A model generated the notes under the pieces. That model did no database searches. It was given only the letters and a program-made list of their open reading frames with translations, and was not told the DNA's origin. 64,000 nucleotides of DNA, taken from Methylopila jiangsuensis. Its GTDB lineage: Bacteria; Pseudomonadota; Alphaproteobacteria; Rhizobiales; Methylopilaceae. The position numbers and the translations under genes were made by a program. The stretch is taken from NCBI RefSeq assembly GCF_027922305.1, contig NZ_BSFK01000005.1:496001-560000 (forward strand). Reading direction: 5' to 3'. Positions within the stretch are counted from its first letter, which is position 1; each line of letters begins with the position of its first letter. This document shows, in pieces, positions 1 to 64,000 of the stretch.

Positions 1-645
1 GCGCCCGCCCGCCATCAGGATGAGGCGGTCGCAGAACCGGGTGGCGAGCGTCAGGTCGTGCAGCACCACCACCACGCCCATGCCCCGGCGGGCAGCGGCG
101 GCGAGCCGCTCCATCAGGCCAAGCTGGTGGGCGGGATCGAGCGCCGCCGCCGGCTCGTCGGCCAGCAGCCACTCGCTCTCCACCGCGAAGGCGCGGGCGA
201 GCAGCACGCGGGCGCGCTCACCGCCGGAGAGTTCGCGCATCGGCCGGCCGCGAAAGCCTTCCGCGTCGGCCGCGCGCAGCGCCCGGTCCACCGCCGCGGC
301 GTCGCTTTGGAGCGCCGCGCGGCCGAAGCCCCGATGGGGCAGCCGCCCCAGCGCCACCACATGTTCCGCCCGCAGCGGCCAATGGGCCTCCGCCGTCTGT
401 TCCAGATAGGCGAGCCGCTTCGCAAACGTCCTGCGGCCGATGTGGGCGAGGCGCCGGCCATCGTAGAGCACCTGCCCCTCGTCGGGCGCGCGCAGGCCCG
501 CCAGCGCCCGGAACAGGGTGGTCTTCCCCGCGCCGTTCGGGCCGATGAGGCCGACCAGCTCGCCGGGCCTCAGGGTGAGCGACACCCGGTCGACGCGCGG
601 GGCGCCGCCGAGCCGGACGGTGAGGTTGAGGGCGACGATCTCCAT
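1..645 (-). CDS. btuD: Cobalamin-type ABC transporter ATPase (BtuD/FecE family), partial
   Basis: Cytoplasmic ATPase that powers the B12 importer with the adjacent permease. The N-terminus is complete and the C-terminus runs off the window at base 1. Visible motifs are Walker A GPNGAGKT near residues 35-42, the signature LSGGE near 138, Walker B with ADEP near 160, and an H-loop LHD near 190. The ATG (645-643) overlaps the permease stop as ATGA, showing translational coupling. It is the last gene seen of the riboswitch-led btuB operon. The family alone cannot separate B12 from haem or siderophore import. The B12 assignment rests on the riboswitch and the operon. Confidence 0.88.
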   Translation of the reverse strand, partial: MEIVALNLTVRLGGAPRVDRVSLTLRPGELVGLIGPNGAGKTTLFRALAGLRAPDEGQVLYDGRRLAHIGRRTFAKRLAYLEQTAEAHWPLRAEHVVALGRLPHRGFGRAALQSDAAAVDRALRAADAEGFRGRPMRELSGGERARVLLARAFAVESEWLLADEPAAALDPAHQLGLMERLAAAARRGMGVVVVLHDLTLATRFCDRLILMAGGR

Positions 646-1670
646 CACGCCTCCCGCCTCAGGCGCCACAGCAGCGACAGGAAGAACGGCGCGCCGATGA
701 GCGCCGTGACCACGCCGAGCTTCAGCTCCGGCCGCACGCCGATGGCCCGCACGCCGATGTCGGCGCCGAGCGCCAGCGCCGCGCCGCCAAGTCCGCTTGC
801 GAGCAGCAGACGGCCGGGACGTCCGCCCACCAGCGGGCGCAGGATGTGCGGAACCACCAGCCCGACGAAGCCGATCGAGCCCGTCACCGCCACCGTGGCG
901 CCCACGGCGAGCGCCGCCCCCACCACCAGCATGGCCCGCACCCGGCCCAGGTCGAAGCCGAGGCTTGCGGCGGTGTCCTCGCCGAGCGTGAGCGCGTCGA
1001 GCGCCGGGCCCGACGCCAGCATCAGCCCCCAGCCGACCACGAGCAGCGGCGCGACCAGCGCCACATGGTCCATGCTGCGGTCGGCGAGCGAGCCCATCAG
1101 CCAGAACATCACCTCCATGGCGGCGTAGGGGTTCGGCGACAGGTTGAGCGCGAGCGCGGTGAGCGCGCCGGCGAGGCTGTTGATGGCGACGCCGGCGAGG
1201 ATCAGCGTCATGGTGGCGGAGCCGCGCCCGGCGAGGCCGTAGAGCGCCGCGACCGCCGCCGCCGCGCCCAGAACGCCGCCGATGGGCAGCGCCAGCGAGA
1301 AGGCGGCCGACAGCCCGGAATAGAACATGAGCACCGCGCCGAAGGCGGCGGCGCCCGTGACGCCGATGACGCCGGCGTCCGCGAGCGGGTTGCGCAGCAG
1401 GCCCTGCATGGCCGCGCCGGCGATTCCCAGGCTGAAGCCCGCCAGCGCGCCCATCAGCGCCCGCGGCAGGCGCAGCTCCATGAACACCAGCGCTTCCAGC
1501 GAAGCCCGGCCGGACAGCGCGTCCGTCACCGCCGCCTGAAGATCCAGCGGCGCGTAGCCGATGGCGAGCGAGGCCGCGAAGGCCACGAGCACGAGCGCGA
1601 AGAGAGCCGCAAGCAGCAGGCCGTAGCCGCCGTCGCGCGCGAAGGACGCCTCGGTCGGGATCGCGCTCAT
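645..1670 (-). CDS. btuC: Cobalamin ABC transporter permease (FecCD/BtuC family)
   Basis: Inner-membrane permease of 341 aa, the usual length for the FecCD family. It shows many hydrophobic segments and the family hallmarks RLPRALMGALAGFSLGIAGA followed by MQGLLRNPLADAG near the N-terminal third, and GFVGLVVPH late in the protein. It should form a homodimer carrying B12 handed over by the periplasmic binding protein. Start (1670) and stop (645) both overlap neighbouring genes by 4 bp, which indicates a tightly coupled btuF-btuC-btuD unit. Start choice MSAIPTEASF is fixed by the overlap with btuF. Confidence 0.93.
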   Translation of the reverse strand: MSAIPTEASFARDGGYGLLLAALFALVLVAFAASLAIGYAPLDLQAAVTDALSGRASLEALVFMELRLPRALMGALAGFSLGIAGAAMQGLLRNPLADAGVIGVTGAAAFGAVLMFYSGLSAAFSLALPIGGVLGAAAAVAALYGLAGRGSATMTLILAGVAINSLAGALTALALNLSPNPYAAMEVMFWLMGSLADRSMDHVALVAPLLVVGWGLMLASGPALDALTLGEDTAASLGFDLGRVRAMLVVGAALAVGATVAVTGSIGFVGLVVPHILRPLVGGRPGRLLLASGLGGAALALGADIGVRAIGVRPELKLGVVTALIGAPFFLSLLWRLRREA

Positions 1671-2482
1671 GGCCGTCCCTCGGCCGCGTCGGCGAGGATG
1701 TCGAAAGCGTCGGCGAGGCTCGGGCCATAGCAGGTCCAGAGCTTCGGCGGCACGCGGACGATCTTCACCCGGTCGCCGAGGCGACGCAGCACGGGATGCC
1801 GCAGCATCTCGGTGGCCATGGCGGGCGGGCCGGCGCGCGCGCCGTCCACGATCAGAGCGTCGATCCCCTTGGCGATCACCAGCTCCAGCGGCAGCTGGCC
1901 GTAATTGTCGAGCTCCAGCTCCGCCACCACGTTCACGAGCCCCGCCCGGCGCATCAGATCGTCGATCAGGGAGCCGGGGCCGGCGCTGAATCCGTTCGGC
2001 CGCAGCACGGCGGCGCGCAGCTTCGGTTCGCGCGCCGCGACCGGGCGGGACATGCGGCGATCGAGCTCCGCGATCATGGCCTCGCCCCGGTCGGCGTGGC
2101 CGATGGCCTGCGCGACGCGGCGGATTTCTTCGCGCACGCCGTCGAGCGTGCGGGGCGCGTCCGCGTCCACCACGGGCACGCCGATCCGCCTCAGCACCGC
2201 GACGGATTGCCGGGAGGTGTAGCGGCCGGCGAGCACAAGATCGGGCCGGAGCCCGATGACCTCTTCGGCGAAGCCATGGGTCGACGGCACGCCCCGCGCC
2301 TGCTCCGCCACGTTGGAGCCGGCGGAGAGGGTGGACAGCCAGGTGACGCCCGCCACCTGCGACGGGTCTCCGAGCCGGATCAGCAGATCGTCGGTGCAGA
2401 GGTTGATGGAGACCACCCGCGCCGGAGCGGCCGCGGCGGGAGCGGCGGCGAGAAGGCCGAAGGCCAGCAGCAGGCCGCGCAT
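1667..2482 (-). CDS. btuF: Periplasmic cobalamin-binding protein (BtuF-like)
   Basis: 271-aa ABC substrate-binding protein. A signal peptide (MRGLLLAFGLLAAAPAAAA) precedes the type-III binding fold with RVVSINLCTDDLLIRLGDP, a sequence typical of BtuF-like proteins, and a PDLVLAGRYTS stretch. It would capture B12 in the periplasm and deliver it to BtuC. The ATG at 2482 is chosen because it sits directly before the signal peptide. An upstream in-frame ATG at 2542 would add residues encoded by a dispersed palindromic repeat and is rejected. It overlaps btuC by 4 bp. Confidence 0.9.
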   Translation of the reverse strand: MRGLLLAFGLLAAAPAAAAPARVVSINLCTDDLLIRLGDPSQVAGVTWLSTLSAGSNVAEQARGVPSTHGFAEEVIGLRPDLVLAGRYTSRQSVAVLRRIGVPVVDADAPRTLDGVREEIRRVAQAIGHADRGEAMIAELDRRMSRPVAAREPKLRAAVLRPNGFSAGPGSLIDDLMRRAGLVNVVAELELDNYGQLPLELVIAKGIDALIVDGARAGPPAMATEMLRHPVLRRLGDRVKIVRVPPKLWTCYGPSLADAFDILADAAEGRP

Positions 2483-2516
2483 GCGCCTGGAGCCCCTCAG
2501 GACATCGCTGCGAGCC

Positions 2517-2610
2517 GTCATGCCCGAGCTTGCCTCGGGCATCCACGACTTGAACGCTCAAGCCGTCGTTCGGCCAAAGCCTTGGATGCCCGCCGAAGGC
2601 GGGCATGACG
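2517..2610. repeat. Dispersed intergenic palindrome, copy 1
   Basis: Begins GTCATGCCCGAG and ends CGGGCATGAC, with two inverted-repeat hairpins (GCCCGAG...CTCGGGC and GCCCGCC...GGCGGGC) joined by about 40 bases. It lies between btuF and the upstream gene. The same architecture recurs near 19.3/20.45, 43.1, 46.2, 58.3 and 60.7 kb. Bases 2537-2547 read on the minus strand contain CGTGGATGCCC, the motif into which the IS110-family element at 19.4 kb inserted. Confidence 0.85.
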
Positions 2611-2650
2611 AACCGCACATGCGGTTCGTCTGTCCCTTGGGAGCGGTCGC

Positions 2651-3250
2651 TCAGCCATGGCGGAAGCCCTGACCCTGCTCGTCGATCGCCTCCGGCTCCC
2701 GGCCGAGCCAGCGCTTCGAGACCGCCCGCCAGACGGCGAGGCGGGAGAAGTCCGGCGTCTCGGCCAGGCTGTCGTCGTCCTCGATGAAGGGGTTGGGGAA
2801 GAAGATCGAGATCATGGGCTCGCCGGCGCCGTTCCACATCTCGAAGCCCCAGGTGACCGGCTTGCCGTCCCGGCCGTAGCCCCGGAACAGCTGCGCCCTG
2901 GACGGCTTGCGCTTCCTGGTCAGCTCCGGCGCCACCGGGAACCGCTCCGAGCCGCGGTTCTCGCCGATGCAGAGGTGGAAGTGGCCGCCATGCCCGAACA
3001 TGACCGTGAGGTAGCCGTCCAGCAGGCCGATGGACTGGGGCGCCGAGAGGCACTTCCATTCATAGGCCGCGCCCTCGATCAGCGGGCCGAAGCGTATGCC
3101 CTCCCAGTGGGTCTCGAACACGTCGCGCAGGAACGCCTCCAGCGTCGGCGCCTCCGCCGGCAGCGACCAGATCTCGCGCTTCAGCGCGCCGTCCCCGCCG
3201 CGCAGGGTCTCGGTCGGCGCGCGGGGGGCCAGAGGTTCGAGAACGATCAT
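2651..3250 (-). CDS. Uncharacterised conserved protein in the B12-uptake operon
   Basis: 199-aa soluble protein without signal peptide or membrane segments. I do not recognise its family. Visible features are a histidine-rich HGGHFHLC segment near the middle, which could bind a metal or haem, a following CIGENRG stretch, and an aromatic-rich C-terminal half (WGFEMWNGAGEP, SIFFPNPF). It lies between the B12 receptor and the B12-binding protein on the same strand, downstream of the cobalamin riboswitch, so it is probably expressed under B12 limitation. A role in B12 handling or B12-sparing metabolism is inference from position only. Confidence 0.7.
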   Translation of the reverse strand: MIVLEPLAPRAPTETLRGGDGALKREIWSLPAEAPTLEAFLRDVFETHWEGIRFGPLIEGAAYEWKCLSAPQSIGLLDGYLTVMFGHGGHFHLCIGENRGSERFPVAPELTRKRKPSRAQLFRGYGRDGKPVTWGFEMWNGAGEPMISIFFPNPFIEDDDSLAETPDFSRLAVWRAVSKRWLGREPEAIDEQGQGFRHG

Positions 3251-3306
3251 GTCATGCCCTCACGACGACAGGGGGATCGCCCGGCGGCCGGGCGATCCGT
3301 TGGTGG

Positions 3307-5307
3307 TCAGAACGACACCTTCACGCCGCCATAGGCCGCGCGGCCGGGCGTGTTGTAGGTGAAGACCTCCTCGTAACGCTTGTCGAACAGGTTCTCGATC
3401 CGGCCGTACACCTCGGCGTTGGGATGAACCTTGTAGGACGCGCCGAGGTTGACCAGCGTGTAGGCCTTCAGCGGAACGCGCGTCTGGGCGTAGGTCATGG
3501 CGTCGTAAGCGTAGTCCTTCTGCTTGCCGTTGTGGACGACGCCGAGGTTCACGTTCGCCCTGTTCTCCAAGAACGCGTAGTTCACGTTCAGGCTGCCGAT
3601 GTTGCGGGGGCGACGCACCAGCTCCGCGCCGGCAGGGTCTTCGCCGTCCGAATACGTGTAGGCCGCGCGGATGCTGAGCCCTTCGATCGGCCGCAGCGTG
3701 ACGCCCAGCTCCACGCCCTTGATCCGCGACGTGCCGTCGAGGTTGACCGGAGTCGTGACGTAGTTCCCGGCGGTGTCCTGATAGCTGCGCGACGAGATCA
3801 GGTCGCTGACGCGCTGCTGGAAGTAGGTCGCCTCGAAGGTGACGCGATCGTCCCAGAACGGCTGGTCGAAGCCGATGTCCCAGCCGCGGGTCTTCTCGGG
3901 CGTCAGCGCGGAATTGCCCACGTAGTTGCCATAGAAGCCATAAAGCTCCGAGACGGTGGGGTTCTTCACGCCCGTGCCGAACGACGCGCGGATCTTCGTC
4001 TGCGTCCGGTCGAAGGTGTAGGCGGAGGCGAGGCGATAGGTGGTCTCGTCCTTGAACCGCTCGTTGAAGTCGTGGCGCACGCTGCCGGTGACGAACAGGT
4101 TCTCGAACAGGCCGAGCTGGTACTGGCCCACAAGCCCGGTGTTCGTGATCGACTTGCGCACCGGTTCATAGCCGTAGCTGCTGAGCCAGATGCTTTTGCT
4201 GACCACATGGTCGCGCTGGGTGTCCGCGCCGAAGGTGAGGACATGCGTCGCCGGCAGGCCACCCTCGGTCGAGAAGCGGTAGTTGGTCTGGTAGTCGAGC
4301 TTCACCGTCTCGCCGACGGTGGCGGAACTGCGCTGGTCGGTCCCGTCATAGTTCCGGCGATCCTGATTGGTGTAGGACAGGCCGAGCACATGGTCCCAGG
4401 CGCCGTCGAGCAGCGTGGCCTTGCCCTGCACCCGGCCGAAGAACTGCTTGCCGCGCTCGTAATCGCCGGACTCGACCGCCGCCGCATAGGGGAAGCCGGT
4501 CGCGGAGCCGAAATTGTCCCGGTCAGCCCGGAAGCTGGTGTAGCGCGCGACGCTCGATATCTCGAACATCTCGCTTGGCCGCACCGAGACCTTGGCCAAC
4601 GCGCTGCCGCTCTCGTACCCGTCGCGGTCGCGGAAGCCCGAATTCCAGGCGTCCCGTTTCCTGGCGACCGAGTTTCCGTCGGTGTGGAACATCTGGGTGG
4701 CGAACAGGTAGTCGTAGGCCTCGGTCCCGCCGGAAACGGCGGCCGAGCCGTTCAGCGTCCCGAACGAGCCGCCTTCCACCTGGCCCCGGAACGCCGGCTT
4801 GCCGTCCCCCTTGCGGGTGACGATGTTCACCACGCCGCCGGCGGCGTCGGAGCCGTAGAGCGCGCTCTGAGGCCCGCGCAGCACGTCCACCCGCTCCACC
4901 TCCAGCGCCAGCAGGTTGGCGAAATCGAACTCGCCGCTCGCGCCCGGATCGTTCATCTCGATCCCGTCGATCAGCACCAGGGTCTGGTTGCCCTCCGAGC
5001 CGCGGATGCGGATCTGGGTCAGCGCGCCCACCGGGCCGGTGCGGCTGACGGCGACGCCCGGCATCTCGCGCAGCACGTCGGAGACGACCCGGATCTGGCG
5101 CTTCTCCAGCTCTTCGCCCGAGAGCGAGGACACCGCGCTGCCGATGGCCGCCTGCGGGCCCTCGACCCTGTTGGCGGTGACGGAAAGCTCGGGCAGGTCC
5201 TCGGCCGCGGTCGCCTGCTGTGCGGCGGACGGCGTGACGAAGGCGAGGGACAGGAAAGCCGCGGACAGCGCGCACGCGCTGCTGCTGCGAAGGAGAGAGG
5301 CGATCAT
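3307..5307 (-). CDS. btuB: TonB-dependent vitamin B12 outer-membrane receptor
   Basis: 666-aa receptor. A signal peptide ends near ...VTPSAAQQ, then a TonB-box-like segment ELSVTANR near residues 40-47, a plug domain (VSDVLREMPGVAVSRTGPVG, LVLIDGIEMND, VERVDVLRGPQSALYGSDA), and a beta-barrel ending in the typical C-terminal aromatic (VKVSF). It imports cobalamin across the outer membrane using TonB energy. The start at 5307 is chosen because it immediately precedes the signal peptide. A longer frame reaching 5466 would translate the riboswitch leader. The leader's cobalamin riboswitch gives the substrate assignment and implies repression by B12. Confidence 0.95.
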   Translation of the reverse strand: MIASLLRSSSACALSAAFLSLAFVTPSAAQQATAAEDLPELSVTANRVEGPQAAIGSAVSSLSGEELEKRQIRVVSDVLREMPGVAVSRTGPVGALTQIRIRGSEGNQTLVLIDGIEMNDPGASGEFDFANLLALEVERVDVLRGPQSALYGSDAAGGVVNIVTRKGDGKPAFRGQVEGGSFGTLNGSAAVSGGTEAYDYLFATQMFHTDGNSVARKRDAWNSGFRDRDGYESGSALAKVSVRPSEMFEISSVARYTSFRADRDNFGSATGFPYAAAVESGDYERGKQFFGRVQGKATLLDGAWDHVLGLSYTNQDRRNYDGTDQRSSATVGETVKLDYQTNYRFSTEGGLPATHVLTFGADTQRDHVVSKSIWLSSYGYEPVRKSITNTGLVGQYQLGLFENLFVTGSVRHDFNERFKDETTYRLASAYTFDRTQTKIRASFGTGVKNPTVSELYGFYGNYVGNSALTPEKTRGWDIGFDQPFWDDRVTFEATYFQQRVSDLISSRSYQDTAGNYVTTPVNLDGTSRIKGVELGVTLRPIEGLSIRAAYTYSDGEDPAGAELVRRPRNIGSLNVNYAFLENRANVNLGVVHNGKQKDYAYDAMTYAQTRVPLKAYTLVNLGASYKVHPNAEVYGRIENLFDKRYEEVFTYNTPGRAAYGGVKVSF

Positions 5308-5383
5308 CGAGACCCCGGGCGGGACGAGTGGCACGTCACCGCGAACAGGAAGTCTCACCGACCGGTACAGGCACGCGCCCACG

Positions 5384-5405
5384 CCGATGGCTCGCCCACC
5401 ATCGG
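5384..5405 (-). promoter_or_regulatory. Hairpin between riboswitch and btuB
   Basis: Perfect 7-bp inverted repeat CCGATGG...CCATCGG with an 8-nt loop. It lies between the riboswitch aptamer and the btuB start. It is not followed by a U-tract and does not cover the start codon. It may be part of the expression platform or a pause hairpin; this is inference. Confidence 0.35.
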
Positions 5406-5440
5406 TGCACCCCGCCCGACGCGTTCGCGTGTGACCACAC

Positions 5441-5615
5441 GGCTGACGGCAGGTCTCCTGACTCACGGGTCCCGGCGCTTCCGTCGCCTTCCCAGACCCC
5501 GAAGGGTCCAGTGGCCGATGACGAAGCGCTCGCCGTTCACAGTAGCGGGGGCTGCCGCAGGATAGGGCCGGATGGCCTGCACTGCGTTCCCTTTTGATCC
5601 CCGGGGGGGAACCGT
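5441..5615 (-). promoter_or_regulatory. Cobalamin (AdoCbl) riboswitch
   Basis: Read on the minus strand, the leader contains in order an AAAAGGGAACGCAGTGC segment, GCAGCCCCCGCTACTGTGA, GGCCACTGG, GGGAAGG, and the B12-box-like AGTCAGGAGACCTGCC. This is the conserved order of the cobalamin riboswitch. It sits about 135 bases upstream of btuB. When adenosylcobalamin binds, expression of the downstream uptake operon is expected to fall. Confidence 0.96.
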
Positions 5616-5721
5616 CGGCCCGGACGCTATGGCGAAACTGTGGCCGCGGTCAATGCGACCTCGGTCGATGGAAACGGCTCTGTCGCTCGAAAGCCACGGA
5701 TCGCCGGCATGGGCGCGCGGG

Positions 5722-6567
5722 TCAGCCCATGTCCCGGTTTGGGCGTTCCCGCCAGACGTGATCCAGCATGTCCCGGAAGAAGCGGTCCGCCCGTTCGCGT
5801 TCCCCCGCCTTGAGGCGCGGCGCGCGACGCCCGAAGGTCTCGTCGGCGAGCCGGAACTCCTGCGCCAGAAACGCCAGAATCTCCGCCGGCGCCATGGCGG
5901 CTCCGAGTTCGCGGGTCACGGCCTTGCGCGCGATGAGATCGTCCATGATGCGGGCCACCGCCGGCGGCGGATCGCATTCGGCCATCAGCGTCTGGAACCG
6001 CATGGGCGCCACCGCCGCGTCCGGCCGCAGCCGCAGCCAGCGCAGGGCCGCCGCCGGGCGGACCATGTAGAACAGCTTCTTCAGCGCGATCGGCTCGCCC
6101 TCGCGCAGATGCCGCTCCTGATGCGCGTAGCCGAGCCCGCGGTAATGACGGGCGACGCGATCGCGATCCGCCGCCTGCTCCGCGAAGGCGAGGAAGGCGG
6201 CGCGGAACCGCTCGTCCACGCCATAGGCGATCGGCGAGGTCAGCCATTCGATCGCGACCGCGTTGCCGTTCAGCAGCAGCCGGATCGCTTTCGCCAGATT
6301 CCAGCCGTTGACGTCGAGATCGCCTTCGATCGGGGTTTCGATGACGTCGCGTGCCGGCCACAGCGACAGGTAGCGCTCCGGCGGCTGCACATAGATGAAC
6401 CGGCAGTCGTAATCGCTGTCCGGCGACGGAAAGCCCCACGCCCGGCTTCCGCTTTCGATGGCGAAGGGGATGGCGACGCCGTGAGCGGCGCGGATGTCCG
6501 CAAGCCTCCGGTCGACGGCGGCGATGGCCTCGGGGGCCATGTCGGGGGCGAGAGAACGACTGAGCAT
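5722..6567 (-). CDS. Predicted nucleotidyltransferase, RlaP-like (DNA polymerase beta superfamily)
   Basis: 281-aa soluble protein. The N-terminal nucleotidyltransferase motif GSRAWGFPSPDSDYDCRFIY (GS...DSDYD) holds the two metal-binding aspartates, followed by a helical C-terminal region with LKKLFYMVRPAAALRWL. This matches the RNA-repair-associated polymerase-beta family (RlaP). Its exact reaction is unknown. No RNA ligase or other repair gene lies beside it. The start MLSRSLAPDM at 6567 is chosen over 6618, which would add a cysteine/glycine-rich, non-conserved-looking extension. It is likely a single-gene unit. Confidence 0.8.
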   Translation of the reverse strand: MLSRSLAPDMAPEAIAAVDRRLADIRAAHGVAIPFAIESGSRAWGFPSPDSDYDCRFIYVQPPERYLSLWPARDVIETPIEGDLDVNGWNLAKAIRLLLNGNAVAIEWLTSPIAYGVDERFRAAFLAFAEQAADRDRVARHYRGLGYAHQERHLREGEPIALKKLFYMVRPAAALRWLRLRPDAAVAPMRFQTLMAECDPPPAVARIMDDLIARKAVTRELGAAMAPAEILAFLAQEFRLADETFGRRAPRLKAGERERADRFFRDMLDHVWRERPNRDMG

Positions 6568-6789
6568 CACGCCTCCGGCGCACGGACAACCGCAGGACGC
6601 GCCGTCTCCCGGTTCCATGCCGCGCGCGCCGCGTGGTGTCCAGAGATCGGCGCTCCACCTTAGAACTGATCTAAATTATTGAATTTGCTATGGAATATTC
6701 TTTTACCTTATAACCGCCACATGCGTGGCGGCGTGGATTGGGACCTTTTCTCCTTTTCGCGCCGCGGCGCCCTCAACGGTCGAGCGGCC

Positions 6790-7305
6790 ATGACGTCCTG
6801 GCGAACCTCCCTCGGTCTGCTGTTCGTAGACCATCGCGCGCCGCTCGAGCGGCTGGTCGGCCGTCGCGTGCGCGACCGCGAAACCGCGGCCGAGATCGTG
6901 CAGGACGTGTTCGCACGGGTGTGGCGCGCCGGCAGCGCGGGGTCTTCGGACGATGATCGCCGCATTCTGTACGCGGCGGCGCGCAACGCCGCGGTGGACC
7001 ACAATCTCGCCCAGTCGCGCCGCAGCCGCGCGCTGGCCCGGCTGACGCCCGAGCAGCTGATGCAGGACGACGCCGCGCCCGATCAGACGCTCGCCTCCCG
7101 GGCCGCGATCGTGGCGCTGGAGGAGGCTCTCGCCGACCTGCCGGAACGCACGCGCGCGATTTTCGTGGCGCGACGCCTCAGGGGCGAAAGCAACGCCGTG
7201 ATCGCGGCCCGGCTTGGCATCTCGGTGCGCGCGGTGGAGAAGCATCTGGTGCGCGGCCTCGCCCACTGCCGCGAGCGGCTTTCCGGTCATCTCGACGACG
7301 CCTGA
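6790..7305 (+). CDS. ECF-type RNA polymerase sigma factor (FecI-like)
   Basis: About 171 aa, a normal ECF sigma length. Region 2 is recognisable in RVRDRETAAEIVQDVFARVWRA and region 4 in LPERTRAIFVARRLRGESNAVIAARLGISVRAVEKHL, a helix-turn-helix. It should direct RNA polymerase to a dedicated promoter set. The start at 6790 (MTSWRTSLG) fits the family best. In-frame starts at 6721 and 6679 would add an unconserved tail. No FecR-type anti-sigma gene follows, unlike most FecI-like factors, so it appears to be an orphan. Confidence 0.85.
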   Translation: MTSWRTSLGLLFVDHRAPLERLVGRRVRDRETAAEIVQDVFARVWRAGSAGSSDDDRRILYAAARNAAVDHNLAQSRRSRALARLTPEQLMQDDAAPDQTLASRAAIVALEEALADLPERTRAIFVARRLRGESNAVIAARLGISVRAVEKHLVRGLAHCRERLSGHLDDA

Positions 7306-7415
7306 ACGTCCTTCGGGAGAGATGTGACGCGCGCGTCGTGCGTTCGATCATGCGGGCGCACGCCTGATCTGCCCGGCCAAAATTGAGGTAAAACCTTAAT
7401 CCGAGAGAGTTTTTT

Positions 7416-7455
7416 CGTTCCCCGGCGGGACAGGCGCGTTGTCCGCCGGGGAACG
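7416..7455. repeat. Strong inverted repeat between sigma factor and grpE
   Basis: Arms CGTTCCCCGGCGGGACA and TGTCCGCCGGGGAACG pair over 16 bp with a single bulged G, separated by a 7-nt loop. The T-run lies before the hairpin on the plus strand, so on neither strand is there a U-tract after the stem. The convergent genes ending at 7305 and 7595 flank it, so it may still help block read-through. Confidence 0.6.
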
Positions 7456-7594
7456 CCGCCCGTGTCCGGCGCGAGAAAAACCGGGAGGGCCGCCCCCGGC
7501 GACAGGCGGGGGGAAGACGCCCGGTCCTTCCGGAGCGCGCATGGGCCTGAGGCGTCTCACCACCTGAAGAGCGCCCCGGACAGCGGCCGTCGTC

Positions 7595-8245
7595 TCAGGC
7601 CGTACGGTCGAGACCGGACTTGGGCTCTTCGGGCTTGGCCTCGCCGGGCTTCGGGCCGCCGCGGGCGACGCCGACCATGGCGGGGCGCAGCAGGCGATCG
7701 CCGATGACGTAGCCGTCCTGCACCACCTGCGTCACGGTGCCGGTGGGCACGCTCGGATCGGGCGCCTCGAAAATGGCCTGATGGAAGTTGGGATCGAAGA
7801 TCTGGCCCTTGGGCTCGATCTTGGCGACGCCGTGCTTCTCCAGCGTCTTCAGCAGCTCGCGCTCGGTCAGCTCCACGCCGTCGACGATGGACTTCAGCGG
7901 CCCGTCGGTCTCGGCCGGGACCGCTTCCAGCGCGCGGCGCAGGTTGTCGGCGACCGACAGCAGGTCGCGCGCGAACGAGGTCAGCGCGTATTTGCGGGCG
8001 TCCTGAACCTCCCGCTCGGTGCGGCGGCGCAGGTTCTCCATCTCCGCATGCGAACGCAGGAACCGGTCGCGCAGATCGGTGACGGCGGCCTCGAGTTCGG
8101 CGGTGCGGTCGGCGGGACCGGCGATCTCCGGCTCGATGGTGTGATCCGCGCGCTCGCCGTCGGTCTGCGCCGGTTCAGCGGCGTTCAGCTCCACGTCGGC
8201 GGCTTCGGTCTGGGGATCGTTGCGGGGCGAGGACGTATCCGGCAT
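7595..8245 (-). CDS. grpE: Nucleotide exchange factor GrpE
   Basis: 216-aa cytoplasmic cochaperone that releases ADP from DnaK. It has an acidic, disordered N-terminus, a long coiled-coil helix ([20 protein letters not shown] continuing into [11 protein letters not shown]), and the C-terminal beta domain with the signature [10 protein letters not shown] and [18 protein letters not shown]. The start [10 protein letters not shown] at 8245 is used, since the upstream frame to 8347 overlaps the end of pbpC without conserved sequence. It follows pbpC after about 94 bp on the same strand. dnaK and hrcA are not in the window. Confidence 0.95.
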
Positions 8246-8339
8246 CGCGCGCCTTTCAGTGCAGGAAGAGATCGGATGAGCGGTTCGCATATCAGGTGAC
8301 CGCGCCAAAAAATCAAGCCGTCGCGAGCTCTTGGGCGCC

Positions 8340-10406
8340 TCAGTCAATGCGCACCTGCGCGGAGGCGGTGGCCCCCGCGCCGTCGGTGACGGTGACGCGG
8401 GCGAAGCCGGGGCCGGCGGCGCGCCACAGCGTCTCCCGCCGCCGCTCCGGGGGCAGGGGGCGGCCGTCCACCAGCCAGCGGAACGGCGCGACCCCGCCCG
8501 CCGCCTTCAGCGCCAGCTCGCCGCCTTCGTCCAGCTCCACCCGCGCGCCGTCCGGCGGATAGGCCACCATCAGCGGCGCGGGCGCCCCGTCGTCGGGGCC
8601 GGGCGGCGGCGCGCCGAAGGGGCGGAAGCGGCGCATGGGCGGCGGCAGATCGGAGGCCGCGATCAGGGCCTCCGGGGGCAGGGGCGGCAGCGGCGCGACG
8701 CCTTGCCCCAGCCGGGCGAAGGCGTCGAACAGGATCGGCGCCGCGGCGTCCCGGCCCACGAGCCCGGCGCTCGACGCGCCGTCCGGCCGCCCGGCCCACA
8801 CCGCCACCACCCGGCGGCCGTCGAAGCCCACCGCCCAGGCGTCGCGATAGCCGTAGGAGGTGCCGGTCTTGAAGGCGATGCGGCCGCCGAGCGCCGCTTC
8901 CGGCGGCGGGCTCTTCAGCAGCGCCTGCGCCACCTGCGCCGCCGCGACCGGGTCGGTCAGCCGCCGGCCCGCATCGCCGGGCGCGGCGAGGTCGGCCGGA
9001 GCGTCGGACAGCGGAATCGTCTGTCCGCCGCGGGCGAGGCCCGCATAAAGCGTGGCGAGGTCGATCAGCCGCACGCCGACGCCGCCCAGCGCCACCGCGA
9101 GCCCCGGCGCCTCGCCGGCGGGCAGCGCCAGCGGCGCGCCGGCCGCGCGCAGGCGGGCGGCGAAGCGCGCCGGCCCCACCGCGTCCATCAGCGCCACCGC
9201 CGGGATGTTGAGCGACAGCGCCAAAGCCTCGCCGCAGCTCACCGTGCCGTGGAAGCCCTCGTCGAAGTTGCGGGGGGCGTAGGTTCCGAAGCGGGCGGGC
9301 CGGTCCTCGATCAGGGTGGCGGGCGCCGCGATCCCGTTCTCGAAGGCGAGCGCGTAGATGAAAGGCTTCAGCGCCGAGCCCGGCGAGCGCACCGCGCGGG
9401 TCTGGTCCAGCGCGCCGGCGCGGGAGGCGTCGAAATAGTCGGCCGAGCCGACCGAAGCCTCGATCGCGCCGGTGGCGTGGTCCGCCACCAGAATCGCCAC
9501 CGACAGGCCGGGGCCGAGCGCCCGCGCCCGATCCCGCGCCAGCGTCTCCAGCGCGCGCTGGGCCTCGCGCCGCAACGTCAGCCGGACCACGCCGCCCGGG
9601 CCGGCCCGCCGCGCCGCCACCTCCGCCGCATGGGGCGCGAGATTGGGGAAGGGGCGGCGGCCCTCCGGCGTCGGCTCCTCGCGGGCGTAAGTCGCCTCCG
9701 CAGGGCTGATGGCGCCGGCCTGCGCCAGCCGGGCCAGCACCCGGTCCCGCGCCGCGCGGGCGGCCTTCGGGTCGCGGTCCGGCCGCCGGGCCTCCGGCGA
9801 TTGGGGAATGGCGATCAGCAGCGCGGCCTCGGCGATCGACAGCCGGCCGGGCTCCTTGCCGAAATAGGCGAGGCTCGCCGCGCGCACGCCCTCAAGATTG
9901 CCGCCATAGGGCGCGAGTCGGAGGTAGAGGTCGAGCACGCCGTCCTTGCCCACCTTCCGCTCCAGCGCCAGGGCTGCGGCGGCCTCGTTCAGCTTGCGGG
10001 ACAGCGTGCGGGAGCGGTCGGGGGTGATGAGGCGCGCCACCTGCATGGTGAGCGTGGAGCCGCCGGACACCACGCCGCGGTGCACGATCGCCTGTCCCGC
10101 CGCCCGGAGCGCCGCCAGCGGGTCCACGCCCGGATGGGTGAGGAAGCGCTTGTCCTCGTAGGCCATCAGCAGCTTCAGGAAGCGCGGGTCCACCTCCGCC
10201 CGCGTCACCGGCAGCCGCCATGCGCCGTCCGCCGCCGTGAACGGCCGCAGCAGCCGCCCGTCGGCGTCGAGCACGAGGGTGGAGAGCGTCTCCGCCCGAC
10301 CAGCCTCCGGCGCCCGCACGGTGTTGAGCCCCGCGACGCCGACAAGGCCCGCGACCAGCGTCGCCAGCGCCGCGCCGGCGACGGCTTTACGTCGAGAGCG
10401 GCGCAT
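8340..10406 (-). CDS. pbpC: Penicillin-binding protein 1C
   Basis: 688-aa bifunctional class A PBP. A short cytoplasmic tail and one N-terminal membrane anchor ([17 protein letters not shown]) precede the glycosyltransferase domain ([33 protein letters not shown]). The transpeptidase domain has the SxxK motif in [17 protein letters not shown], an SLN motif and KTGTSYG. A C-terminal PBP1C domain follows ([15 protein letters not shown]). It polymerises and possibly cross-links peptidoglycan in the periplasm. It starts 6 bp after the alpha-2-macroglobulin gene, the classic yfhM-pbpC pairing. Confidence 0.95.
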
Positions 10407-10412
10407 GTCGGC

Positions 10413-13400
10413 TCACTTCGCGGTCACCTCCACGCGGCCGGCGCCGGTGCGGGCGAAGCGTTCGGGGCGGTACATGTCCTCCACCGTCGCGGACGGCTGG
10501 GCGTAGACGCCGGGCGCCACCGCGCGCACCACATAGGCCGCGGAGTAGAGCGCGTCCGCACCTTCGGAGCGCTCGAAGGCGGCGACGAAACGGTCGTCCC
10601 GGAATTCCGAATGGGCGGCCGAGGGCTCGTCGCCGAGGAAGGACAAGGCCGGCAGCTTCGCGCTGGAGACCAGCTCCGGATTGTCGATCTCGAAGCCCGC
10701 GGGAAGGCGGTCCACCACCAGCACGCGGCCAGGCCGGGGCTCCGGCTCGGTCACCTGAAGCACCACCACAAGACGGCTGTTCTGCGCCACCTTCGACGGG
10801 TCCACTTCCACGCCGGCGGTGGTGTAGTAGCGCCGCACCAGATGGAAGTCGCGCTCCGCCGGGGGCTCGGGGATCACCGGCGCGCCGGTGACGGTGACGA
10901 CCGCCTCCAGCGCCGTTTCGCCGGCGTTGACCACGCGGGACGGGCCTGTCGCCAGCTTCGCCGGCGGGAACGAGGCCGACAGCGGCCCCTCATGCGCCGC
11001 CCCGTCCACGGTCAGCTTCAGATCGGCGCTCTGGGCGCGAAGCGCCCTCGCGGCCATCAGCAGCCAGGCGTTCTCCTGCGTCGACAGCACGGAGCGGTCC
11101 GCCCGCGCGCCTTCGATCCGCCGGAGCGTCGCGGGCTGCAGCGCAGACCCCACGCGGGCCTCGGAGGCGAGCGTCAGCACCGCAGCCTGATCCCGGAGCA
11201 GCGAACCGAAATCCGCCCGGTTGGCGGGATCGTCCGCGGTGGCCTCCGCGCTGGCGAAAGCCTTCTCGGCCCGCGTGCGGTCGCCGATCTGGGCGAGCGC
11301 CGCGCCGATCTGGGCGCGGGCGAGGGGGCTCGTGAACTCGGCGAGCTTGACGTCCGCCAGATAACGCAGCTCGCCCACCAGCGCCCGGCCGGAGCGGGCC
11401 AGCACGTAATGGGCGTAGGCCACGTCGGATTCGGTGGAATCCTGACGAAGGCCGATGGTGTTGCGCAGGTTGTCGAGCGCGAGCTCCAGCGCCTTGTGCG
11501 GCACCTCCGCCTGCTCCGCCCGGGCGCGGGCCAGCACGTCGGTGACGAAGGCGTCGAGCCACAGGTCGCCGCCTTCGTTCGCGGACCACAGGCCGAACGA
11601 CCCTTCCGCCGTCTGCCGCGACAGGATGCGGGCCACGATGTCGCCGATCCGCGCCTTCACGTCCGCGGGCGAGGTCCCGGCCGTCCGGGACGCCAGCCCG
11701 GCCTCGTCGCCATAGATCAGCGCCACGAGCCGGCTCGAAAGCTGCTCCGAGCAGGCGTAGGCGTAGCCGTCGAGCGCGAGCTTGAAGGTGGCGGCGTCGA
11801 GGGCGCCGGGCTTCGCCACCGACAGCGCCACCGAGCCCGTGCCGGCCACGAGATCGCCCACCAGATCGCTGGAGACGGTGACGCCGGCGCCCCTGGCGAG
11901 CGTCACCTTGGAGGTGCGGGTGATCGGGGCGGTCGCGGGCTTCACGTCGAGCGCCAGCGCCTGGGCGTAGACCTTGCCGTCCGGCCCGGTGAGCGCCACG
12001 TCGATGCGGCCCGCGCCGACGCCTTTCGCCTGCACGGATATGTCCACCGCCGAGCGGGATTTTGATCCCAGCGTCACGCTCTGGGGCGCCGCTCCGAGCG
12101 CCAGCGGGCCGGAGGCCGCGACCGCCAGCCGGTACGCGCCTTCGGGCCCGGAGACATTGTCGAGATCGAGCCTCAGGCGCGAGCGGTCGCCGTCCGCCAG
12201 GAAGCGGGGCAGGGCGGCCTGAACCACCACGGGGTCGGCCACCGTCACGTCCTTCGCGGCGTGGCCGAGCTTGCCCGCGCTCCACGCCGCCGCCATCAGC
12301 CGCACGGTCCCGTTGAAGGCGGGCAGGTCGAACGTCACGGTGGCGGTTCCGTCGGGACCGACGGGGACGAGGCCCGAGAACAGCGCCAGCGGCGCCTGGG
12401 TCGGCGTGTCCTGCAGGCCGCCGGCCCCCGCGCCGTCGCCGCCGGAGCGCAGCCGCCCGGCCTGGGCGTTCATGCCGTCGATGAGCTGGCCGTAGAGATC
12501 GCGGAGGTCGGCGGCGAGCTTGCGCTGGCCGAACACCGCGAGATCGGGCGCCGGCGGCTTGTAGCCGGTGAGGTTGAGGATGCCCACGTCGACCGCGGCC
12601 AGCGTCACATAGGCCTTCTCGCCCGCGGCGAGGCCCGTCAGCTTCACCGGAACGCCGAGAGGCCCGCGGGGCGCGGCGGTGTCGGACACGTCGAGCGCGA
12701 CGCCGAGCGTGCGGTCGCGGGCGTCCACGGCGGCGTGGGCCACGCCCACGGCGCGGCCGGGCATGCGGCTCGCCTTGGCGTCGAGCGGGCGGTGCACGAA
12801 GGCGACCACATAGGCGCCGGGGCGCCAGCCCTCCGTCACCTCGAAGCTCACCTTGGTCGCGCCGGGAGCGACGTCCAGCGTCTTCTGGGCCACCACGCCG
12901 GAGGCGACCGCGAGCACGGTGGCGCGGCCGGCGAAACGGCTGGACAGCGTCGCGGTGACGGTGTCCCCCACCCGGTAGGACGGCTTGTCCAGCGCCACGT
13001 CGGTCATGTCGGGGCTGTCGGCGCTGGCGCCGGCGAAATAACCGGCGTCGAAGCTGACGCTGGTGGCGGGCCCCTGCGGATCGGCGGTCGCCACCTCCAG
13101 CCGGTAGCGGCCGTAATCGGCCTTGGCCTCGATCCGGCCGGGTCCGGTTCCGTCGAGGTCCAGTTTCCCATCCGCAATGCGGCGGGTGCGGTTGACGGTC
13201 TCGAAGCTCCAGCGGCCGTTTGTGGCGTACCACTGGTATGAGGTCTCGACCCGCAGCAACTGCCACGTCAGCCCGGCGGCCGGCTGCGACGCGCCGTCGG
13301 GGGCGACCATGGCCACCTCGAAGCGGGCGGTCTCGCCGTCGCCGACGCGGTCCCTGAACAGCGGCTTGACGCCGATGCGCGGGCCCTTGGCCGCCACCGG

Positions 13401-15614
13401 CAACGTGAGCCTGCGCTCCAGCGTGCGGCCCGAAGGCTCCGCAAGCCGCAGCGCGATCTCCGCCTCCAGCGGCCGGGAGGCAGCGGGCAGCGCGGGCTCG
13501 GCCACGACAACCCTCGCCTTGCCGGCGGCGTCGGTGCGGGACAGCGCCTCGACCGGCGTGCGCACCGGCGCGATCTGCTCGTCGGTGAGGCCGAAGCGGT
13601 AGCCCTCGAAGCCGGCGGGCGCCGCGTCGCTGGGCTTGATGGTGAGGTCGCCCTCGATGGCGAGATCCGCGGCCGGCGCGCCGTAGAGCCAGCGGCCGTC
13701 CACCGCGATCGCCGCGCCTCCGGCGCCAAGCGCCTTGGCCTCGGTGGAAAGCTTCAGGTCCAGCCGCTCGGGCACGTAGTCGGCGACCAGGAAGGTGGCG
13801 GAGCCGATGGGCGCCGCCTTGACGTCGGCGTAGGCGTCGATGCGCCACGTGCCGCCCATGGCCTGATCCACCAGCGGCAGGCTGAGCGTGCGTCCGCCGG
13901 CCCCGGCGTCGGCGGAGACAATGCGCCGGTCCTCCACGCCGTCGGGGCGGGAGAGCACGAAGGTCAGCGGCAGGCCCTCCGCCGCCGCGCCCTTGTCGTC
14001 GCGCAGCAGCGCGGTGACGTGGACGGTCTCCTTCGAGCGGTAGACGCCCCGTTCCGCGAACACCTGCGCGTCCAGCGGCCCCGGAGCGGCTCGGCCGCCG
14101 ACGCCCCGGTCGGACAGATCGAAGCCGGGCCTGGTCAGGTCGAGGAAGCCGTAGTCGCCGTCTTTCGAGGCCACCAGCACGGCGGGGGCCGAGCCGCCGG
14201 TTCCCTTGGTGAGGCCGGCCTCGAAGGCCACGAAGCCGTCCGCGTCGGTGGTTTTGGTGGCCAGCACCTCGTTGTCGCGGGCGATCAGCTTCAGCTCCAC
14301 GCCGCCGAGCGAGCCGGCGGTGGCGAGCGAGCGGGCGAAGGCCTTCACGCCGTCCGTGCCCGACACGGCGGTGAGGCCGAGATCGGACACCACGAACCAT
14401 TGCGTCGCGACCGAGTCCCACGGCTCCGGATCGACCGCGTTCTTCGGTTTCGCGATCAGCACATAGACGCCGGGGACGAGCTTCGGCGCGGCCTCGGACA
14501 CGGGGAAGGCGGTGACGACGTCGGCGTTCGGCTTGCGCTCCACCGAAAGCTCGCCCGCATAGACCCGCGAGGCGGTGTCGGAGCGCAGCCTATCGATGGC
14601 CTCGCCGTCGAGCTGCTTCTGGAAGTCGCCGGACACGACGGAAGGCGTCAGGTTGCGGTCGCCGACCCGGTAGAGCTCCACCTCGGCCGCGTCCACGTTG
14701 ACGCTGACCAGCGGCACGCCGTGCTGCCCGGTGGAGGGCAGCACGTAGTTGCGCCCCGTGAAGCGCACCGCGGGCGAACGGTCGCGCACATAGATGCGGA
14801 ACTCCTTCGAGGACGGCAGCGATTCGTCCACCTCCGACGGCAGGCCCTGCCGCACCGTGAGGTCGTAGGTCTCGCCGTGCTTCAGCCCGTCGACGCAGAG
14901 CTGCTGATCGTTGACGGAGACCGCCGGGTTCTCCAGGCCCTTCAGAACCACGTAGGGGGCGAAGTCGATCCGGCCTTTCGCCAGCGTCTCTGAGAACTGC
15001 ACGCAGGCGCGGGGGGAGGCGGCGTCGGCGTCCACCGAGAAGTCCAGCGCGCGGAAGCCGTGCTCGTCGCGCAGGACCTCATAGGCTTTCTGCAGCTCGG
15101 GCGTGGGGGCCGCGGCGAGGCTCGCCTTGTAGGCGTCGAGGGCGGGGCGGAACTCCTCCTTGTAGACCAGCGCGTTGGCGAGAACGGCCAGCGCCCGGCC
15201 ACGGGTCTTGGCGTCGGCGGAAAGCTCGTAGGCCCGCCAGGCGGCGCCCACCGCCTGCTCCTTGAAGCGCTCGCGCTCGGAATAGTCGTCGGTCTCGACG
15301 CGGGTGAGCGCCACCGAGAGGTTCCGCCACGCCTGCTCGTTCTTCGGGTCCTTGCCGGCGGCGAGGGCCATGCTCACCGCCGCCTCCCGCCATTCGGCGG
15401 CGCGGATCTGCGCGACGCCCTGCTTGATGAGGTCGGCCACGGGGCGCGCGTCGGAGGTCGCCTCCCGCTGCAGCCGCGCCTGCAGCTTCAGCGCGCTGGT
15501 CAGCGCCTCCCGGTTCTCGAACGCGCCGGACGCGGCCTCGGACGGCGCGGCGCAGGCGAGGGAGACGGCGAGGGCCGCGGCTGCGAGGCCGAGACGTCGG
15601 AGGGCGTGGCGCAT
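10413..15614 (-). CDS. Alpha-2-macroglobulin family protease-trapping protein
   Basis: 1733-aa periplasmic protein with an N-terminal signal peptide (MRHALRRLGLAAAALAVSLACAA region). It contains repeated MG-type beta domains, a bait-like segment, a PLALFSGLVPVGPDGTATVT alpha-2-macroglobulin core signature, and the thioester motif CSEQ at Cys1288-Gln1291. Family knowledge: these proteins covalently trap attacking proteases and partner with PBP1C to guard the cell envelope. The start at 15614 directly precedes the signal peptide. A frame extending to 15719 is rejected. It is translationally close to pbpC (6-bp gap). A cysteine at the end of the hydrophobic stretch (SLACAAPSEA) leaves open whether it is lipid-anchored. 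Confidence 0.93.
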   Translation of the reverse strand: MRHALRRLGLAAAALAVSLACAAPSEAASGAFENREALTSALKLQARLQREATSDARPVADLIKQGVAQIRAAEWREAAVSMALAAGKDPKNEQAWRNLSVALTRVETDDYSERERFKEQAVGAAWRAYELSADAKTRGRALAVLANALVYKEEFRPALDAYKASLAAAPTPELQKAYEVLRDEHGFRALDFSVDADAASPRACVQFSETLAKGRIDFAPYVVLKGLENPAVSVNDQQLCVDGLKHGETYDLTVRQGLPSEVDESLPSSKEFRIYVRDRSPAVRFTGRNYVLPSTGQHGVPLVSVNVDAAEVELYRVGDRNLTPSVVSGDFQKQLDGEAIDRLRSDTASRVYAGELSVERKPNADVVTAFPVSEAAPKLVPGVYVLIAKPKNAVDPEPWDSVATQWFVVSDLGLTAVSGTDGVKAFARSLATAGSLGGVELKLIARDNEVLATKTTDADGFVAFEAGLTKGTGGSAPAVLVASKDGDYGFLDLTRPGFDLSDRGVGGRAAPGPLDAQVFAERGVYRSKETVHVTALLRDDKGAAAEGLPLTFVLSRPDGVEDRRIVSADAGAGGRTLSLPLVDQAMGGTWRIDAYADVKAAPIGSATFLVADYVPERLDLKLSTEAKALGAGGAAIAVDGRWLYGAPAADLAIEGDLTIKPSDAAPAGFEGYRFGLTDEQIAPVRTPVEALSRTDAAGKARVVVAEPALPAASRPLEAEIALRLAEPSGRTLERRLTLPVAAKGPRIGVKPLFRDRVGDGETARFEVAMVAPDGASQPAAGLTWQLLRVETSYQWYATNGRWSFETVNRTRRIADGKLDLDGTGPGRIEAKADYGRYRLEVATADPQGPATSVSFDAGYFAGASADSPDMTDVALDKPSYRVGDTVTATLSSRFAGRATVLAVASGVVAQKTLDVAPGATKVSFEVTEGWRPGAYVVAFVHRPLDAKASRMPGRAVGVAHAAVDARDRTLGVALDVSDTAAPRGPLGVPVKLTGLAAGEKAYVTLAAVDVGILNLTGYKPPAPDLAVFGQRKLAADLRDLYGQLIDGMNAQAGRLRSGGDGAGAGGLQDTPTQAPLALFSGLVPVGPDGTATVTFDLPAFNGTVRLMAAAWSAGKLGHAAKDVTVADPVVVQAALPRFLADGDRSRLRLDLDNVSGPEGAYRLAVAASGPLALGAAPQSVTLGSKSRSAVDISVQAKGVGAGRIDVALTGPDGKVYAQALALDVKPATAPITRTSKVTLARGAGVTVSSDLVGDLVAGTGSVALSVAKPGALDAATFKLALDGYAYACSEQLSSRLVALIYGDEAGLASRTAGTSPADVKARIGDIVARILSRQTAEGSFGLWSANEGGDLWLDAFVTDVLARARAEQAEVPHKALELALDNLRNTIGLRQDSTESDVAYAHYVLARSGRALVGELRYLADVKLAEFTSPLARAQIGAALAQIGDRTRAEKAFASAEATADDPANRADFGSLLRDQAAVLTLASEARVGSALQPATLRRIEGARADRSVLSTQENAWLLMAARALRAQSADLKLTVDGAAHEGPLSASFPPAKLATGPSRVVNAGETALEAVVTVTGAPVIPEPPAERDFHLVRRYYTTAGVEVDPSKVAQNSRLVVVLQVTEPEPRPGRVLVVDRLPAGFEIDNPELVSSAKLPALSFLGDEPSAAHSEFRDDRFVAAFERSEGADALYSAAYVVRAVAPGVYAQPSATVEDMYRPERFARTGAGRVEVTAK

Positions 15615-15790
15615 GGCGTGTCTCCCCGTAGGCCGCGCGCCCTGTCGAAGCGGGCGCGTCGGCGGCGACGATAGCCCCGGCGGCGCGGCGAGGGAATGTC
15701 GAACAAAGGCGGCGTTCACCGTTCCGAAGGCGCTTCCACGGCAGACTCCGGCGGATTCTGACTTTTGCTTATGGGACTGGGAAACGGCGC

Positions 15791-17572
15791 ATGACGAGTC
15801 TGGACGCCCCCGCGTTCTCCCGAACGCCGTCCTGCACGGGCGCGTTCGGCGTCCGGGCGGCGCCCGCGCTGATCTGGCTCGCGTGCCTCGTCTGGTGGAC
15901 CTGGGGCTCCTACGCCGCCGGTCCCGATCTCATGTCCACCGACGACGCCATGCGGCTCACGGAGGTTCGCGACCTGCTGGCGGGCCAGGGCTGGTTCGAT
16001 CTGGTCCAGAGGCGGCTCGATCCGTCCTCCGGCGGCGTCCTGATGCACTGGTCGCGGCTGATCGACCTGCCGATCGCCGCGCTGCTCGCTGGTCTCGGCG
16101 CGCTGTTTCCGGCCGAGACCGCCTTGCGTCTGACGCTGACGCTCTGGCCGGCGCTGCTGTTCCTGCCCGCTTTGTTCGCCGCCGCCGCCATCGGCCGCGC
16201 GCTCGCAGGCCCCGCCGCGGGCGTGCTGTCGGCGCTGATGCTTGCGCTGTCGCCGGGCGTCGCCGGGCGGTTTTCGCCGGGCATGATCGACCACCACGGC
16301 GCCCAGGCGGCGCTGACGCTGGTCATGCTCGCCTGCGCGCTGAACGCCGGCCGTTCGATGCGCGCCGCCATCGGCGCCGGGTTCGCGGGCGCGGCCATGC
16401 TCGCCATCGGCATGGAGACGCTGCCCATGGCGGCGGCCATCGCCGGAGCGGCGGCGCTGCGCTGGGCCGCGCGGGGCGACGACGAGGCGGCGGGCGCCGC
16501 GGCCTTCGGGCTGAGCTTCGCAGGCGGGGTCGCGGGCGTCGCCCTGCTCGCCGCGCCGCCGGCGCAATGGACCGCGCCGGTCTGCGACGCGCTCGGGCGC
16601 GGCCATCTCGCCGCCGCGCTCGCGGGCGGGCTCGGCCTCGCTCTCGCGGTCCGCCTCACCCGCGGACAGGGCGCCCTCGCGCGGCTCGTGGCCCTCGGCG
16701 CCGTCGGGGCCGCGGCGCTGGGGAGCGTGCTGGCCGCGTCCCCCGCCTGCCTCGGCGATCCCTACGCCGCGCTGCCGCCGCGCCTCGTCACCGAGTGGCT
16801 GTCGCAGATCGCGGAGGCGCGCAGCCTGCCCGCGCTGTGGGGCGACGACCGAGGCGCCGCCATCGTCCTCCTCGCAAGCGTCGCGGCGGGCGCGCTCGCC
16901 GGGCTCTGGCTGCTGCTGACCGCTCCGGCCGGGCGGCGCGCCGCCGCCGTCACGACCTTCGCCGTGTTCGTGGTGGCGGCGGCGCTCGCCGCGTGGCAGA
17001 TGCGCGGAACCCTGTTCGCGCTGGCGCTGTCCGCGCCGTTCCTCGCCGCCGCCGTCGCCGCGGCTTGGGGACAGGGCGCCCGGCCATGGCGCGGCGGGCT
17101 GGCGCTGACGGCGTTCAATCCGGCCGCAGCCGCGCTCGCGGGCCTGCTCGCGGCGGAGGCGCTTGGCGCGCCCGTCACGCCGCTGACGCCGACCGACTGC
17201 CCGCGCGGCGACTTCGAGGCGCTGGCCCGGCTGCCGCACGGCCTGATCCTCACCCCGCCCGACGCCGGCCCCTTCGTGCTGGCGTTCTCGCCGCACGCCA
17301 CCGTCGCCGGCCCCTACCACCGGGGCGTCTCCGGCCTGATGGCGCAGCTCGAAGCCTTCACCGGAACCCCGGATCAAGCCCGCGCAATCCTCCGGACGAA
17401 GCGCGTCGACTACGTGGCCCTGTGTCCCGAGGCGGGCGACGTGAAGCAGCATGCGGCTGCGAGCTCCGCCGGCTTCGCCGCCCGGCTGCTCGACGGACCC
17501 GCGCCGGACTGGGCCACGCCGGTCGATCTCGGTCCGGGCGTGACGCTGAAGCTCTGGCGGGTCGCGCGGTGA
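15791..17572 (+). CDS. Integral membrane protein, GT-C glycosyltransferase-like
   Basis: 593-aa polytopic protein with roughly ten or more hydrophobic segments. Soluble-loop motifs resemble GT-C enzymes: STDDAMRLTEVRDLLAGQGW with paired aspartates early, VLMHWSRLIDLPIAA, and PGMIDHHGAQAALT. The C-terminal part is a soluble domain with YHRGVSGLMAQLEAFTGTPD and RVDYVALCPEA. Such architecture suggests transfer of a sugar from a lipid-linked donor on the periplasmic side. Substrate is unknown. It is divergently arranged from the alpha-2-macroglobulin gene and upstream of murA. Confident as a membrane protein, less so as a glycosyltransferase. Confidence 0.65.
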   Translation: MTSLDAPAFSRTPSCTGAFGVRAAPALIWLACLVWWTWGSYAAGPDLMSTDDAMRLTEVRDLLAGQGWFDLVQRRLDPSSGGVLMHWSRLIDLPIAALLAGLGALFPAETALRLTLTLWPALLFLPALFAAAAIGRALAGPAAGVLSALMLALSPGVAGRFSPGMIDHHGAQAALTLVMLACALNAGRSMRAAIGAGFAGAAMLAIGMETLPMAAAIAGAAALRWAARGDDEAAGAAAFGLSFAGGVAGVALLAAPPAQWTAPVCDALGRGHLAAALAGGLGLALAVRLTRGQGALARLVALGAVGAAALGSVLAASPACLGDPYAALPPRLVTEWLSQIAEARSLPALWGDDRGAAIVLLASVAAGALAGLWLLLTAPAGRRAAAVTTFAVFVVAAALAAWQMRGTLFALALSAPFLAAAVAAAWGQGARPWRGGLALTAFNPAAAALAGLLAAEALGAPVTPLTPTDCPRGDFEALARLPHGLILTPPDAGPFVLAFSPHATVAGPYHRGVSGLMAQLEAFTGTPDQARAILRTKRVDYVALCPEAGDVKQHAAASSAGFAARLLDGPAPDWATPVDLGPGVTLKLWRVAR

Positions 17573-17612
17573 CGCTTCCGAAGCGGAGGCCGTCGCGCTA
17601 GCGTCAGCGGTC

Positions 17613-17810
17613 ATGATCGCCGATTCGTCCGACACTGATCCGAAGCCCGCCTCCACGTCGGGAAAAGGCGCCGAGGCCGACCGGCGCGAGGCCGAGCGCC
17701 GGGAGCGCATGGCGGCGGCTCTCAGGGAAAACCTGAAGCGCCGCAAGGCGCAGGCGCGCGCCAAGGCGGTCGCGGCGAAGACCGGGGACGAGCCCGGCTC
17801 CGACGCTTGA
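17613..17810 (+). CDS. Small basic conserved protein upstream of murA
   Basis: 65-aa hydrophilic protein with a charged helix (ERRERMAAALRENLKRRKAQ) rich in Arg and Lys, and no membrane segment. Similar short proteins with an AALRENLKRRKAQ-type core are commonly found next to murA in Hyphomicrobiales, from general knowledge. Function is unknown. It lies 104 bp upstream of murA on the same strand and may be co-transcribed. Confidence 0.6.
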   Translation: MIADSSDTDPKPASTSGKGAEADRREAERRERMAAALRENLKRRKAQARAKAVAAKTGDEPGSDA

Positions 17811-17914
17811 GCGCCATGCGGCCTGCGACGTTTGTGCGACGCCGCCGGATGGGCTAGACCCCGGCGTTCGCAAGAGGGACAGGCGCTCGGCCGGCCCCCT
17901 CGAAGGAGGCAGCT

Positions 17915-19204
17915 TTGGATCGCATCCGCATCATCGGCGGCTCGCCGCTCGTCGGCCGCATCCCGATCTCGGGCGCGAAGAACGCCGCCCTGCCGCTGAT
18001 GATCGCGAGCCTGCTGACCAGCGAAACGCTGATCCTCGACAACACGCCGCGGCTCGCGGACGTGGCGCTGCTGAAGCGCATCCTCGGCAACCACGGCGTC
18101 GAGGTCACGGTCGAGGGCAAGCGCGCCGGCCAGGATGAGTTCCTGGGCGAGACGGTGCGCCTCACCGCGGCCGACATCGTCGACACCACCGCGCCCTATG
18201 ATCTGGTCTCCCGCATGCGGGCGAGCTTCTGGGTCATCGGCCCGCTGCTGGCGCGCGTGGGCGAGTGCAAGGTGTCGCTGCCGGGCGGCTGCGCCATCGG
18301 CACAAGGCCGGTGGACTTCTTCCTCACCGGGCTTCAGGCGCTCGGCGTCGAACTGGAGATCGACAGCGGCTATGTGATCGCCAGGGCCCCCGGCGGACTG
18401 AAGGGCGGTCGCGTCGTGTTCCCCAAGGTCTCCGTCGGCGCCACCCACACCATCCTGATGGCCGCCACGCTCGCCCGCGGCGAGACCGTGATCGAGAACG
18501 CCGCCCGCGAGCCGGAGGTGGTCGATCTGGCCGAGTGCCTGATCAAGATGGGCGCCAAGATCGAGGGCGCCGGCACGTCCACCATCACCGTCACCGGCGT
18601 GGAGCGGCTGCACGGCGCCCGCCACAGCGTGCTGCCGGACCGCATCGAGACCGGCACCTACGCCATCGCCGTGGCCATGGCCGGCGGCGACGTGACGCTG
18701 GACGGCGCGCGCTACGACCTGCTGGACAGCGCCTTCGACGTGCTCTTGGAGGCGGGCGCCGAGATCACCCGCCTGAACGACGGCGTGCGCGTGGTCCGCA
18801 ACGGCCACGGCATCGGCCCGGTCCGCGTCACCACCGAGCCCTATCCGGGCTTCCCCACCGACCTGCAGGCCCAGCTCATGGCGCTGACGACCCGCGCCAA
18901 GGGCTCGTCCAGCATCACCGAGACCATCTTCGAGAACCGCTTCATGCATGTGCAGGAGCTGGCCCGGCTCGGCGCGCGCATCCACCTCGACGGCGACACC
19001 GCCACCATCGAGGGCGTGGAGCGCCTGAAGGGCGCGCCGGTGATGGCCACTGACCTGCGCGCCTCGGTGTCGCTGGTGATCGCGGGGCTGGTGGCGGACG
19101 GCGAGACCACCGTCAACCGCGTCTACCACCTCGACCGCGGCTTCGAGCGGCTGGAGGACAAGCTCTCCCGCTGCGGCGCTGAGATCGAGCGCGTCTCGGG
19201 CTGA
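17915..19204 (+). CDS. murA: UDP-N-acetylglucosamine 1-carboxyvinyltransferase
   Basis: 429-aa cytoplasmic enzyme that transfers enolpyruvate from PEP to UDP-GlcNAc, the first committed step of peptidoglycan synthesis and the fosfomycin target. The N-terminal [10 protein letters not shown] motif and the catalytic loop [13 protein letters not shown] with the reactive Cys are present, as is the C-terminal [13 protein letters not shown]. The start is TTG at 17915, chosen because a strong ribosome binding site (GAAGGAGG, 17902-17909) sits 6 bp upstream. An intrinsic terminator follows directly. Confidence 0.97.
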
Positions 19205-19230
19205 GGCCGGAACAGAGCGCCTCGAACGCG

Positions 19231-19264
19231 AAAAGGCTCCGACCACAGGTTCGGAGCCTTTTTG
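19231..19264 (+). terminator. Intrinsic terminator of murA
   Basis: The arms AAAAGGCTCCGA and TCGGAGCCTTTT pair perfectly around an 8-nt loop and are followed by a T-run. It starts 27 bp after the murA stop. Confidence 0.93.
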
Positions 19265-19296
19265 TCGCCGCCGGAAATTGAAACCCAAGCCTCGCC

Positions 19297-19372
19297 GTCA
19301 TGCCCGGCAAACGCCGGGCATCCACGATTTTCCCGACACGCCTGAAAGCGCAGTGCGTCCGAAGTCGTGGAT
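19297..19372. repeat. Dispersed palindrome copy 2, left part, split by IS110-family element
   Basis: Begins GTCATGCCCGGC...GCCGGGCATCCACGATTTT and runs to GAAGTCGTGGAT, where the similarity to the other copies stops abruptly. The rest resumes at 20448. Joining 19372 to 20451 restores GTCGTGGATGCCCGAG, which matches the intact copy at 60.7 kb. Confidence 0.85.
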
Positions 19373-19385
19373 TGCATGTTTGCGT

Positions 19386-19560
19386 TGTCCGTCCCTGGTG
19401 TTGGGATGGGGGACGCCGGCGGGACCTCGAGACGTGGATGGGTCTTGTCGACCGTGGGCATCTTGAGCCCGCCGGCGTCACGGTCGCGATCACGCGCACG
19501 GAAGTGGGGGCTCTCGCCCGAATGCAATCCGGCGTGACGGACCAGACCGTCATCGTGCCG
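19386..19560 (+). ncRNA. Predicted IS110 bridge RNA with target and donor loops
   Basis: A 5' hairpin (GTCCC/GGGAT, 19391-19407) is followed by two guide-bearing stem-loops. Target loop: a perfect 12-bp stem (19412-19423 with 19468-19479) encloses CGTGGATG (19433-19440), identical to the left side of the insertion site, and GGGCATC (19456-19462), the complement of the right side GATGCCC. Donor loop: TCACGC/GCGTGA (19490-19495 with 19532-19537), extended by GGTC/GACC, encloses CACGGAAG (19497-19504), identical to the right element end 20441-20448, and ATGCAATC (19522-19529), the complement of the left end 19370-19377. Guide order and strand sense agree with the published IS621 bridge RNA. The RNA limits are approximate. 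Confidence 0.85.
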
Positions 19561-19569
19561 GAGGCGATC

Positions 19570-20434
19570 ATGACCCACAAGCTCATCCTTGGGTTCGACG
19601 TGTCGAAGGACTGGATCGACGTCGGCCGCCACGGCGCGGCGGCGGTGACGCGGCTTGCGAACGAGGCGGACGCGATCGCCGCTTTCCTGAAGGCCGAGGG
19701 TCCGATCGGGCTCGCGGCGTTCGAGCCCACCGGCGGCTACGAGCGGGCCCTGCGCCGGGCGCTGGTGGAGGCCGGGGTTCCGTTCGCGCGCGTCCATCCG
19801 AACGAGGTGGCGGCGTTCCGGGCCCGGCGCGGCGTGAAGGCCAAGACCGACCGGATCGACGCCCGGCTGATCGCCGACTTCGCCGCGCTCGAGCTCGACG
19901 GACGCGGGCTGAAGCCGCTGGTCGAGGGCGACGGGGTCTTGCGCGAACTCGTCGCCCGCCGCCGCCAGCTGGTCGACGCGCTCCACGCCGAACGCTGCCG
20001 GGCGGCGCTGGCCGAGAGCCGCCCGGTGCGCGACAGCCTCGAGCGCCGCCATGGCGCGCCGTCTCGCCAGCCTCAAGGGCGTCGGCCCCGTCACGATCAT
20101 GACGCTGATCGGCGCGCTGCCGGAGCTCGGCCGCCTCACCGGCAAGGAGATCGCGAGCCTGGTCGGGCTCGCGCCCGTGACCCGCGACAGCGGCAGGACC
20201 CGGGGCCGGGCCGCCACCGGCCACGGCCGCCCGGACGTGCGCCGCGTGCTGTTCAACGCCGCACGCTGCGCCATCCGCCACAATCTCACGATGAAGGCGT
20301 TCTACGACCGCCTCGTCACACAGAACCGCAGGCCCGGAAAGGTCGCCCTCACCGCCGTCATGCGCAAAATGCTCGTCACCCTCAACGCCATCGCGCGAGA
20401 CCGACAAAACTGGAAACACGCACCTCACGCTTGA
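19570..20434 (+). pseudogene. IS110-family DEDD recombinase, disrupted by internal deletion and frame change
   Basis: The first frame (ATG 19570 to about 20040) encodes the RuvC-like DEDD domain: GFDVSKDWIDV, AFEPTGGYE, KTDRIDARLIADF. The second frame (from about 20045 to the stop at 20434) encodes the Tnp20 domain: LASLKGVGPVTIMTLIGALP, VGLAPVTRDSGRTRG with the expected serine, and HNLTMKAFYDRLV. Homology jumps from DSLE directly to MARRLAS with a +1 frame difference. The coiled linker normally between the domains is mostly missing, by inference roughly 20-35 residues. The first frame continues without an early stop but loses all family similarity. The protein is therefore probably inactive unless frameshifting or a sequencing error is involved. 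Confidence 0.8.
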
Positions 20435-20447
20435 CCGCAAACACGGA

Positions 20448-20474
20448 AGATGCCCGAGACAAGCTCGGGCATGA
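20448..20474. repeat. Dispersed palindrome copy 2, right part
   Basis: GATGCCCGAGACAAGCTCGG followed by GCATGAC, a perfect hairpin around ACAAG. It completes the repeat interrupted at 19372 by the IS110-family element and lies just past the map stop codon at 20488. Confidence 0.85.
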
Positions 20475-20487
20475 CGTGTCGGCGGCG

Positions 20488-21315
20488 TCAGGCCGGCGCG
20501 AACACCGGGGCGTCGAGGCCTTTGGGCGAGAGCGTGAAGATTTCGCAGCCGTCCTCGGTGACGCCGATCATGTGCTCGAACTGGGCGGAGAGCGAGCGGT
20601 CGCGGGTCACGGCGGTCCAGCCGTCGGACAGCACCTTCACCGGCGGGCGGCCGAGATTGATCATGGGCTCCACCGTGAAGAACATGCCGGCCTTCAGCGG
20701 AACGCCCTTTCCGGGCTCCCCGTAATGCAGGATGTTCGGCTCGTCGTGGAACAGGCGGCCGATGCCGTGGCCGCAGAAGTCCCGCACCACCGACATGCGC
20801 TCGCCCTCGGCGAAGGTCTGGATGGCGTGGCCGATGTCGCCGGTGGTGGCGCCGGGCCTGATGACGGCGAGGCCGCGCATCATCGACTCATACGTCACCT
20901 CGATCAGCCGTTCGGCCCGGCGCGGAATCGGGCCGACCGCGTACATGCGGCTGGAATCGCCGTGCCAGCCGTCCAGCACGAAGGTGACGTCGATGTTGAG
21001 GATGTCGCCCTCGCGCAGCGGCTTGTCGTTCGGGATGCCGTGACAGACCACATGGTTGAGCGACGTGCAGATCGTCTTGGGATAGCCGCGGTAGTAGAGG
21101 CATGCGGGAAGGGCGCCGTGGTCCATGGCGAACTCCAGCGCGAGCTTGTCCAGCGCCTCGGTGGTGACGCCCGGCGCCACATGCTCGTTCATCAGGTCGA
21201 GCGCCTCCGCCACCAGCCGGCCGGCGCGCCGCATGCCCTCGAAGGCCTCGGGGTCGTGGATTTTGATGGCGCCGTTTTTCCGCAGCGGCGCCGTAGCGGC
21301 TTCGACGAAGGTCAT
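20488..21315 (-). CDS. map: Type I methionine aminopeptidase
   Basis: 275-aa cytoplasmic enzyme that removes the initiator methionine from nascent proteins. The five metal ligands of the pita-bread fold are visible: Asp in NIDVTFVLDG, Asp in WHGDSSRMY, His in FCGHGIGR, Glu in FFTVEPMI and Glu in SAQFEHMIG. The substrate-site histidine CHGIPND is also present. Length is normal. It is transcribed toward the IS110-family element. No partner operon gene is visible upstream. Confidence 0.96.
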   Translation of the reverse strand: MTFVEAATAPLRKNGAIKIHDPEAFEGMRRAGRLVAEALDLMNEHVAPGVTTEALDKLALEFAMDHGALPACLYYRGYPKTICTSLNHVVCHGIPNDKPLREGDILNIDVTFVLDGWHGDSSRMYAVGPIPRRAERLIEVTYESMMRGLAVIRPGATTGDIGHAIQTFAEGERMSVVRDFCGHGIGRLFHDEPNILHYGEPGKGVPLKAGMFFTVEPMINLGRPPVKVLSDGWTAVTRDRSLSAQFEHMIGVTEDGCEIFTLSPKGLDAPVFAPA

Positions 21316-21429
21316 TTACGTCTCGATGAGCGATGGAGCGCGCAAGATAGCGATCCGTCTCCCCTGCGCCAAGAGGCGCGGCGCGGCCGTGATGGAAGCG
21401 ACGCGGAAAGCCGCTAAAATCCGAGAGCC

Positions 21430-22182
21430 ATGACGCCCGCCCAGCCCATCCGCTCCGCCATGTCCCTTCTGTCCGACGCGCTGCTCTCGAAGCGGCTCGG
21501 ACGGCGGCACTTCATCCTGTTCCGCGACCATCCCATCGCCTACGCCCGGATTCCCAAGGTCGCCAACACCTCCGTCAAGACCGCGCTGACCCGGCTGCTG
21601 CCGAACGGCGACGCGCTGCGCAAGGGCGCTTCCCCGGACCGGCTCTGGGACGTGGGCACGGGCGGGCGCACGCGCATGATCCGCGCCCGCGACGCGGCGA
21701 GGCTCGAGAACGTGTTCGTGTTCTCCTTCGTGCGCGACCCGTTCGAGCGCGCCGCGTCCTACTACGCCACCAAAGTGGCGGGGAGGGGCGAACTGCCTCG
21801 CCTCGCCGCCCGCGACGGATTGCGCAAGAACATGCCCTTCGCCGCGTTCCTGGAGCGGGTGGCGGCGATGGACGACCGGGACATGGACGATCACCTGACC
21901 CCGCAATCGGTGATCCTGCGCCATGGCGAGCGGCTGGTTCCGCGCTTCATCGGGCGGCAGGAGGCGATGGCGGAGCACTGGGAGGCGCTGCGCCGCGAAC
22001 TGGCGGCCTTCGGCGCCCCAGACCTCGGCCCGCTGCCCCACCGCAACCGCAGGGCGCCGGAGGAGGGCCACGCTCTGGCGCGCTACTTCGCCGATCCCGG
22101 CCTCGTGCGCCTGCTGCGGGAGCGCTACGCCGACGATCTCGCGCTGTTCTACCCCGACGCCGATCCGCTGCGGCCGCGCTGA
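21430..22182 (+). CDS. Sulfotransferase-like protein (sulfotransferase family 2)
   Basis: 250-aa protein with the two PAPS-binding signatures of carbohydrate sulfotransferases: a 5'-phosphosulfate loop IPKVANTSVKTAL near residues 39-51 and a 3'-phosphate motif VFSFVRDPFERAASYY near residue 100. There is no clear signal peptide, so it is probably cytoplasmic or membrane-associated. The acceptor is unknown; cell-surface glycans are a common target in the family. It stands alone, divergent from map, and adjacent to a mobile-DNA scar. Confidence 0.82.
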   Translation: MTPAQPIRSAMSLLSDALLSKRLGRRHFILFRDHPIAYARIPKVANTSVKTALTRLLPNGDALRKGASPDRLWDVGTGGRTRMIRARDAARLENVFVFSFVRDPFERAASYYATKVAGRGELPRLAARDGLRKNMPFAAFLERVAAMDDRDMDDHLTPQSVILRHGERLVPRFIGRQEAMAEHWEALRRELAAFGAPDLGPLPHRNRRAPEEGHALARYFADPGLVRLLRERYADDLALFYPDADPLRPR

Positions 22183-22674
22183 CGTCCGCGTGCGCCAAAA
22201 GTCCTCGCTCTCGAACTGAGGCCCGGCGGGAAAAGAACCACGTCGCCAAATGTAGGGCGAGCCGAAGCCTCCCGCATTCGCCCGTCTCTGCTTCCCCATG
22301 TCTCGCCGACGCATTACGCGCTGGCGCGAGCGGCAGGACAGGCGCATGAAGCGAGACGATCTTTCGACCACTGGCGCCGCCCTGTGACGTGCTCCCCATT
22401 TTCCTGCCGGTCATAAGTTAGGCCCGGCTGGGCTTTGGTCCTCAGGGGGCCGGCTGGCGTCGATAACTTACTTCCTGCTTGGCCCTAGGTTGATGCCACG
22501 CTGTCGGAGCGAACTGATATAATCCTCTCAGTCCTGAGCAATCCGGTTGTCGGTCAACCTGCAGGGGACATCTTCTGAGCCCGTTGCAATTAACTGCCGA
22601 CTACCGAATTCCATAGAGGTGCGGGCACTCTACGCGCCTGCGTTGCTCGTCCAGTATGAATTTCGACGAGCTGT
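22183..22674. other. Gene-free interval between sulfotransferase gene and IS3 remnant
   Basis: No convincing gene. Base composition is more mixed than in neighbouring genes. It holds an inverted TAAGTTA (near 22414) and TAACTTA (near 22463) pair, together with GGCCCGGC and GCCGGC inside, which might be the end of an old insertion, but no transposase sequence is recognisable here. Confidence 0.5.
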
Positions 22675-23449
<775 letters not shown>

Positions 23450-23527
23450 TGGTCGGAGCGGCGGGATTTGAACCCACGACCCCTAGTCCCCCAGACTAGT
23501 GCGCTAACCGGGCTGCGCCACGCTCCG
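23450..23527 (-). tRNA. tRNA-Pro (anticodon GGG)
   Basis: On the minus strand the acceptor stem CGGAGCG pairs with CGCTCCG. The D-arm is GCGCAGCCCGGTTAGCGC. The anticodon arm CTAGT-CTGGGGG-ACTAG gives anticodon GGG, and the T-arm contains GGTTCAAATCC. The discriminator is A, and an encoded CCA occupies 23450-23452. Decodes proline CCC/CCU. Confidence 0.96.
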
Positions 23528-23593
23528 ACTGGCGAGCCTTATAGTGTCGGCTTCGGGCGGACGCAATCCCGCTGCACGCGGTTATCCCGGCTC

Positions 23594-23627
23594 AAAATAA
23601 AACATATAATTTATGTTGTTTATTTCA
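23594..23627 (+). promoter_or_regulatory. AT-rich dyad upstream of sulfate-uptake operon
   Basis: An isolated AT-rich segment in a GC-rich region. It has imperfect dyad symmetry (AAATAAA-ACATA ... TATGT-TG-TTTATTT) and contains TATAAT at 23605-23610. It lies about 85 bp upstream of sbp. It could be a promoter with a regulator site, such as a CysB-type LysR regulator, but the regulator is a guess. Confidence 0.45.
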
Positions 23628-23710
23628 AAGGACGCCATATGCGCGCCTTTTAAGTTGACAAAGGCGATGGAGAATGTGGAATGAGAGCCAACGCTTCTGG
23701 AGACCTTGCA

Positions 23711-24736
23711 ATGAACCGTCGCTCCGCCTCCCGCCTGTTCGCCGCGCTGGCGCTGGCCGCGCCCATCGCCTTCGGCGCGCTGCCCGCTGCGGCGCAGTCC
23801 ACCCTCACCAACGTCTCCTACGACCCGACGCGCGAGCTCTATAAGGACTTCAACGCGCTGTTCGTGAAGCACTGGAAGGCCGAGACCGGCGAGGACATCA
23901 AGATCCAGGTGTCCCATGGCGGCTCCGGCAAGCAGGCCCGCTCCGTGATCGACGGGCTGAACGCCGACGTGGTGACGCTGGCGCTCGCCTCCGACATCGA
24001 CGCCATCGCCAAGGCCACGAACAAGCTGCCGGCGGACTGGCAGAAGCGCCTGCCCAACAACTCGTCGCCCTACACCTCGACCATCGTGTTCCTGGTCCGC
24101 AAGGGCAACCCCAAGGGCATCAAGGACTGGGGCGATCTGGTGAAGCCGGGCGTCGAGGTCATCACGCCGAACCCCAAGACGTCCGGCGGCGCCCGCTGGA
24201 ACTACCTGGCGGCCTGGGCCTACGGCCTGAAGCAGAACGGCGACGATCCGGAGAAGGCCAAGGCCTTCGTGGCCGAGCTGTTCAAGCATGTGCCGGTGCT
24301 GGACTCCGGCGCGCGCGGCTCCACCACCACCTTCGCCCAGCGCGGTCTCGGCGACGTGCTGCTGGCCTGGGAGAACGAGGCCTACCTCTCCTTCGCGGAA
24401 TTCGGCGACGACAAGTTCGAGATCGTGTTCCCGTCCGTCTCCATCCTCGCGGAGCCGCCGGTCGCGATCGTCGACGCCAACGTGGAGAAGAACGGCACCC
24501 GCAAGGCGGCCGAGGCCTATCTGAACCTGCTGTACTCGCCGGAGGGGCAGTCGCTGGCGGCGAAGCACTTCTACCGCCCGGTGAAGCCCGAGACCGTGTC
24601 CAACAAGGCGGATGTGGAGCGCTTCCAGAAGCTCGACCTCGTCACCATCGACGACACGTTCGGCGGCTGGGCCAAGGCCCAGAAGGAGCACTTCGGCGAC
24701 GGCGGCGTGTTCGACGAGATCTTCAAGCCGAAGTAA
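23711..24736 (+). CDS. sbp: Periplasmic sulfate-binding protein
   Basis: 341-aa precursor. A signal peptide ends near ALPAAAQS. The mature protein has the family motifs [35 protein letters not shown] and the sulfate-site region [16 protein letters not shown]. It delivers sulfate or thiosulfate to CysTWA. The start at 23711 (MNRRSASR) is preferred over 23681 because GGAG lies just upstream and the signal peptide follows directly. It heads the operon sbp-cysT-cysW-cysA. Confidence 0.95.
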
Positions 24737-24851
24737 CGCCCGGCGCGAAGTCATTCCGCCTTCCGATCGCCGTGCGCGCGCCGGGTCCCGTCCCGAACGC
24801 CGCGCGGCGATCCTCCGTGGACGCGGTCCGCCGCACGAGACCTGAATTCTC

Positions 24852-25685
24852 ATGAGCCGAACGACGTTTCGAACGCCCAGCGCCTTGCCCGGTTTCGGGC
24901 TGACCTTCGGCTTCACCTGGCTGTGGCTGACGCTGATCATCCTCCTGCCGCTTGGCGGCGTCATCCTCTGGGCGGGATCGCTTGGGCTGGAGCGGCTGGC
25001 GCAGATCGCCTCCGATCCGCGCACGCTGTCCGCGCTCAGGGTCAGCTTCGGCCTGTCGCTGCTGGCGGCGGTGCTGAACGCGGTGTTCGGCCTGATCCTC
25101 GCCTGGATCCTGACCCGCTACGATTTCCCTGGCCGTCGGCTGGTGGACGCGGCCGTCGATCTGCCCTTCGCCCTGCCGACGGCGGTGGCGGGCATCGCGC
25201 TCGCCGCGATCTACGCGCCGAACGGCTGGATCGGGCAGTGGCTGCCCTTCAAGGTCGCGTATACGCCTCTCGGCATCTTCGTGGCGCTGGTCTTCATCGG
25301 CCTGCCCTTCGTGGTGCGCACGCTGCAGCCGGTGCTGACGGACCTGGACCGGGAGCTCGAGGAGGCGTCCGCGACGCTGGGCGCCGATCGTCCGGTCACG
25401 CTGCTGCGGGTGGTGCTGCCCACGCTGTTTCCCGCGCTGCTCACCGGCTTCGCGCTCGCCTTCGCCCGCGCGGTCGGCGAGTACGGCTCGGTCATCTTCA
25501 TCGCCGGCAACGTGCCTTACGTGTCGGAGATCGCGCCGCTGATCATCATCATGAAGCTCGAGGAGTTCGACTACGGCGCGGCGACGGCCGTCGCCACCAT
25601 CATGCTCCTGATCTCCTTCGCGCTGCTGCTGCTGATCAACCTGCTTGAAGCCTGGACCCGCCGGAGGCTCGGACATGTCCGCTGA
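24852..25685 (+). CDS. cysT: Sulfate ABC transporter permease CysT
   Basis: 277-aa inner-membrane protein with six or so membrane segments. It has the permease EAA loop as EEASATLGADRPVTLLRVVL and the sulfate-permease sequence DLPFALPTAVAGIALA. It forms the translocation pore with CysW. It lies 115 bp after sbp and its end overlaps cysW by 11 bp. Confidence 0.95.
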   Translation: MSRTTFRTPSALPGFGLTFGFTWLWLTLIILLPLGGVILWAGSLGLERLAQIASDPRTLSALRVSFGLSLLAAVLNAVFGLILAWILTRYDFPGRRLVDAAVDLPFALPTAVAGIALAAIYAPNGWIGQWLPFKVAYTPLGIFVALVFIGLPFVVRTLQPVLTDLDRELEEASATLGADRPVTLLRVVLPTLFPALLTGFALAFARAVGEYGSVIFIAGNVPYVSEIAPLIIIMKLEEFDYGAATAVATIMLLISFALLLLINLLEAWTRRRLGHVR

Positions 25686-26553
25686 CGTCGCCGCCGCCCC
25701 TGCGGCGCGCCTGATCGCGAATCCCACCACGGAAAGCCGCGCGGCCCGGCTGCTGCTGATCGGGCTCGGGCTCGGGTTCCTGGCGCTGTTCCTCGTGATC
25801 CCGCTGTTCGCAGTGTTCGCGGAGGCGTTTCGCAACGGCGCAGCGGCCTATTTCGAGGCCTTTGGGGACCCGGACACCCAGGCCGCCATCCGCCTCACCC
25901 TGCTCGTGGCGGCCATCGCGGTGCCTCTGAACGTCGTGTTCGGTCTCGCCGCGTCCTGGGCGATCGCCAAGTTCGACTTCCGCGGCAAAAGCTTCCTCCT
26001 GACGCTGATCGACCTGCCGTTCTCCGTCTCGCCCGTGGTCGCGGGCCTGTGCTTCATCGTGCTGTTCGGCGCCAACGGCTATTTCGGGCCCTGGCTGGAC
26101 CATCACGGCGTCCAGGTCATCTTCGCCGTGCCGGGCCTGGTGATCGCCACCGTGTTCGTCACCTTCCCCTTCGTCGCCCGCGAGCTGATCCCGCTGATGC
26201 AGGAGCAGGGCACCAGCGAGGAGGAGGCGGCGCTGTCGCTCGGCGCCAACGGCTGGCGCACCTTCTGGTCGGTGACGCTGCCCAACGTCCGCTGGGCGCT
26301 GCTCTACGGCGTGCTGCTGAGCAACGCCCGCGCCATGGGCGAGTTCGGCGCGGTGTCGGTGGTGTCCGGCCATCTCCGCGGCCTCACCAACACTCTCCCC
26401 TTGCAGGTAGAGATTCTCTATAATGACTATAATTTCGTCGCGGCTTTCGCGGCGGCGACCTTGCTGGCGGGGCTCGGGCTCGTCACGCTGGTGGTGAAGT
26501 CGCTGCTGGAATGGCGCTACGGCGACGAAATTTCCTCGAAGCACAGGAAGTGA
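25675..26553 (+). CDS. cysW: Sulfate ABC transporter permease CysW
   Basis: 292-aa inner-membrane protein, second pore subunit. Family segments are DLPFSVSPVVAGLCFIVLFG and the EAA loop EEEAALSLGANGWRTFW. The start at 25675 (MSADVAAAP) has a GGAGG ribosome binding site 7 bp upstream inside cysT and overlaps its end by 11 bp. The ORF continues to the EISSKHRK end, 10 bp before cysA. Confidence 0.95.
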   Translation: MSADVAAAPAARLIANPTTESRAARLLLIGLGLGFLALFLVIPLFAVFAEAFRNGAAAYFEAFGDPDTQAAIRLTLLVAAIAVPLNVVFGLAASWAIAKFDFRGKSFLLTLIDLPFSVSPVVAGLCFIVLFGANGYFGPWLDHHGVQVIFAVPGLVIATVFVTFPFVARELIPLMQEQGTSEEEAALSLGANGWRTFWSVTLPNVRWALLYGVLLSNARAMGEFGAVSVVSGHLRGLTNTLPLQVEILYNDYNFVAAFAAATLLAGLGLVTLVVKSLLEWRYGDEISSKHRK

Positions 26554-26563
26554 GGGCGTTCCA

Positions 26564-27631
26564 ATGTCCGTTGAGCTCAAGATCCGCGACGTCCGCAAGG
26601 AGTACGGCTCCTTCGCCGCCCTGAACGGCGTCAGCCTCGACATCCGCCAGGGCGAGCTGGTCGCCCTGCTCGGGCCGTCCGGCTCCGGCAAGACCACGCT
26701 GCTCCGCGCCATCGCCGGCCTCGAGACCCTGGACGGCGGCAAGATCCTGTTCGGCGACGTCGACGCCTCGTCGAAGTCGGTGCAGGAGCGGAACGTCGGC
26801 TTCGTGTTTCAGCATTACGCCCTGTTCCGCCACATGACGGTGTTCGACAACATCGCCTTCGGCCTCAGGGTGCGCGACAAGGCGCGCCGCCCGTCCGAGA
26901 GCGCCATCAAGACCAAGGTGCTGGAGCTGCTGGAGCTCATTCAGCTCACCGGTCTCGAGAAGCGCTATCCGTCCCAGCTCTCCGGCGGCCAGCGTCAGCG
27001 CGTGGCGCTCGCCCGGGCGCTCGCCATCGAGCCGCAGGTGCTGCTGCTGGACGAGCCGTTCGGCGCCCTCGACGCCCAGGTGCGCAAGGACCTGCGCCGC
27101 TGGCTGCGCCAGATCCATCAGGAGACCGGGCACACCACCGTGTTCGTGACCCACGACCAGGAGGAGGCGCTGGAGCTCGCGGACCGCGTGGCGGTGCTGC
27201 ACAAGGGCGACCTGCAGCAGATCGGCACCCCGGACGAGATCTACGACAACCCGGCGACGCCCTTCGTCTACGCCTTCATCGGCGAGTCGAGCGCGATCCC
27301 GGTGACGGTGCAGGCGGGCGCGGCCGCGCTCGACGGCGCGCCGCTGCCGGTCAACGGCGTGTCGGCGCAGGACGGTCCGGCGCGCTTCTTCGTGCGCCCG
27401 CAGGACGTGACCGTGAAGGAGCTGAACGGCTCCTCGACGGTCGCGGGCACCGTGGCGGCGCTGCGCCGCACCGGCGCCTACCGCCGCGCCGACATCGAGG
27501 TCGGCGCGCGCAAGACCCGCGTGGAGGCGCTTCTGCCCACCAATGCGCCGATCTCCGTCGGCGACAAGGTCGGCCTCGTGTTCCAGCGCTACGCCCTGTT
27601 CCCCGCGGACAGCGCGCCCGCGACCGCCTGA
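26564..27631 (+). CDS. cysA: Sulfate/thiosulfate importer ATPase CysA
   Basis: 355-aa ABC ATPase. Walker A is GPSGSGKTTLL near residues 38-48, the Q-loop lies in VFQHYALFRHMTVFDNIAFG, the signature is LSGGQRQRVALARAL, Walker B is LLLDEPFGALD and the H-loop is VTHDQEEAL. A C-terminal TOBE-like domain follows (FFVRPQDVTVKE). It completes the importer encoded by the three upstream genes. The operon ends with a strong hairpin. Confidence 0.96.
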   Translation: MSVELKIRDVRKEYGSFAALNGVSLDIRQGELVALLGPSGSGKTTLLRAIAGLETLDGGKILFGDVDASSKSVQERNVGFVFQHYALFRHMTVFDNIAFGLRVRDKARRPSESAIKTKVLELLELIQLTGLEKRYPSQLSGGQRQRVALARALAIEPQVLLLDEPFGALDAQVRKDLRRWLRQIHQETGHTTVFVTHDQEEALELADRVAVLHKGDLQQIGTPDEIYDNPATPFVYAFIGESSAIPVTVQAGAAALDGAPLPVNGVSAQDGPARFFVRPQDVTVKELNGSSTVAGTVAALRRTGAYRRADIEVGARKTRVEALLPTNAPISVGDKVGLVFQRYALFPADSAPATA

Positions 27632-27649
27632 TCCGTCGGGTTTCGTTTC

Positions 27650-27684
27650 CGCCGGGCGCCGCCTTTCCGGATCGGCGCCCGGCG
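27650..27684 (+). terminator. GC-rich hairpin after cysA
   Basis: A perfect 12-bp inverted repeat CGCCGGGCGCCG / CGGCGCCCGGCG with an 11-nt loop, 18 bp after the cysA stop. There is no T-run, so it may act as a weak or factor-assisted terminator or stabilise the 3' end. Confidence 0.55.
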
Positions 27685-27752
27685 GCTACGGTCGCGCCCC
27701 GTGACGCGCCGATTCACCGGCGCGGGCGTGCGTTCGGGGCGGGATAGGGTTC

Positions 27753-29273
27753 ATGTGGCGCAAGGTGGCCTCGGTCAGCGGCCTGACGCTGGTCTCGCGC
27801 CTGTTCGGCTTCGTTCGCGACGTGATGATGGCGGCGCTTCTGGGCGCGGGGCCGCTTGCGGACGCCTTCATGGTGGCGTTCCGGCTGCCGAACCACTTCC
27901 GGGCCATCTTCGCCGAGGGCGCCTTCAACGCCGCCTTCGTGCCGCGCTACACCAAGGCCCTGACCCAGGACGGGGAGGGCGCGGCCCGCGCCTTCGCCGA
28001 CGACGTGCTGTCCATCACCGTCGTCACCCATCTGGCGCTGCTCGGCTTCGCGCTCATGGCGACGCCGCTGGTGGTGGCGGCGCTGGCGCCCGGCTTCACC
28101 GCCGATCCTGCCCAGCTCGACCTCACCACCACGCTGACGCGGATCACCTTTCCCTATCTGCTGTTCATCTCCGTGATGACGCTGGTCACGGGCATGCTGA
28201 ACGCCCATGACCGCTTCGCGGTGGCGGCCTCGACGCCGATCCTGCTGAACCTGTGCATGATCGCGGCGCTGGTCGCCTCCGACCTGTTCCCGACCCCCGC
28301 CCATGCGCTCGCGGTCGGCGTGCTGGTCTCGGGCGCGGCCCAGCTAGCGCTGGTGCTGGCGGAGCTGAAGCGGTCCGGACTCGGCCTCAGCCTCAAGGCG
28401 CCGCGCATCACCGCGCGGGTGAAGAGCTTCCTCACCGGCTTCGGCCCCGCGGTGCTGGGCTCCGCCGGCGTGCAGATCGCCATGTTCGCGGACACGATCC
28501 TGGCCTCGTTCCTGCCGACCGGCTCGGTGTCCTACCTCTATTACGCCGACCGGCTGTACCAGCTGCCGCTGGCGGTGGTGGGCATCGCCATCGGCACCGT
28601 GCTGCTCCCCGAACTGTCGCGCCGGCTCGCCCGCAACGACGGCGCCGGCGCGCGCGACCGGCTGAACCGGGCGCTGGAGGGCGCCTGGGGGCTGACGCTG
28701 CCGTTCGTGGCGCTGTTCGCCGCCGCCGCCGCGCCGACGGTGGCGGCGCTGTTCGGGCGTGGGGCCTTCGACGCGCAGGCGGTGGCGGGCTCGGCCGCGG
28801 CGCTTCAGGCCTATGCGCTCGGGCTTCCGGCGATCGTGGCGCTGCGCTGCGTCACGCCCGCCTTCCACGCCTCCGGCGACACCGCGACGCCGGTGAAGGC
28901 GCTGGCGGTCGCGACCCTCGCCAATCTGGGGCTGAAGCTGGCGCTGATCGGGACCTGGGCCCATGCGGGCCTCGCCTTCGCCACCTCGGTCGGGGCCTGG
29001 GTGAACTTCGGCATCCTGCTGTGGCTGCTCGCCCGCCGCGACGGCTTCTCCGCCGACCGCCGCTTCCTGATCAACGTGGCCGGGCTCGGGGGCGCCACGG
29101 CGGCGGCCGTGGGCGCGATCAGGCTCGCGGGCGACCATGTGGCGCTCGCCCGCGGCGTCGTGCCCGCGCTGCCCGATCTCGGCCCCGCGGTCCTGCTGGG
29201 CCTCGCCGGCTTCGCGGCCTACGCCGTGGTCGCCGCCCCGACCTTCTGGCTCGCGCGCCGCGCCGGCGCCTGA
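27753..29273 (+). CDS. murJ: Lipid II flippase MurJ
   Basis: 506-aa polytopic membrane protein of the MviN/MOP superfamily with about 14 membrane segments. It flips the peptidoglycan precursor lipid II to the periplasm. The N-terminus (SGLTLVSRLFGFVRDVMMAA) and FNAAFVPRYTK are diagnostic, and YYADRLYQLPLAVVGIAIGT is the most conserved block. It is convergent with the downstream transferase gene. Probably essential. Confidence 0.96.
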   Translation: MWRKVASVSGLTLVSRLFGFVRDVMMAALLGAGPLADAFMVAFRLPNHFRAIFAEGAFNAAFVPRYTKALTQDGEGAARAFADDVLSITVVTHLALLGFALMATPLVVAALAPGFTADPAQLDLTTTLTRITFPYLLFISVMTLVTGMLNAHDRFAVAASTPILLNLCMIAALVASDLFPTPAHALAVGVLVSGAAQLALVLAELKRSGLGLSLKAPRITARVKSFLTGFGPAVLGSAGVQIAMFADTILASFLPTGSVSYLYYADRLYQLPLAVVGIAIGTVLLPELSRRLARNDGAGARDRLNRALEGAWGLTLPFVALFAAAAAPTVAALFGRGAFDAQAVAGSAAALQAYALGLPAIVALRCVTPAFHASGDTATPVKALAVATLANLGLKLALIGTWAHAGLAFATSVGAWVNFGILLWLLARRDGFSADRRFLINVAGLGGATAAAVGAIRLAGDHVALARGVVPALPDLGPAVLLGLAGFAAYAVVAAPTFWLARRAGA

Positions 29274-29298
29274 GGGCGGCGGGGCGGGAACCGCCGAT

Positions 29299-30048
29299 TC
29301 AGTCCTCCCTGATCTCCCATCCCCCGGAGCCGAGATGCTCCTGCGGACGGAAGCGGCGCTTGTAGTCCATCTTGGGCGAGCCTTCGACCCAGTAGCCGAG
29401 ATAGAGGAACGGCAGGCCCTCGGCCCGGCACCGCGCCACATGATCGAGGATGACGTGGGTGCCGAGGCCGCGTTCGGCCTGCTCGGGATCGTAGAAGGAG
29501 TAGACCAGCGACAGGCCGTCCGACAGCCGGTCCACCAGCGCCACCGCCTGCAGCGGGCCGGCGCCGCGACCGGTGATCGCGCTCTCGGCGCCCCGGCGGC
29601 GATACTCCACCAGCCGGGTGCGCACATGGCTGTCCTCGACCATGGTGGCGTAGTCGAGCACCGTCATGTCCGCCATGCCGCCGTCGGAATGGCGGCTGTC
29701 CAGATAGGCGCGGAACAGGGAGTACTGCTCGGAGGTGGGGATGGGCGCGCTCTCGGCGCCGATCAGGTCGGCGTTCGCGGCGCGGTTGCGGCGGAACGCC
29801 TTGGTCCACTGGAAATCCTCCACCCGCACCCGCACCGACACGCAGGCGCGGCAGGTTTCGCAGGCCGGGCGATAGGCGATGGTCTGGCTGCGGCGGAAGC
29901 CGCCATGGGTCAGCAGGTCATTGAGCTGCGGGGCGTTGTCGCCCACCAGATGGGTGAAGACCTTCCGCTCCGACTGCCCCTTGAGATAGGGGCAGGGGGA
30001 GGGGGCGGTGAGGTAGAACTGCGGCGTGTTGCGCGAATGGGCTGTCAA
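29299..30048 (-). CDS. bpt: Aminoacyl-tRNA--protein transferase (Bpt/Ate) of the N-degron pathway
   Basis: 249-aa cytoplasmic enzyme. It has the N-terminal ATE domain with the CP-Y-L start and [20 protein letters not shown], holding the conserved cysteines, and the C-terminal GNAT-like domain with SFYDPE...[12 protein letters not shown] and [15 protein letters not shown]. It transfers leucine (or arginine) from tRNA to proteins with an N-terminal acidic residue, marking them for ClpS/ClpAP. Whether it is the leucyl (bpt) or arginyl (ate) type cannot be read with certainty. Bacterial homologues are usually bpt. Confidence 0.9.
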
Positions 30049-30137
30049 CGTCGGGTCCCGACCGGCGGCGCCGGACGACAGGTCCGGCGCCGCGCTGCCG
30101 CATCAGGATAGCAAGCGGGAGTTGCGGGGCAAGCGGC

Positions 30138-30641
30138 TCAGTAGCCGCGGCCCTCGAGCCGACCGCGATCGAGGATCACGGTGCTCAGGATCAGGTCGTG
30201 CAGCAGCTGCTTGCGCCGGGTGAACAGACCGACCAGCAGCACGAAGGGCGTCAGGATCGTCATCGAGAAATAGAGGAACACCACATGGGCGGAGGCGATC
30301 AGGAAGCCCGGCCGGGTTCCGTCGAGCTGGCGGCAGGTGAGCCCCGTGAGCCGCATGCCCCAGGTGGCGGCCCGGTCGCCGCCCAGCGTCGCGCCGGAAT
30401 AGAGCACCGCCATGGCGTAGAACACGCCGCCATAGAGCAGCCAGGCCAGCCCGAGCGTCAGTACGCCGAGGAAGAAGATCACCACGCTTGCGGCGGCGGT
30501 GAGCGTCAGCACCACGGTGAAGTCCACCAGGAACGCCAGCACGCGCCGGCTCAGCACGCCGTCATAGAGGCGGGGATCGGCGAGCGGGTCGAAAGCGACC
30601 GGGCGTTCGGAGGTGACGCCGGAAACGAGGGGCTGGGACAT
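30138..30641 (-). CDS. RDD family membrane protein
   Basis: 167-aa protein with the RDD-domain opening SRRVLAFLVDFTVVLTL, two central membrane helices and a last one near FLYFSMTILTPFVLLVGLF, then LHDLILSTVILDR. The function of most RDD proteins is unknown; some are implicated in ion transport. The start MSQPLVSG at 30641 is preferred over 30689. It is 90 bp upstream of bpt on the same strand and divergent from sufS. Confidence 0.85.
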   Translation of the reverse strand: MSQPLVSGVTSERPVAFDPLADPRLYDGVLSRRVLAFLVDFTVVLTLTAAASVVIFFLGVLTLGLAWLLYGGVFYAMAVLYSGATLGGDRAATWGMRLTGLTCRQLDGTRPGFLIASAHVVFLYFSMTILTPFVLLVGLFTRRKQLLHDLILSTVILDRGRLEGRGY

Positions 30642-30786
30642 GGGTTTGCGTCTCGGTCCTTCGAACGGTTCGCGGGGACGTTCCCGCATGCCGAGATGTG
30701 ATGCGGGAGCGCAGCCTTGACAAGACGCGGGGACAAGCGGCGCGCGCGGCCTTGTGATCTGACCTGGAATCTATAGATCAGAGGCC

Positions 30787-32037
30787 ATGACCCTCGCTCA
30801 CGCCGCCCCGACCGCCGCTCCTTACGACGTCGAGCGCCTGCGCGCGGATTTCCCCGCGCTGAAGCTCGAGATCCACGGCAAGCCGCTGGCCTATCTGGAC
30901 AACGGCGCCTCGGCGCAGAAGCCGGTCCAGGTGCTGGATCGCATGCGGCGCGCGTACGAGACCGAATATTCTAACGTTCACCGCGGCTTGCACCATCTTG
31001 CGAATGCGGCGACGGAAGCGTTCGAGGGCGGGCGGGAGAGCGTGCGCGCCTTCCTGAACGCCGCCTCCACCGACGAGATCATCTTCACCCGCTCGGCGAC
31101 CGAGGCGATCAATCTGGTCGCCAACGGCGTCGGCCTGTCCATGATCGGGGAGGGCGACGAGATCGTCCTGACCATCATGGAGCACCATTCCAACGTGGTG
31201 CCGTGGCATTTCCTGCGCGAGCGCAAGGGCGCCGTTCTGAAATGGGTGCAGGTGCGGGACGACGGTTCGTTCGACCTCGACCTGTTCGCCGAGGCGCTGA
31301 CCGAGCGCACCAAGTTCGTCGCCGTGACCCACATGTCCAACGTGCTCGGCACGGTGGTGCCGGTGAAGGAGGTCGTTCGCCTCGCCCATGAGCGCGGCGT
31401 CCCCGTGCTGGTGGACGGCAGCCAAGGCGCGGTGCACCTCGCCCCGGACGTGCGCGACATCGACGCCGATTTCTACGTGCTCACCGGCCACAAGGTCTAC
31501 GGTCCCACCGGCATCGGCGCGCTCTACGGCAAGTGCGAGCTTCTCGCTAGGCTGCCGCCGTTCAACGGCGGCGGCGAGATGATCCGCGACGTGACGGAAG
31601 ACGATGTCACCTATGGCGAGCCGCCGCACCGCTTCGAGGCCGGCACGCCCCCGATCGTGCAGGCCATCGGCCTCGGCGCCGCGCTCGACTACATGCGCGG
31701 CGTGGGGCTGGAGGCGATCGCCGCCCACGAGGCGGGGCTGGCGGCCTACGCCCGCGAGCGGCTTGGCGCCATCAACGCGCTGACCATCTATGGCGACGCG
31801 CCGGGCAAGGGCGCGATCGTGGCCTTCAATCTGGACGGCGCCCACGCCCATGACGTGGCCACCGTGCTCGATCGCTCCGGCATCGCCGTGCGCGCGGGCA
31901 CCCATTGCGCCCAGCCGCTGCTGAAGCGGCTCGGGGTCACCTCCACCTGCCGGGCGTCCTTCGCCCTTTACAACACCACCGGCGAGATCGATCGTCTCGC
32001 CGAGGCGCTCCTTCGGGCGCGCGACCTGTTTGCGTGA
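30787..32037 (+). CDS. sufS: Cysteine desulfurase SufS
   Basis: 416-aa PLP enzyme that takes sulfur from cysteine for Fe-S cluster assembly. It shows YLDNGASAQKP near the N-terminus, the PLP-lysine motif LTGHKVYGPTGIGALYG and the catalytic cysteine loop RAGTHCAQPLLKRLG near the C-terminus, typical of group II desulfurases. It is followed at 13 bp by a SufT-like gene and further on by sufA. sufBCD, usually upstream in this group, are absent; an RDD gene on the other strand is there instead. Confidence 0.95.
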   Translation: MTLAHAAPTAAPYDVERLRADFPALKLEIHGKPLAYLDNGASAQKPVQVLDRMRRAYETEYSNVHRGLHHLANAATEAFEGGRESVRAFLNAASTDEIIFTRSATEAINLVANGVGLSMIGEGDEIVLTIMEHHSNVVPWHFLRERKGAVLKWVQVRDDGSFDLDLFAEALTERTKFVAVTHMSNVLGTVVPVKEVVRLAHERGVPVLVDGSQGAVHLAPDVRDIDADFYVLTGHKVYGPTGIGALYGKCELLARLPPFNGGGEMIRDVTEDDVTYGEPPHRFEAGTPPIVQAIGLGAALDYMRGVGLEAIAAHEAGLAAYARERLGAINALTIYGDAPGKGAIVAFNLDGAHAHDVATVLDRSGIAVRAGTHCAQPLLKRLGVTSTCRASFALYNTTGEIDRLAEALLRARDLFA

Positions 32038-32050
32038 GAAAGGCTCGACC

Positions 32051-32422
32051 ATGAGCGACGCGACCGCCGCCGCGCAGGCGGCCGATTCCGCAGGTTCCGC
32101 CATCCCGCAGGATGAGCTGGACCGGCTGACGGACGACATCATCGCGGCCCTGAAGACGGTGTACGATCCGGAGATCCCGGTCGACATCTACGAACTCGGC
32201 CTCGTCTACCGCATCGACATCTCGGACGACCGCGACATCGCCATCGACATGACGCTGACCGCGCCGGGCTGCCCCGTCGCCGGCGAAATGCCGGGCTGGG
32301 TGGAGAACGCGGTCGGCGCCGTGCCGGGCGTCGGCCGCGTGGACGTCAACATGGTGTTCGACCCGCCGTGGGATCAGAGCCGCATGTCGGACGAGGCCCG
32401 CGTCGCGCTCGACATGTGGTGA
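32051..32422 (+). CDS. sufT: SufT-like Fe-S maturation protein (MIP18/DUF59 family)
   Basis: 123-aa protein. The core DIIAALKTVYDPEIPVDIYE, then LGLVYRIDI, and the cysteine motif LTAPGCPVAGEMP are hallmarks of the MIP18 (DUF59) family, with DPPWDQSRMS at the C-terminus. Family knowledge links SufT to Fe-S protein maturation. The start MSDATAAAQ at 32051 is chosen 13 bp after sufS; the alternative at 32030 overlaps the sufS stop. Confidence 0.9.
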   Translation: MSDATAAAQAADSAGSAIPQDELDRLTDDIIAALKTVYDPEIPVDIYELGLVYRIDISDDRDIAIDMTLTAPGCPVAGEMPGWVENAVGAVPGVGRVDVNMVFDPPWDQSRMSDEARVALDMW

Positions 32423-32431
32423 CGACGGCCC

Positions 32432-32872
32432 ATGGCGGAGGACGCGGAGCGCGCCGGCCCGCCCCCGGTCTCCGGGGTGCTGGAGACCGCGCTCTACGTC
32501 GCCGATCTGGTCCGCGCCGCGCGGTTCTATGACCGGCTGTTCGGGTTTCCAAAGCTCTTCGCCGACGCGCGGCTGATCGCCTACGATGTGGGCGGCCGCT
32601 CGGTGCTGCTGCTGTTCGCGGAAGGGGCGGCCGAAGACGACCAGACTCTGCCCGGCGGCGTCATTCCCGGCCATGACGGCCGGGGCGGGGCCCACATGGC
32701 CTTCGCTATCGCCGCCGAGGACCTGTCCGGCTGGAACGCGGCGCTCGAGCGCGACCACGTCGCCGTGGAGGGCCGGGTGCAGTGGCCGCGCGGCGGCGTC
32801 AGCCTGTATTTCCGCGACCCGGACGGCAACCTGCTGGAGCTCGCGACGCCCGGGCTCTGGACGAGCTACTGA
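32432..32872 (+). CDS. VOC (glyoxalase/bleomycin-resistance fold) protein
   Basis: 146-aa single VOC module: LETALYVADLVRAARFYDRL at the start, a GGAHMAFAI beta strand, and a C-terminal FRDPDGNLLELATPG with the metal-ligand Glu. It is probably a metal-dependent lyase, isomerase or binding protein. The substrate is unknown. It lies 9 bp after sufT and 98 bp before sufA, so it appears to be embedded in the suf transcription unit. Confidence 0.85.
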   Translation: MAEDAERAGPPPVSGVLETALYVADLVRAARFYDRLFGFPKLFADARLIAYDVGGRSVLLLFAEGAAEDDQTLPGGVIPGHDGRGGAHMAFAIAAEDLSGWNAALERDHVAVEGRVQWPRGGVSLYFRDPDGNLLELATPGLWTSY

Positions 32873-32970
32873 GGCCGCGAGGCAGGCCGGCGCCTTTCGC
32901 CCTTCATTTCGGCTCCGCGCGCGCCTATCTTGAGAACCGAAGCAGACATCCGGAATTCGTGGAGCCGACC

Positions 32971-33354
32971 ATGGCCGCCCGCCCCCGCCCCAAGGTGATG
33001 ACCCTGACCGACCGCGCCGCCGACCGGGTGCGCTCCATCATCGCCCGTTCCGAAACGCCGATCCTCGGACTTCGGGTGGGCGTGAAGACCGGCGGTTGCG
33101 CCGGCATGGAGTACATCATGGACTACGCCGCCGAGGCCGCGCCCACCGACGAGGTGGTGGAGGACAAGGGCGTGACCGTGCTGATCGACCCCAAGGCGAT
33201 CCTCTACCTGCTCGGCACCGAGATGGATTTCGTGACCGAAAAGATGTCGCAGCGGTTCGTGTTCAACAACCCGAACCAGACCTCCGCCTGCGGCTGCGGC
33301 GAGTCGGTCGCGATCACGCCAGCGGTGCCGGAGACCTATCAGCCGGCGACCTGA
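32971..33354 (+). CDS. sufA: Fe-S cluster assembly scaffold/carrier SufA (A-type)
   Basis: 127-aa A-type carrier. The three cluster-binding cysteines are in the expected places: KTGGCAGMEY and the C-terminal SACGCGESV. It also has LGLRVGVKTGG and DPKAILYLLGTEMDF. It receives clusters from SufBCD and passes them to apoproteins. The start MAARPRPK at 32971 is taken, because an upstream frame overlaps the VOC gene without conserved sequence. Confidence 0.94.
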   Translation: MAARPRPKVMTLTDRAADRVRSIIARSETPILGLRVGVKTGGCAGMEYIMDYAAEAAPTDEVVEDKGVTVLIDPKAILYLLGTEMDFVTEKMSQRFVFNNPNQTSACGCGESVAITPAVPETYQPAT

Positions 33355-33460
33355 CGGCGCCCAAGGGCGGGTCTCAAGCGACACGTAGGCGAGCCGCAGG
33401 ATGCCGGTTCGCCTACGTTCAGGTTTCGAGCGCGCAAGTTGCGCCGCGTTCAGCGCGACG

Positions 33461-33829
33461 TCACTTGCAGGCGCATCCGACGCCGGTCGCCTTGTCGTTC
33501 ATGTCCGGAGCGAGAAGCGAAGTCTTCTCCCGAATCTGGCGATGACCCCACGGGCCATAGATGGTCGCCATGCAGCCGTTCTTGGGCTCGACCGCAGACA
33601 CCTTGCCGGCCCAGGACGCGTCGTTGAATTCGCGCTTGAACTGACGTTCACCGGTCAACCCCATCTTTTCCTTGGGGAAGAACTTGACGAGATCGTTGTT
33701 CTGAATGGTTCCGACTCCCCCGCGGAAGTCAGCATGTTCCGCGATCACGCATTCGGCGAGCGCGCCCTGAGCGCTGAAGATCGAAATTGCGGCCGCAGCT
33801 GCGATTGTTATTTTGTGCAATGCAATCAT
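33461..33829 (-). CDS. Secreted small protein, beta/gamma-crystallin-like
   Basis: About 122 aa with a signal peptide ending at SAQGALA-E. The mature part CVIAEHADFRGG...NDASWAGKVSAVEPKNGC resembles the repeat of beta/gamma-crystallin-like or peptidase-inhibitor I36 proteins (aromatic turn, then a DxxS-type stretch). It holds four cysteines (one near the mature start, three at the C-terminus). Base composition is clearly lower in GC than its neighbours. The start could also be two codons upstream at 33835. Function is unknown; the fold assignment is tentative. Confidence 0.6.
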   Translation of the reverse strand: MIALHKITIAAAAAISIFSAQGALAECVIAEHADFRGGVGTIQNNDLVKFFPKEKMGLTGERQFKREFNDASWAGKVSAVEPKNGCMATIYGPWGHRQIREKTSLLAPDMNDKATGVGCACK

Positions 33830-33835
33830 TCTCAT

Positions 33836-34230
33836 GCCTCGTCTTTATAGCGCCTTCTTAGACGCGCAGGCACGTTAAGGCATGCAGAGAGGCAAAAACT
33901 ACGATCCGTTGTGAATCTAAGAATATATAAGAGAATGTTTTTGCATCAGACTATTGTGTCTGAGTCATCTGGTCCACGGGCGTGCTTATATTTCGATCGA
34001 TCATCTGCGCAGCGATCGATAACTTATGATCAAAATTCGATATCAATAACGTTGTCGGCGCATCTGTATGATTCGCGCGTTGCGCCATTCCGGCTGAAGG
34101 GAGCTGCGTCGAATTGCGGCCATGCCCCAGAGGCTGGGCTCCGATGCGTGGCGGACGCAGCTTGCGCGCCTATGTTTCGCCGCAGACCTTATGGGCGCGA
34201 AAGCGTCGTGAAATCACTCTCGGAGGCATT
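33836..34230. other. AT-rich intergenic region upstream of the OYE gene
   Basis: About 395 bp with much lower GC than the flanks in its first 240 bases. It contains an inverted GATCGAT/ATCGATC motif pair around 33998-34022. No gene is recognised. A ribosome binding site CGGAGG lies immediately before the downstream start. It may hold promoters for both divergent genes or be a remnant of foreign DNA. Confidence 0.5.
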
Positions 34231-35340
34231 ATGTCCGTGAACGTCGCCCCCCTGTTCGAGCCTCTCGAAGTAGGCGCACTCTCTCTGCGCAACCGCATCG
34301 TGATGGCGCCGCTGACCCGCTCCCGCGCCGACCACGCCACGCTCGCGCCGACGGCGCTGCACGCGGAGTATTACGCCCAGCGCGCTTCCGCCGGGCTGAT
34401 CATCGCCGAAGCCACCCAGATCATGCCTGAGGGGCAGGGCTACGCCTGGACGCCCGGCATTCATTCCGACGCGCAGATCGCCGGCTGGAAGCTCGTCACC
34501 GACGCGGTTCACGCCAAGGGCGGCCGCATCGTGCTGCAGCTCTGGCATGTGGGCCGCATCTCGCACCGCGACCTGCAGCCCGGCGGCAAGCTGCCGGTGG
34601 CGCCTTCGGCGGTGAAGCCCGAGGGCCAGGCCTTCACGACCACGGGCTTCAAGGATCTGGAGACGCCCCGCGCGCTCGATATCGACGAAATCCCCGGCAT
34701 CGTCGCCCAGTACGCCCGCGCGGCGGAGAACGCCGTCAAGGCGGGCTTCGACGGCGTCGAGGTGCACGGCGCGAACGGCTACCTGCTCGACCAGTTCCTG
34801 CGCGACAAGACCAACAAGCGCGAGGACGCCTACGGCGGTTCGATCGAGAATCGCGCCCGCTTCCTGCTGGAGGCGACGGAAGCCGCGATCGGCGCGATTG
34901 GGCGCGAGCGCGTCGGCGTCCGGCTGTCGCCGGTCAGCGCCGTGAACGACTGCGACGATTCGAATCCCGAGCCGCTGTTCACCTATGTGACCGAGAAGCT
35001 GTCCGCGCTCGGGATCGCCTATCTGCATGTCATCGAGGGCAAGACCGGCGGCGATCGCGCGCCGGAGGGCGGCTTCGACCTGTCCGTCCTGCGCAAGGCC
35101 TTCAAGGGCGTCTACATGGGCAACAACGGCTACGACGCCGAACTGGCGGCCAGGCGCGTGGCGGACGGCGAGGTCGATCTGGTGGCCTTCGGGCGGCCGT
35201 TCATCTCCAACCCGGACCTCGTGGAGCGCATCCGCGACGGCGCGGCCTTCGCGCCCATCGACCAGGCCACGCTCTATGGCGGCGACGCCAAGGGCTACAC
35301 CGACTACCCCACCCGCGAGCAGGCGTCCGCCGCGGCCTGA
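34231..35340 (+). CDS. nemA: Old Yellow Enzyme family alkene reductase (NemA-like)
   Basis: 369-aa FMN TIM-barrel flavoenzyme. Typical segments are NRIVMAPLTRSRAD near the N-terminus, the substrate-binding HGANGYLLDQFLRDKTNKRE, YGGSIENRARF and VAFGRPFISNPDLVERI. It reduces activated C=C bonds, nitro compounds and electrophiles using NAD(P)H. The start at 34231 is chosen because a GGAGG site precedes it. No NemR-type repressor lies nearby. Confidence 0.92.
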   Translation: MSVNVAPLFEPLEVGALSLRNRIVMAPLTRSRADHATLAPTALHAEYYAQRASAGLIIAEATQIMPEGQGYAWTPGIHSDAQIAGWKLVTDAVHAKGGRIVLQLWHVGRISHRDLQPGGKLPVAPSAVKPEGQAFTTTGFKDLETPRALDIDEIPGIVAQYARAAENAVKAGFDGVEVHGANGYLLDQFLRDKTNKREDAYGGSIENRARFLLEATEAAIGAIGRERVGVRLSPVSAVNDCDDSNPEPLFTYVTEKLSALGIAYLHVIEGKTGGDRAPEGGFDLSVLRKAFKGVYMGNNGYDAELAARRVADGEVDLVAFGRPFISNPDLVERIRDGAAFAPIDQATLYGGDAKGYTDYPTREQASAAA

Positions 35341-35510
35341 CGACCCTCACAGCCGCGTCATCTTCGGGTGGCGCGGCTTCACATCGCCTTGATCTCGCGC
35401 CATTCGTCGGGAACTCTGCGGCCTCCTCCTTCTGACGCTTCGGCGCTCGGACCACGCCGCGGGCTCCGCGGCGCGCCCGCCCGCCCTGTGCGTCCGGCCC
35501 GCGAGCGCAC

Positions 35511-37349
35511 ATGGACAGCATTACGGTCGTCAACGCGATCCTCCTGTTCGGAGCGGCGCTGATGCTCGTGGGCATCCTGTCGTCGCTGGTGGCCTCGCGA
35601 TTCGGCGCGCCGCTGCTGCTGGTGTTCCTGGTCATCGGCATGCTGACGGGGCAGGACGGACCGGGCGGCGTCGCCTTCGACAACTACCGCCTGACCTATC
35701 TCATCGGCTCGATCGCGCTGGCCGTGATCCTGTTCGACGGCGGCCTCAGGACGCGGGTGGCGCATCTCGGCGGCGCTCTGGCGCCTGCGGCGACGCTCGC
35801 GACCGTGGGCGTGGCGCTCACCACCGTGATCATCGGCCTGTTTTCGGCCTGGATGCTGAAACTCGATCTGGTGGAGGGCCTGCTGGTGGGCGCCACCATC
35901 GCCTCCACCGACGCCGCGGCGGTGTTCTTCCTGATCCGCGCTAGCGGCCTGCAGCTTCAGCGCAAGGTCGGCGCGACCCTCGAGATCGAATCGAGCACCA
36001 ACGATCCGGTGGCGGTGTTCCTCACCGTGATGCTGGTCGGCCTCGTCTCGGCCGGGGCGAGCGGCGCGGCCGGCGACGCCGGGCTGATGATCGTCGGCCG
36101 TTTCCTGCAGGAGGCGGTGATCGGCGGGGCGGCGGGCGTCGCCGGCGGGTTCGCGCTCGCCTATCTGCTGAACCGGGTGGACCTGCCGTCCGGCCTGCAT
36201 CCGCTGTTCGTGGTGGCGAGCGTGGTGGCGTTGTTCGCGCTGTCCGCCGTGCTGCACGGCTCGGGCTTCCTCGCGGTCTATCTGGCGGGAATCATCGTCG
36301 GCAACCGGCAGGTGCGCGCGCTGCCGGCCATCATCGCCTTCCACGACACCATCACCTGGCTGTGCCAGATCGTGATGTTCATCGTGCTCGGCCTGCTTGT
36401 GACGCCCTCCCAGCTGCTGCCCTCGCTCGGGCCGTCGCTCGCCATCGCCTTCGGGCTCATCTTCGTGGCGCGGCCGCTGGCGGTGGCGCTCTGCCTTGCG
36501 CCGTTCGGCTTCTCGAGGAAGGAGATCGCCTTCGTGGGCTGGGTCGGCCTGCGCGGCGCGGTGTCGATCTTCCTCGCCGCGATCCCCACGCTCGCCCAGG
36601 CGCCCAACGCCCAGACCTATTTCAACGTGGCCTTCGTGGTGGTGATCGTCTCGCTGGTGGTGCAGGGCTGGACCATCACCGGCCTCGCCAAGCGGCTGAA
36701 GCTGGCGGTGCGCCAGACCGTGCGCTCGGTCAACCGGATCGAGATCGACCTTCCGGGCCAGCTGGCGCAGGAGATGGTGGGCTACGAGGTCACCCCCCGC
36801 TGCCCGATCCTCGCCCGCGACGCCGCGCCGAAATGGGCGGTTCCCGTTTTCGTGATCCGCGACCACGAAATCCTTGATCCCGGACGGGCCGGCGGGCTGA
36901 AGCCCGGCGACTACGGCTATTTCCTGGCGCCGCACAACCGCGTGGCCGAGCTGGACGGCCTGTTCGCCTCGCTGGACGCGGGGCGCGCGAAGCCCGCGCT
37001 CGGCGAATTCGCCATGCGCGGCGACACGGCGCTTGCGAGCCTTTCGGCGCTTTACGGGCTCCAGATCGCGCCCGAGGACGCGGAACTCACCGTCGCGGAG
37101 GTGTTCCATCGCCGGTTCGAGCAGGCGCCCACGGTCGGCGACGTGGCCGAGTTCGGCCCCGCCACGCTGGTGGTGCGGGGCGTGGACGACGGCCGCGTCA
37201 CCCGCGTGGCGCTTCGGATCGAGGACGAGGGCGACGAGGCCGCTCCGCCGCCGAGCCCCGCCGCCCCGGGCGACGGAGGAGGAGGCTTCGGCGGCGTGGT
37301 CGATCGCATCAAGGACCTGCTCCGCAAAGGCGCGGGGCAGGGCGCGTAA
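35511..37349 (+). CDS. nhaP2: Potassium/proton antiporter (CPA1, CvrA/NhaP2 type)
   Basis: 612-aa protein. The N-terminal 390 residues form a polytopic Na+/H+-exchanger-like domain with the acidic transport motif IESSTNDPVAVFLTV and VGWVGLRGAVSIFLA. The C-terminal cytoplasmic part has a TrkA-C-like region (LPGQLAQEMVGYEV, FVIRDHEIL) and a CorC/HlyC-like end (LGEFAMRGDTALASL). This order matches NhaP2/CvrA antiporters that control cytoplasmic K+ under hypo-osmotic conditions. Single gene or with the following ftsB-like gene. Confidence 0.9.
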   Translation: MDSITVVNAILLFGAALMLVGILSSLVASRFGAPLLLVFLVIGMLTGQDGPGGVAFDNYRLTYLIGSIALAVILFDGGLRTRVAHLGGALAPAATLATVGVALTTVIIGLFSAWMLKLDLVEGLLVGATIASTDAAAVFFLIRASGLQLQRKVGATLEIESSTNDPVAVFLTVMLVGLVSAGASGAAGDAGLMIVGRFLQEAVIGGAAGVAGGFALAYLLNRVDLPSGLHPLFVVASVVALFALSAVLHGSGFLAVYLAGIIVGNRQVRALPAIIAFHDTITWLCQIVMFIVLGLLVTPSQLLPSLGPSLAIAFGLIFVARPLAVALCLAPFGFSRKEIAFVGWVGLRGAVSIFLAAIPTLAQAPNAQTYFNVAFVVVIVSLVVQGWTITGLAKRLKLAVRQTVRSVNRIEIDLPGQLAQEMVGYEVTPRCPILARDAAPKWAVPVFVIRDHEILDPGRAGGLKPGDYGYFLAPHNRVAELDGLFASLDAGRAKPALGEFAMRGDTALASLSALYGLQIAPEDAELTVAEVFHRRFEQAPTVGDVAEFGPATLVVRGVDDGRVTRVALRIEDEGDEAAPPPSPAAPGDGGGGFGGVVDRIKDLLRKGAGQGA

Positions 37350-37384
37350 ACGCTTTTTCAACCATGAAGGGCCACCCTTTGCGC

Positions 37385-37696
37385 ATGATCGTTCGCACCC
37401 GCTGGCGCACCGTCGCCGCCCATCTCGCGCTCTGGCTGACGGCGACCGGAGCGGTCGCCTATTTCAGCCAGCAGGCCTATGTGGGCGCGCACGGGCTGGT
37501 GGCGAGCCGCGAGTTCGAGGCCGAAATCGCCCAGCTCTCCGCCAAGCTCGGCGATCTGAAGTCGACGCGCGCGTCCTACGAGCACCGCATCGAGCTGCTG
37601 AGCTCGGACCGGCTCGATCCCGACCTGCTGGACGAGCAGGCGCGGGTGGACCTCGGCTGGCTGAACGCCAACGACCGGGTCATCCAGTCTCGCTGA
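37385..37696 (+). CDS. ftsB: FtsB/DivIC-like septum formation initiator
   Basis: About 103 aa. One N-terminal membrane helix (AAHLALWLTATGAVAYF) is followed by a coiled coil (SREFEAEIAQLSAKLGDLKS) and the end DPDLLDEQARVDLGWLNAND, the alphaproteobacterial FtsB pattern. It is a bitopic divisome protein, expected to bind FtsL and FtsQ. The start at 37385 fits known family starts; an in-frame ATG at 37364 would add seven residues. It precedes the pdh operon, as in many relatives. Confidence 0.88.
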   Translation: MIVRTRWRTVAAHLALWLTATGAVAYFSQQAYVGAHGLVASREFEAEIAQLSAKLGDLKSTRASYEHRIELLSSDRLDPDLLDEQARVDLGWLNANDRVIQSR

Positions 37697-37924
37697 CGGA
37701 CGAGGGCTTCGCGCGGAGCCGACGCGCTTCGCGCCTGCGGCGCCCAAGAGCCTCAATGGTCTTGCGGCGCACAATCGAATTCGTCCAAAACCCTCTTGCG
37801 ACTTTAGTTTTATAAGGGCACAACCTTCTCAAAGGACCGACGGCGGATAAGGCGCAAGCCTCGATTTGCCCTCAGGCCGCATTAGGTCTCTGCTCAGAAC
37901 GAGACGCATGGGAGGGGAACGTCC

Positions 37925-38959
37925 ATGGCCGCATCCGCTGCGAACGCCGCGCGTTCAAACGCCGACGACGCCGAGACCGTCGAGGCGGGCGACGTCCTCT
38001 CCTTCACCAAGGAGCAGGAGCTTCACGCCTACCGCGAGATGCTGCTCATCCGCCGTTTCGAGGAAAAGGCCGGCCAGCTTTACGGCATGGGCCTGATCGG
38101 CGGCTTCTGCCACCTCTACATCGGCCAGGAGGCGGTCGTCATCGGCATGCAGATGGCGGTGGAGCCCGGCGACCAGGTCATCACCGGCTATCGCGACCAC
38201 GGCCACATGCTGGCCTGCGAGATGGACCCCAAGGGCGTGATGGCCGAGCTCACCGGTCGCCGGGGCGGCTACTCCAAGGGCAAGGGCGGCTCCATGCACA
38301 TGTTCAGCGTGGAGAAGCAGTTCTACGGCGGCCACGGCATCGTGGGCGCGCAGGTCTCGCTCGGCACCGGCCTCGCCTTCGCCAACAAGTACAAGAAGAA
38401 CGGCAAGGTCTCCCTGGTCTATTTCGGCGACGGCGCCTCGAACCAGGGACAGGTCTATGAGAGCTTCAACATGGCGAAGCTCTGGCATCTGCCCGCCGTC
38501 TACGTGATCGAGAACAACAAATACGGCATGGGGACCTCGGTCGAGCGCGCCTCGTCCAACACCAACCTCAGCCAGCGCGGTCTGAGCTTCGACATTCCGG
38601 GCGAGCAGGTGGACGGCATGGACGTGCGGGCGGTGCGCGCCGCCGGCGAGCGCGCCATCGCCCATGCCCGCTCCGGCAAAGGCCCCTACATCCTCGAGAT
38701 GGTGACCTACCGCTACCGCGGCCACTCCATGTCCGACCCGGCGAAGTACCGCTCCAAGGACGAAGTGCAGAAGATGCGCGAGACGCACGACCCGATCGAG
38801 CAGGTCCGCGCCCGCATCCTGAAGAACGAGCAGGCCTCCGAGGACGAGTTGAAGGCGATCGACAAGGAGGTGCGCGACATCGTCAACGCCGCCGCCGAGT
38901 TCGCCAGCAACGATCCGGAGCCCGATCCGTCCGAGCTGTGGACCGACATCCTGCGGTGA
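37925..38959 (+). CDS. pdhA: Pyruvate dehydrogenase E1 component, alpha subunit
   Basis: 344-aa thiamine-diphosphate enzyme subunit. The ThDP motif begins at FGDGASNQG and ends at [13 protein letters not shown]. The phosphorylation-loop-like region [20 protein letters not shown] and [12 protein letters not shown] are present. With PdhB it decarboxylates pyruvate and acylates the lipoyl groups. A GGGAGGGGA ribosome binding site precedes the ATG. First gene of the pyruvate dehydrogenase cluster, 70 bp before pdhB. Confidence 0.97.
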
Positions 38960-39029
38960 CGCGCGCCTGACCACGACCGGCCGTCCGCCGGCCGAACGAC
39001 AAAAGCCTGAACGCTCAGAGGGACGCCCC

Positions 39030-40439
39030 ATGCCGATCGAAGTCCTCATGCCGGCGCTGTCGCCGACCATGGAGGCGGGAAAGCTCGCCAAGTGGCTGAA
39101 GAACGAAGGCGACTCCGTGAAGGCCGGCGACGTCATCGCCGAGATCGAGACCGACAAGGCCACCATGGAGGTGGAGGCGGTCGACGAGGGCGTGCTCGGC
39201 AAGATCCTCGTCGCCGACGGCTCCGAGGACGTGAAGGTCAACACGCCGATCGCGCTCATCCTCGCCGAGGGCGAGGACGCCTCCGCGCTCAAGGGCGACG
39301 CGTCCAGGTCCGCCGACGCCTCCGGCTCCAAGGCCGAAGAGCAGGCGAAGGCCGAAGCCAAGGCGGACGCGAAACCCGCCAAAGCCGAATCCGCCGCCGC
39401 CAACCCGCCCGCGCCCAAGGCGCTGCCCGAACCCGACGTGCCGGAGGGCACGGAGTTCGTGACCACCACCGTGCGCGAGGCGCTGCGCGACGCCATGCTG
39501 GAGGAGATGAAACGGGACGAGCGCGTGTTCCTCATGGGCGAGGAGGTCGCGGAATATCAGGGCGCCTACAAGATCAGCCAGGGCCTGCTGGAGGAGTTCG
39601 GCGCCGAGCGCGTCATTGACACCCCCATCACCGAGCATGGCTTCGCCGGCGTGGGCGTCGGCGCGGCGCTTGCGGGCCTGAAGCCCATCGTCGAGTTCAT
39701 GACCTTCAACTTCGCCATGCAGGCGATCGACCAGATCATCAACTCCGCCGCCAAGACGCTCTATATGTCCGGCGGCCAGATGGGCTGCTCCATCGTGTTC
39801 CGCGGCCCGAACGGCGCCGCCGCCCGCGTCGCCGCCCAGCACAGCCAGGACTACGCCGCCTGGTACTCGAACGTGCCGGGCCTGACCGTGATCGCGCCCT
39901 ACACCGCCGCCGACGCCAAGGGCCTGCTGAAGGCCGCGATCCGCGACGAGAACACGGTGATCTTCCTCGAGAACGAGATCCTGTACGGTCAGTCGTTCCC
40001 GGTGCCGAAGCTCGACGACTATGTGGTGCCGATCGGCAAGGCCAAGGTGGCCCGACCGGGCAAGGACGTGACGCTGGTCTCCTGGTCCATCGGCATGACC
40101 TATGCGCTGAAGGCGGCTGAAGAGCTGGCGAAGGAGGGCATCGAGGCCGAGGTCATCGACCTGCGCACCATCCGTCCCATGGACACGGAGACCATCGTGG
40201 AGTCGGTGAAGAAGACCGGCCGCCTTGTGACGGTGGAGGAGGGGTGGGCGCAGTCGGGCGTCGGCGCCGAAATCGCGGCCCGCATGATGGAGCACGCCTT
40301 CGACTGGCTGGACGCGCCTGTGGCCCGCGTCACCGGCAAGGACGTGCCCATGCCCTACGCCGCCAACCTGGAGAAGCTGGCGCTGCCGAGCGTCGCCGAG
40401 GTGGTCGAAGCCGCGAAGGCGGTCTGCTACCGCGACTGA
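39030..40439 (+). CDS. pdhB: Pyruvate dehydrogenase E1 component, beta subunit with lipoyl domain
   Basis: 469 aa, longer than the roughly 330 aa of ordinary E1-beta because of an extra N-terminal lipoyl domain (residues 1-80, lipoyl-lysine in [15 protein letters not shown]). An Ala/Lys/Glu-rich linker follows, then the transketolase-like domain ([35 protein letters not shown]). This arrangement is typical of Hyphomicrobiales and relatives. The extra lipoyl domain needs LipA, encoded downstream. Confidence 0.97.
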
Positions 40440-40453
40440 GAGGAGGGCGGCGC

Positions 40454-40621
40454 ATGCTGGGCCGGATCCTGAAGACCGCCGCCAACGAGGTTCTGCGCCG
40501 CCGCGCGGCGCGCACCGGCTCGGGCCCGCGGCGGCTTCCCCCGACCTCGGCCCGCGAGGCGCAGAACCGCGCCATCCGCCGCCTCGTGCGTATGGCGCTC
40601 GACCGATTCATGAGACGCTGA
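40454..40621 (+). CDS. 55-codon basic protein in the pdh cluster
   Basis: Encodes MLGRILKTAANEVLRRRAAR... ending RLVRMALDRFMRR, a very arginine-rich small protein without a recognisable family. It begins 14 bp after the pdhB stop with an AGGAGGG ribosome binding site just upstream and ends 4 bp before the next start, so position and spacing suggest a real gene. Function is unknown. Its size and composition mean that a chance frame is not excluded. Confidence 0.5.
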   Translation: MLGRILKTAANEVLRRRAARTGSGPRRLPPTSAREAQNRAIRRLVRMALDRFMRR

Positions 40622-40625
40622 GGCC

Positions 40626-41228
40626 ATGAACGCCGACCCCGCCCGTTCCCGCGCCACCTACGCCGACCTGCAGGCGGTTCCCCCGCACCGCGTGGCGGAG
40701 ATCGTGGACGGCGTGCTTGAGACGCATCCGCGGCCGTCGCCGCGGCATGCGGGGGCGGCGCTCGAGCTCGGCGCCGAACTCAGCTTCCCGTTCCAGCGCG
40801 GCCGGGGCGGGCCCGGCGGCTGGATCTTCATGGTGGAGCCCGAGCTGCACCTCGGGCCGAATGTGGTGGTTCCCGATCTCGCGGGCTGGCGGCGCGAAAG
40901 ACTGCCGCGCGAGCCCGAGACCGCCTATGTCGAGACCGCGCCCGACTGGGTGTGCGAGATTCTGTCGCCTTCGACGGAAAAGCTCGACCGTGGCCCCAAG
41001 CGCCGCATCTATGCGGATGCCGGCGTCGGCCATCTCTGGCTGCTCGATCCCCAGACCAAACTGCTCGAAGCCTTCGCGCGCGTTGCGGACGAATGGCTGC
41101 TGCCCGCCGCCATCGGCGAGGGCGAGGAGGTGCGCGCCGCGCCATTCGACGCCATCGGCTTTCCGCTCGACGCCCTGTTCCCGTTCGACGAGCCCATGGC
41201 TCCTCAGAAGCCTTCCGAAGAGGCCTAG
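40626..41228 (+). CDS. Uma2 family (DUF820) putative endonuclease
   Basis: 200-aa protein with the PD-(D/E)XK-like Uma2 core: EIVDGVLETHPRPSPRHA, VVPDLAGWRRERLP (the PD motif), and CEILSPSTEKLDRGPKRRIY with the E, S-P-S-T and K positions, then LWLLDP. The family is structurally nuclease-like, but its biological role is largely unknown. It sits inside the pyruvate dehydrogenase cluster, 4 bp after a tiny gene and 4 bp before pdhC, so it is almost certainly co-transcribed. Confidence 0.9.
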   Translation: MNADPARSRATYADLQAVPPHRVAEIVDGVLETHPRPSPRHAGAALELGAELSFPFQRGRGGPGGWIFMVEPELHLGPNVVVPDLAGWRRERLPREPETAYVETAPDWVCEILSPSTEKLDRGPKRRIYADAGVGHLWLLDPQTKLLEAFARVADEWLLPAAIGEGEEVRAAPFDAIGFPLDALFPFDEPMAPQKPSEEA

Positions 41229-41232
41229 ACTC

Positions 41233-42609
41233 ATGCCCACCAACATCCTGATGCCCGCGCTGTCGCCCACCATGGAGAAGGGCAACCTCGCCAAGTGGCT
41301 GGTGAAGGAGGGCGACGCCGTGAAGTCCGGCGACGTCATCGCCGAGATCGAGACCGACAAGGCCACCATGGAGGTGGAGGCCGTGGACGAAGGCGTCGTC
41401 GGCAGGATCGTGGTGCCGGAAGGAACCTCCGACGTGCCGGTCAACGAACTGATCGCCATCCTGCTGGAGGAAGGCGAGGACGAAAGCGCGCTGAAGGACG
41501 CCGGATCGAAGCCCAAGGCCGAGCCGGCCAAAGCCGAAAAGACGGACGAGGCGAAGTCCGACGCCGCGCCGAAGTCTGAAGCGGCCCCCAAGACCGAAGC
41601 CAAGGCGGAGCCGAAGCCCGCAGCCAACGGCCATGATGCGAGCCGCGACAAGGGCGAGCGCGTGTTCGCCTCGCCGCTCGCCCGCCGCATCGCCAGGGAC
41701 GCCGGGCTCGACCTCAAGGCCATCTCCGGCAGCGGCCCGCATGGCCGGGTGGTGAAGGCGGACGTGGAGCAGGCCAAGGCCTCCGGCGGCGGCAAGGCCG
41801 CTCCGGCCAAGACGGACGCCAAGGCTCCGGACGCCGCGCCTTCCGCCAAGTCGCCCGCGCCGAGCCTGCCCTCGGACGAAGCGATCAAGAAGCTGTTCCC
41901 GGAGGGCTCCTACGAGGAAATCCCCCACGACGGCATGCGCAAGACCATCGCGCGCCGCATGACGGAGGCCCGCCAGACCATCCCGCAGTTCTACGTCACC
42001 GTGGATTGCGAGATCGACGCGCTGCTGGGTCTGCGCGAGCAGATCAACGCCTCGGCGCCCGAGAAGGACGGCAAGCCGGTGTGGAAGGTGTCGGTCAATG
42101 ACATGGTGGTGAAGGCGCTCGGCGTCGCGCTCTCCCAGGTGCCGGACGCCAACGTGTCCTGGACCGAGACCGCCATGCTGCGCCACAAACACGCCGACGT
42201 GGGCGTCGCCGTGGCGCTGCCGGGCAACGGGCTGATCACGCCCATCATCCGCGCGGTGGAGACCAAGACGCTGTCGGTCATCGCGAAGGAAATGAAGGAC
42301 TTCGCCGCCCGGGCCCGGGACCGCAAGCTGAAGCCCGAGGAGTACCAGGGCGGCACCACGGCGGTGTCGAACCTGGGCATGTTCGGCGTCAAGGACTTCA
42401 CGGCGGTGGTGAATCCGCCCCACTCCACCATCCTCGCGGTGGGCGGCGCGGAGAAGCGCCCGGTGGTGAAGGGGGACGAGATCAGAATCGCGACCGTGAT
42501 GAGCCTCACGCTCACCTGCGACCATCGTTCGGTGGACGGCGCGCTCGGCGCGACCTTGATCTCGGCGGTGAAGCGGCTGATCGAGAAGCCCATGGGCCTG
42601 CTGGTCTGA
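41233..42609 (+). CDS. pdhC: Dihydrolipoamide acetyltransferase (PDH E2)
   Basis: 458-aa core subunit. One N-terminal lipoyl domain (lysine in [15 protein letters not shown]), an Ala/Lys/Pro-rich linker, a peripheral-subunit-binding domain (ASPLARRIARDAGLDLKAIS, then GSGPHGRVVKADV), a second linker, and the catalytic acetyltransferase domain with the C-terminal CDHRSVDGALGA (HRxxDG) motif. It transfers acetyl groups to CoA. The first half of its lipoyl domain is nearly identical to that of PdhB, suggesting duplication or conversion. Confidence 0.97.
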   Translation: MPTNILMPALSPTMEKGNLAKWLVKEGDAVKSGDVIAEIETDKATMEVEAVDEGVVGRIVVPEGTSDVPVNELIAILLEEGEDESALKDAGSKPKAEPAKAEKTDEAKSDAAPKSEAAPKTEAKAEPKPAANGHDASRDKGERVFASPLARRIARDAGLDLKAISGSGPHGRVVKADVEQAKASGGGKAAPAKTDAKAPDAAPSAKSPAPSLPSDEAIKKLFPEGSYEEIPHDGMRKTIARRMTEARQTIPQFYVTVDCEIDALLGLREQINASAPEKDGKPVWKVSVNDMVVKALGVALSQVPDANVSWTETAMLRHKHADVGVAVALPGNGLITPIIRAVETKTLSVIAKEMKDFAARARDRKLKPEEYQGGTTAVSNLGMFGVKDFTAVVNPPHSTILAVGGAEKRPVVKGDEIRIATVMSLTLTCDHRSVDGALGATLISAVKRLIEKPMGLLV

Positions 42610-42649
42610 GCCTCTCGCGCCTCCGCGACACCAAGGGAGCCCCCAATCC

Positions 42650-43030
42650 ATGCCTCTCGTCCGCATCTCGCTCCGCGCCGGCCGCGGCGACGACCATAAA
42701 ACCGCGCTCGCAGAAGGCGTCTATGAGGCGCTGCGCGAAGCCTTCGGCGTGCCGGAGAAGGACAAGTTCGTGGTCGTCCACGAGCACGGGTCGTCCGAGT
42801 TCGTCTACGACCCGTCCTATCTCGGCGTGGAGCGGGACGACGATCTGGTGATCATACAGATCACCGCCAACGCCGGCCGCACGCTGGACCAGAAGAAGGC
42901 GCTCTACCGGGCGATCGCCGACAGGCTGGCCGCGAATCCCGGCGTCGCGCCCCGCAACGTGCTGATCAACCTCGTCGAAGTTCAGAAGGAGAACTGGTCC
43001 TTCGGCGACGGCGTGGCGCAATACGCCTGA
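42650..43030 (+). CDS. Tautomerase superfamily protein
   Basis: 126-aa protein starting MPLVRISLRAGR, giving the catalytic N-terminal Pro after Met removal. The body DDHKTALAEGVYEALREAFG and EFVYDPSYLGVERDDDLVII resembles the MSAD (malonate semialdehyde decarboxylase-like) branch, which has about 130 aa rather than 62. The substrate is unknown. It lies 40 bp after pdhC on the same strand and a palindromic repeat separates it from lpdA. Confidence 0.85.
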   Translation: MPLVRISLRAGRGDDHKTALAEGVYEALREAFGVPEKDKFVVVHEHGSSEFVYDPSYLGVERDDDLVIIQITANAGRTLDQKKALYRAIADRLAANPGVAPRNVLINLVEVQKENWSFGDGVAQYA

Positions 43031-43072
43031 CGCTGCGTCCGGACGGCGTCGCGAGGCGCGATCCGGGCAACC

Positions 43073-43165
43073 GTCATGCCGCAAAAGGCTGGCATCCACG
43101 ATTTGCGTCATGGCGGACGCCAGAGCGCTCAAGTCGTGGACGCCCAAGGCAGGCTCGGGCATGAC
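43073..43165. repeat. Dispersed intergenic palindrome, copy 3
   Basis: Begins GTCATGCC...GGCATCCACGATTT and ends GTCGTGGACGCCC...GGGCATGAC. It lies between the tautomerase gene and lpdA. The IS110 target-like motif is present in altered form (CGTGGACGCCC). Confidence 0.8.
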
Positions 43166-43214
43166 GCGAGCGCGAGCTTCCAGACAAGGCCCTGACACCT
43201 TTTAGGAAACGCCC

Positions 43215-44654
43215 ATGTCCGACAGTTACGACATCATCGTCATCGGCGGCGGGCCGGGCGGCTACGTCACGGCGATCCGCGCCGCGCAGCTCGGCTTCAA
43301 GACCGCGGTGGTGGAGCGCGAGCATCTGGGCGGCATCTGCCTCAACTGGGGCTGCATCCCCACCAAGGCGCTGCTGCGCTCGGCCGAAATCTACCACTAT
43401 TTCCAGCACGCCAAGGATTACGGCCTGTCGGCGGAGAAGGTGACGTTCGATCCGGCGGCGGTGGTGAAGCGCTCGCGTGGGGTCTCGGCCCAGCTCAACG
43501 GCGGCGTCGGCTTCCTGCTGAAGAAAAATAAGGTGGACGTGATCTGGGGCGAGGCGACGCTGACCAAGCCCGGCGAGGTCAAGGTGGCTGCGTCCAAGAA
43601 GTCCGTGCAGGGCCCGCCCGCGCCGGCGCCCAAGGGGGCGAAAGGCGAGGGGACCTATGCCGCCAAGCACGTCATCGTCGCCACCGGCGCGCGGCCGCGC
43701 GTGCTGCCGGGGCTGGAGCCGGACAAGAAGCTGGTCTGGACCTATTTCGAGGCCATGGTCCCCGAAACCTTCCCGAAATCGCTGCTGGTGGTGGGCTCCG
43801 GCGCGATCGGCGTCGAATTCGCGAGCTTCTACCGCACCATGGGCGCGGAGGTGACCATCGTCGAGGTGCTGCCGCAGATCCTTCCCGTCGAGGACGAGGA
43901 GATCGCCGCCCACGCCCGCAAGCGCTTCGAGAAGCAGGGCATCCGCATCCTCACCGGCGCCAAGGTGACCAAACTCGACAAGGGCGCGGACGACGTGACC
44001 GCGACCGTCGAGCTCGGCGACGGCAAGACCGAGACGATCAAGGTGGACCGGGTGATCTCCGCGGTCGGCGTGGTCGGCAACATCGAGAATCTGGGGCTCG
44101 AGGCGCTGGGCGTAAAGACCGAGCGCGGCTGCGTCGTCACCGACGGGCTCGGCCGCACCAGCGTGAAGGGCGTCTACGCCATCGGCGACGTGGCGGGGCC
44201 GCCCATGCTGGCGCACAAGGCGGAGCATGAGGGCGTGATCTGCGTCGAAGCCATCAAGGGGCTCGACGTCCACCCCATGGACAAGGCCAGGATTCCCGGC
44301 TGCACCTATTGCCAGCCGCAGGTGGCCTCGGTCGGGCTCACGGAGAAGAAGGCCAAGGAGCAGGGCCGCAAGATCAAGGTCGGCCGCTTCCCCTTCACCG
44401 GCAACGGCAAGGCCATCGCGCTCGGCGAGCCGGACGGCCTCGTCAAGACCATCTTCGACGCCGAAACCGGCGAACTCATCGGCGCGCACATGGTTGGCGC
44501 CGAGGTGACGGAGCTGATCCAGGGCTTCGTGGTGGCGATGAACCTGGAGACCACCGAGGAGGAGCTGATGCATGCGGTGTTCCCGCATCCGACCCTCTCG
44601 GAGATGATGCACGAGAGCGTGCTCGACGCCTACGGCCGCGCAATCCACATCTGA
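43215..44654 (+). CDS. lpdA: Dihydrolipoamide dehydrogenase (E3)
   Basis: 479-aa flavoprotein that reoxidises dihydrolipoyl groups with NAD+. N-terminal FAD site IIVIGGGPGGYVTAIRAA, redox disulfide GGICLNWGCIPTKAL, NAD site VVGSGAIGVEFASFYR, second FAD motif GVYAIGDVAGPPMLAHKAEH, and the C-terminal catalytic HPHPTLSEM-like FPHPTLSEMM. An insertion near residues 117-145 (rich in Lys/Pro/Ala) is common in this subfamily. Last enzyme gene of the pdh cluster. Confidence 0.97.
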   Translation: MSDSYDIIVIGGGPGGYVTAIRAAQLGFKTAVVEREHLGGICLNWGCIPTKALLRSAEIYHYFQHAKDYGLSAEKVTFDPAAVVKRSRGVSAQLNGGVGFLLKKNKVDVIWGEATLTKPGEVKVAASKKSVQGPPAPAPKGAKGEGTYAAKHVIVATGARPRVLPGLEPDKKLVWTYFEAMVPETFPKSLLVVGSGAIGVEFASFYRTMGAEVTIVEVLPQILPVEDEEIAAHARKRFEKQGIRILTGAKVTKLDKGADDVTATVELGDGKTETIKVDRVISAVGVVGNIENLGLEALGVKTERGCVVTDGLGRTSVKGVYAIGDVAGPPMLAHKAEHEGVICVEAIKGLDVHPMDKARIPGCTYCQPQVASVGLTEKKAKEQGRKIKVGRFPFTGNGKAIALGEPDGLVKTIFDAETGELIGAHMVGAEVTELIQGFVVAMNLETTEEELMHAVFPHPTLSEMMHESVLDAYGRAIHI

Positions 44655-44739
44655 TCGGCGACTTTTATTCCTTTCGGGCTGGAACCACAGACAGGCTTCG
44701 GTGTTTTGATCGTGTCGGGACACACAGGGAGTTCAGTCC

Positions 44740-44994
44740 ATGGAAGGCGTCGGTTGGCTTATGGCGATTATTCTCGGCGCGATCGCCGGGTGGATCGCCG
44801 AGCAGATCATGAAATCGGACATGGGTCTGATCATGAACATCATCCTCGGCATCATCGGGGCGGTGGTCATGAACGCCATTCTTCGGGCCGTGGGCGTCAT
44901 CCCGCCCGGCGGCTGGATCTGGCAGTGCATCGTGGCGATCGCGGGCGCCTGTCTGCTGATCTGGGGCTATCGTCTCGTTCGCGGGCGCGGCTGA
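44740..44994 (+). CDS. GlsB/YeaQ/YmgE family small membrane protein
   Basis: 84 aa with three hydrophobic segments and the family pattern LGAIAGWIAEQIMKSDMGLI, then NIILGIIGAVV. The family is annotated as transglycosylase-associated or stress-response membrane proteins of unclear role. Followed by an intrinsic terminator, so it probably closes the pdh-lpdA transcription unit or is a monocistron. Confidence 0.88.
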   Translation: MEGVGWLMAIILGAIAGWIAEQIMKSDMGLIMNIILGIIGAVVMNAILRAVGVIPPGGWIWQCIVAIAGACLLIWGYRLVRGRG

Positions 44995-45044
44995 TCACGG
45001 ACGTTCGTCGGATCGACGGGGCGTCTGGCTTCGTCTAAAGTCGT

Positions 45045-45074
45045 AAGGAGGGCCGCCAAGCGGCTCTCCTTTTT
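45045..45074 (+). terminator. Intrinsic terminator before lipA
   Basis: AAGGAGGGCCGC and GCGGCTCTCCTT pair around a CAA loop with one mismatch and are followed by TTT. It lies 51 bp after the YeaQ-like gene. Confidence 0.88.
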
Positions 45075-45130
45075 CGTTTCCGCCGGCCGGCCGTCGCCGT
45101 TCGGCATGAAGGCAGCAGGGTTCGTTCCCC

Positions 45131-46108
45131 ATGGTCACGGTCCTCGACCGCACGAACGGCGCCGCCCGTCCGCGTCACCCGGAAAAGGCGCACCGGCCGG
45201 AGACCGAACGGCTGAAGAAGCCGGACTGGATCCGCGTGCGCGCGCCCGGCTCGCCGGTGTGGCGCGAGACGCAGGACATCGTGCGTTCGAACAAGCTCGT
45301 CACCGTGTGCGAGGAGGCGGGCTGCCCCAACATCGGCGAGTGCTGGTCGAAGAAGCACGCCACCTTCATGATCCTCGGCGACACCTGCACGCGGGCCTGC
45401 GCCTTCTGCAACGTGCGCACCGGCCTGCCCGAGGCGGTGGACAGGGGCGAGCCCCAGCGCGTGGCCGAGGCGGTGGCGAAGCTCGGTCTGCATCACGTGG
45501 TCATCACCTCGGTGGACCGGGACGACCTCGCGGACGGCGGCGCGCGCCATTTCGCGGAGGTGATCCGCGCCATCCGCGCGACCAGCCCCGGCACCACCAT
45601 CGAGGTGCTGACGCCCGATTTCCTGCGCAAGGACGGGGCGCTCGAGATCGTGGTCGAGGCGCGGCCGGACGTGTTCAACCACAATCTGGAATGCGTGCCC
45701 TCGCTCTATCTGACCGTGCGGCCGGGCGCCCGCTACTTCCACTCCATCCGCCTGCTGCAGCGGGTGAAGGAGCTCGATCCGACCCTGTTCACCAAGTCCG
45801 GCATCATGGTCGGGCTCGGCGAGGAGCGGAACGAGGTGCTGCAGCTGATGGACGACCTGCGCACCGCGGACGTGGATTTCCTCACCGTCGGCCAGTACCT
45901 GCAGCCGACCTCGCGCCATCACAAGGTGGCGCGCTTCGTGACGCCGGACGAGTTCAAGGCGTACGAGACGGTGGCCTACGCCAAGAAGTTCCTGATGGTG
46001 TCGTCCAGCCCGCTCACCCGTTCCTCGCACCATGCGGGCGAGGATTTCGCGAAACTCGTCGCCGCCCGCAACGCGAAGGCGGGAGGCCTGCCCGCCGCGG
46101 CGGAGTGA
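45131..46108 (+). CDS. lipA: Lipoyl synthase
   Basis: 325-aa radical SAM enzyme that inserts two sulfurs into protein-bound octanoyl groups to make lipoyl. It has the auxiliary cluster cysteines [13 protein letters not shown] near residues 58-70 and the radical-SAM triad [10 protein letters not shown] near 85-94, then [11 protein letters not shown] and the C-terminal [11 protein letters not shown] with the conserved RSS serine. It supports the lipoyl domains of PdhB and PdhC directly upstream. It is separated from them by a terminator, so it has its own promoter. Confidence 0.97.
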
Positions 46109-46153
46109 CGGCGGGGCGAAAACCATCGCCAGCCCCCGCGCGATTGCTCCTGC

Positions 46154-46249
46154 GTCATGCCCGCGCCTTCGCGCGGGTATCTACGACTTCCCCTTGGTGA
46201 GCGCTTGCGCGCCCAAATCGTGGACGCCCGAGACCTGCTCGGGCATAAC
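46154..46249. repeat. Dispersed intergenic palindrome, copy 4
   Basis: Begins GTCATGCCCGCGCC...GGCGCGGGTATCTACGACTT-like and ends ATCGTGGACGCCCGAG...CTCGGGCATAAC. It occupies the gap between lipA and the nitronate monooxygenase gene and has drifted more than copies 1 and 6. Confidence 0.75.
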
Positions 46250-46337
46250 GGTGAGGCAGCTGCTTGACCTCGCGGATGACGCCGCGGCAGGGCGCGGCTA
46301 GGCTCCCGGTCCCGCTCCGCGCCCGCCAAGGTCTCCC

Positions 46338-47324
46338 ATGCCCATCCCCACGCTGCTCGAAGGCCGACTGACGCTGCCGGTGGTGGCGGCGCCCATGTTC
46401 ATCGTGTCCGGGCCCGATCTGGTGATCGCCCAATGCAAGGCCGGCGTGGTCGGCTCGTTCCCGGCCCTGAACGCCCGGCCGCAGGAGCAGCTCGACCTCT
46501 GGCTGACGCGGATCGAGACCGAGCTTCGCGCGCATGCGGAGGCCAACCTGCAGGCGAAGGTCGCGCCTTACGCGGTCAACCAGATCGTCCACGCCTCCAA
46601 CGCCCGGCTGATGGAGGACATGAAGACCTGCGCCCGCCACCGGACGCCGATCGTCATCACCTCGCTCCGGGCGCCGGGGGAGGTGGCCCGCGCCGTGCAC
46701 GACTGGGGCGGCGTAGTGTTCCACGACGTCATTTCGGTGCGGCACGCGGAGAAGGCGATCGAGGCCGGGGTGGACGGCCTCATTCTGGTGGCGGCCGGCG
46801 CCGGAGGCCATGCGGGGCCGCTGAGCCCCTTCGCGCTGATTCAGGAGGTGCGGGCCATCTATGACGGCCCGATTCTGCTGTCGGGGGCGATCGCGACCGG
46901 CCGAGCCGTGCTTGCCGCGCAGGCCGCGGGCGCCGATCTCGCATATGTGGGCACCCGCTTCATAGCGACTGAGGAAGCGAACGCCGCGCCCGCCTACAAG
47001 CGCATGCTGGTGGAGGGCGCGGCCAGGGACATCGTCTACTCGTCGCTGTTCACGGGCATCGCCGGCAACTACCTGAAGCCCTCGATCGCCGCCGCCGGCT
47101 TGGACCCGGACGCGCTGCCCTCGGGCGACAAGAGCCTCATGGACTTCGCCGGCGCCGAACGGCCGTCCGGCGCCAAGGCCTGGCGCGACATCTGGGGCGC
47201 AGGGCAGGGGCTCGGGGCGATCTCGGACGCGCCCTCCACGGCCGACGTTGTGGCCCGCATGGCGGAGGAATACGCCGCCGCGCGCTCGGACCTCGCCGCC
47301 CGCTCCGCGGCGTTCGGGCGCTGA
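46338..47324 (+). CDS. Nitronate monooxygenase family protein
   Basis: 328-aa FMN TIM-barrel protein. N-terminal LTLPVVAAPMFIVSGPDLVI, the phosphate-binding and active-site stretches GLILVAAGAGGHAGPLSPFA and ILLSGAIATGRAVLAAQAAG, then ADLAYVGTRFIATEEA, match the nitronate monooxygenase (2-nitropropane dioxygenase) family. It may detoxify nitronates. Some members are enoyl-ACP reductases (FabK), but the gene context does not indicate this. Confidence 0.9.
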   Translation: MPIPTLLEGRLTLPVVAAPMFIVSGPDLVIAQCKAGVVGSFPALNARPQEQLDLWLTRIETELRAHAEANLQAKVAPYAVNQIVHASNARLMEDMKTCARHRTPIVITSLRAPGEVARAVHDWGGVVFHDVISVRHAEKAIEAGVDGLILVAAGAGGHAGPLSPFALIQEVRAIYDGPILLSGAIATGRAVLAAQAAGADLAYVGTRFIATEEANAAPAYKRMLVEGAARDIVYSSLFTGIAGNYLKPSIAAAGLDPDALPSGDKSLMDFAGAERPSGAKAWRDIWGAGQGLGAISDAPSTADVVARMAEEYAAARSDLAARSAAFGR

Positions 47325-47469
47325 AAAAGCGTTGCGCGAAAGTCGCACGACCGCGCCGCACGCTTTTCCGGGCGTCGACATAGGGGGCGAACAGGTCCAC
47401 CTAGGCGCCAACGCTCGTCGGCTTCCCCCGCCTTAGGCGCGCGTTCGTGAACAGTAAGCAGGTACGCAT

Positions 47470-48117
47470 ATGATCCGCATCGCACTTCTCGGCGCCGCTT
47501 CGGCCGGCGCTCTCGTCGCCCTCGTCGCCGGCGCCCAGGCGGCCGATCTCCCGGCCTACGAGCCGGCTCCCGCCGTCACCGCTCCGGCCGTGCCGTCCTT
47601 CACCTGGACCGGACCGTACATCGGCGTGCAGGCCGGCTACGCCTGGGGCGACACCAACATCCGCGGCGTGAAGCCGGAAGGCTTCATCGTCGGCGGCTAC
47701 GCCGGCTACAACGTCCAGCTCGACGGTTCGCCGGTCGTGCTCGGCGTCGAGACCGACTTCAACTACTCCGACGTCGATGACCGCCGCGGCGGCGTGCGCG
47801 CCCAGAGCGACTGGGCTGGCGCCACCCGCGCCCGCGTCGGCTACGCCTTCGACCGCTTCCTCGCCTACGCCGCGGGCGGCGTCGCCTACGCCGACCGCGA
47901 AGTGCGCGTGCGCGGCGTCGGCCGCGACAGCAAGACCGCGCTCGGCTGGACCGTCGGCGGCGGTCTCGAATACGCCGCGACCGACAACGTCTCCGTGCGC
48001 GGCGAGTACCGCTACACCGACTACGGCTCCGACCGTCTGCTCGGCGCGAAGGTCAAGGGCGACGAGCACCGCGTGATGGGCGGCGTCGCCTACAAGTTCG
48101 ACACCTTCGGTTTCTGA
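47470..48117 (+). CDS. Omp25/31-like outer-membrane beta-barrel protein, copy 1
   Basis: 215 aa with a signal peptide ending at AGAQA-A followed by DLPAYEPAPAV and FTWTGPYIGVQAGYAWGD, the hallmark opening of Rhizobiales Omp25/Omp31-type porin-like barrels. Strands run to the C-terminal VMGGVAYKFDTFGF with terminal Phe. An 87-bp core (47680-47766) is identical to the next gene. Own terminator downstream. Structural outer-membrane role inferred. Confidence 0.92.
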   Translation: MIRIALLGAASAGALVALVAGAQAADLPAYEPAPAVTAPAVPSFTWTGPYIGVQAGYAWGDTNIRGVKPEGFIVGGYAGYNVQLDGSPVVLGVETDFNYSDVDDRRGGVRAQSDWAGATRARVGYAFDRFLAYAAGGVAYADREVRVRGVGRDSKTALGWTVGGGLEYAATDNVSVRGEYRYTDYGSDRLLGAKVKGDEHRVMGGVAYKFDTFGF

Positions 48118-48136
48118 GCCGATCAGGCGAAAGTCG

Positions 48137-48172
48137 AAAGCCCCGCGGGTTTCGCCCGCGGGGCTTTTTTAA
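48137..48172 (+). terminator. Intrinsic terminator after first Omp25-like gene
   Basis: AAAGCCCCGCGGG and CCCGCGGGGCTTT form a perfect 13-bp stem around TTTCG, followed by a run of T. Starts 20 bp after the stop codon. Confidence 0.95.
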
Positions 48173-48340
48173 TGGTTCTTTCATAAACGCCTTATTTTCC
48201 GAGCATTTAAAGCGTATTCCGTAACTGAAAAACATCACTCGTCTTGTCTGTTCACGCGCCCGTGGACAAACAACGCGAAGCAGTCCATTTCTCCTCGCAT
48301 GCGCTTGTTCGTGAGACGTTTTCGCGCAAGGGGAAGATAC

Positions 48341-49033
48341 ATGCTTCGCAATCTGGTTCTGGGCGCGGCTTCCGCTCTCGCCCTGGTGGTCGCCGCCGGC
48401 GCCGCCTCCGCCGCCGACCTCCCGGCCTACGAGCCGGCTCCGGCCATCGCCGTTCCGTCCTTCACCTGGACCGGCTTCTACATCGGCGTTCAGGCCGGCT
48501 ACGGCTGGGGCGAGACCAAGGTCCGCGCCTTCCAGGGCCGCGGCAAGGCCGACCTCGACGGCTTCATCGTCGGCGGCTACGCCGGCTACAACGTCCAGCT
48601 CGACGGTTCGCCGGTCGTGCTCGGCGTCGAGACCGACTTCAACTACACCGACATCGACGAGAAGCGCGGCGTGCTCGGCGCTCGCGTGCTGGGCGAGACC
48701 AACTGGGCCGGCGCGACCCGCGCCCGCATCGGTTACGCCTTCGACCGCGTCCTGGTCTACGCCGCGGGCGGCGTGGCCTATGCGGATCGCTCGTTCAAGG
48801 TGAGCGTTCCCCGCGTCGGCTCCTTCAAGGACAGCAAGACCGCTCTCGGCTGGACGGTCGGCGGCGGCGTCGAGTACGCCGCGACCGACAACGTCGCGGT
48901 CCGCGTCGACTACCGCTACACCGACTACGGCCGCGACCGCTTCTCGTCGCGCGGCTTCTCGGCCAGCGCCGACTACACCGAGCACCGCGTGATGGGCGGC
49001 GTGTCCTACAAGTTCGACACCTTCGGCTTCTGA
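48341..49033 (+). CDS. Omp25/31-like outer-membrane beta-barrel protein, copy 2
   Basis: 230 aa. A signal peptide (MLRNLVLGAASALALVVAAG) is followed by ADLPAYEPAPAI, FTWTGFYIGVQAGYGWGE and the C-terminal RVMGGVSYKFDTFGF. Paralogue of the preceding gene with the same ends and an 87-bp identical block (48560-48646). The start at 48341 is used, because an upstream frame start at 48299 would put 14 basic residues before the signal peptide. Confidence 0.92.
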   Translation: MLRNLVLGAASALALVVAAGAASAADLPAYEPAPAIAVPSFTWTGFYIGVQAGYGWGETKVRAFQGRGKADLDGFIVGGYAGYNVQLDGSPVVLGVETDFNYTDIDEKRGVLGARVLGETNWAGATRARIGYAFDRVLVYAAGGVAYADRSFKVSVPRVGSFKDSKTALGWTVGGGVEYAATDNVAVRVDYRYTDYGRDRFSSRGFSASADYTEHRVMGGVSYKFDTFGF

Positions 49034-49056
49034 GCCAATCTGTCGAACGTGGAATG

Positions 49057-49089
49057 AAAGGCTCCGCGGCCACGCCGCGGGGCCTTTTT
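49057..49089 (+). terminator. Intrinsic terminator after second Omp25-like gene
   Basis: AAAGGCTCCGCGGC and GCCGCGGGGCCTTT pair around CAC with one mismatch, followed by T residues. Starts 24 bp after the stop codon. Confidence 0.93.
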
Positions 49090-49266
49090 GATTTTCATTC
49101 CGGGTTGATCTGGCTGGGTCAGCCTGAATTTTGGATTATGCGACGCAAGCAGGGTACAAGTCGCACGTTGGCAAGAATATCATAGCCAACTGATCCGCCG
49201 TCAACGAGTTGCGATACCCTCGAAAATCTTCTGAGCACCCCAGAAAATGGTAAACTCCGGCGACTT

Positions 49267-49674
49267 ATGGCATCCTTCATTTCACACGGTACATTCGCGC
49301 TGCTAACTCTCCTAAATTTCGGAGCTGTTCCCGTGCAAGCCGACGAGCATCCTTCCCGTGAAGCAGCCGTTCTCACATCTCTGAAGAGAATGATATCTGC
49401 CGTAGAGGACGACTACAAAAATCATCGCCTCAATCTATCGCCAACGAAGCCCGACGCACACAATATCAAAGTAATTATTGATACCCCAGACGATATTAAA
49501 TCAATCACGGGAAAACTTGGTTTTGCTTGCAATAAGATTAAGGATTTTAATCCAGAATCGTATTGGTGCTCAAAGGGAATTTCTAGGTACGAGGATATTT
49601 CTCTCACTTTTTCCAAGTGTTCAAACGCCTTTAAGCTGAGTTCGGGGTTAATGTACTTAAAGAGGCCTCTTTGA
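49267..49674 (+). CDS. AT-rich secreted orphan protein
   Basis: 135 aa with a probable signal peptide (FALLTLLNFGAVPVQA-DE) and three cysteines in the C-terminal half (FACNKI, YWCSKG, SKCSNA). No family is recognised. Codon use is strikingly AT-rich compared with its neighbours, suggesting recent acquisition or relaxed selection. The ribosome binding site is weak. Could be a genuine small periplasmic protein; a chance frame is less likely given the signal peptide. Confidence 0.5.
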   Translation: MASFISHGTFALLTLLNFGAVPVQADEHPSREAAVLTSLKRMISAVEDDYKNHRLNLSPTKPDAHNIKVIIDTPDDIKSITGKLGFACNKIKDFNPESYWCSKGISRYEDISLTFSKCSNAFKLSSGLMYLKRPL

Positions 49675-50053
49675 GGGGTCATGACCGAGAGAATATTTAT
49701 TAGCTACACCGGAATTTCTCCTGGAGATTGCTCTATTTTAACATAAGGATATTTTTTATATGCGGGCTGACGGATCAGCCGCCGCTCTTTATTCAGCCAC
49801 TCTTTTCTTTATCGTGCTGCCCCGGGCGACGGCGGATTTATTCGTTAGAATGGCAGCAGGCAAGCCGCCGCTAGTTCCATAATATATCTTATGCGACTCA
49901 CGTCTCGGGCGCGCCAGTGTCGGGTTCTCATTGGGATCGCGCGCGCCGCGCGGTGGTTCCCGTCCGCCTTCATTCGGCCATGGAGGCCGCGGCTTGATGG
50001 AGCGGCGGCGGGCGCCTTGGCGCGCCTCCCCGCTTGGGGGCTTAGGGAAACAC
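49675..50053. other. Gene-free AT-rich interval
   Basis: About 380 bp following the orphan gene. The first 220 bases are AT-rich with several A/T runs (for example TTTTAACATAAGGATATTTT near 49736). The last 150 return to normal GC. No gene or clear structured element is seen. It likely contains the promoter of the phosphatase gene. Confidence 0.45.
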
Positions 50054-50629
50054 ATGACGATCGCGTTCCGTGGCGTTCTGCGCTGGGGGCTCGCCGCCTG
50101 CGGCGCGCTGGCGGCGGCCGTCGGCGCCTACGCCGCCACGCTGGTCTCGACCGGCAACTTTCATGAGCTCGTGCCCGGCGAGGCGTTCCGCTCGGCCCAG
50201 CCGTCGCAGGAGCTGATCCTCCGGCTGCGGCGGGAGCATGGGCTTGCGACCATTCTCAACCTGCGCGGCGCGAGCGTCGGGCGCCCGTGGTACGACGACG
50301 AGGCGAAGGCCGCGCGGGCCGCCGGCGTCCAGCTGATCAGCTTCCGCATGTCGGCGGCGACCGAGCTGACGCCGGACGAGGTCCGCCGCCTCATCGCCAT
50401 CATGCGCGACGCGCCGAAGCCGATCCTGATCCACTGCCGCAGCGGCGCGGACCGCACCGGGATCGCCTCCGCGCTCTATCTGGCCGCGCTCAAGGGCGCG
50501 GACGAGGAGAGGGCGGAATGGCAGCTCTCGCCGCTCTATGGCCATGTGGCGTTCTACGGCCTGCCGTCCTTCGCCATGGACCGCACCTGGGAGGCGACCG
50601 AGCCGTCGCTGGGGTTCTTCGGCTCTTGA
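50054..50629 (+). CDS. Tyrosine/dual-specificity phosphatase-like protein
   Basis: 191 aa with an N-terminal hydrophobic anchor or uncleaved signal (WGLAACGALAAAVGAYAAT), then a PTP-type domain. FRSAQPSQELILRL and ATILNLRGAS open the fold, and the active-site loop HCRSGADRTGIAS (HCxxGxxRT) is intact. Probably membrane-tethered and periplasm-facing. Substrate is unknown; relatives act on polysaccharide-synthesis kinases or phosphoinositides. The start MTIAFRG at 50054 is preferred over 49931. Confidence 0.85.
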   Translation: MTIAFRGVLRWGLAACGALAAAVGAYAATLVSTGNFHELVPGEAFRSAQPSQELILRLRREHGLATILNLRGASVGRPWYDDEAKAARAAGVQLISFRMSAATELTPDEVRRLIAIMRDAPKPILIHCRSGADRTGIASALYLAALKGADEERAEWQLSPLYGHVAFYGLPSFAMDRTWEATEPSLGFFGS

Positions 50630-50690
50630 CCTCGGCTGAGGGGCGGGCGACCAGAGACGCTCCGCCCTCACCCGTCCCGAGACCGCGCCC

Positions 50691-51530
50691 ATGCCCCCTG
50701 CCCGCGTCACGCCCGCCCGCGACATCGCCCGGCTGATCGAGATCATGTCCGCGCTGCGCACGCCGGGCTCCGGCTGCGCCTGGGACCTGGAGCAGAGCTT
50801 CGCCACCATCGCGCCCTACACCATCGAGGAGGCTTATGAGGTGGCGGACGCGATCCAGCGCGGCGATCTGGAGGACCTGAAGGACGAGCTGGGCGACCTG
50901 CTGCTGCAGGTGGCGTTCCACGCCCGCATGGCGGAGGAGGAGGGCGCCTTCGCCTTCGGCGACGTGGTGGAGGCCATCACCGCCAAGCTGATCCGCCGGC
51001 ATCCGCATGTGTTCGGCGAGGCGCAGGATCGCACGCCCGAGGCCATCAAGGCCGCCTGGGGGGCGATCAAGGCCGGGGAGAAGGCGGAGCGCGCCGCCCG
51101 CCGGGGCGGGGAGGCCGCCGCGGTCAGTCTGCTGGATGGCGTTCCCCCCGCCCTGCCCGCCCTCACCCGCGCGATGAAGCTGCAGGAGAAGGCGGCGACG
51201 GTGGGTTTCGACTGGGACGACGTTGCGCTGGTGGTGGGCAAAGTGCGCGAGGAGATCGACGAGGTCGCCGAGGCGGTCGACAGCGGCGACCGCGACGCCA
51301 TCGAGGACGAGATCGGCGATCTGCTCTGCGCCGTCGCCAATCTGGCGCGGCACGCGGGCGTCGATCCGGAGGCGGCCGCCCGGCGCTCCAACGCCAAGTT
51401 CGAGCGCCGCTTCCGCGCCATCGAGGCGGCGCTTGGCCGGCAGGGCCGCACGCCCGCCGACAGCGACCTCGCCGAGATGGACGCGCTCTGGAACGCCGCC
51501 AAGGCGCAGGAGCGCAAGGCTGCGGAGTGA
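50691..51530 (+). CDS. mazG: Nucleoside triphosphate pyrophosphohydrolase MazG
   Basis: 279 aa with two tandem MazG domains. First: IEEAYEVADAIQRGDLEDLK and ELGDLLLQVAFHARMAEEEG (the EExxE/ExxD metal sites). Second: VREEIDEVAEAVDSGD and IEDEIGDLLCAVANLARHAG. Between them is a linker with the family-typical WGAIKAGEKAER. It hydrolyses NTPs to NMP and pyrophosphate, cleaning the nucleotide pool. Single gene unit. Confidence 0.96.
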   Translation: MPPARVTPARDIARLIEIMSALRTPGSGCAWDLEQSFATIAPYTIEEAYEVADAIQRGDLEDLKDELGDLLLQVAFHARMAEEEGAFAFGDVVEAITAKLIRRHPHVFGEAQDRTPEAIKAAWGAIKAGEKAERAARRGGEAAAVSLLDGVPPALPALTRAMKLQEKAATVGFDWDDVALVVGKVREEIDEVAEAVDSGDRDAIEDEIGDLLCAVANLARHAGVDPEAAARRSNAKFERRFRAIEAALGRQGRTPADSDLAEMDALWNAAKAQERKAAE

Positions 51531-51661
51531 GCCCGCGCCCGGCCGTCGAGACGTCGACCTCTAAGACTTATTCACGCCCATCGCGGGCGCTCTCCAGCGG
51601 TGCCGCCGGCCCCGCCGCGGCTTAAACTCCCGCCCTTCAGGGCTTAAGGGGGGCCGCAGCC

Positions 51662-52681
51662 ATGACGTTGAAGACCATTCCGCCGCGCAGGTCGCGCCGA
51701 TCGCTGCTGGCGGGCGGCCTGCTCGGCTTCGCCGTGGCGGCGGGCGCGCCGGCGGCCGCCAAGGATGTGGCGGGCGGCAAGGACCATCCGCTGGTCGGCC
51801 GCTACGACGGCGCGACGCTCCAGCTCTACAAGGCGAAGGACTACGAGGAGCAGCGGCTGCTGACCAAGCGCATCACGGGCGCGGACATCCGGGCGGCGGG
51901 GGGACGGCGGCTGAGCGACGCCAACGCGATCAAGGTCGCGGGCAAGGCGTTCCGGCTGAAATACTCAGGCCCCAAGGGGCGCTCGGCGCTGGAGGTCGCC
52001 CGCAACCTTCAGGATGGGCTCAAGGCCAAGGGCTTCGAGATCCTGTTCCAGTGCCGGGCGGCCGAATGCTCCGACCTCAACGGCGGCGAGCTCTATTTCG
52101 CGCTCAACGACGAGAGCCCCATGGGGCGCGGCGACATCCGTTCGGGCGTCCCCGACGTGCTCTACGCTTCCGCCGTGCTGCGGCGGCCCGAGGGCGACGT
52201 CTACGCCGGCGTCTATGTGGGCCAGTTCGGCGACACGCCCGAAACGCTGGTCGACGTGGTGGAGACCCGGCCGATGGAGGCGGAGAAGATCGTGTTCGTC
52301 GACGCCTCCGCCATGCAGCAGGCGATCGAGGCGGACGGCCGGGTGGCGCTCTACGGCGTGCTGTTCGACTTCGACAAGGCGACGCTGCGCTCGGACGCGA
52401 AACCGACCATGGACGAGATCGGCAAGCTGCTGACGGCGAACCCGGCGCTGAAGGTGGTGGTCGCGGGCCACACCGACGCCGACGGCGCGTTCGACTACAA
52501 CGTGGATCTGTCGAAGCGCCGCGCCGCCTCGGTGGTGGCGACGCTGGTGAAGCGCTACGGGGTCGCCCCTGCCCGCCTGAAGTCCTTCGGCGTCGGCATG
52601 GCGTCGCCCGTGGCCACCAACGACACCGACGCCGGCCGGGCGAAGAACCGCCGGGTCGAGCTGGTGAAGGCGGCGGAGTAG
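51662..52681 (+). CDS. OmpA-domain envelope protein with N-terminal DUF4892-like region
   Basis: 339 aa. The Tat-like or Sec signal RRSRRSLLAGGLLGFAVAAG begins after twin arginines. The middle part (YEEQRLLTKRI, EVARNLQDGLKAKGFEILF, CRAAEC) resembles DUF4892. The C-terminal OmpA domain binds peptidoglycan (VLFDFDKATLRSDAKPTMDE, then GHTDADGAFDYNVDLSKRRA). The protein probably links an outer-membrane or periplasmic function to the cell wall. No co-directional neighbour within 130 bp. Confidence 0.85.
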   Translation: MTLKTIPPRRSRRSLLAGGLLGFAVAAGAPAAAKDVAGGKDHPLVGRYDGATLQLYKAKDYEEQRLLTKRITGADIRAAGGRRLSDANAIKVAGKAFRLKYSGPKGRSALEVARNLQDGLKAKGFEILFQCRAAECSDLNGGELYFALNDESPMGRGDIRSGVPDVLYASAVLRRPEGDVYAGVYVGQFGDTPETLVDVVETRPMEAEKIVFVDASAMQQAIEADGRVALYGVLFDFDKATLRSDAKPTMDEIGKLLTANPALKVVVAGHTDADGAFDYNVDLSKRRAASVVATLVKRYGVAPARLKSFGVGMASPVATNDTDAGRAKNRRVELVKAAE

Positions 52682-52757
52682 CCGTCGCAGGACGACGCCG
52701 GCGGGAACGCGCCTTCCCTCGTCCCGGCCAGGGGCTGGAGCCTTTGACGCCAGCCCC

Positions 52758-54203
<1,446 letters not shown>

Positions 54204-54210
54204 GGGGGTC

Positions 54211-55338
54211 TCAGCTCCTTGCGCGGCGGCTCTCGCCGCCGGTGTACATGGGCATCAGCACGCGGAACGAGGTGCGCCGCGGCTGGGACTCGCATTCGAT
54301 GATCCCGCCATGGGCGCCCACGATCTTCGCCACCAGCGCGAGCCCGAGGCCGGAGCCGGTGGGCTTGGTGGTGACGAAGGGATCGAACAGGTGCGGCAGC
54401 AGATCGTCCGGCACGCCGGGGCCGTTGTCGCGCACCGTGAACTGCAGCGGCAGGCTGACCTTGGCGGAGGCGCCCGGCACGCTGAGCCGCACGCCCGGCC
54501 GGAACGCTGTGGAGAGGTGGATCTCGCCGTCCGGCGCGTCGCCGATGGACTCCGCCGCGTTCTTCACCAGATTGAGGAACACCTGGATCAGCTGGTCCCG
54601 GTTGGCGAGCACCGGCGGCAGCGAGGGGTCGTAGTCCTCCACGATCTTCAGGCCGCGGGCGAAGCCGGACTGGGCGATGCGCTTCACATGCTCCAGCACC
54701 GCATGGATGTTGACCGCCTCGCGCTCGATCGGCCGCTCGTCGGAGAACACCTCCATGCGGTCGACCAGCTTCACGATGCGGTCGGCCTCGTCGCAGATCA
54801 GGCGGGTGAGCGCCCGGTCGTCGTCGCTCGCCGACTGCTCCAGAAGCTGGGCCGCGCCGCGGATGCCGGACAGCGGGTTCTTGATCTCATGCGCGAGCAT
54901 GGCGGCGAGCGCGGTGACCGAACGCGCCGCGCCGCGATGGGTGAGCTGGCGGTCCATCTTGTCGGCGATGGTGCGCTCCTGCAGCACGATCGCCAGCACG
55001 TCCGGCTTCTCGTGCAGCGGCGCCACATGGATGTCGACGATGCGGTCGCCGCCGTTGCGCGGCGTGCCGAGATCGACCCGATACTCGTTCACCGGGGCGC
55101 CCCGCTCCCGCGCCTGGTCGATCAGCGCCAGAAGCGGCGAGCCGAAGGGAATGAACTCCTTGATCGGCCGGCCGCACAGCACGTTGGCGCTGATCTCGAA
55201 AAAGGCTTCCGCGGACACGTTCACGTCCACGATCACATCGTCGCCGTCGAGGCAGATCACCGGGTGCGGCAGCGCGTTCAGCACCGCCTCCGGGGCCCCC
55301 GCCCCGGCGCGACGCTTGCGGGAGACGCCGGCGCTCAC
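54211..55338 (-). CDS. ntrB: Nitrogen regulation sensor kinase NtrB
   Basis: 375-aa cytoplasmic histidine kinase. A PAS domain ([20 protein letters not shown]) is followed by the H-box with His150 ([20 protein letters not shown]), the N-box [15 protein letters not shown] and G-boxes ([22 protein letters not shown]). It phosphorylates or dephosphorylates NtrC according to PII signals. No membrane segments. The start overlaps the dusB stop by 4 bp. Confidence 0.97.
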
Positions 55339-56366
55339 GCCGCCGCCCTCCAGGCCAGCTCGTCATAGGCCCGGTCCAGCGCCGCGCGGGCGCGGGTCGC
55401 GTCCGGCGCGGTCAGAACGGCCGCCTTCGCCTCCTGCGGCGCAGGGGCCCCGACCGTTTCGGCCGCCGCGTCCAGATACCAGCCGAGATGCTTGCGGGCG
55501 TGCCGGACGCCGGTCTCATGGCCATACAGCGTGAGCAATCCTTCGTAATGTTCGGCCGCGAGGGCCTTTTGCGCATCGAGCGAGGGCGGAGCGCGGCGTT
55601 CCCCGTCGGCGAGCCGGGCCGCCACCTCGCCCGGAAACCAGGCGCGCCCCTGCGCGCCGCGGCCGATCATCACCGCGTCGGCGCCGGAAGCGTCCAGCAT
55701 GTCCTCGGCGTCGTCGGCGCGGGTCAGGTCGCCGTTCGCGACCACGGGAATCGTCACGCGCTGTTTCACCGCCCGGATCGCGGACCAGTCGGCGCGGCCG
55801 TCGTAAAGCTGGGCGCGGGTGCGGCCATGCACCGTGACCATGCGCGCGCCCTCGCCTTCCGCCCGCGCCGCAAGCTCCGGCGCCACGATGGAGGCCGCGT
55901 CCCAGCCGAGCCGCATCTTCACCGTGACCGGAGCCTCGACCGCCGCGACGGTGGCCGCGATCAGCCGCACCGCGAGGTCGAGATCCTTCAGCAGCGCCGA
56001 GCCGCCATGGCCGCCGACCACCTTCTTGGCCGGGCAGCCCATGTTGATGTCGACGACCGCGGCCCCCGCCCCGACCGCGACCTTCGCCGCCTCCGCCATC
56101 CAGGCCGGATCGCGCCCCGCGAGCTGCACCACATGCAGGTCGAGGCCCGAGCCCTCCGCCCTGAGCCGCGCCTCGTCGTCGGCGGTGGCGAGCTCACGCG
56201 AGGCCACCATCTCGGACACCACGAGGCCCGCGCCGAGCCGCGCCGCGATTCGACGAAACACCACGTCGGTCACGCCGGACATGGGCGCGAGCAGAACCGG
56301 ATTCGCGACGGCGACGTCTCCAATCGCGAACGGGGACAACGGTTTGGACGACTTAGGAGTGCTCAT
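55335..56366 (-). CDS. dusB: tRNA-dihydrouridine synthase DusB (NifR3)
   Basis: 343-aa FMN enzyme that reduces uridines in tRNA D-loops. [20 protein letters not shown] at the start, the catalytic Cys in [20 protein letters not shown] near residue 110, [18 protein letters not shown] and [12 protein letters not shown] are present. The dusB-ntrB-ntrC order is conserved in Hyphomicrobiales, where dusB was first named nifR3. It is divergent from ispDF across a 159-bp gap. Confidence 0.96.
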
Positions 56367-56525
56367 AAATTAGCCTGAACGCCATTTGCCCACATATTAG
56401 ACAGTTTCCGCGCCGACACAACGCGCAAAACATGGGCGGCGTGCGGGAGCCGGGACAGACGGGGCCCGCTTCGCTAGAACCCGTGCGGACGGCCGTCGCC
56501 GCCGCCGACGAAACGGGTGTGACGT

Positions 56526-57752
56526 ATGGGTGTTTCACAGCATGACGGCCCTCGCGTGGCGGCGCTGATCTGCGCCGCCGGCTCAGGCTCGCGAGCCGGC
56601 GAAGGACTGCCCAAGCAGTACCGTCTGCTGGACGGGCGCCCGATCCTTTCGGCCTCGCTCGATCTGTTCCTGAACCATCCCGCGGTGTCGTTGGTGGCGA
56701 CCGTGATCGGCGCCGACCATCGCGCTCTGTACGACGCCGCCGCGGCCCCGTTCGCAGCCTCCGAAACGCTGCTCGCGCCTGCGATCGGCGGCGACAGCCG
56801 TCAGGCGTCGGTGCGGGCCGGACTCGAAGCGCTGGCCGAGCGCGAGATCGACATCGTGCTGGTGCACGACGCCGCCCGCCCCTTCGCGTCGGCCGCGCTG
56901 GTGGATCGGGCCATCGCATCGGCCTTCGCCAATGGCGGCGCGGTTCCGGGCGTGGCGGTGGTGGACACCATCTGTGAGGTGGACCGGGGCGGCGGGCGCG
57001 GGGCGACGCTGGACAGGGAGCGCTGCCGTGCGCTGCAGACCCCGCAGGCGTTCGATTACGCCCTGTTGCGCGCGGCCCACGCGCAGGCCGAAGGCGCCGG
57101 GCGCGCGGACTTCACCGACGACGGGGCCCTCTACGCTTGGGCCGGCCACCGGGTCGTCGTGTTCGAAGGGGAGACCGAAAACGTGAAGCTGACGACGCCC
57201 GAACAGTTCGAGGTCTTCGCCCGTCGCGAGGCCGTGGAGACCCTGCTGACGCTGGGCGACGTGCGCATGGGCACGGGCTTCGACGTTCACGCCTTCGGCC
57301 CCGGCGACCATGTGATCCTGGGCGGCGTCGCGGTCCCGCACGACTTCGGGCTGAGCGGCCATTCCGACGCGGATGTGGTGCTGCACGCCCTGACCGACGC
57401 GGTGCTGGGCGCCCTCGGCGACGGTGACATCGGCGCCCATTTCCCCCCCTCCGACCCGACGTGGAAGGGCGCGGATTCCGCTAAGTTCATGGCGGACGCG
57501 GTGGCGCGAGTGCGGGCGCGGGGCGGCGTGATCGCCCATCTCGACGTGACGGTGATCGGCGAGGCGCCCAAGGTGGGGCCGCATCGGGAGGCCATGCGGG
57601 CGCGGATCGCCGAGATCTGCGGCGTGGCCCTGAGCCGGGTCGGCGTGAAGGCTACCACCACCGAAAAGCTCGGCTTCGCCGGCCGCCGCGAGGGCCTCGC
57701 CGCCATGGCCTCCGCCACCATCCGCTTGCCGCTGACGGAGGACCTCGCATGA
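56526..57752 (+). CDS. ispDF: Bifunctional IspD/IspF of the MEP isoprenoid pathway
   Basis: 408-aa fusion. Residues 1-235 are the cytidylyltransferase IspD ([37 protein letters not shown]). From about residue 247 is the cyclodiphosphate synthase IspF ([40 protein letters not shown], and [16 protein letters not shown]). It catalyses two non-consecutive steps to MEcPP. The fusion is typical of alphaproteobacteria. Its stop overlaps pncC by ATGA. Confidence 0.97.
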
Positions 57753-58252
57753 GCGCCGACGCCTACGCCCTCGCCGAAGAGGTTCTGCGCCTCGCCCGCG
57801 CCGCGGGGCTGACGATCGTCACCGCCGAATCCTGCACCGGCGGGCTGGCGGCGGCGGCGCTGACCGAAGTTCCCGGCGCGTCCGACGTGGTGGACCGGGG
57901 CTTCGTCACCTATTCCAACGCCGCCAAGGTCGCCTTGCTCGGCGTGCCCGAGGCGACGCTCGAAGCCTATGGCGCGGTGAGCGAGCCGACGGCCCGCGCC
58001 ATGGCGGAAGGCGCCCTCGCCCGGGCCGGCGCCGGCCTGTCGGTGGCGATCACCGGCGTCGCAGGTCCCGGCGGCGGTTCGGACCAAAAGCCTGTCGGAC
58101 TGGTGCATTTCGCCGCCGCGCGCGCCGGCCGCGCAACGCTGCACCGGGAGCGCCGCTTCGGCGATCTCGGCCGCGCCGAGGTGCGTCGCCGCGCGACGCT
58201 GGAGGCGCTCGACCTGCTGCGGGAGGCGGCCGGAGCGACCGCTTTCGTTTGA
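57749..58252 (+). CDS. pncC: Nicotinamide-nucleotide amidohydrolase PncC (CinA C-terminal type)
   Basis: 167-aa single-domain CinA-C protein. [20 protein letters not shown] carries the catalytic-site Ser region, and [20 protein letters not shown] is the other signature. It recycles NMN to NaMN in the NAD cycle. It overlaps ispDF by 4 bp and so is translationally coupled. The N-terminal MoCF domain of full-length CinA is absent, as in many alphaproteobacteria. Confidence 0.94.
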
Positions 58253-58296
58253 GCAGCGGCCGCGTTTGAACGGTTGCGGGCCGCTTGGCCTGCGCC

Positions 58297-58508
58297 GTCA
58301 CGCCCGAGACAGGCTCACGGGCGTCCGGTTCCGCAGCTTGATCCTGACGCTGTTTTCCCCCTCACCCGGCGCTTCGCGCCGACATCTCCCCAGCGGGGAG
58401 AGGTCGGACGACCCAGTCATCCGGGTGAGGGGAGCGACGGGCGCTGAAAAGACCGCGCGACTGACAGCAGACCAAGCCGGACAGCCGCGAGACCGGCTCG
58501 GGCATGAC
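58297..58508. repeat. Degenerate palindrome copy 5, interrupted by a second repeat type
   Basis: The left part GTCACGCCCGAGACAGGCTC (58297-58316) and right part GACCGGCTCGGGCATGACG (58490-58508) resemble the two halves of the GTCATGCCC family. Between them (58357-58436) lies a different repeat, CCCTCACCCGG...CGCTTCGCGCC...CTCCCCAGCGGGGAG...CCGGGTGAGGGG, resembling the RIME type common in Hyphomicrobiales. Confidence 0.65.
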
Positions 58509-58524
58509 GACGGTGCGCTCGCAA

Positions 58525-59175
58525 TCAGTTTCCGGCGAGCGCCGTCAGCCGGTCCAGCGCCGCGCTGAAGCCCTCGAGCGACACGTTGAAGCTCACCAGC
58601 TGGCCGTCGCCGAGGTTGAGCGAGCCGACCGTGAGCTGCTTGCCGCCCTTGAGCGCCGTGACGGCGCTCGCCGGCAGCGAGACCGGCAGCAGGCAGCCGG
58701 CGGGCACGCAGGTGGAGAAGCGGAGCCCGGAGCCGAAATCCTTGTCGTCCAGGGTCAGCACCGCGCCGGAATCGAGCTTCAGCCCGAAGGGCATCAGCAC
58801 CGCGCCGTCCACCTTGCCGTCCTTGGGCGCCCGCAGCTCGATGGCGTAGACCCGCCGGCCGGTCTGGCGGTCGCCCTGGGCCTGGGACAGCAGGCAGCTC
58901 TTGCGGCCCTCCGTCACCCGGCAGTCCACGGTCCAGTCTCCGAAGGTCTCGTTGATGGCGGCGGCGCCGTTCGGCAGCGTCTCGGCCGGCTGTTGCGGGG
59001 CCTGGGCCTTGGCCTCGCCCGCCGGCGCAGGGGCGGCCGCGGGCGTCTGCCCCTGCTGACGCAACCGGTCGGTGGCGGCCTTCATCTGGTCCGCGGTCGG
59101 CTGCTGCTGGGCGAGAGCCAGCGACGGAAGGGCGGCGGCGAGCAGCGCGGCGACGACGGCGCGACGGAACGGCAT
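58525..59175 (-). CDS. Invasion-associated locus B (IalB) family periplasmic protein
   Basis: 216 aa with a signal peptide (ALLAAALPSLALAQ), a Gln/Ala/Pro-rich linker, and the IalB core FGDWTVDCRVTEGRKSCLLS, FSTCVPAGCLLPVSL and LNLGDGQLVSFNVSLEGFSA, with paired cysteines. IalB proteins are periplasmic or surface proteins first described in Bartonella; their molecular function is unknown. Start MPFRRAVV (59175) or five residues upstream (59190). Confidence 0.92.
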   Translation of the reverse strand: MPFRRAVVAALLAAALPSLALAQQQPTADQMKAATDRLRQQGQTPAAAPAPAGEAKAQAPQQPAETLPNGAAAINETFGDWTVDCRVTEGRKSCLLSQAQGDRQTGRRVYAIELRAPKDGKVDGAVLMPFGLKLDSGAVLTLDDKDFGSGLRFSTCVPAGCLLPVSLPASAVTALKGGKQLTVGSLNLGDGQLVSFNVSLEGFSAALDRLTALAGN

Positions 59176-59190
59176 GGCGGAACTCTTCAA

Positions 59191-59513
59191 GGTCGGCGGA
59201 TCATTGCGCGGCCGGCGCGGCGCGCGGTCCGCCCTCCAACACCACGCCCCGCGCCGCCGATCAAGCTGAAACCGGCGAAAGCGGCCCGAAACGAATTACA
59301 ATCATTCCAATATGTTAGACATTGGATTTCATTTTCACTGAAGGAGTTTCGTTCCTTCCTCCAGTTTTTCTGAAGTGCGCGAAATATCCGGCCCGCCGGC
59401 CCGTTCCCGTGACGATTTCATGTCCGGCGGGTCTTTTATTTTGGGGTCCCACACCTTATCATACTTATGCTCGAAATGAGCATATCGGAACGGTTTGATC
59501 CTGGGAGGACGCC
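59191..59513. other. Intergenic region between ialB-like gene and nadA
   Basis: No gene. It contains an AT-rich centre with TTCCTCCAGTTTTT near 59356-59370 and, closer to nadA, the TATGCTC palindrome described separately. It most likely carries both divergent promoters. Confidence 0.6.
59466..59484 (+). promoter_or_regulatory. Perfect palindrome upstream of nadABC, putative NadQ/NrtR-type operator
   Basis: TATGCTC-GAAAT-GAGCATA, two perfect 7-bp arms with a 5-nt spacer, 29 bp before the nadA start. Position suggests an operator overlapping or following the promoter. In alphaproteobacteria the de novo NAD operon is reported to be controlled by a NadQ-type repressor. Assignment to that regulator is from general knowledge, not proven here. 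Confidence 0.75.
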
Positions 59514-60590
59514 ATGTCCCCGCTCGCCGCCCTGAAAGCCCCCGCCCTGCGCACGGCCGCCCCCGGCCCGCGCCGCTTCGCTCCCGTGGCCATGCCGTCG
59601 CTGGAATGGACGCCCGAGGTCGAGGCCGCGACCGCGCACCTCTACGACCGGGTCAAGACCGTCATCCCCCCGGTGGAGTGGCCGTTCTTCGCGCCTTACG
59701 TGAAGGCCATCAACGAGCTCAAGAAGGTTCGCAACGCGGTCATCCTGGCGCACAACTACCAGACGCCGGAGATCTACAACTGCGTGGCCGACGTGGTGGG
59801 CGACAGCTTCCAGCTCGCCCGCGAGGCCACCAAGACCGACGCCGAGGTCATCATCCAGGGCGGCGTGCACTTCATGGCCGAGACCTCCAAGATCCTGAAT
59901 CCGGACAAGACCGTGCTGATCCCGGACGCCCGCGCCGGCTGCTCGCTCGCGACCTCGATCACCGCCGCGGACGTGCGCGAGCTGCGCCGCCGTCATCCGG
60001 GCGTGCCGGTCGCGGTCTATGTGAACACCACGGCCGAGGTGAAGGCCGAGGCCGACATCTGCCTCACCTCCGGCAACGCGGTGGCGGTGGTGGAGTCGCT
60101 CGGCGTCCCCGAGGTGATGGTGCTGCCGGACCAGTATCTCGCCGCCTGGATCGCGACCCAGACCAAAGTGAAGATCATCACCTGGAACGGCGCCTGCGAG
60201 GTGCATGAGCGCTTCACCGCGGAGGAGCTGCGCGCCTATCGCGAGGCGGACCCGGACGTCACCATTCTGGCGCATCCGGAATGCCCGCCGGAGGTGATCG
60301 CGGAGGCGGACTTCACCGGCTCCACCGCCAAGCTCGCGGACTACGTGAAGTTCAGGTCGCCGAAGAAGGTGGTGCTGATCACCGAATGCTCCATGGCGGA
60401 CAACATCATGACCTCGGCCCCGAACACCGAGTTCGTGAAGCCGTGCAACCTGTGCCCGCACATGAAACGCATCACCCTCCCGAAGATCCTCGAAAGCCTC
60501 GTCCATATGCGCGAGGAGATCGTGGTCGATCCCGTGATCGCCGAGCGCGCCCGCATGAGCGTGGAGCGCATGGTGAACCTGAAGATCTGA
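59514..60590 (+). CDS. nadA: Quinolinate synthase A
   Basis: 358-aa [4Fe-4S] enzyme that condenses iminoaspartate with dihydroxyacetone phosphate to quinolinate. Visible: [20 protein letters not shown] with the first cluster cysteine, [26 protein letters not shown], the second cysteine in ITECSMADN, and [12 protein letters not shown] with the third. First gene of nadA-nadB-nadC. A GGGAGGA ribosome binding site precedes the ATG. Confidence 0.97.
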
Positions 60591-60646
60591 CGGCCCCGGG
60601 CCAACCGCCCGCTTGAACGAGTGGAAACCGCTGTCCGTGTAAGCCC

Positions 60647-60741
60647 GTCATGCCCGGCGAAGCCGGGTATCCACGACGTTCCGCGTCCGAACGCCTGCGC
60701 AGGTTCAGGTCGTGGATGCCCGAGGCAGGCTCGGGCATGAC
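60647..60741. repeat. Dispersed intergenic palindrome, copy 6
   Basis: The best-preserved copy: GTCATGCCCGGCGAAGCCGG...TATCCACGAC at the left and GTCGTGGATGCCCGAGGCAG...CTCGGGCATGAC at the right. It lies between nadA and nadB. Bases 60711-60721 (CGTGGATGCCC) equal the reconstructed insertion site of the IS110-family element. Confidence 0.85.
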
Positions 60742-60848
60742 GAAGACTGGACGTTCCTCTCGGGCTCCACGCGCGCTGATCCCGGCTCGAGGCCGGAACC
60801 AGCGCGAGGCGCACTCCGCCCCCCGCGCCATCTGCCGGAAACGACGCC

Positions 60849-62450
60849 ATGAACGACAGCCCTGATCCGATCGATCCCGACGCCCTCGCGCCTCTGTCCT
60901 GGGCCGGCGTTGACGACATCGTCATCGTCGGCGGCGGGCTCGCCGGGCTGTTCTGCGCCCTGAAGCTCAGCCCGCGGCCGGTCACCATCCTCTCGCCCAC
61001 GCCGCTCGGCGACGGCGCCTCGTCCGCCTGGGCGCAGGGCGGCATCGCGGCGGCGGTGGGGCTCGGCGACAGCGCCGAGGCCCATGCGCTGGACACCATC
61101 GCAGCCGGCGCCGGCATCGTGGACGAGAACGTGGCGCGCATGATGACGGCGGAGGCCGCTGACCGCGTCGCCGATCTGCTGGCCTACGGCGCGCCGTTCG
61201 ACCGCGATCTGGAGGGCCGGCTTCAGCTCTCCCGCGAGGCCGCCCACTCCGAGCGGCGCATCGTGCGCGTGAACGGCGATCTCGCCGGCCGCGCGGTGAT
61301 GGGCGCGCTGATCCAGGCCGTGCGCCGCACCCCCTCGATCCGGGTGCTCGAAGGCCTGACGGCGGAGGACCTTGTCACCGAAGGCCGCTTCGTCGTCGGC
61401 GTCATCGCCCGCCCGAAGGGCGCGGCGAGACCGGTGCGCGTCATCGGCCGGGCGGTGGTGCTCGCCACCGGCGGCGTGGGCCACCTCTACGCCGTCACCA
61501 CCAACCCGCAGGAGGCGCGCGGCGCCGGCCTCGCCATGGCGGCGCGGGCGGGGGCGACGCTGGCCGACCTGGAATTCGTGCAGTTTCACCCCACCGCGAT
61601 CGCGGTCGGCCGCGACCCGGCCCCGCTCGCAACGGAGGCGCTGCGCGGCGAGGGCGCCGTGCTGGTGGACGCGAGCGGCCGCCGCATCATGGCGGGCGTC
61701 CATCCCGACCTCGACCTCGCCCCGCGCGACATCGTGGCCCGCGCCGTGTTCGAGGCGGCCCGCGACGGCGGCGCCTTCCTCGACGCGCGGGACAAGGTGG
61801 GCGAGCGTTTCCCCACCCGCTTCCCCACCGTCTACGCCGCCTGCATGGAGGCCGGCGTCGATCCCGTCCGGCAGCCGATCCCGGTGGCGCCGGCGGCGCA
61901 TTACCACATGGGCGGCGTGCTGACCGACGCCAGCGGCCGCTCCTCGCTGGACGGGCTGTGGGTCTGCGGCGAGACCGCCTCCACCGGCGCCCATGGCGCG
62001 AACCGGCTGGCCTCGAACTCCCTGCTGGAGGCGGTGGTGTTCGGCGCCCGCATCGCCGAGGACATCCTCGGCCTGTTCCCGGCCGCGCCCGCCAACCTTC
62101 GGGCCGCCCTGCCCGGCCTCCCCGCCTCCACGCCGGCGGACGGCGCCGCGGCGGCGGAGATCCGCCGGCTGATGGCCGACCATGTGGGCGTGGTGCGCGA
62201 GGCCGCCGGCCTCAGTCTCGCCATCGCGGGGCTGGACCGCATCCGCCGCGCGGCCCGCGACCGGGACACGCTCAACATGGCGACCTCCGCCCTGCTGATC
62301 GCGGTGGCGGCCGAGCGCCGGAAGGAAAGCCGCGGCGGCCACTTCCGCGCCGACAGGCCCGACGCCGATCCCGCGCTCGCCCATCGCTCCATGCTGACGC
62401 TGGACGACGCGCTGGCCCACCTCCACGCGCCGCTGGAGCGCGCGTCGTGA
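60849..62450 (+). CDS. nadB: L-aspartate oxidase
   Basis: 533-aa flavoprotein that makes iminoaspartate for NadA. N-terminal FAD motif [17 protein letters not shown], then [17 protein letters not shown], the active-site segment [19 protein letters not shown]-type [15 protein letters not shown], and [17 protein letters not shown]. The start at 60849 lies after copy 6 of the palindrome. Its stop overlaps nadC as GTGA. Confidence 0.97.
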
Positions 62451-63307
62451 CCGCTCTGGGCCAGCTCGATCCCATCGCCGTGCGCCGCGCGGTGGAAGCC
62501 GCGCTCGCCGAAGACCTTGGCCGCGCGGGAGACGTCACCACCGCCGCCACCATCCCGGCCGACGCGCGCGCCCGGCTGGTGATCGCCGCCCGCCAGCCGG
62601 GCCGGCTCGCGGGGCTGCCGCTCGCCGAGGCCGCCTTCGCGGCGCTCGCTCCCGCCATCCGCTTCGTGGCGGAGAAGGGAGACGGCGACGCGCTGGCGCC
62701 CGGCGACGTGATCGCCCGCATCGAAGGCCCGGCCCGGCCGGCGCTGTCGGCCGAGCGCACCGCGCTGAACTTCCTCGGCCACCTGAGCGGCGTCGCCACC
62801 GCCACCGCTTCCTTCGCCGACCTGATCGCCCACACCCGCGCGAAGATCTGCTGCACCCGCAAGACCACGCCAGGCCTGCGGGTGTTCGAGAAATACGCCG
62901 TGCGCTGCGGCGGCGGCGCGAACCACCGCTTCGGCCTCGACGACGCCATCCTGATCAAGGACAACCACATCGCCGTGGCGGGCTCGATCGCGGCGGCGCT
63001 CGACGGCGCGAAGGCCTATGCGGGCCATCTGGTGAAGATCGAGATCGAGGTCGACACGCTCGACCAGCTCGATCAGGTCCTCGCCCACGGCGCCGCGGAC
63101 GTGGTGCTGCTCGACAACATGGGGCCGGACGTCTTGCGCGAAGCGGTGGCCCGCGTCGCGGGGCGTCTCGTGACGGAAGCCTCCGGCAACGTCTCGCTGG
63201 AGACGGTCAAGGCGATCGCCGAGAGCGGCGTCGACCTGATCTCCGTCGGCCGCATCACCCACTCCGCCCCGACGTTGGACCTCGGACTCGACGTGGCGGT
63301 GGGGTGA
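62447..63307 (+). CDS. nadC: Nicotinate-nucleotide pyrophosphorylase (quinolinate phosphoribosyltransferase)
   Basis: 286-aa enzyme converting quinolinate and PRPP to Na[57 protein letters not shown] and [10 protein letters not shown] are the standard motifs. The start is GTG at 62447, because this GTGA overlaps the nadB stop (62448-62450) and the product then begins at the conserved N-terminus. An earlier frame start inside nadB is rejected. Confidence 0.96.
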
Positions 63308-63352
63308 GAGCCTCGCGACCGTGGCGATCCGCCCGATCCCGCGCTCTCCGCG

Positions 63353-63742
63353 TCAGGGACGCGGCGCCATGCCGTATTTCTCCATTAACGTCTGGCGATA
63401 GGCGGCGTTGGCTTCGCCGTCCAGCGAACGGGCCTTGGCGAGTTCGTCGCTGGTGATGGGAATTTCGCGATAGCCCCGCTCGGTCAGGCATGCGTCGCGC
63501 CGCTTGTATTTGGCGATCGAGTCCGAAATGCCCGCGCCGACGCCGGCGCCGACGCTGCCCGCCACGGACCCGTCGCTGTAACCCTGCGCCGTGGCCGGGC
63601 CGTTTTCGGCGATGGTCGCGCACTCCTTGTAGTCCGCGTCGACCTGCGTGACGCCCACGCCTGGCTTGGCCCAGATGCGCGGCGAGCCGCATCCGGCCAG
63701 CGTCAGGGCCAGAATGGCGGCGACATATGCTCCGGATCGCAT
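63353..63742 (-). CDS. Small putative lipoprotein
   Basis: 129 aa with a lipoprotein signal (AAILALTLAGC lipobox). The mature part contains TQVDADYKECATIAENGP, a glycine-rich segment SVAGSVGAGVGAGI and RRDACLTERGYREIP. Such small glycine-zipper lipoproteins are common in Hyphomicrobiales. Function unknown. The start at 63742 is placed directly before the lipoprotein signal; a frame reaching 63928 is not conserved-looking. Convergent with nadC. Confidence 0.8.
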   Translation of the reverse strand: MRSGAYVAAILALTLAGCGSPRIWAKPGVGVTQVDADYKECATIAENGPATAQGYSDGSVAGSVGAGVGAGISDSIAKYKRRDACLTERGYREIPITSDELAKARSLDGEANAAYRQTLMEKYGMAPRP

Positions 63743-64000
63743 GGCGTGATCTCCCCCGAATCCCTTACGCGGCTGCGCGCCAAGGTTGAACCCGCGCCGT
63801 GGCCGGCGCCAAGGTCCGCGCGCGTCGGAGCCTGTGTGAAAATTCGGCTCCATCGTGATGTCCGAGCGTGTCTTGAGCCTGATGCGGCGCAGGCCGCGCG
63901 CTTCCGCGCGTCCCGAACAGCCTCTCACGGCGTCACGGATTCATCGCCTCGGGCCGCTTTCGGTCCCAGCCGTTGCTCCGGAGGACGGCCGTACGGCCCG
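63743..64000. other. Terminal intergenic segment
   Basis: No gene is supported in these 258 bp. It should hold the promoter of the lipoprotein gene. The window ends before the next gene can be recognised. Confidence 0.4.

What the first reader, a model, noticed from the sequence alone, without database searches (positions are those of the whole stretch)
19373..19569. A complete bridge RNA, with all four guides legible, in an IS110-family element
Seen: the 197-bp non-coding left end folds into two stem-loops, each carrying two guide-like segments. Target loop (12-bp perfect stem 19412-19423/19468-19479): CGTGGATG at 19433 equals the left target, and GGGCATC at 19456 is the complement of the right target GATGCCC. 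Donor loop: CACGGAAG at 19497 equals the right element end at 20441, and ATGCAATC at 19522 is the complement of the left end at 19370. Guide order and sense match the IS621 model. Four independent 7-8 nt matches in the right order are very unlikely by chance. This appears to be a programmable recombination system readable directly from sequence in a Hyphomicrobiales IS.
Basis: partly seen in the sequence, partly recalled or inferred. Interest (0 to 1): 0.85.

Follow-up and report, generated by a model that had tools for sequence, protein, structure and literature searches.

The report
Bridge RNA of a decayed IS110 element
A jumping gene in this bacterium carries a guide RNA that spells out both its own ends and the repeated palindrome it inserts into; relatives support the reading, but the kind is already known and this copy's recombinase gene is broken.

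Summary
In detail: all four guides sit at the stated places (one coordinate off by one) in the 5' non-coding end of an IS110-group element, 19373-20451, inserted in a REP-like palindrome. Jointly, left and right target guides fit their own flanks better than any other assignment (1 of 120; five elements), though single guides do not always prefer their own flank. The 5' hairpin and target stem covary; a held-out relative fits the model at 119.7 bits. The predicted 11-nt target occurs 70 times in the genome, the reversed control once. Qualifications: this copy's recombinase is broken by an 80-bp deletion, and the only other substantial copy found is frameshifted: a relic, or trans-dependent. 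The four matches share core bases. Bridge RNAs are known (Durrant 2024): a new member of a known kind. In passing: Rfam sX15 (RF02234), listed as a Xanthomonadaceae sRNA, lies antisense to IS110 ends in 6 of 6 phylum-search matches with flank (4 distinct elements). Whether antisense RNA is made is open.

The parts
19297..19326 (.). Intact REP-like palindrome left of the element (its minus strand at 19316-19326 holds the predicted target CGTGGATGCCC), first half of an inverted REP pair
19366..19372 (+). Left target half CGTGGAT, including the core (AT, ambiguous with GAT)
19373..19540 (+). Bridge RNA (model R1 match 150.2 bits; R1 was built including it); true 5' and 3' ends not determined
19388..19411 (+). 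5' hairpin of the bridge RNA
   Evidence: 4 of 5 pairs with changes on both sides in 7 sequences (fitted alignment); 2 of 5 in the unfitted 6-sequence alignment
19412..19479 (+). Target-binding loop with stem; inner hairpin 19441-19453
19433..19440 (+). Left target guide CGTGGATG
19456..19462 (+). Right target guide GGGCATC (complement of GATGCCC)
19493..19536 (+). Donor-binding loop with stem; terminal hairpin 19508-19519
   Evidence: stem nearly invariant
19497..19504 (+). Left donor guide CACGGAAG
19522..19529 (+). Right donor guide ATGCAATC (complement of GATTGCAT, 19370-19377)
19377..19384 (+). Left arm TGTTTGCG of an 8-bp sub-terminal inverted repeat (other arm 20436-20443)
19570..20043 (+). 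IS110 recombinase, N-terminal part (PF01548); an 80-bp deletion with frameshift lies near 20043
20051..20434 (+). IS110 recombinase, C-terminal part in another frame (PF02371)
20431..20436 (+). TTGACC, candidate -35 box of a promoter formed only at the joined ends of the circle (17 nt from CATGTT of the left end)
   Evidence: same spacing in 5 of 5 elements; inference, the second hexamer has only 3 of 6 consensus bases
20442..20449 (+). Right element end / left donor CACGGAAG
20450..20476 (+). Core AT plus right target half: rest of the interrupted REP (ATGCCCGAGACAAGCTCGGGCATGACG)

Best explanation
19373-20451 is a copy of a small IS110-group insertion sequence. Its left end encodes a bridge RNA on the + strand: 5' hairpin, a target loop whose two guides read CGTGGAT/GATGCCC, and a donor loop whose two guides read CACGGAAG/GATTGCAT. 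In the founding element the recombinase and this RNA bring the circularised IS (donor) to REP-like palindromes carrying CGTGGATGCCC and exchange strands at the shared core. Shown here: anatomy, guide matches, guide-flank covariation between homologues, covariation of 5' hairpin and target stem, abundance of the target in the genome. Inferred: transcription (probably from a promoter assembled across the joined ends), binding to the recombinase, strand exchange. The copy in the window no longer has an intact recombinase, so it is a relic, or movable only in trans.
For: Two IS110 Pfam domains; the intact relative P0001 matches two sequences with solved structure, IS621 and ISCro4 transposase, both E 1.2e-21. 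Homologues: G012 (same genus, pieces of 80% and 87% DNA identity) has RTG GGGTATC with right flank GATACCC, against GGGCATC/GATGCCC here; G205 has LTG GTACTGG with left flank GTACTGG at 8 of 8 insertion sites compared, same guides in all 8, and LDG CACGGTAG with right end CACGGTAG; L051 and L052 follow at both ends, L091 at its left end, the only one it has. Permutations reaching the observed sum: LTG 6 of 720 (six elements), RTG 2 of 120, LDG 4 of 120, LTG+RTG 1 of 120 (five elements, L091 lacks a right end). Structure: 95.1% of cells paired, 10 pairs with changes on both sides, 0 of 500 shuffles as high for either (alignment fitted to the model); on the unfitted 6-sequence alignment 4 such pairs, 119 of 500 shuffles as high, covariation score 6 of 500. 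Held-out Caenispirillum sequence 119.7 bits. + strand favoured: alifold -44.2 vs -39.1, GU cells 26 vs 9. Target 11-mer 70 times in genome, reversed control 1. TTGAC-17-CATGNT across joined ends in 5 of 5 elements.
Against: Single guides do not always prefer their own flank: L091's left guide fits its own flank 6 of 8 but three other flanks 7 of 8; L052's fits its own 5 of 8, tied with others; right guides of G205 and L051 tie with other flanks. G205 RTG (GATTCCC) is exact at 1 of 8 sites, one mismatch at 6, two at 1. RDG permutation is uninformative (120 of 720), and ungapped L052 RDG matches only 4 of 8. Donor stem hardly varies (7 of 8 pairs constant). The complement of the RNA also folds well. 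Only six distinct RNAs. The candidate junction promoter would fail the scan's threshold (TTGACC 5 of 6, CATGTT 3 of 6); no promoter found at 19250-19750. No expression data. Recombinase broken.
Confidence: 0.94

Rival explanations
1. The hairpins are only a DNA or mRNA-leader feature (attenuator, end recognition) and the guide matches are coincidence or end symmetry.
For: High GC favours hairpins; matches share core bases; the complement folds as well as the RNA.
Against: Target guides track flanks that lie outside the element; joint permutation 1 of 120; 3 of 127,920 junctions fit both target guides.
Confidence: 0.03
2. The functional or main RNA is transcribed from the opposite strand, as the Rfam family sX15 is written, for example an antisense RNA over the bridge RNA.
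For: The only Rfam match in 18500-21500 is sX15 on the minus strand (32.6 bits, E 0.0065, below its cut-off 55). sX15 itself lies opposite to IS110 genes. In the sX15-like set the opposite strand folds slightly better (-29.0 vs -23.1). ISPpu9 has an antisense sRNA over its transposase leader (PMC8450116, abstract and outline seen).
Against: In the window's own group G-U pairs and energy favour the + strand; the IS621 RNA starts at a promoter upstream of the recombinase gene (PMC11208160, passages); the candidate circle-junction promoter faces the + strand in 5 of 5 elements; one weaker sX15 match (35.8 bits, L098 1569-1718) lies on the recombinase strand, so the model does not discriminate strands perfectly.
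Confidence: 0.04
3. The bridge RNA of this copy has been kept for a host role, or works in trans with a foreign recombinase, although its own recombinase is dead.
For: The RNA is undamaged while the gene is broken.
Against: No other IS110 recombinase found in the assembly (18 contigs, a gap inside the second copy); the RNA may simply not have decayed yet.
Confidence: 0.05

Closest known systems
IS621 bridge RNA / recombinase (IS110 group), Durrant et al. 2024, PMC11208160 (sections 6, 7, 12 read; passages)
   Same: DEDD plus PF02371 recombinase, bridge RNA in the left end, 5' hairpin plus two loops, guide order and sense, promoter across RE-LE (candidate here), REP target
   Different: Other target and core (AT rather than CT; the IS621 core CT is recalled); right donor guide pairs without a bulge here (a one-base insertion is seen in G205 and L052); sub-terminal inverted repeat 8 bp here and 4-6 bp in relatives against 2-3 bp reported for the IS110 group; recombinase broken in this copy
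ISEc21 seekRNA (IS110 type), Nat Commun 2024, PMC11187229
   Same: Upstream non-coding region gives a guide RNA matching both strands of the target (passages incl. abstract)
   Different: Different target; not compared in sequence here
ISRm19, ISPpu9, ISPpu10, ISPa11 (IS110 family in REPs; Tobes and Pareja 2006, PMC1525189)
   Same: Insertion into REP elements (passages read)
   Different: Relationship to this element not tested
Rfam RF02234 sX15
   Same: Its model matches the complement of this bridge RNA and of other IS110 left ends
   Different: Listed as an sRNA on the opposite strand; window match is below the family cut-off

Membership tests
IS110 family, IS110 group | RuvC-like DEDD domain (PF01548) and C-terminal PF02371 domain | tested here: met
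   broken into two frames in the window copy, both domains in one frame in G012 (P0001)
IS110 family, IS110 group | Long left end holding the bridge RNA, upstream of the recombinase | tested here: met
IS110 family, IS110 group | No or only 2-3 bp sub-terminal inverted repeats (IS1111 has 7-17 bp) | tested here: inconclusive
   best inverted match at the same place (5 bases from left, 7 from right end) in 4 of 5 elements, lengths 8, 4, 5, 6; shuffles as high 20, 1486, 307, 141 of 2000; fifth element's best match lies elsewhere (5 bp, 477 of 2000)
Bridge RNA (IS621 type) | Target guides complementary to LT (bottom) and RT (top), covarying with flanks | tested here: met
   LTG 6 of 720, RTG 2 of 120, joint 1 of 120; some single guides tie or fit another flank better
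Bridge RNA (IS621 type) | Donor guides complementary to both element ends, covarying | tested here: inconclusive
   complementarity met; covariation LDG 4 of 120, RDG 120 of 720; one compensatory change in L091
Bridge RNA (IS621 type) | 5' stem-loop and two internal-loop hairpins supported by covariation | tested here: met
   for the 5' hairpin and target stem; donor stem nearly invariant, so uninformative
Bridge RNA (IS621 type) | RNA expressed and bound by recombinase; recombination depends on it | not testable with these tools
   no reads or assays
IS1111 group | Bridge RNA in the right end, sTIR 7-17 bp | tested here: not met
   RNA is in the left end; an 8-bp sTIR is present in this copy
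Rfam sX15 (RF02234) | Score above gathering cut-off of 55 bits | tested here: not met
   32.6 bits on the opposite strand

The most novel reading that the evidence does not exclude
Some IS110 elements make a stable antisense RNA covering the bridge RNA itself; sX15 of Xanthomonas would be that RNA, detected before bridge RNAs were known, and it would act as a brake on (or chaperone of) RNA-guided recombination. The weaker form, that RF02234 describes the complement of IS110 bridge RNAs, is well supported here.
Probability: 0.2. Interest if true: 0.65.

Novelty: new member of a known kind. Interest (0 to 1): 0.36.

Why it matters
It adds a small, compact lineage in which natural reprogramming is visible: related recombinases (55-61% identical between the G012 protein and those of G205, L051, L052) whose target guides and REP targets changed together. 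This gives a test set for retargeting rules and a small intact recombinase (G012) for DNA insertion tools. The sX15 link means an existing Rfam family can be re-read as an IS110 marker, and raises the testable question whether antisense RNAs control bridge RNAs.

Tried and rejected
Searches that gave nothing or little: plasmids by protein, no match at E 1e-40; viral contigs, 0 of 80 candidate stretches; RNA model R1 in 385 genomes of the class, 1 of 385, the own genome; R1 in 397 genomes of the order, 3 of 397; sX15 family in the own genome, 0 of 1 at E 0.001; promoter scan at 19250-19750, 0 found. R1 in 70 of the loci then held (loci L001-L003, L005-L010, L013, L015-L045 not given): of the 45 genome-contig loci, all given, only L051, L052 (both in the model) and L091 matched strongly; L060, L070, L072, L014, L090 and others scored under 28 bits and were not tested for guides.

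Rows left out: the second own copy (C13 and C5 contig ends) was left out of the permutation because most of its RNA falls in an assembly gap; its left target guide is just visible and repeats the window's. Two short remnants in the own genome (C13:122662-122788, C5:1137854-1137938) were not examined. L091 has no right end and is only in the LTG and RDG tests. G001 has three left ends at contig ends with flank GATGGAT; the contigs stop before the guides and R1 finds nothing in G001, so it was not counted. G205 entered the permutation as one row. L102 was left out of the sX15 left-flank test because its left boundary was unclear. In one search the loop regions and left boundaries of the sX15-like set were picked by eye, which can favour the match; wobble asymmetry did not settle the strand for that set.

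Considered and rejected: IS1111 membership (RNA in the other end); chance hairpins; programmable activity of this copy as it stands.

Full report
OBSERVATION. The four guide words and the 12-bp stem are at the stated coordinates; the right end word starts at 20442 instead of 20441. The flank supplies CGTGGAT on the left and GATGCCC on the right; joined they give CGTGGATGCCC, which is exactly what the two target guides spell. Of 127,920 junctions in the window, 3 fit both target guides fully, and all three lie in REP-like palindromes. The guides overlap at the core, so they are not four independent events.

THE ELEMENT. The DNA between the ends, 1079 bp core to core, encodes an IS110-type recombinase (PF01548 and PF02371). 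It is broken: aligned with the C13 copy and with the intact relative in G012, the window copy lacks 80 bp and changes frame near 20043. The genome holds one more substantial copy, apparently split over two contig ends (C13 right part, C5 left part; that the two parts are one copy is inferred), with the assembly gap inside the bridge RNA; its recombinase has an 8-bp duplication and a 1-bp loss. Two short remnants were also hit. PF01548 finds only the two copies in the genome (2 places). So no intact recombinase for this RNA was found in the assembly.

TARGET. The insertion is in the second palindrome of an inverted pair of REP-like palindromes. The 11-mer occurs 70 times in the genome (31 forward, 39 reverse) against 1 for the pattern read backwards; 30 of the 70 form 15 inverted pairs 42-46 bases apart, counted from the list. 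That IS110-family elements enter REPs is known (PMC1525189, passages; PMC11208160, passages).

HOMOLOGUES. DNA search of 61 genomes (own plus 60 relatives) gave some match in 21 of 61, nearly all short; apart from the own genome only G012 holds a nearly whole copy. Protein search of 397 genomes of the order at E 1e-60 gave 3 of 397: own, G012, and G205 with 5 matches; the RNA model found further G205 copies (7 rows, the number scored), and 8 were compared. A scan of genome contigs gave 45 loci, of which three have strong bridge RNA matches: L051 (Rhizobiales MAG), L052 (Devosia nanyangense MAG), both used in the model, and L091 (Caenispirillum bisanense), held out (119.7 bits).

GUIDES AND FLANKS. 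Left target guide and flank: CGTGGAT with CGTGGAT here and in G012; GTACTGG with GTACTGG at 8 of 8 G205 sites; GCGTGGA with GCGTGGA in L051; TTGGGT with CTGGGT in L052; CGTGGAT with CGCGGAT in L091. Right target guide (complement) and flank: GATGCCC with GATGCCC; GATACCC with GATACCC in G012; GATTCCC in G205, exact at 1 of 8 sites, one mismatch at 6, two at 1; GATGACC with GATGGCC in L051; GATGGCC with GATGGCC in L052. Left donor guide: ACGGAAG, ACGGTAG, ACGGGAG follow the right ends. Right donor guide: nearly constant except L091, where both guide and left end change (ACAATCC with GGATTGTATG); G205 and L052 have one extra base in it, so ungapped counts are 6 and 4 of 8. Permutations: LTG 6 of 720, RTG 2 of 120, LDG 4 of 120, RDG 120 of 720, LTG plus RTG 1 of 120. 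Against: L091's left guide fits three other flanks better (7 against 6 of 8), L052's ties, and two right guides tie.

STRUCTURE AND STRAND. RNAalifold on six sequences gives a 5' hairpin, target stem with inner hairpin, and donor stem with terminal hairpin, the IS621 architecture (PMC11208160, section read). On the unfitted alignment the support is moderate (4 two-sided pairs, 119 of 500 shuffles as high; covariation score 6 of 500). With L091 added in an alignment fitted to the model it is strong (10 two-sided pairs, 0 of 500), all in the 5' hairpin and target stem. The donor stem cannot be judged. The plus strand is favoured by energy and by G-U cells (26 against 9, each strand with its own predicted structure).

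EXPRESSION (inferred). The joined right and left ends place TTGAC 17 bases before CATGNT in 5 of 5 elements, as expected for a promoter that exists only in the circle (PMC11208160, passages). It is weak by consensus (5 and 3 of 6 bases here) and would not pass the threshold of the promoter scan, which found none at 19250-19750. One search adds a short sub-terminal inverted repeat at the same place in 4 of 5 elements (8, 4, 5, 6 bp); only the 8-bp repeat of the window copy is unlikely in shuffles (20 of 2000), yet the shared position with different letters suggests a real feature.

THE sX15 LEAD. The only Rfam match in 18500-21500 was sX15 (RF02234) on the minus strand over the bridge RNA (32.6 bits, cut-off 55). 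In 398 genomes of the phylum sX15 matched 13 places in 5 genomes, one genome over the cut-off. Six of the 13, four distinct elements (three are copies in G449), have sequence on the relevant side: in 6 of 6 a G-I/L-D-V-x-K motif typical of IS110 starts follows 30-47 bases after the match on the strand opposite to sX15; Pfam PF01548 confirms 5 of 6 (L102, cut by the contig end, has no Pfam hit). The other seven (G744) end with the contig. In a second scan sX15 also lay opposite to the IS110 gene in L052 and L060, below cut-off, but one weaker match in L098 (35.8 bits, 1569-1718) was on the recombinase strand, and six of the thirteen loci given (L011, L047, L051, L091, L072, L070) had no sX15 match at E 0.1. 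On the Xanthomonas plasmid pXCV183 sX15 scores 150.9 bits and its complement is followed 26 bases on by ATG and an IS110-like start, MNGIGIDVCKAK, read by eye; the gene there is not intact, and no IS110 gene is annotated. Left guides of five distinct sX15-like RNAs fit their own left flanks (34 of 40; 1 of 120 permutations; regions chosen by eye). So sX15's complement behaves as a bridge RNA. The original sX15 publication is not held; that its strand was measured is recalled, not checked. Searches for the word sX15 in the held library (23 papers, 20 listed) showed one relevant paper, PMC6337395, which only lists the name (passage). The main text of PMC11208160 has no 'Rfam' or 'sX15', that of PMC11187229 no 'Rfam', 'sRNA' or 'antisense'. 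This does not show that the link is unpublished.

VERDICT. A correct and well-read bridge RNA, in a decayed IS110-group element: a new member of a known kind.

Noticed in passing
window 19401-19553 minus; L096, L098, L100-L102, L104, L106: Rfam sX15 (RF02234) matches the complement of IS110 left ends; in 6 of 6 phylum-search matches with flank an IS110-like gene start lies on the opposite strand. Possible strand or identity error in the family, or a real antisense RNA.
   Followed up: partly
G000 contigs C13 (end) and C5 (start): The second copy of the element is apparently split by an assembly gap that falls inside the bridge RNA; C13 and C5 may be neighbours.
   Followed up: partly
L120, L121, L122 (G001, same genus): Three left ends of a related element at contig ends, all with left flank GATGGAT, a different REP type; predicts a left target guide GATGGAT, beyond the contig ends.
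   Followed up: partly
window 19377-19384 and 20436-20443: Sub-terminal inverted repeat TGTTTGCG; three of four relatives have 4-6 bp at the same place with other letters, between the 2-3 bp of IS110 and 7-17 bp of IS1111.
   Followed up: partly
window 2537-2547, 19316-19326, 60711-60721 and 67 further genome sites: CGTGGATGCCC, 70 sites in the genome, 30 of them in 15 inverted pairs 42-46 bases apart; the three window sites lie in REP-like palindromes.
   Followed up: partly
window 22714-23292 minus: Open frame that reads like a piece of an IS3-type transposase (motif recalled, not searched; frame).
   Followed up: no
L101 9-111: Rfam TwoAYGGAY match over its cut-off (47.3 bits, cut-off 43) near an sX15-like IS110 element.
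   Followed up: no
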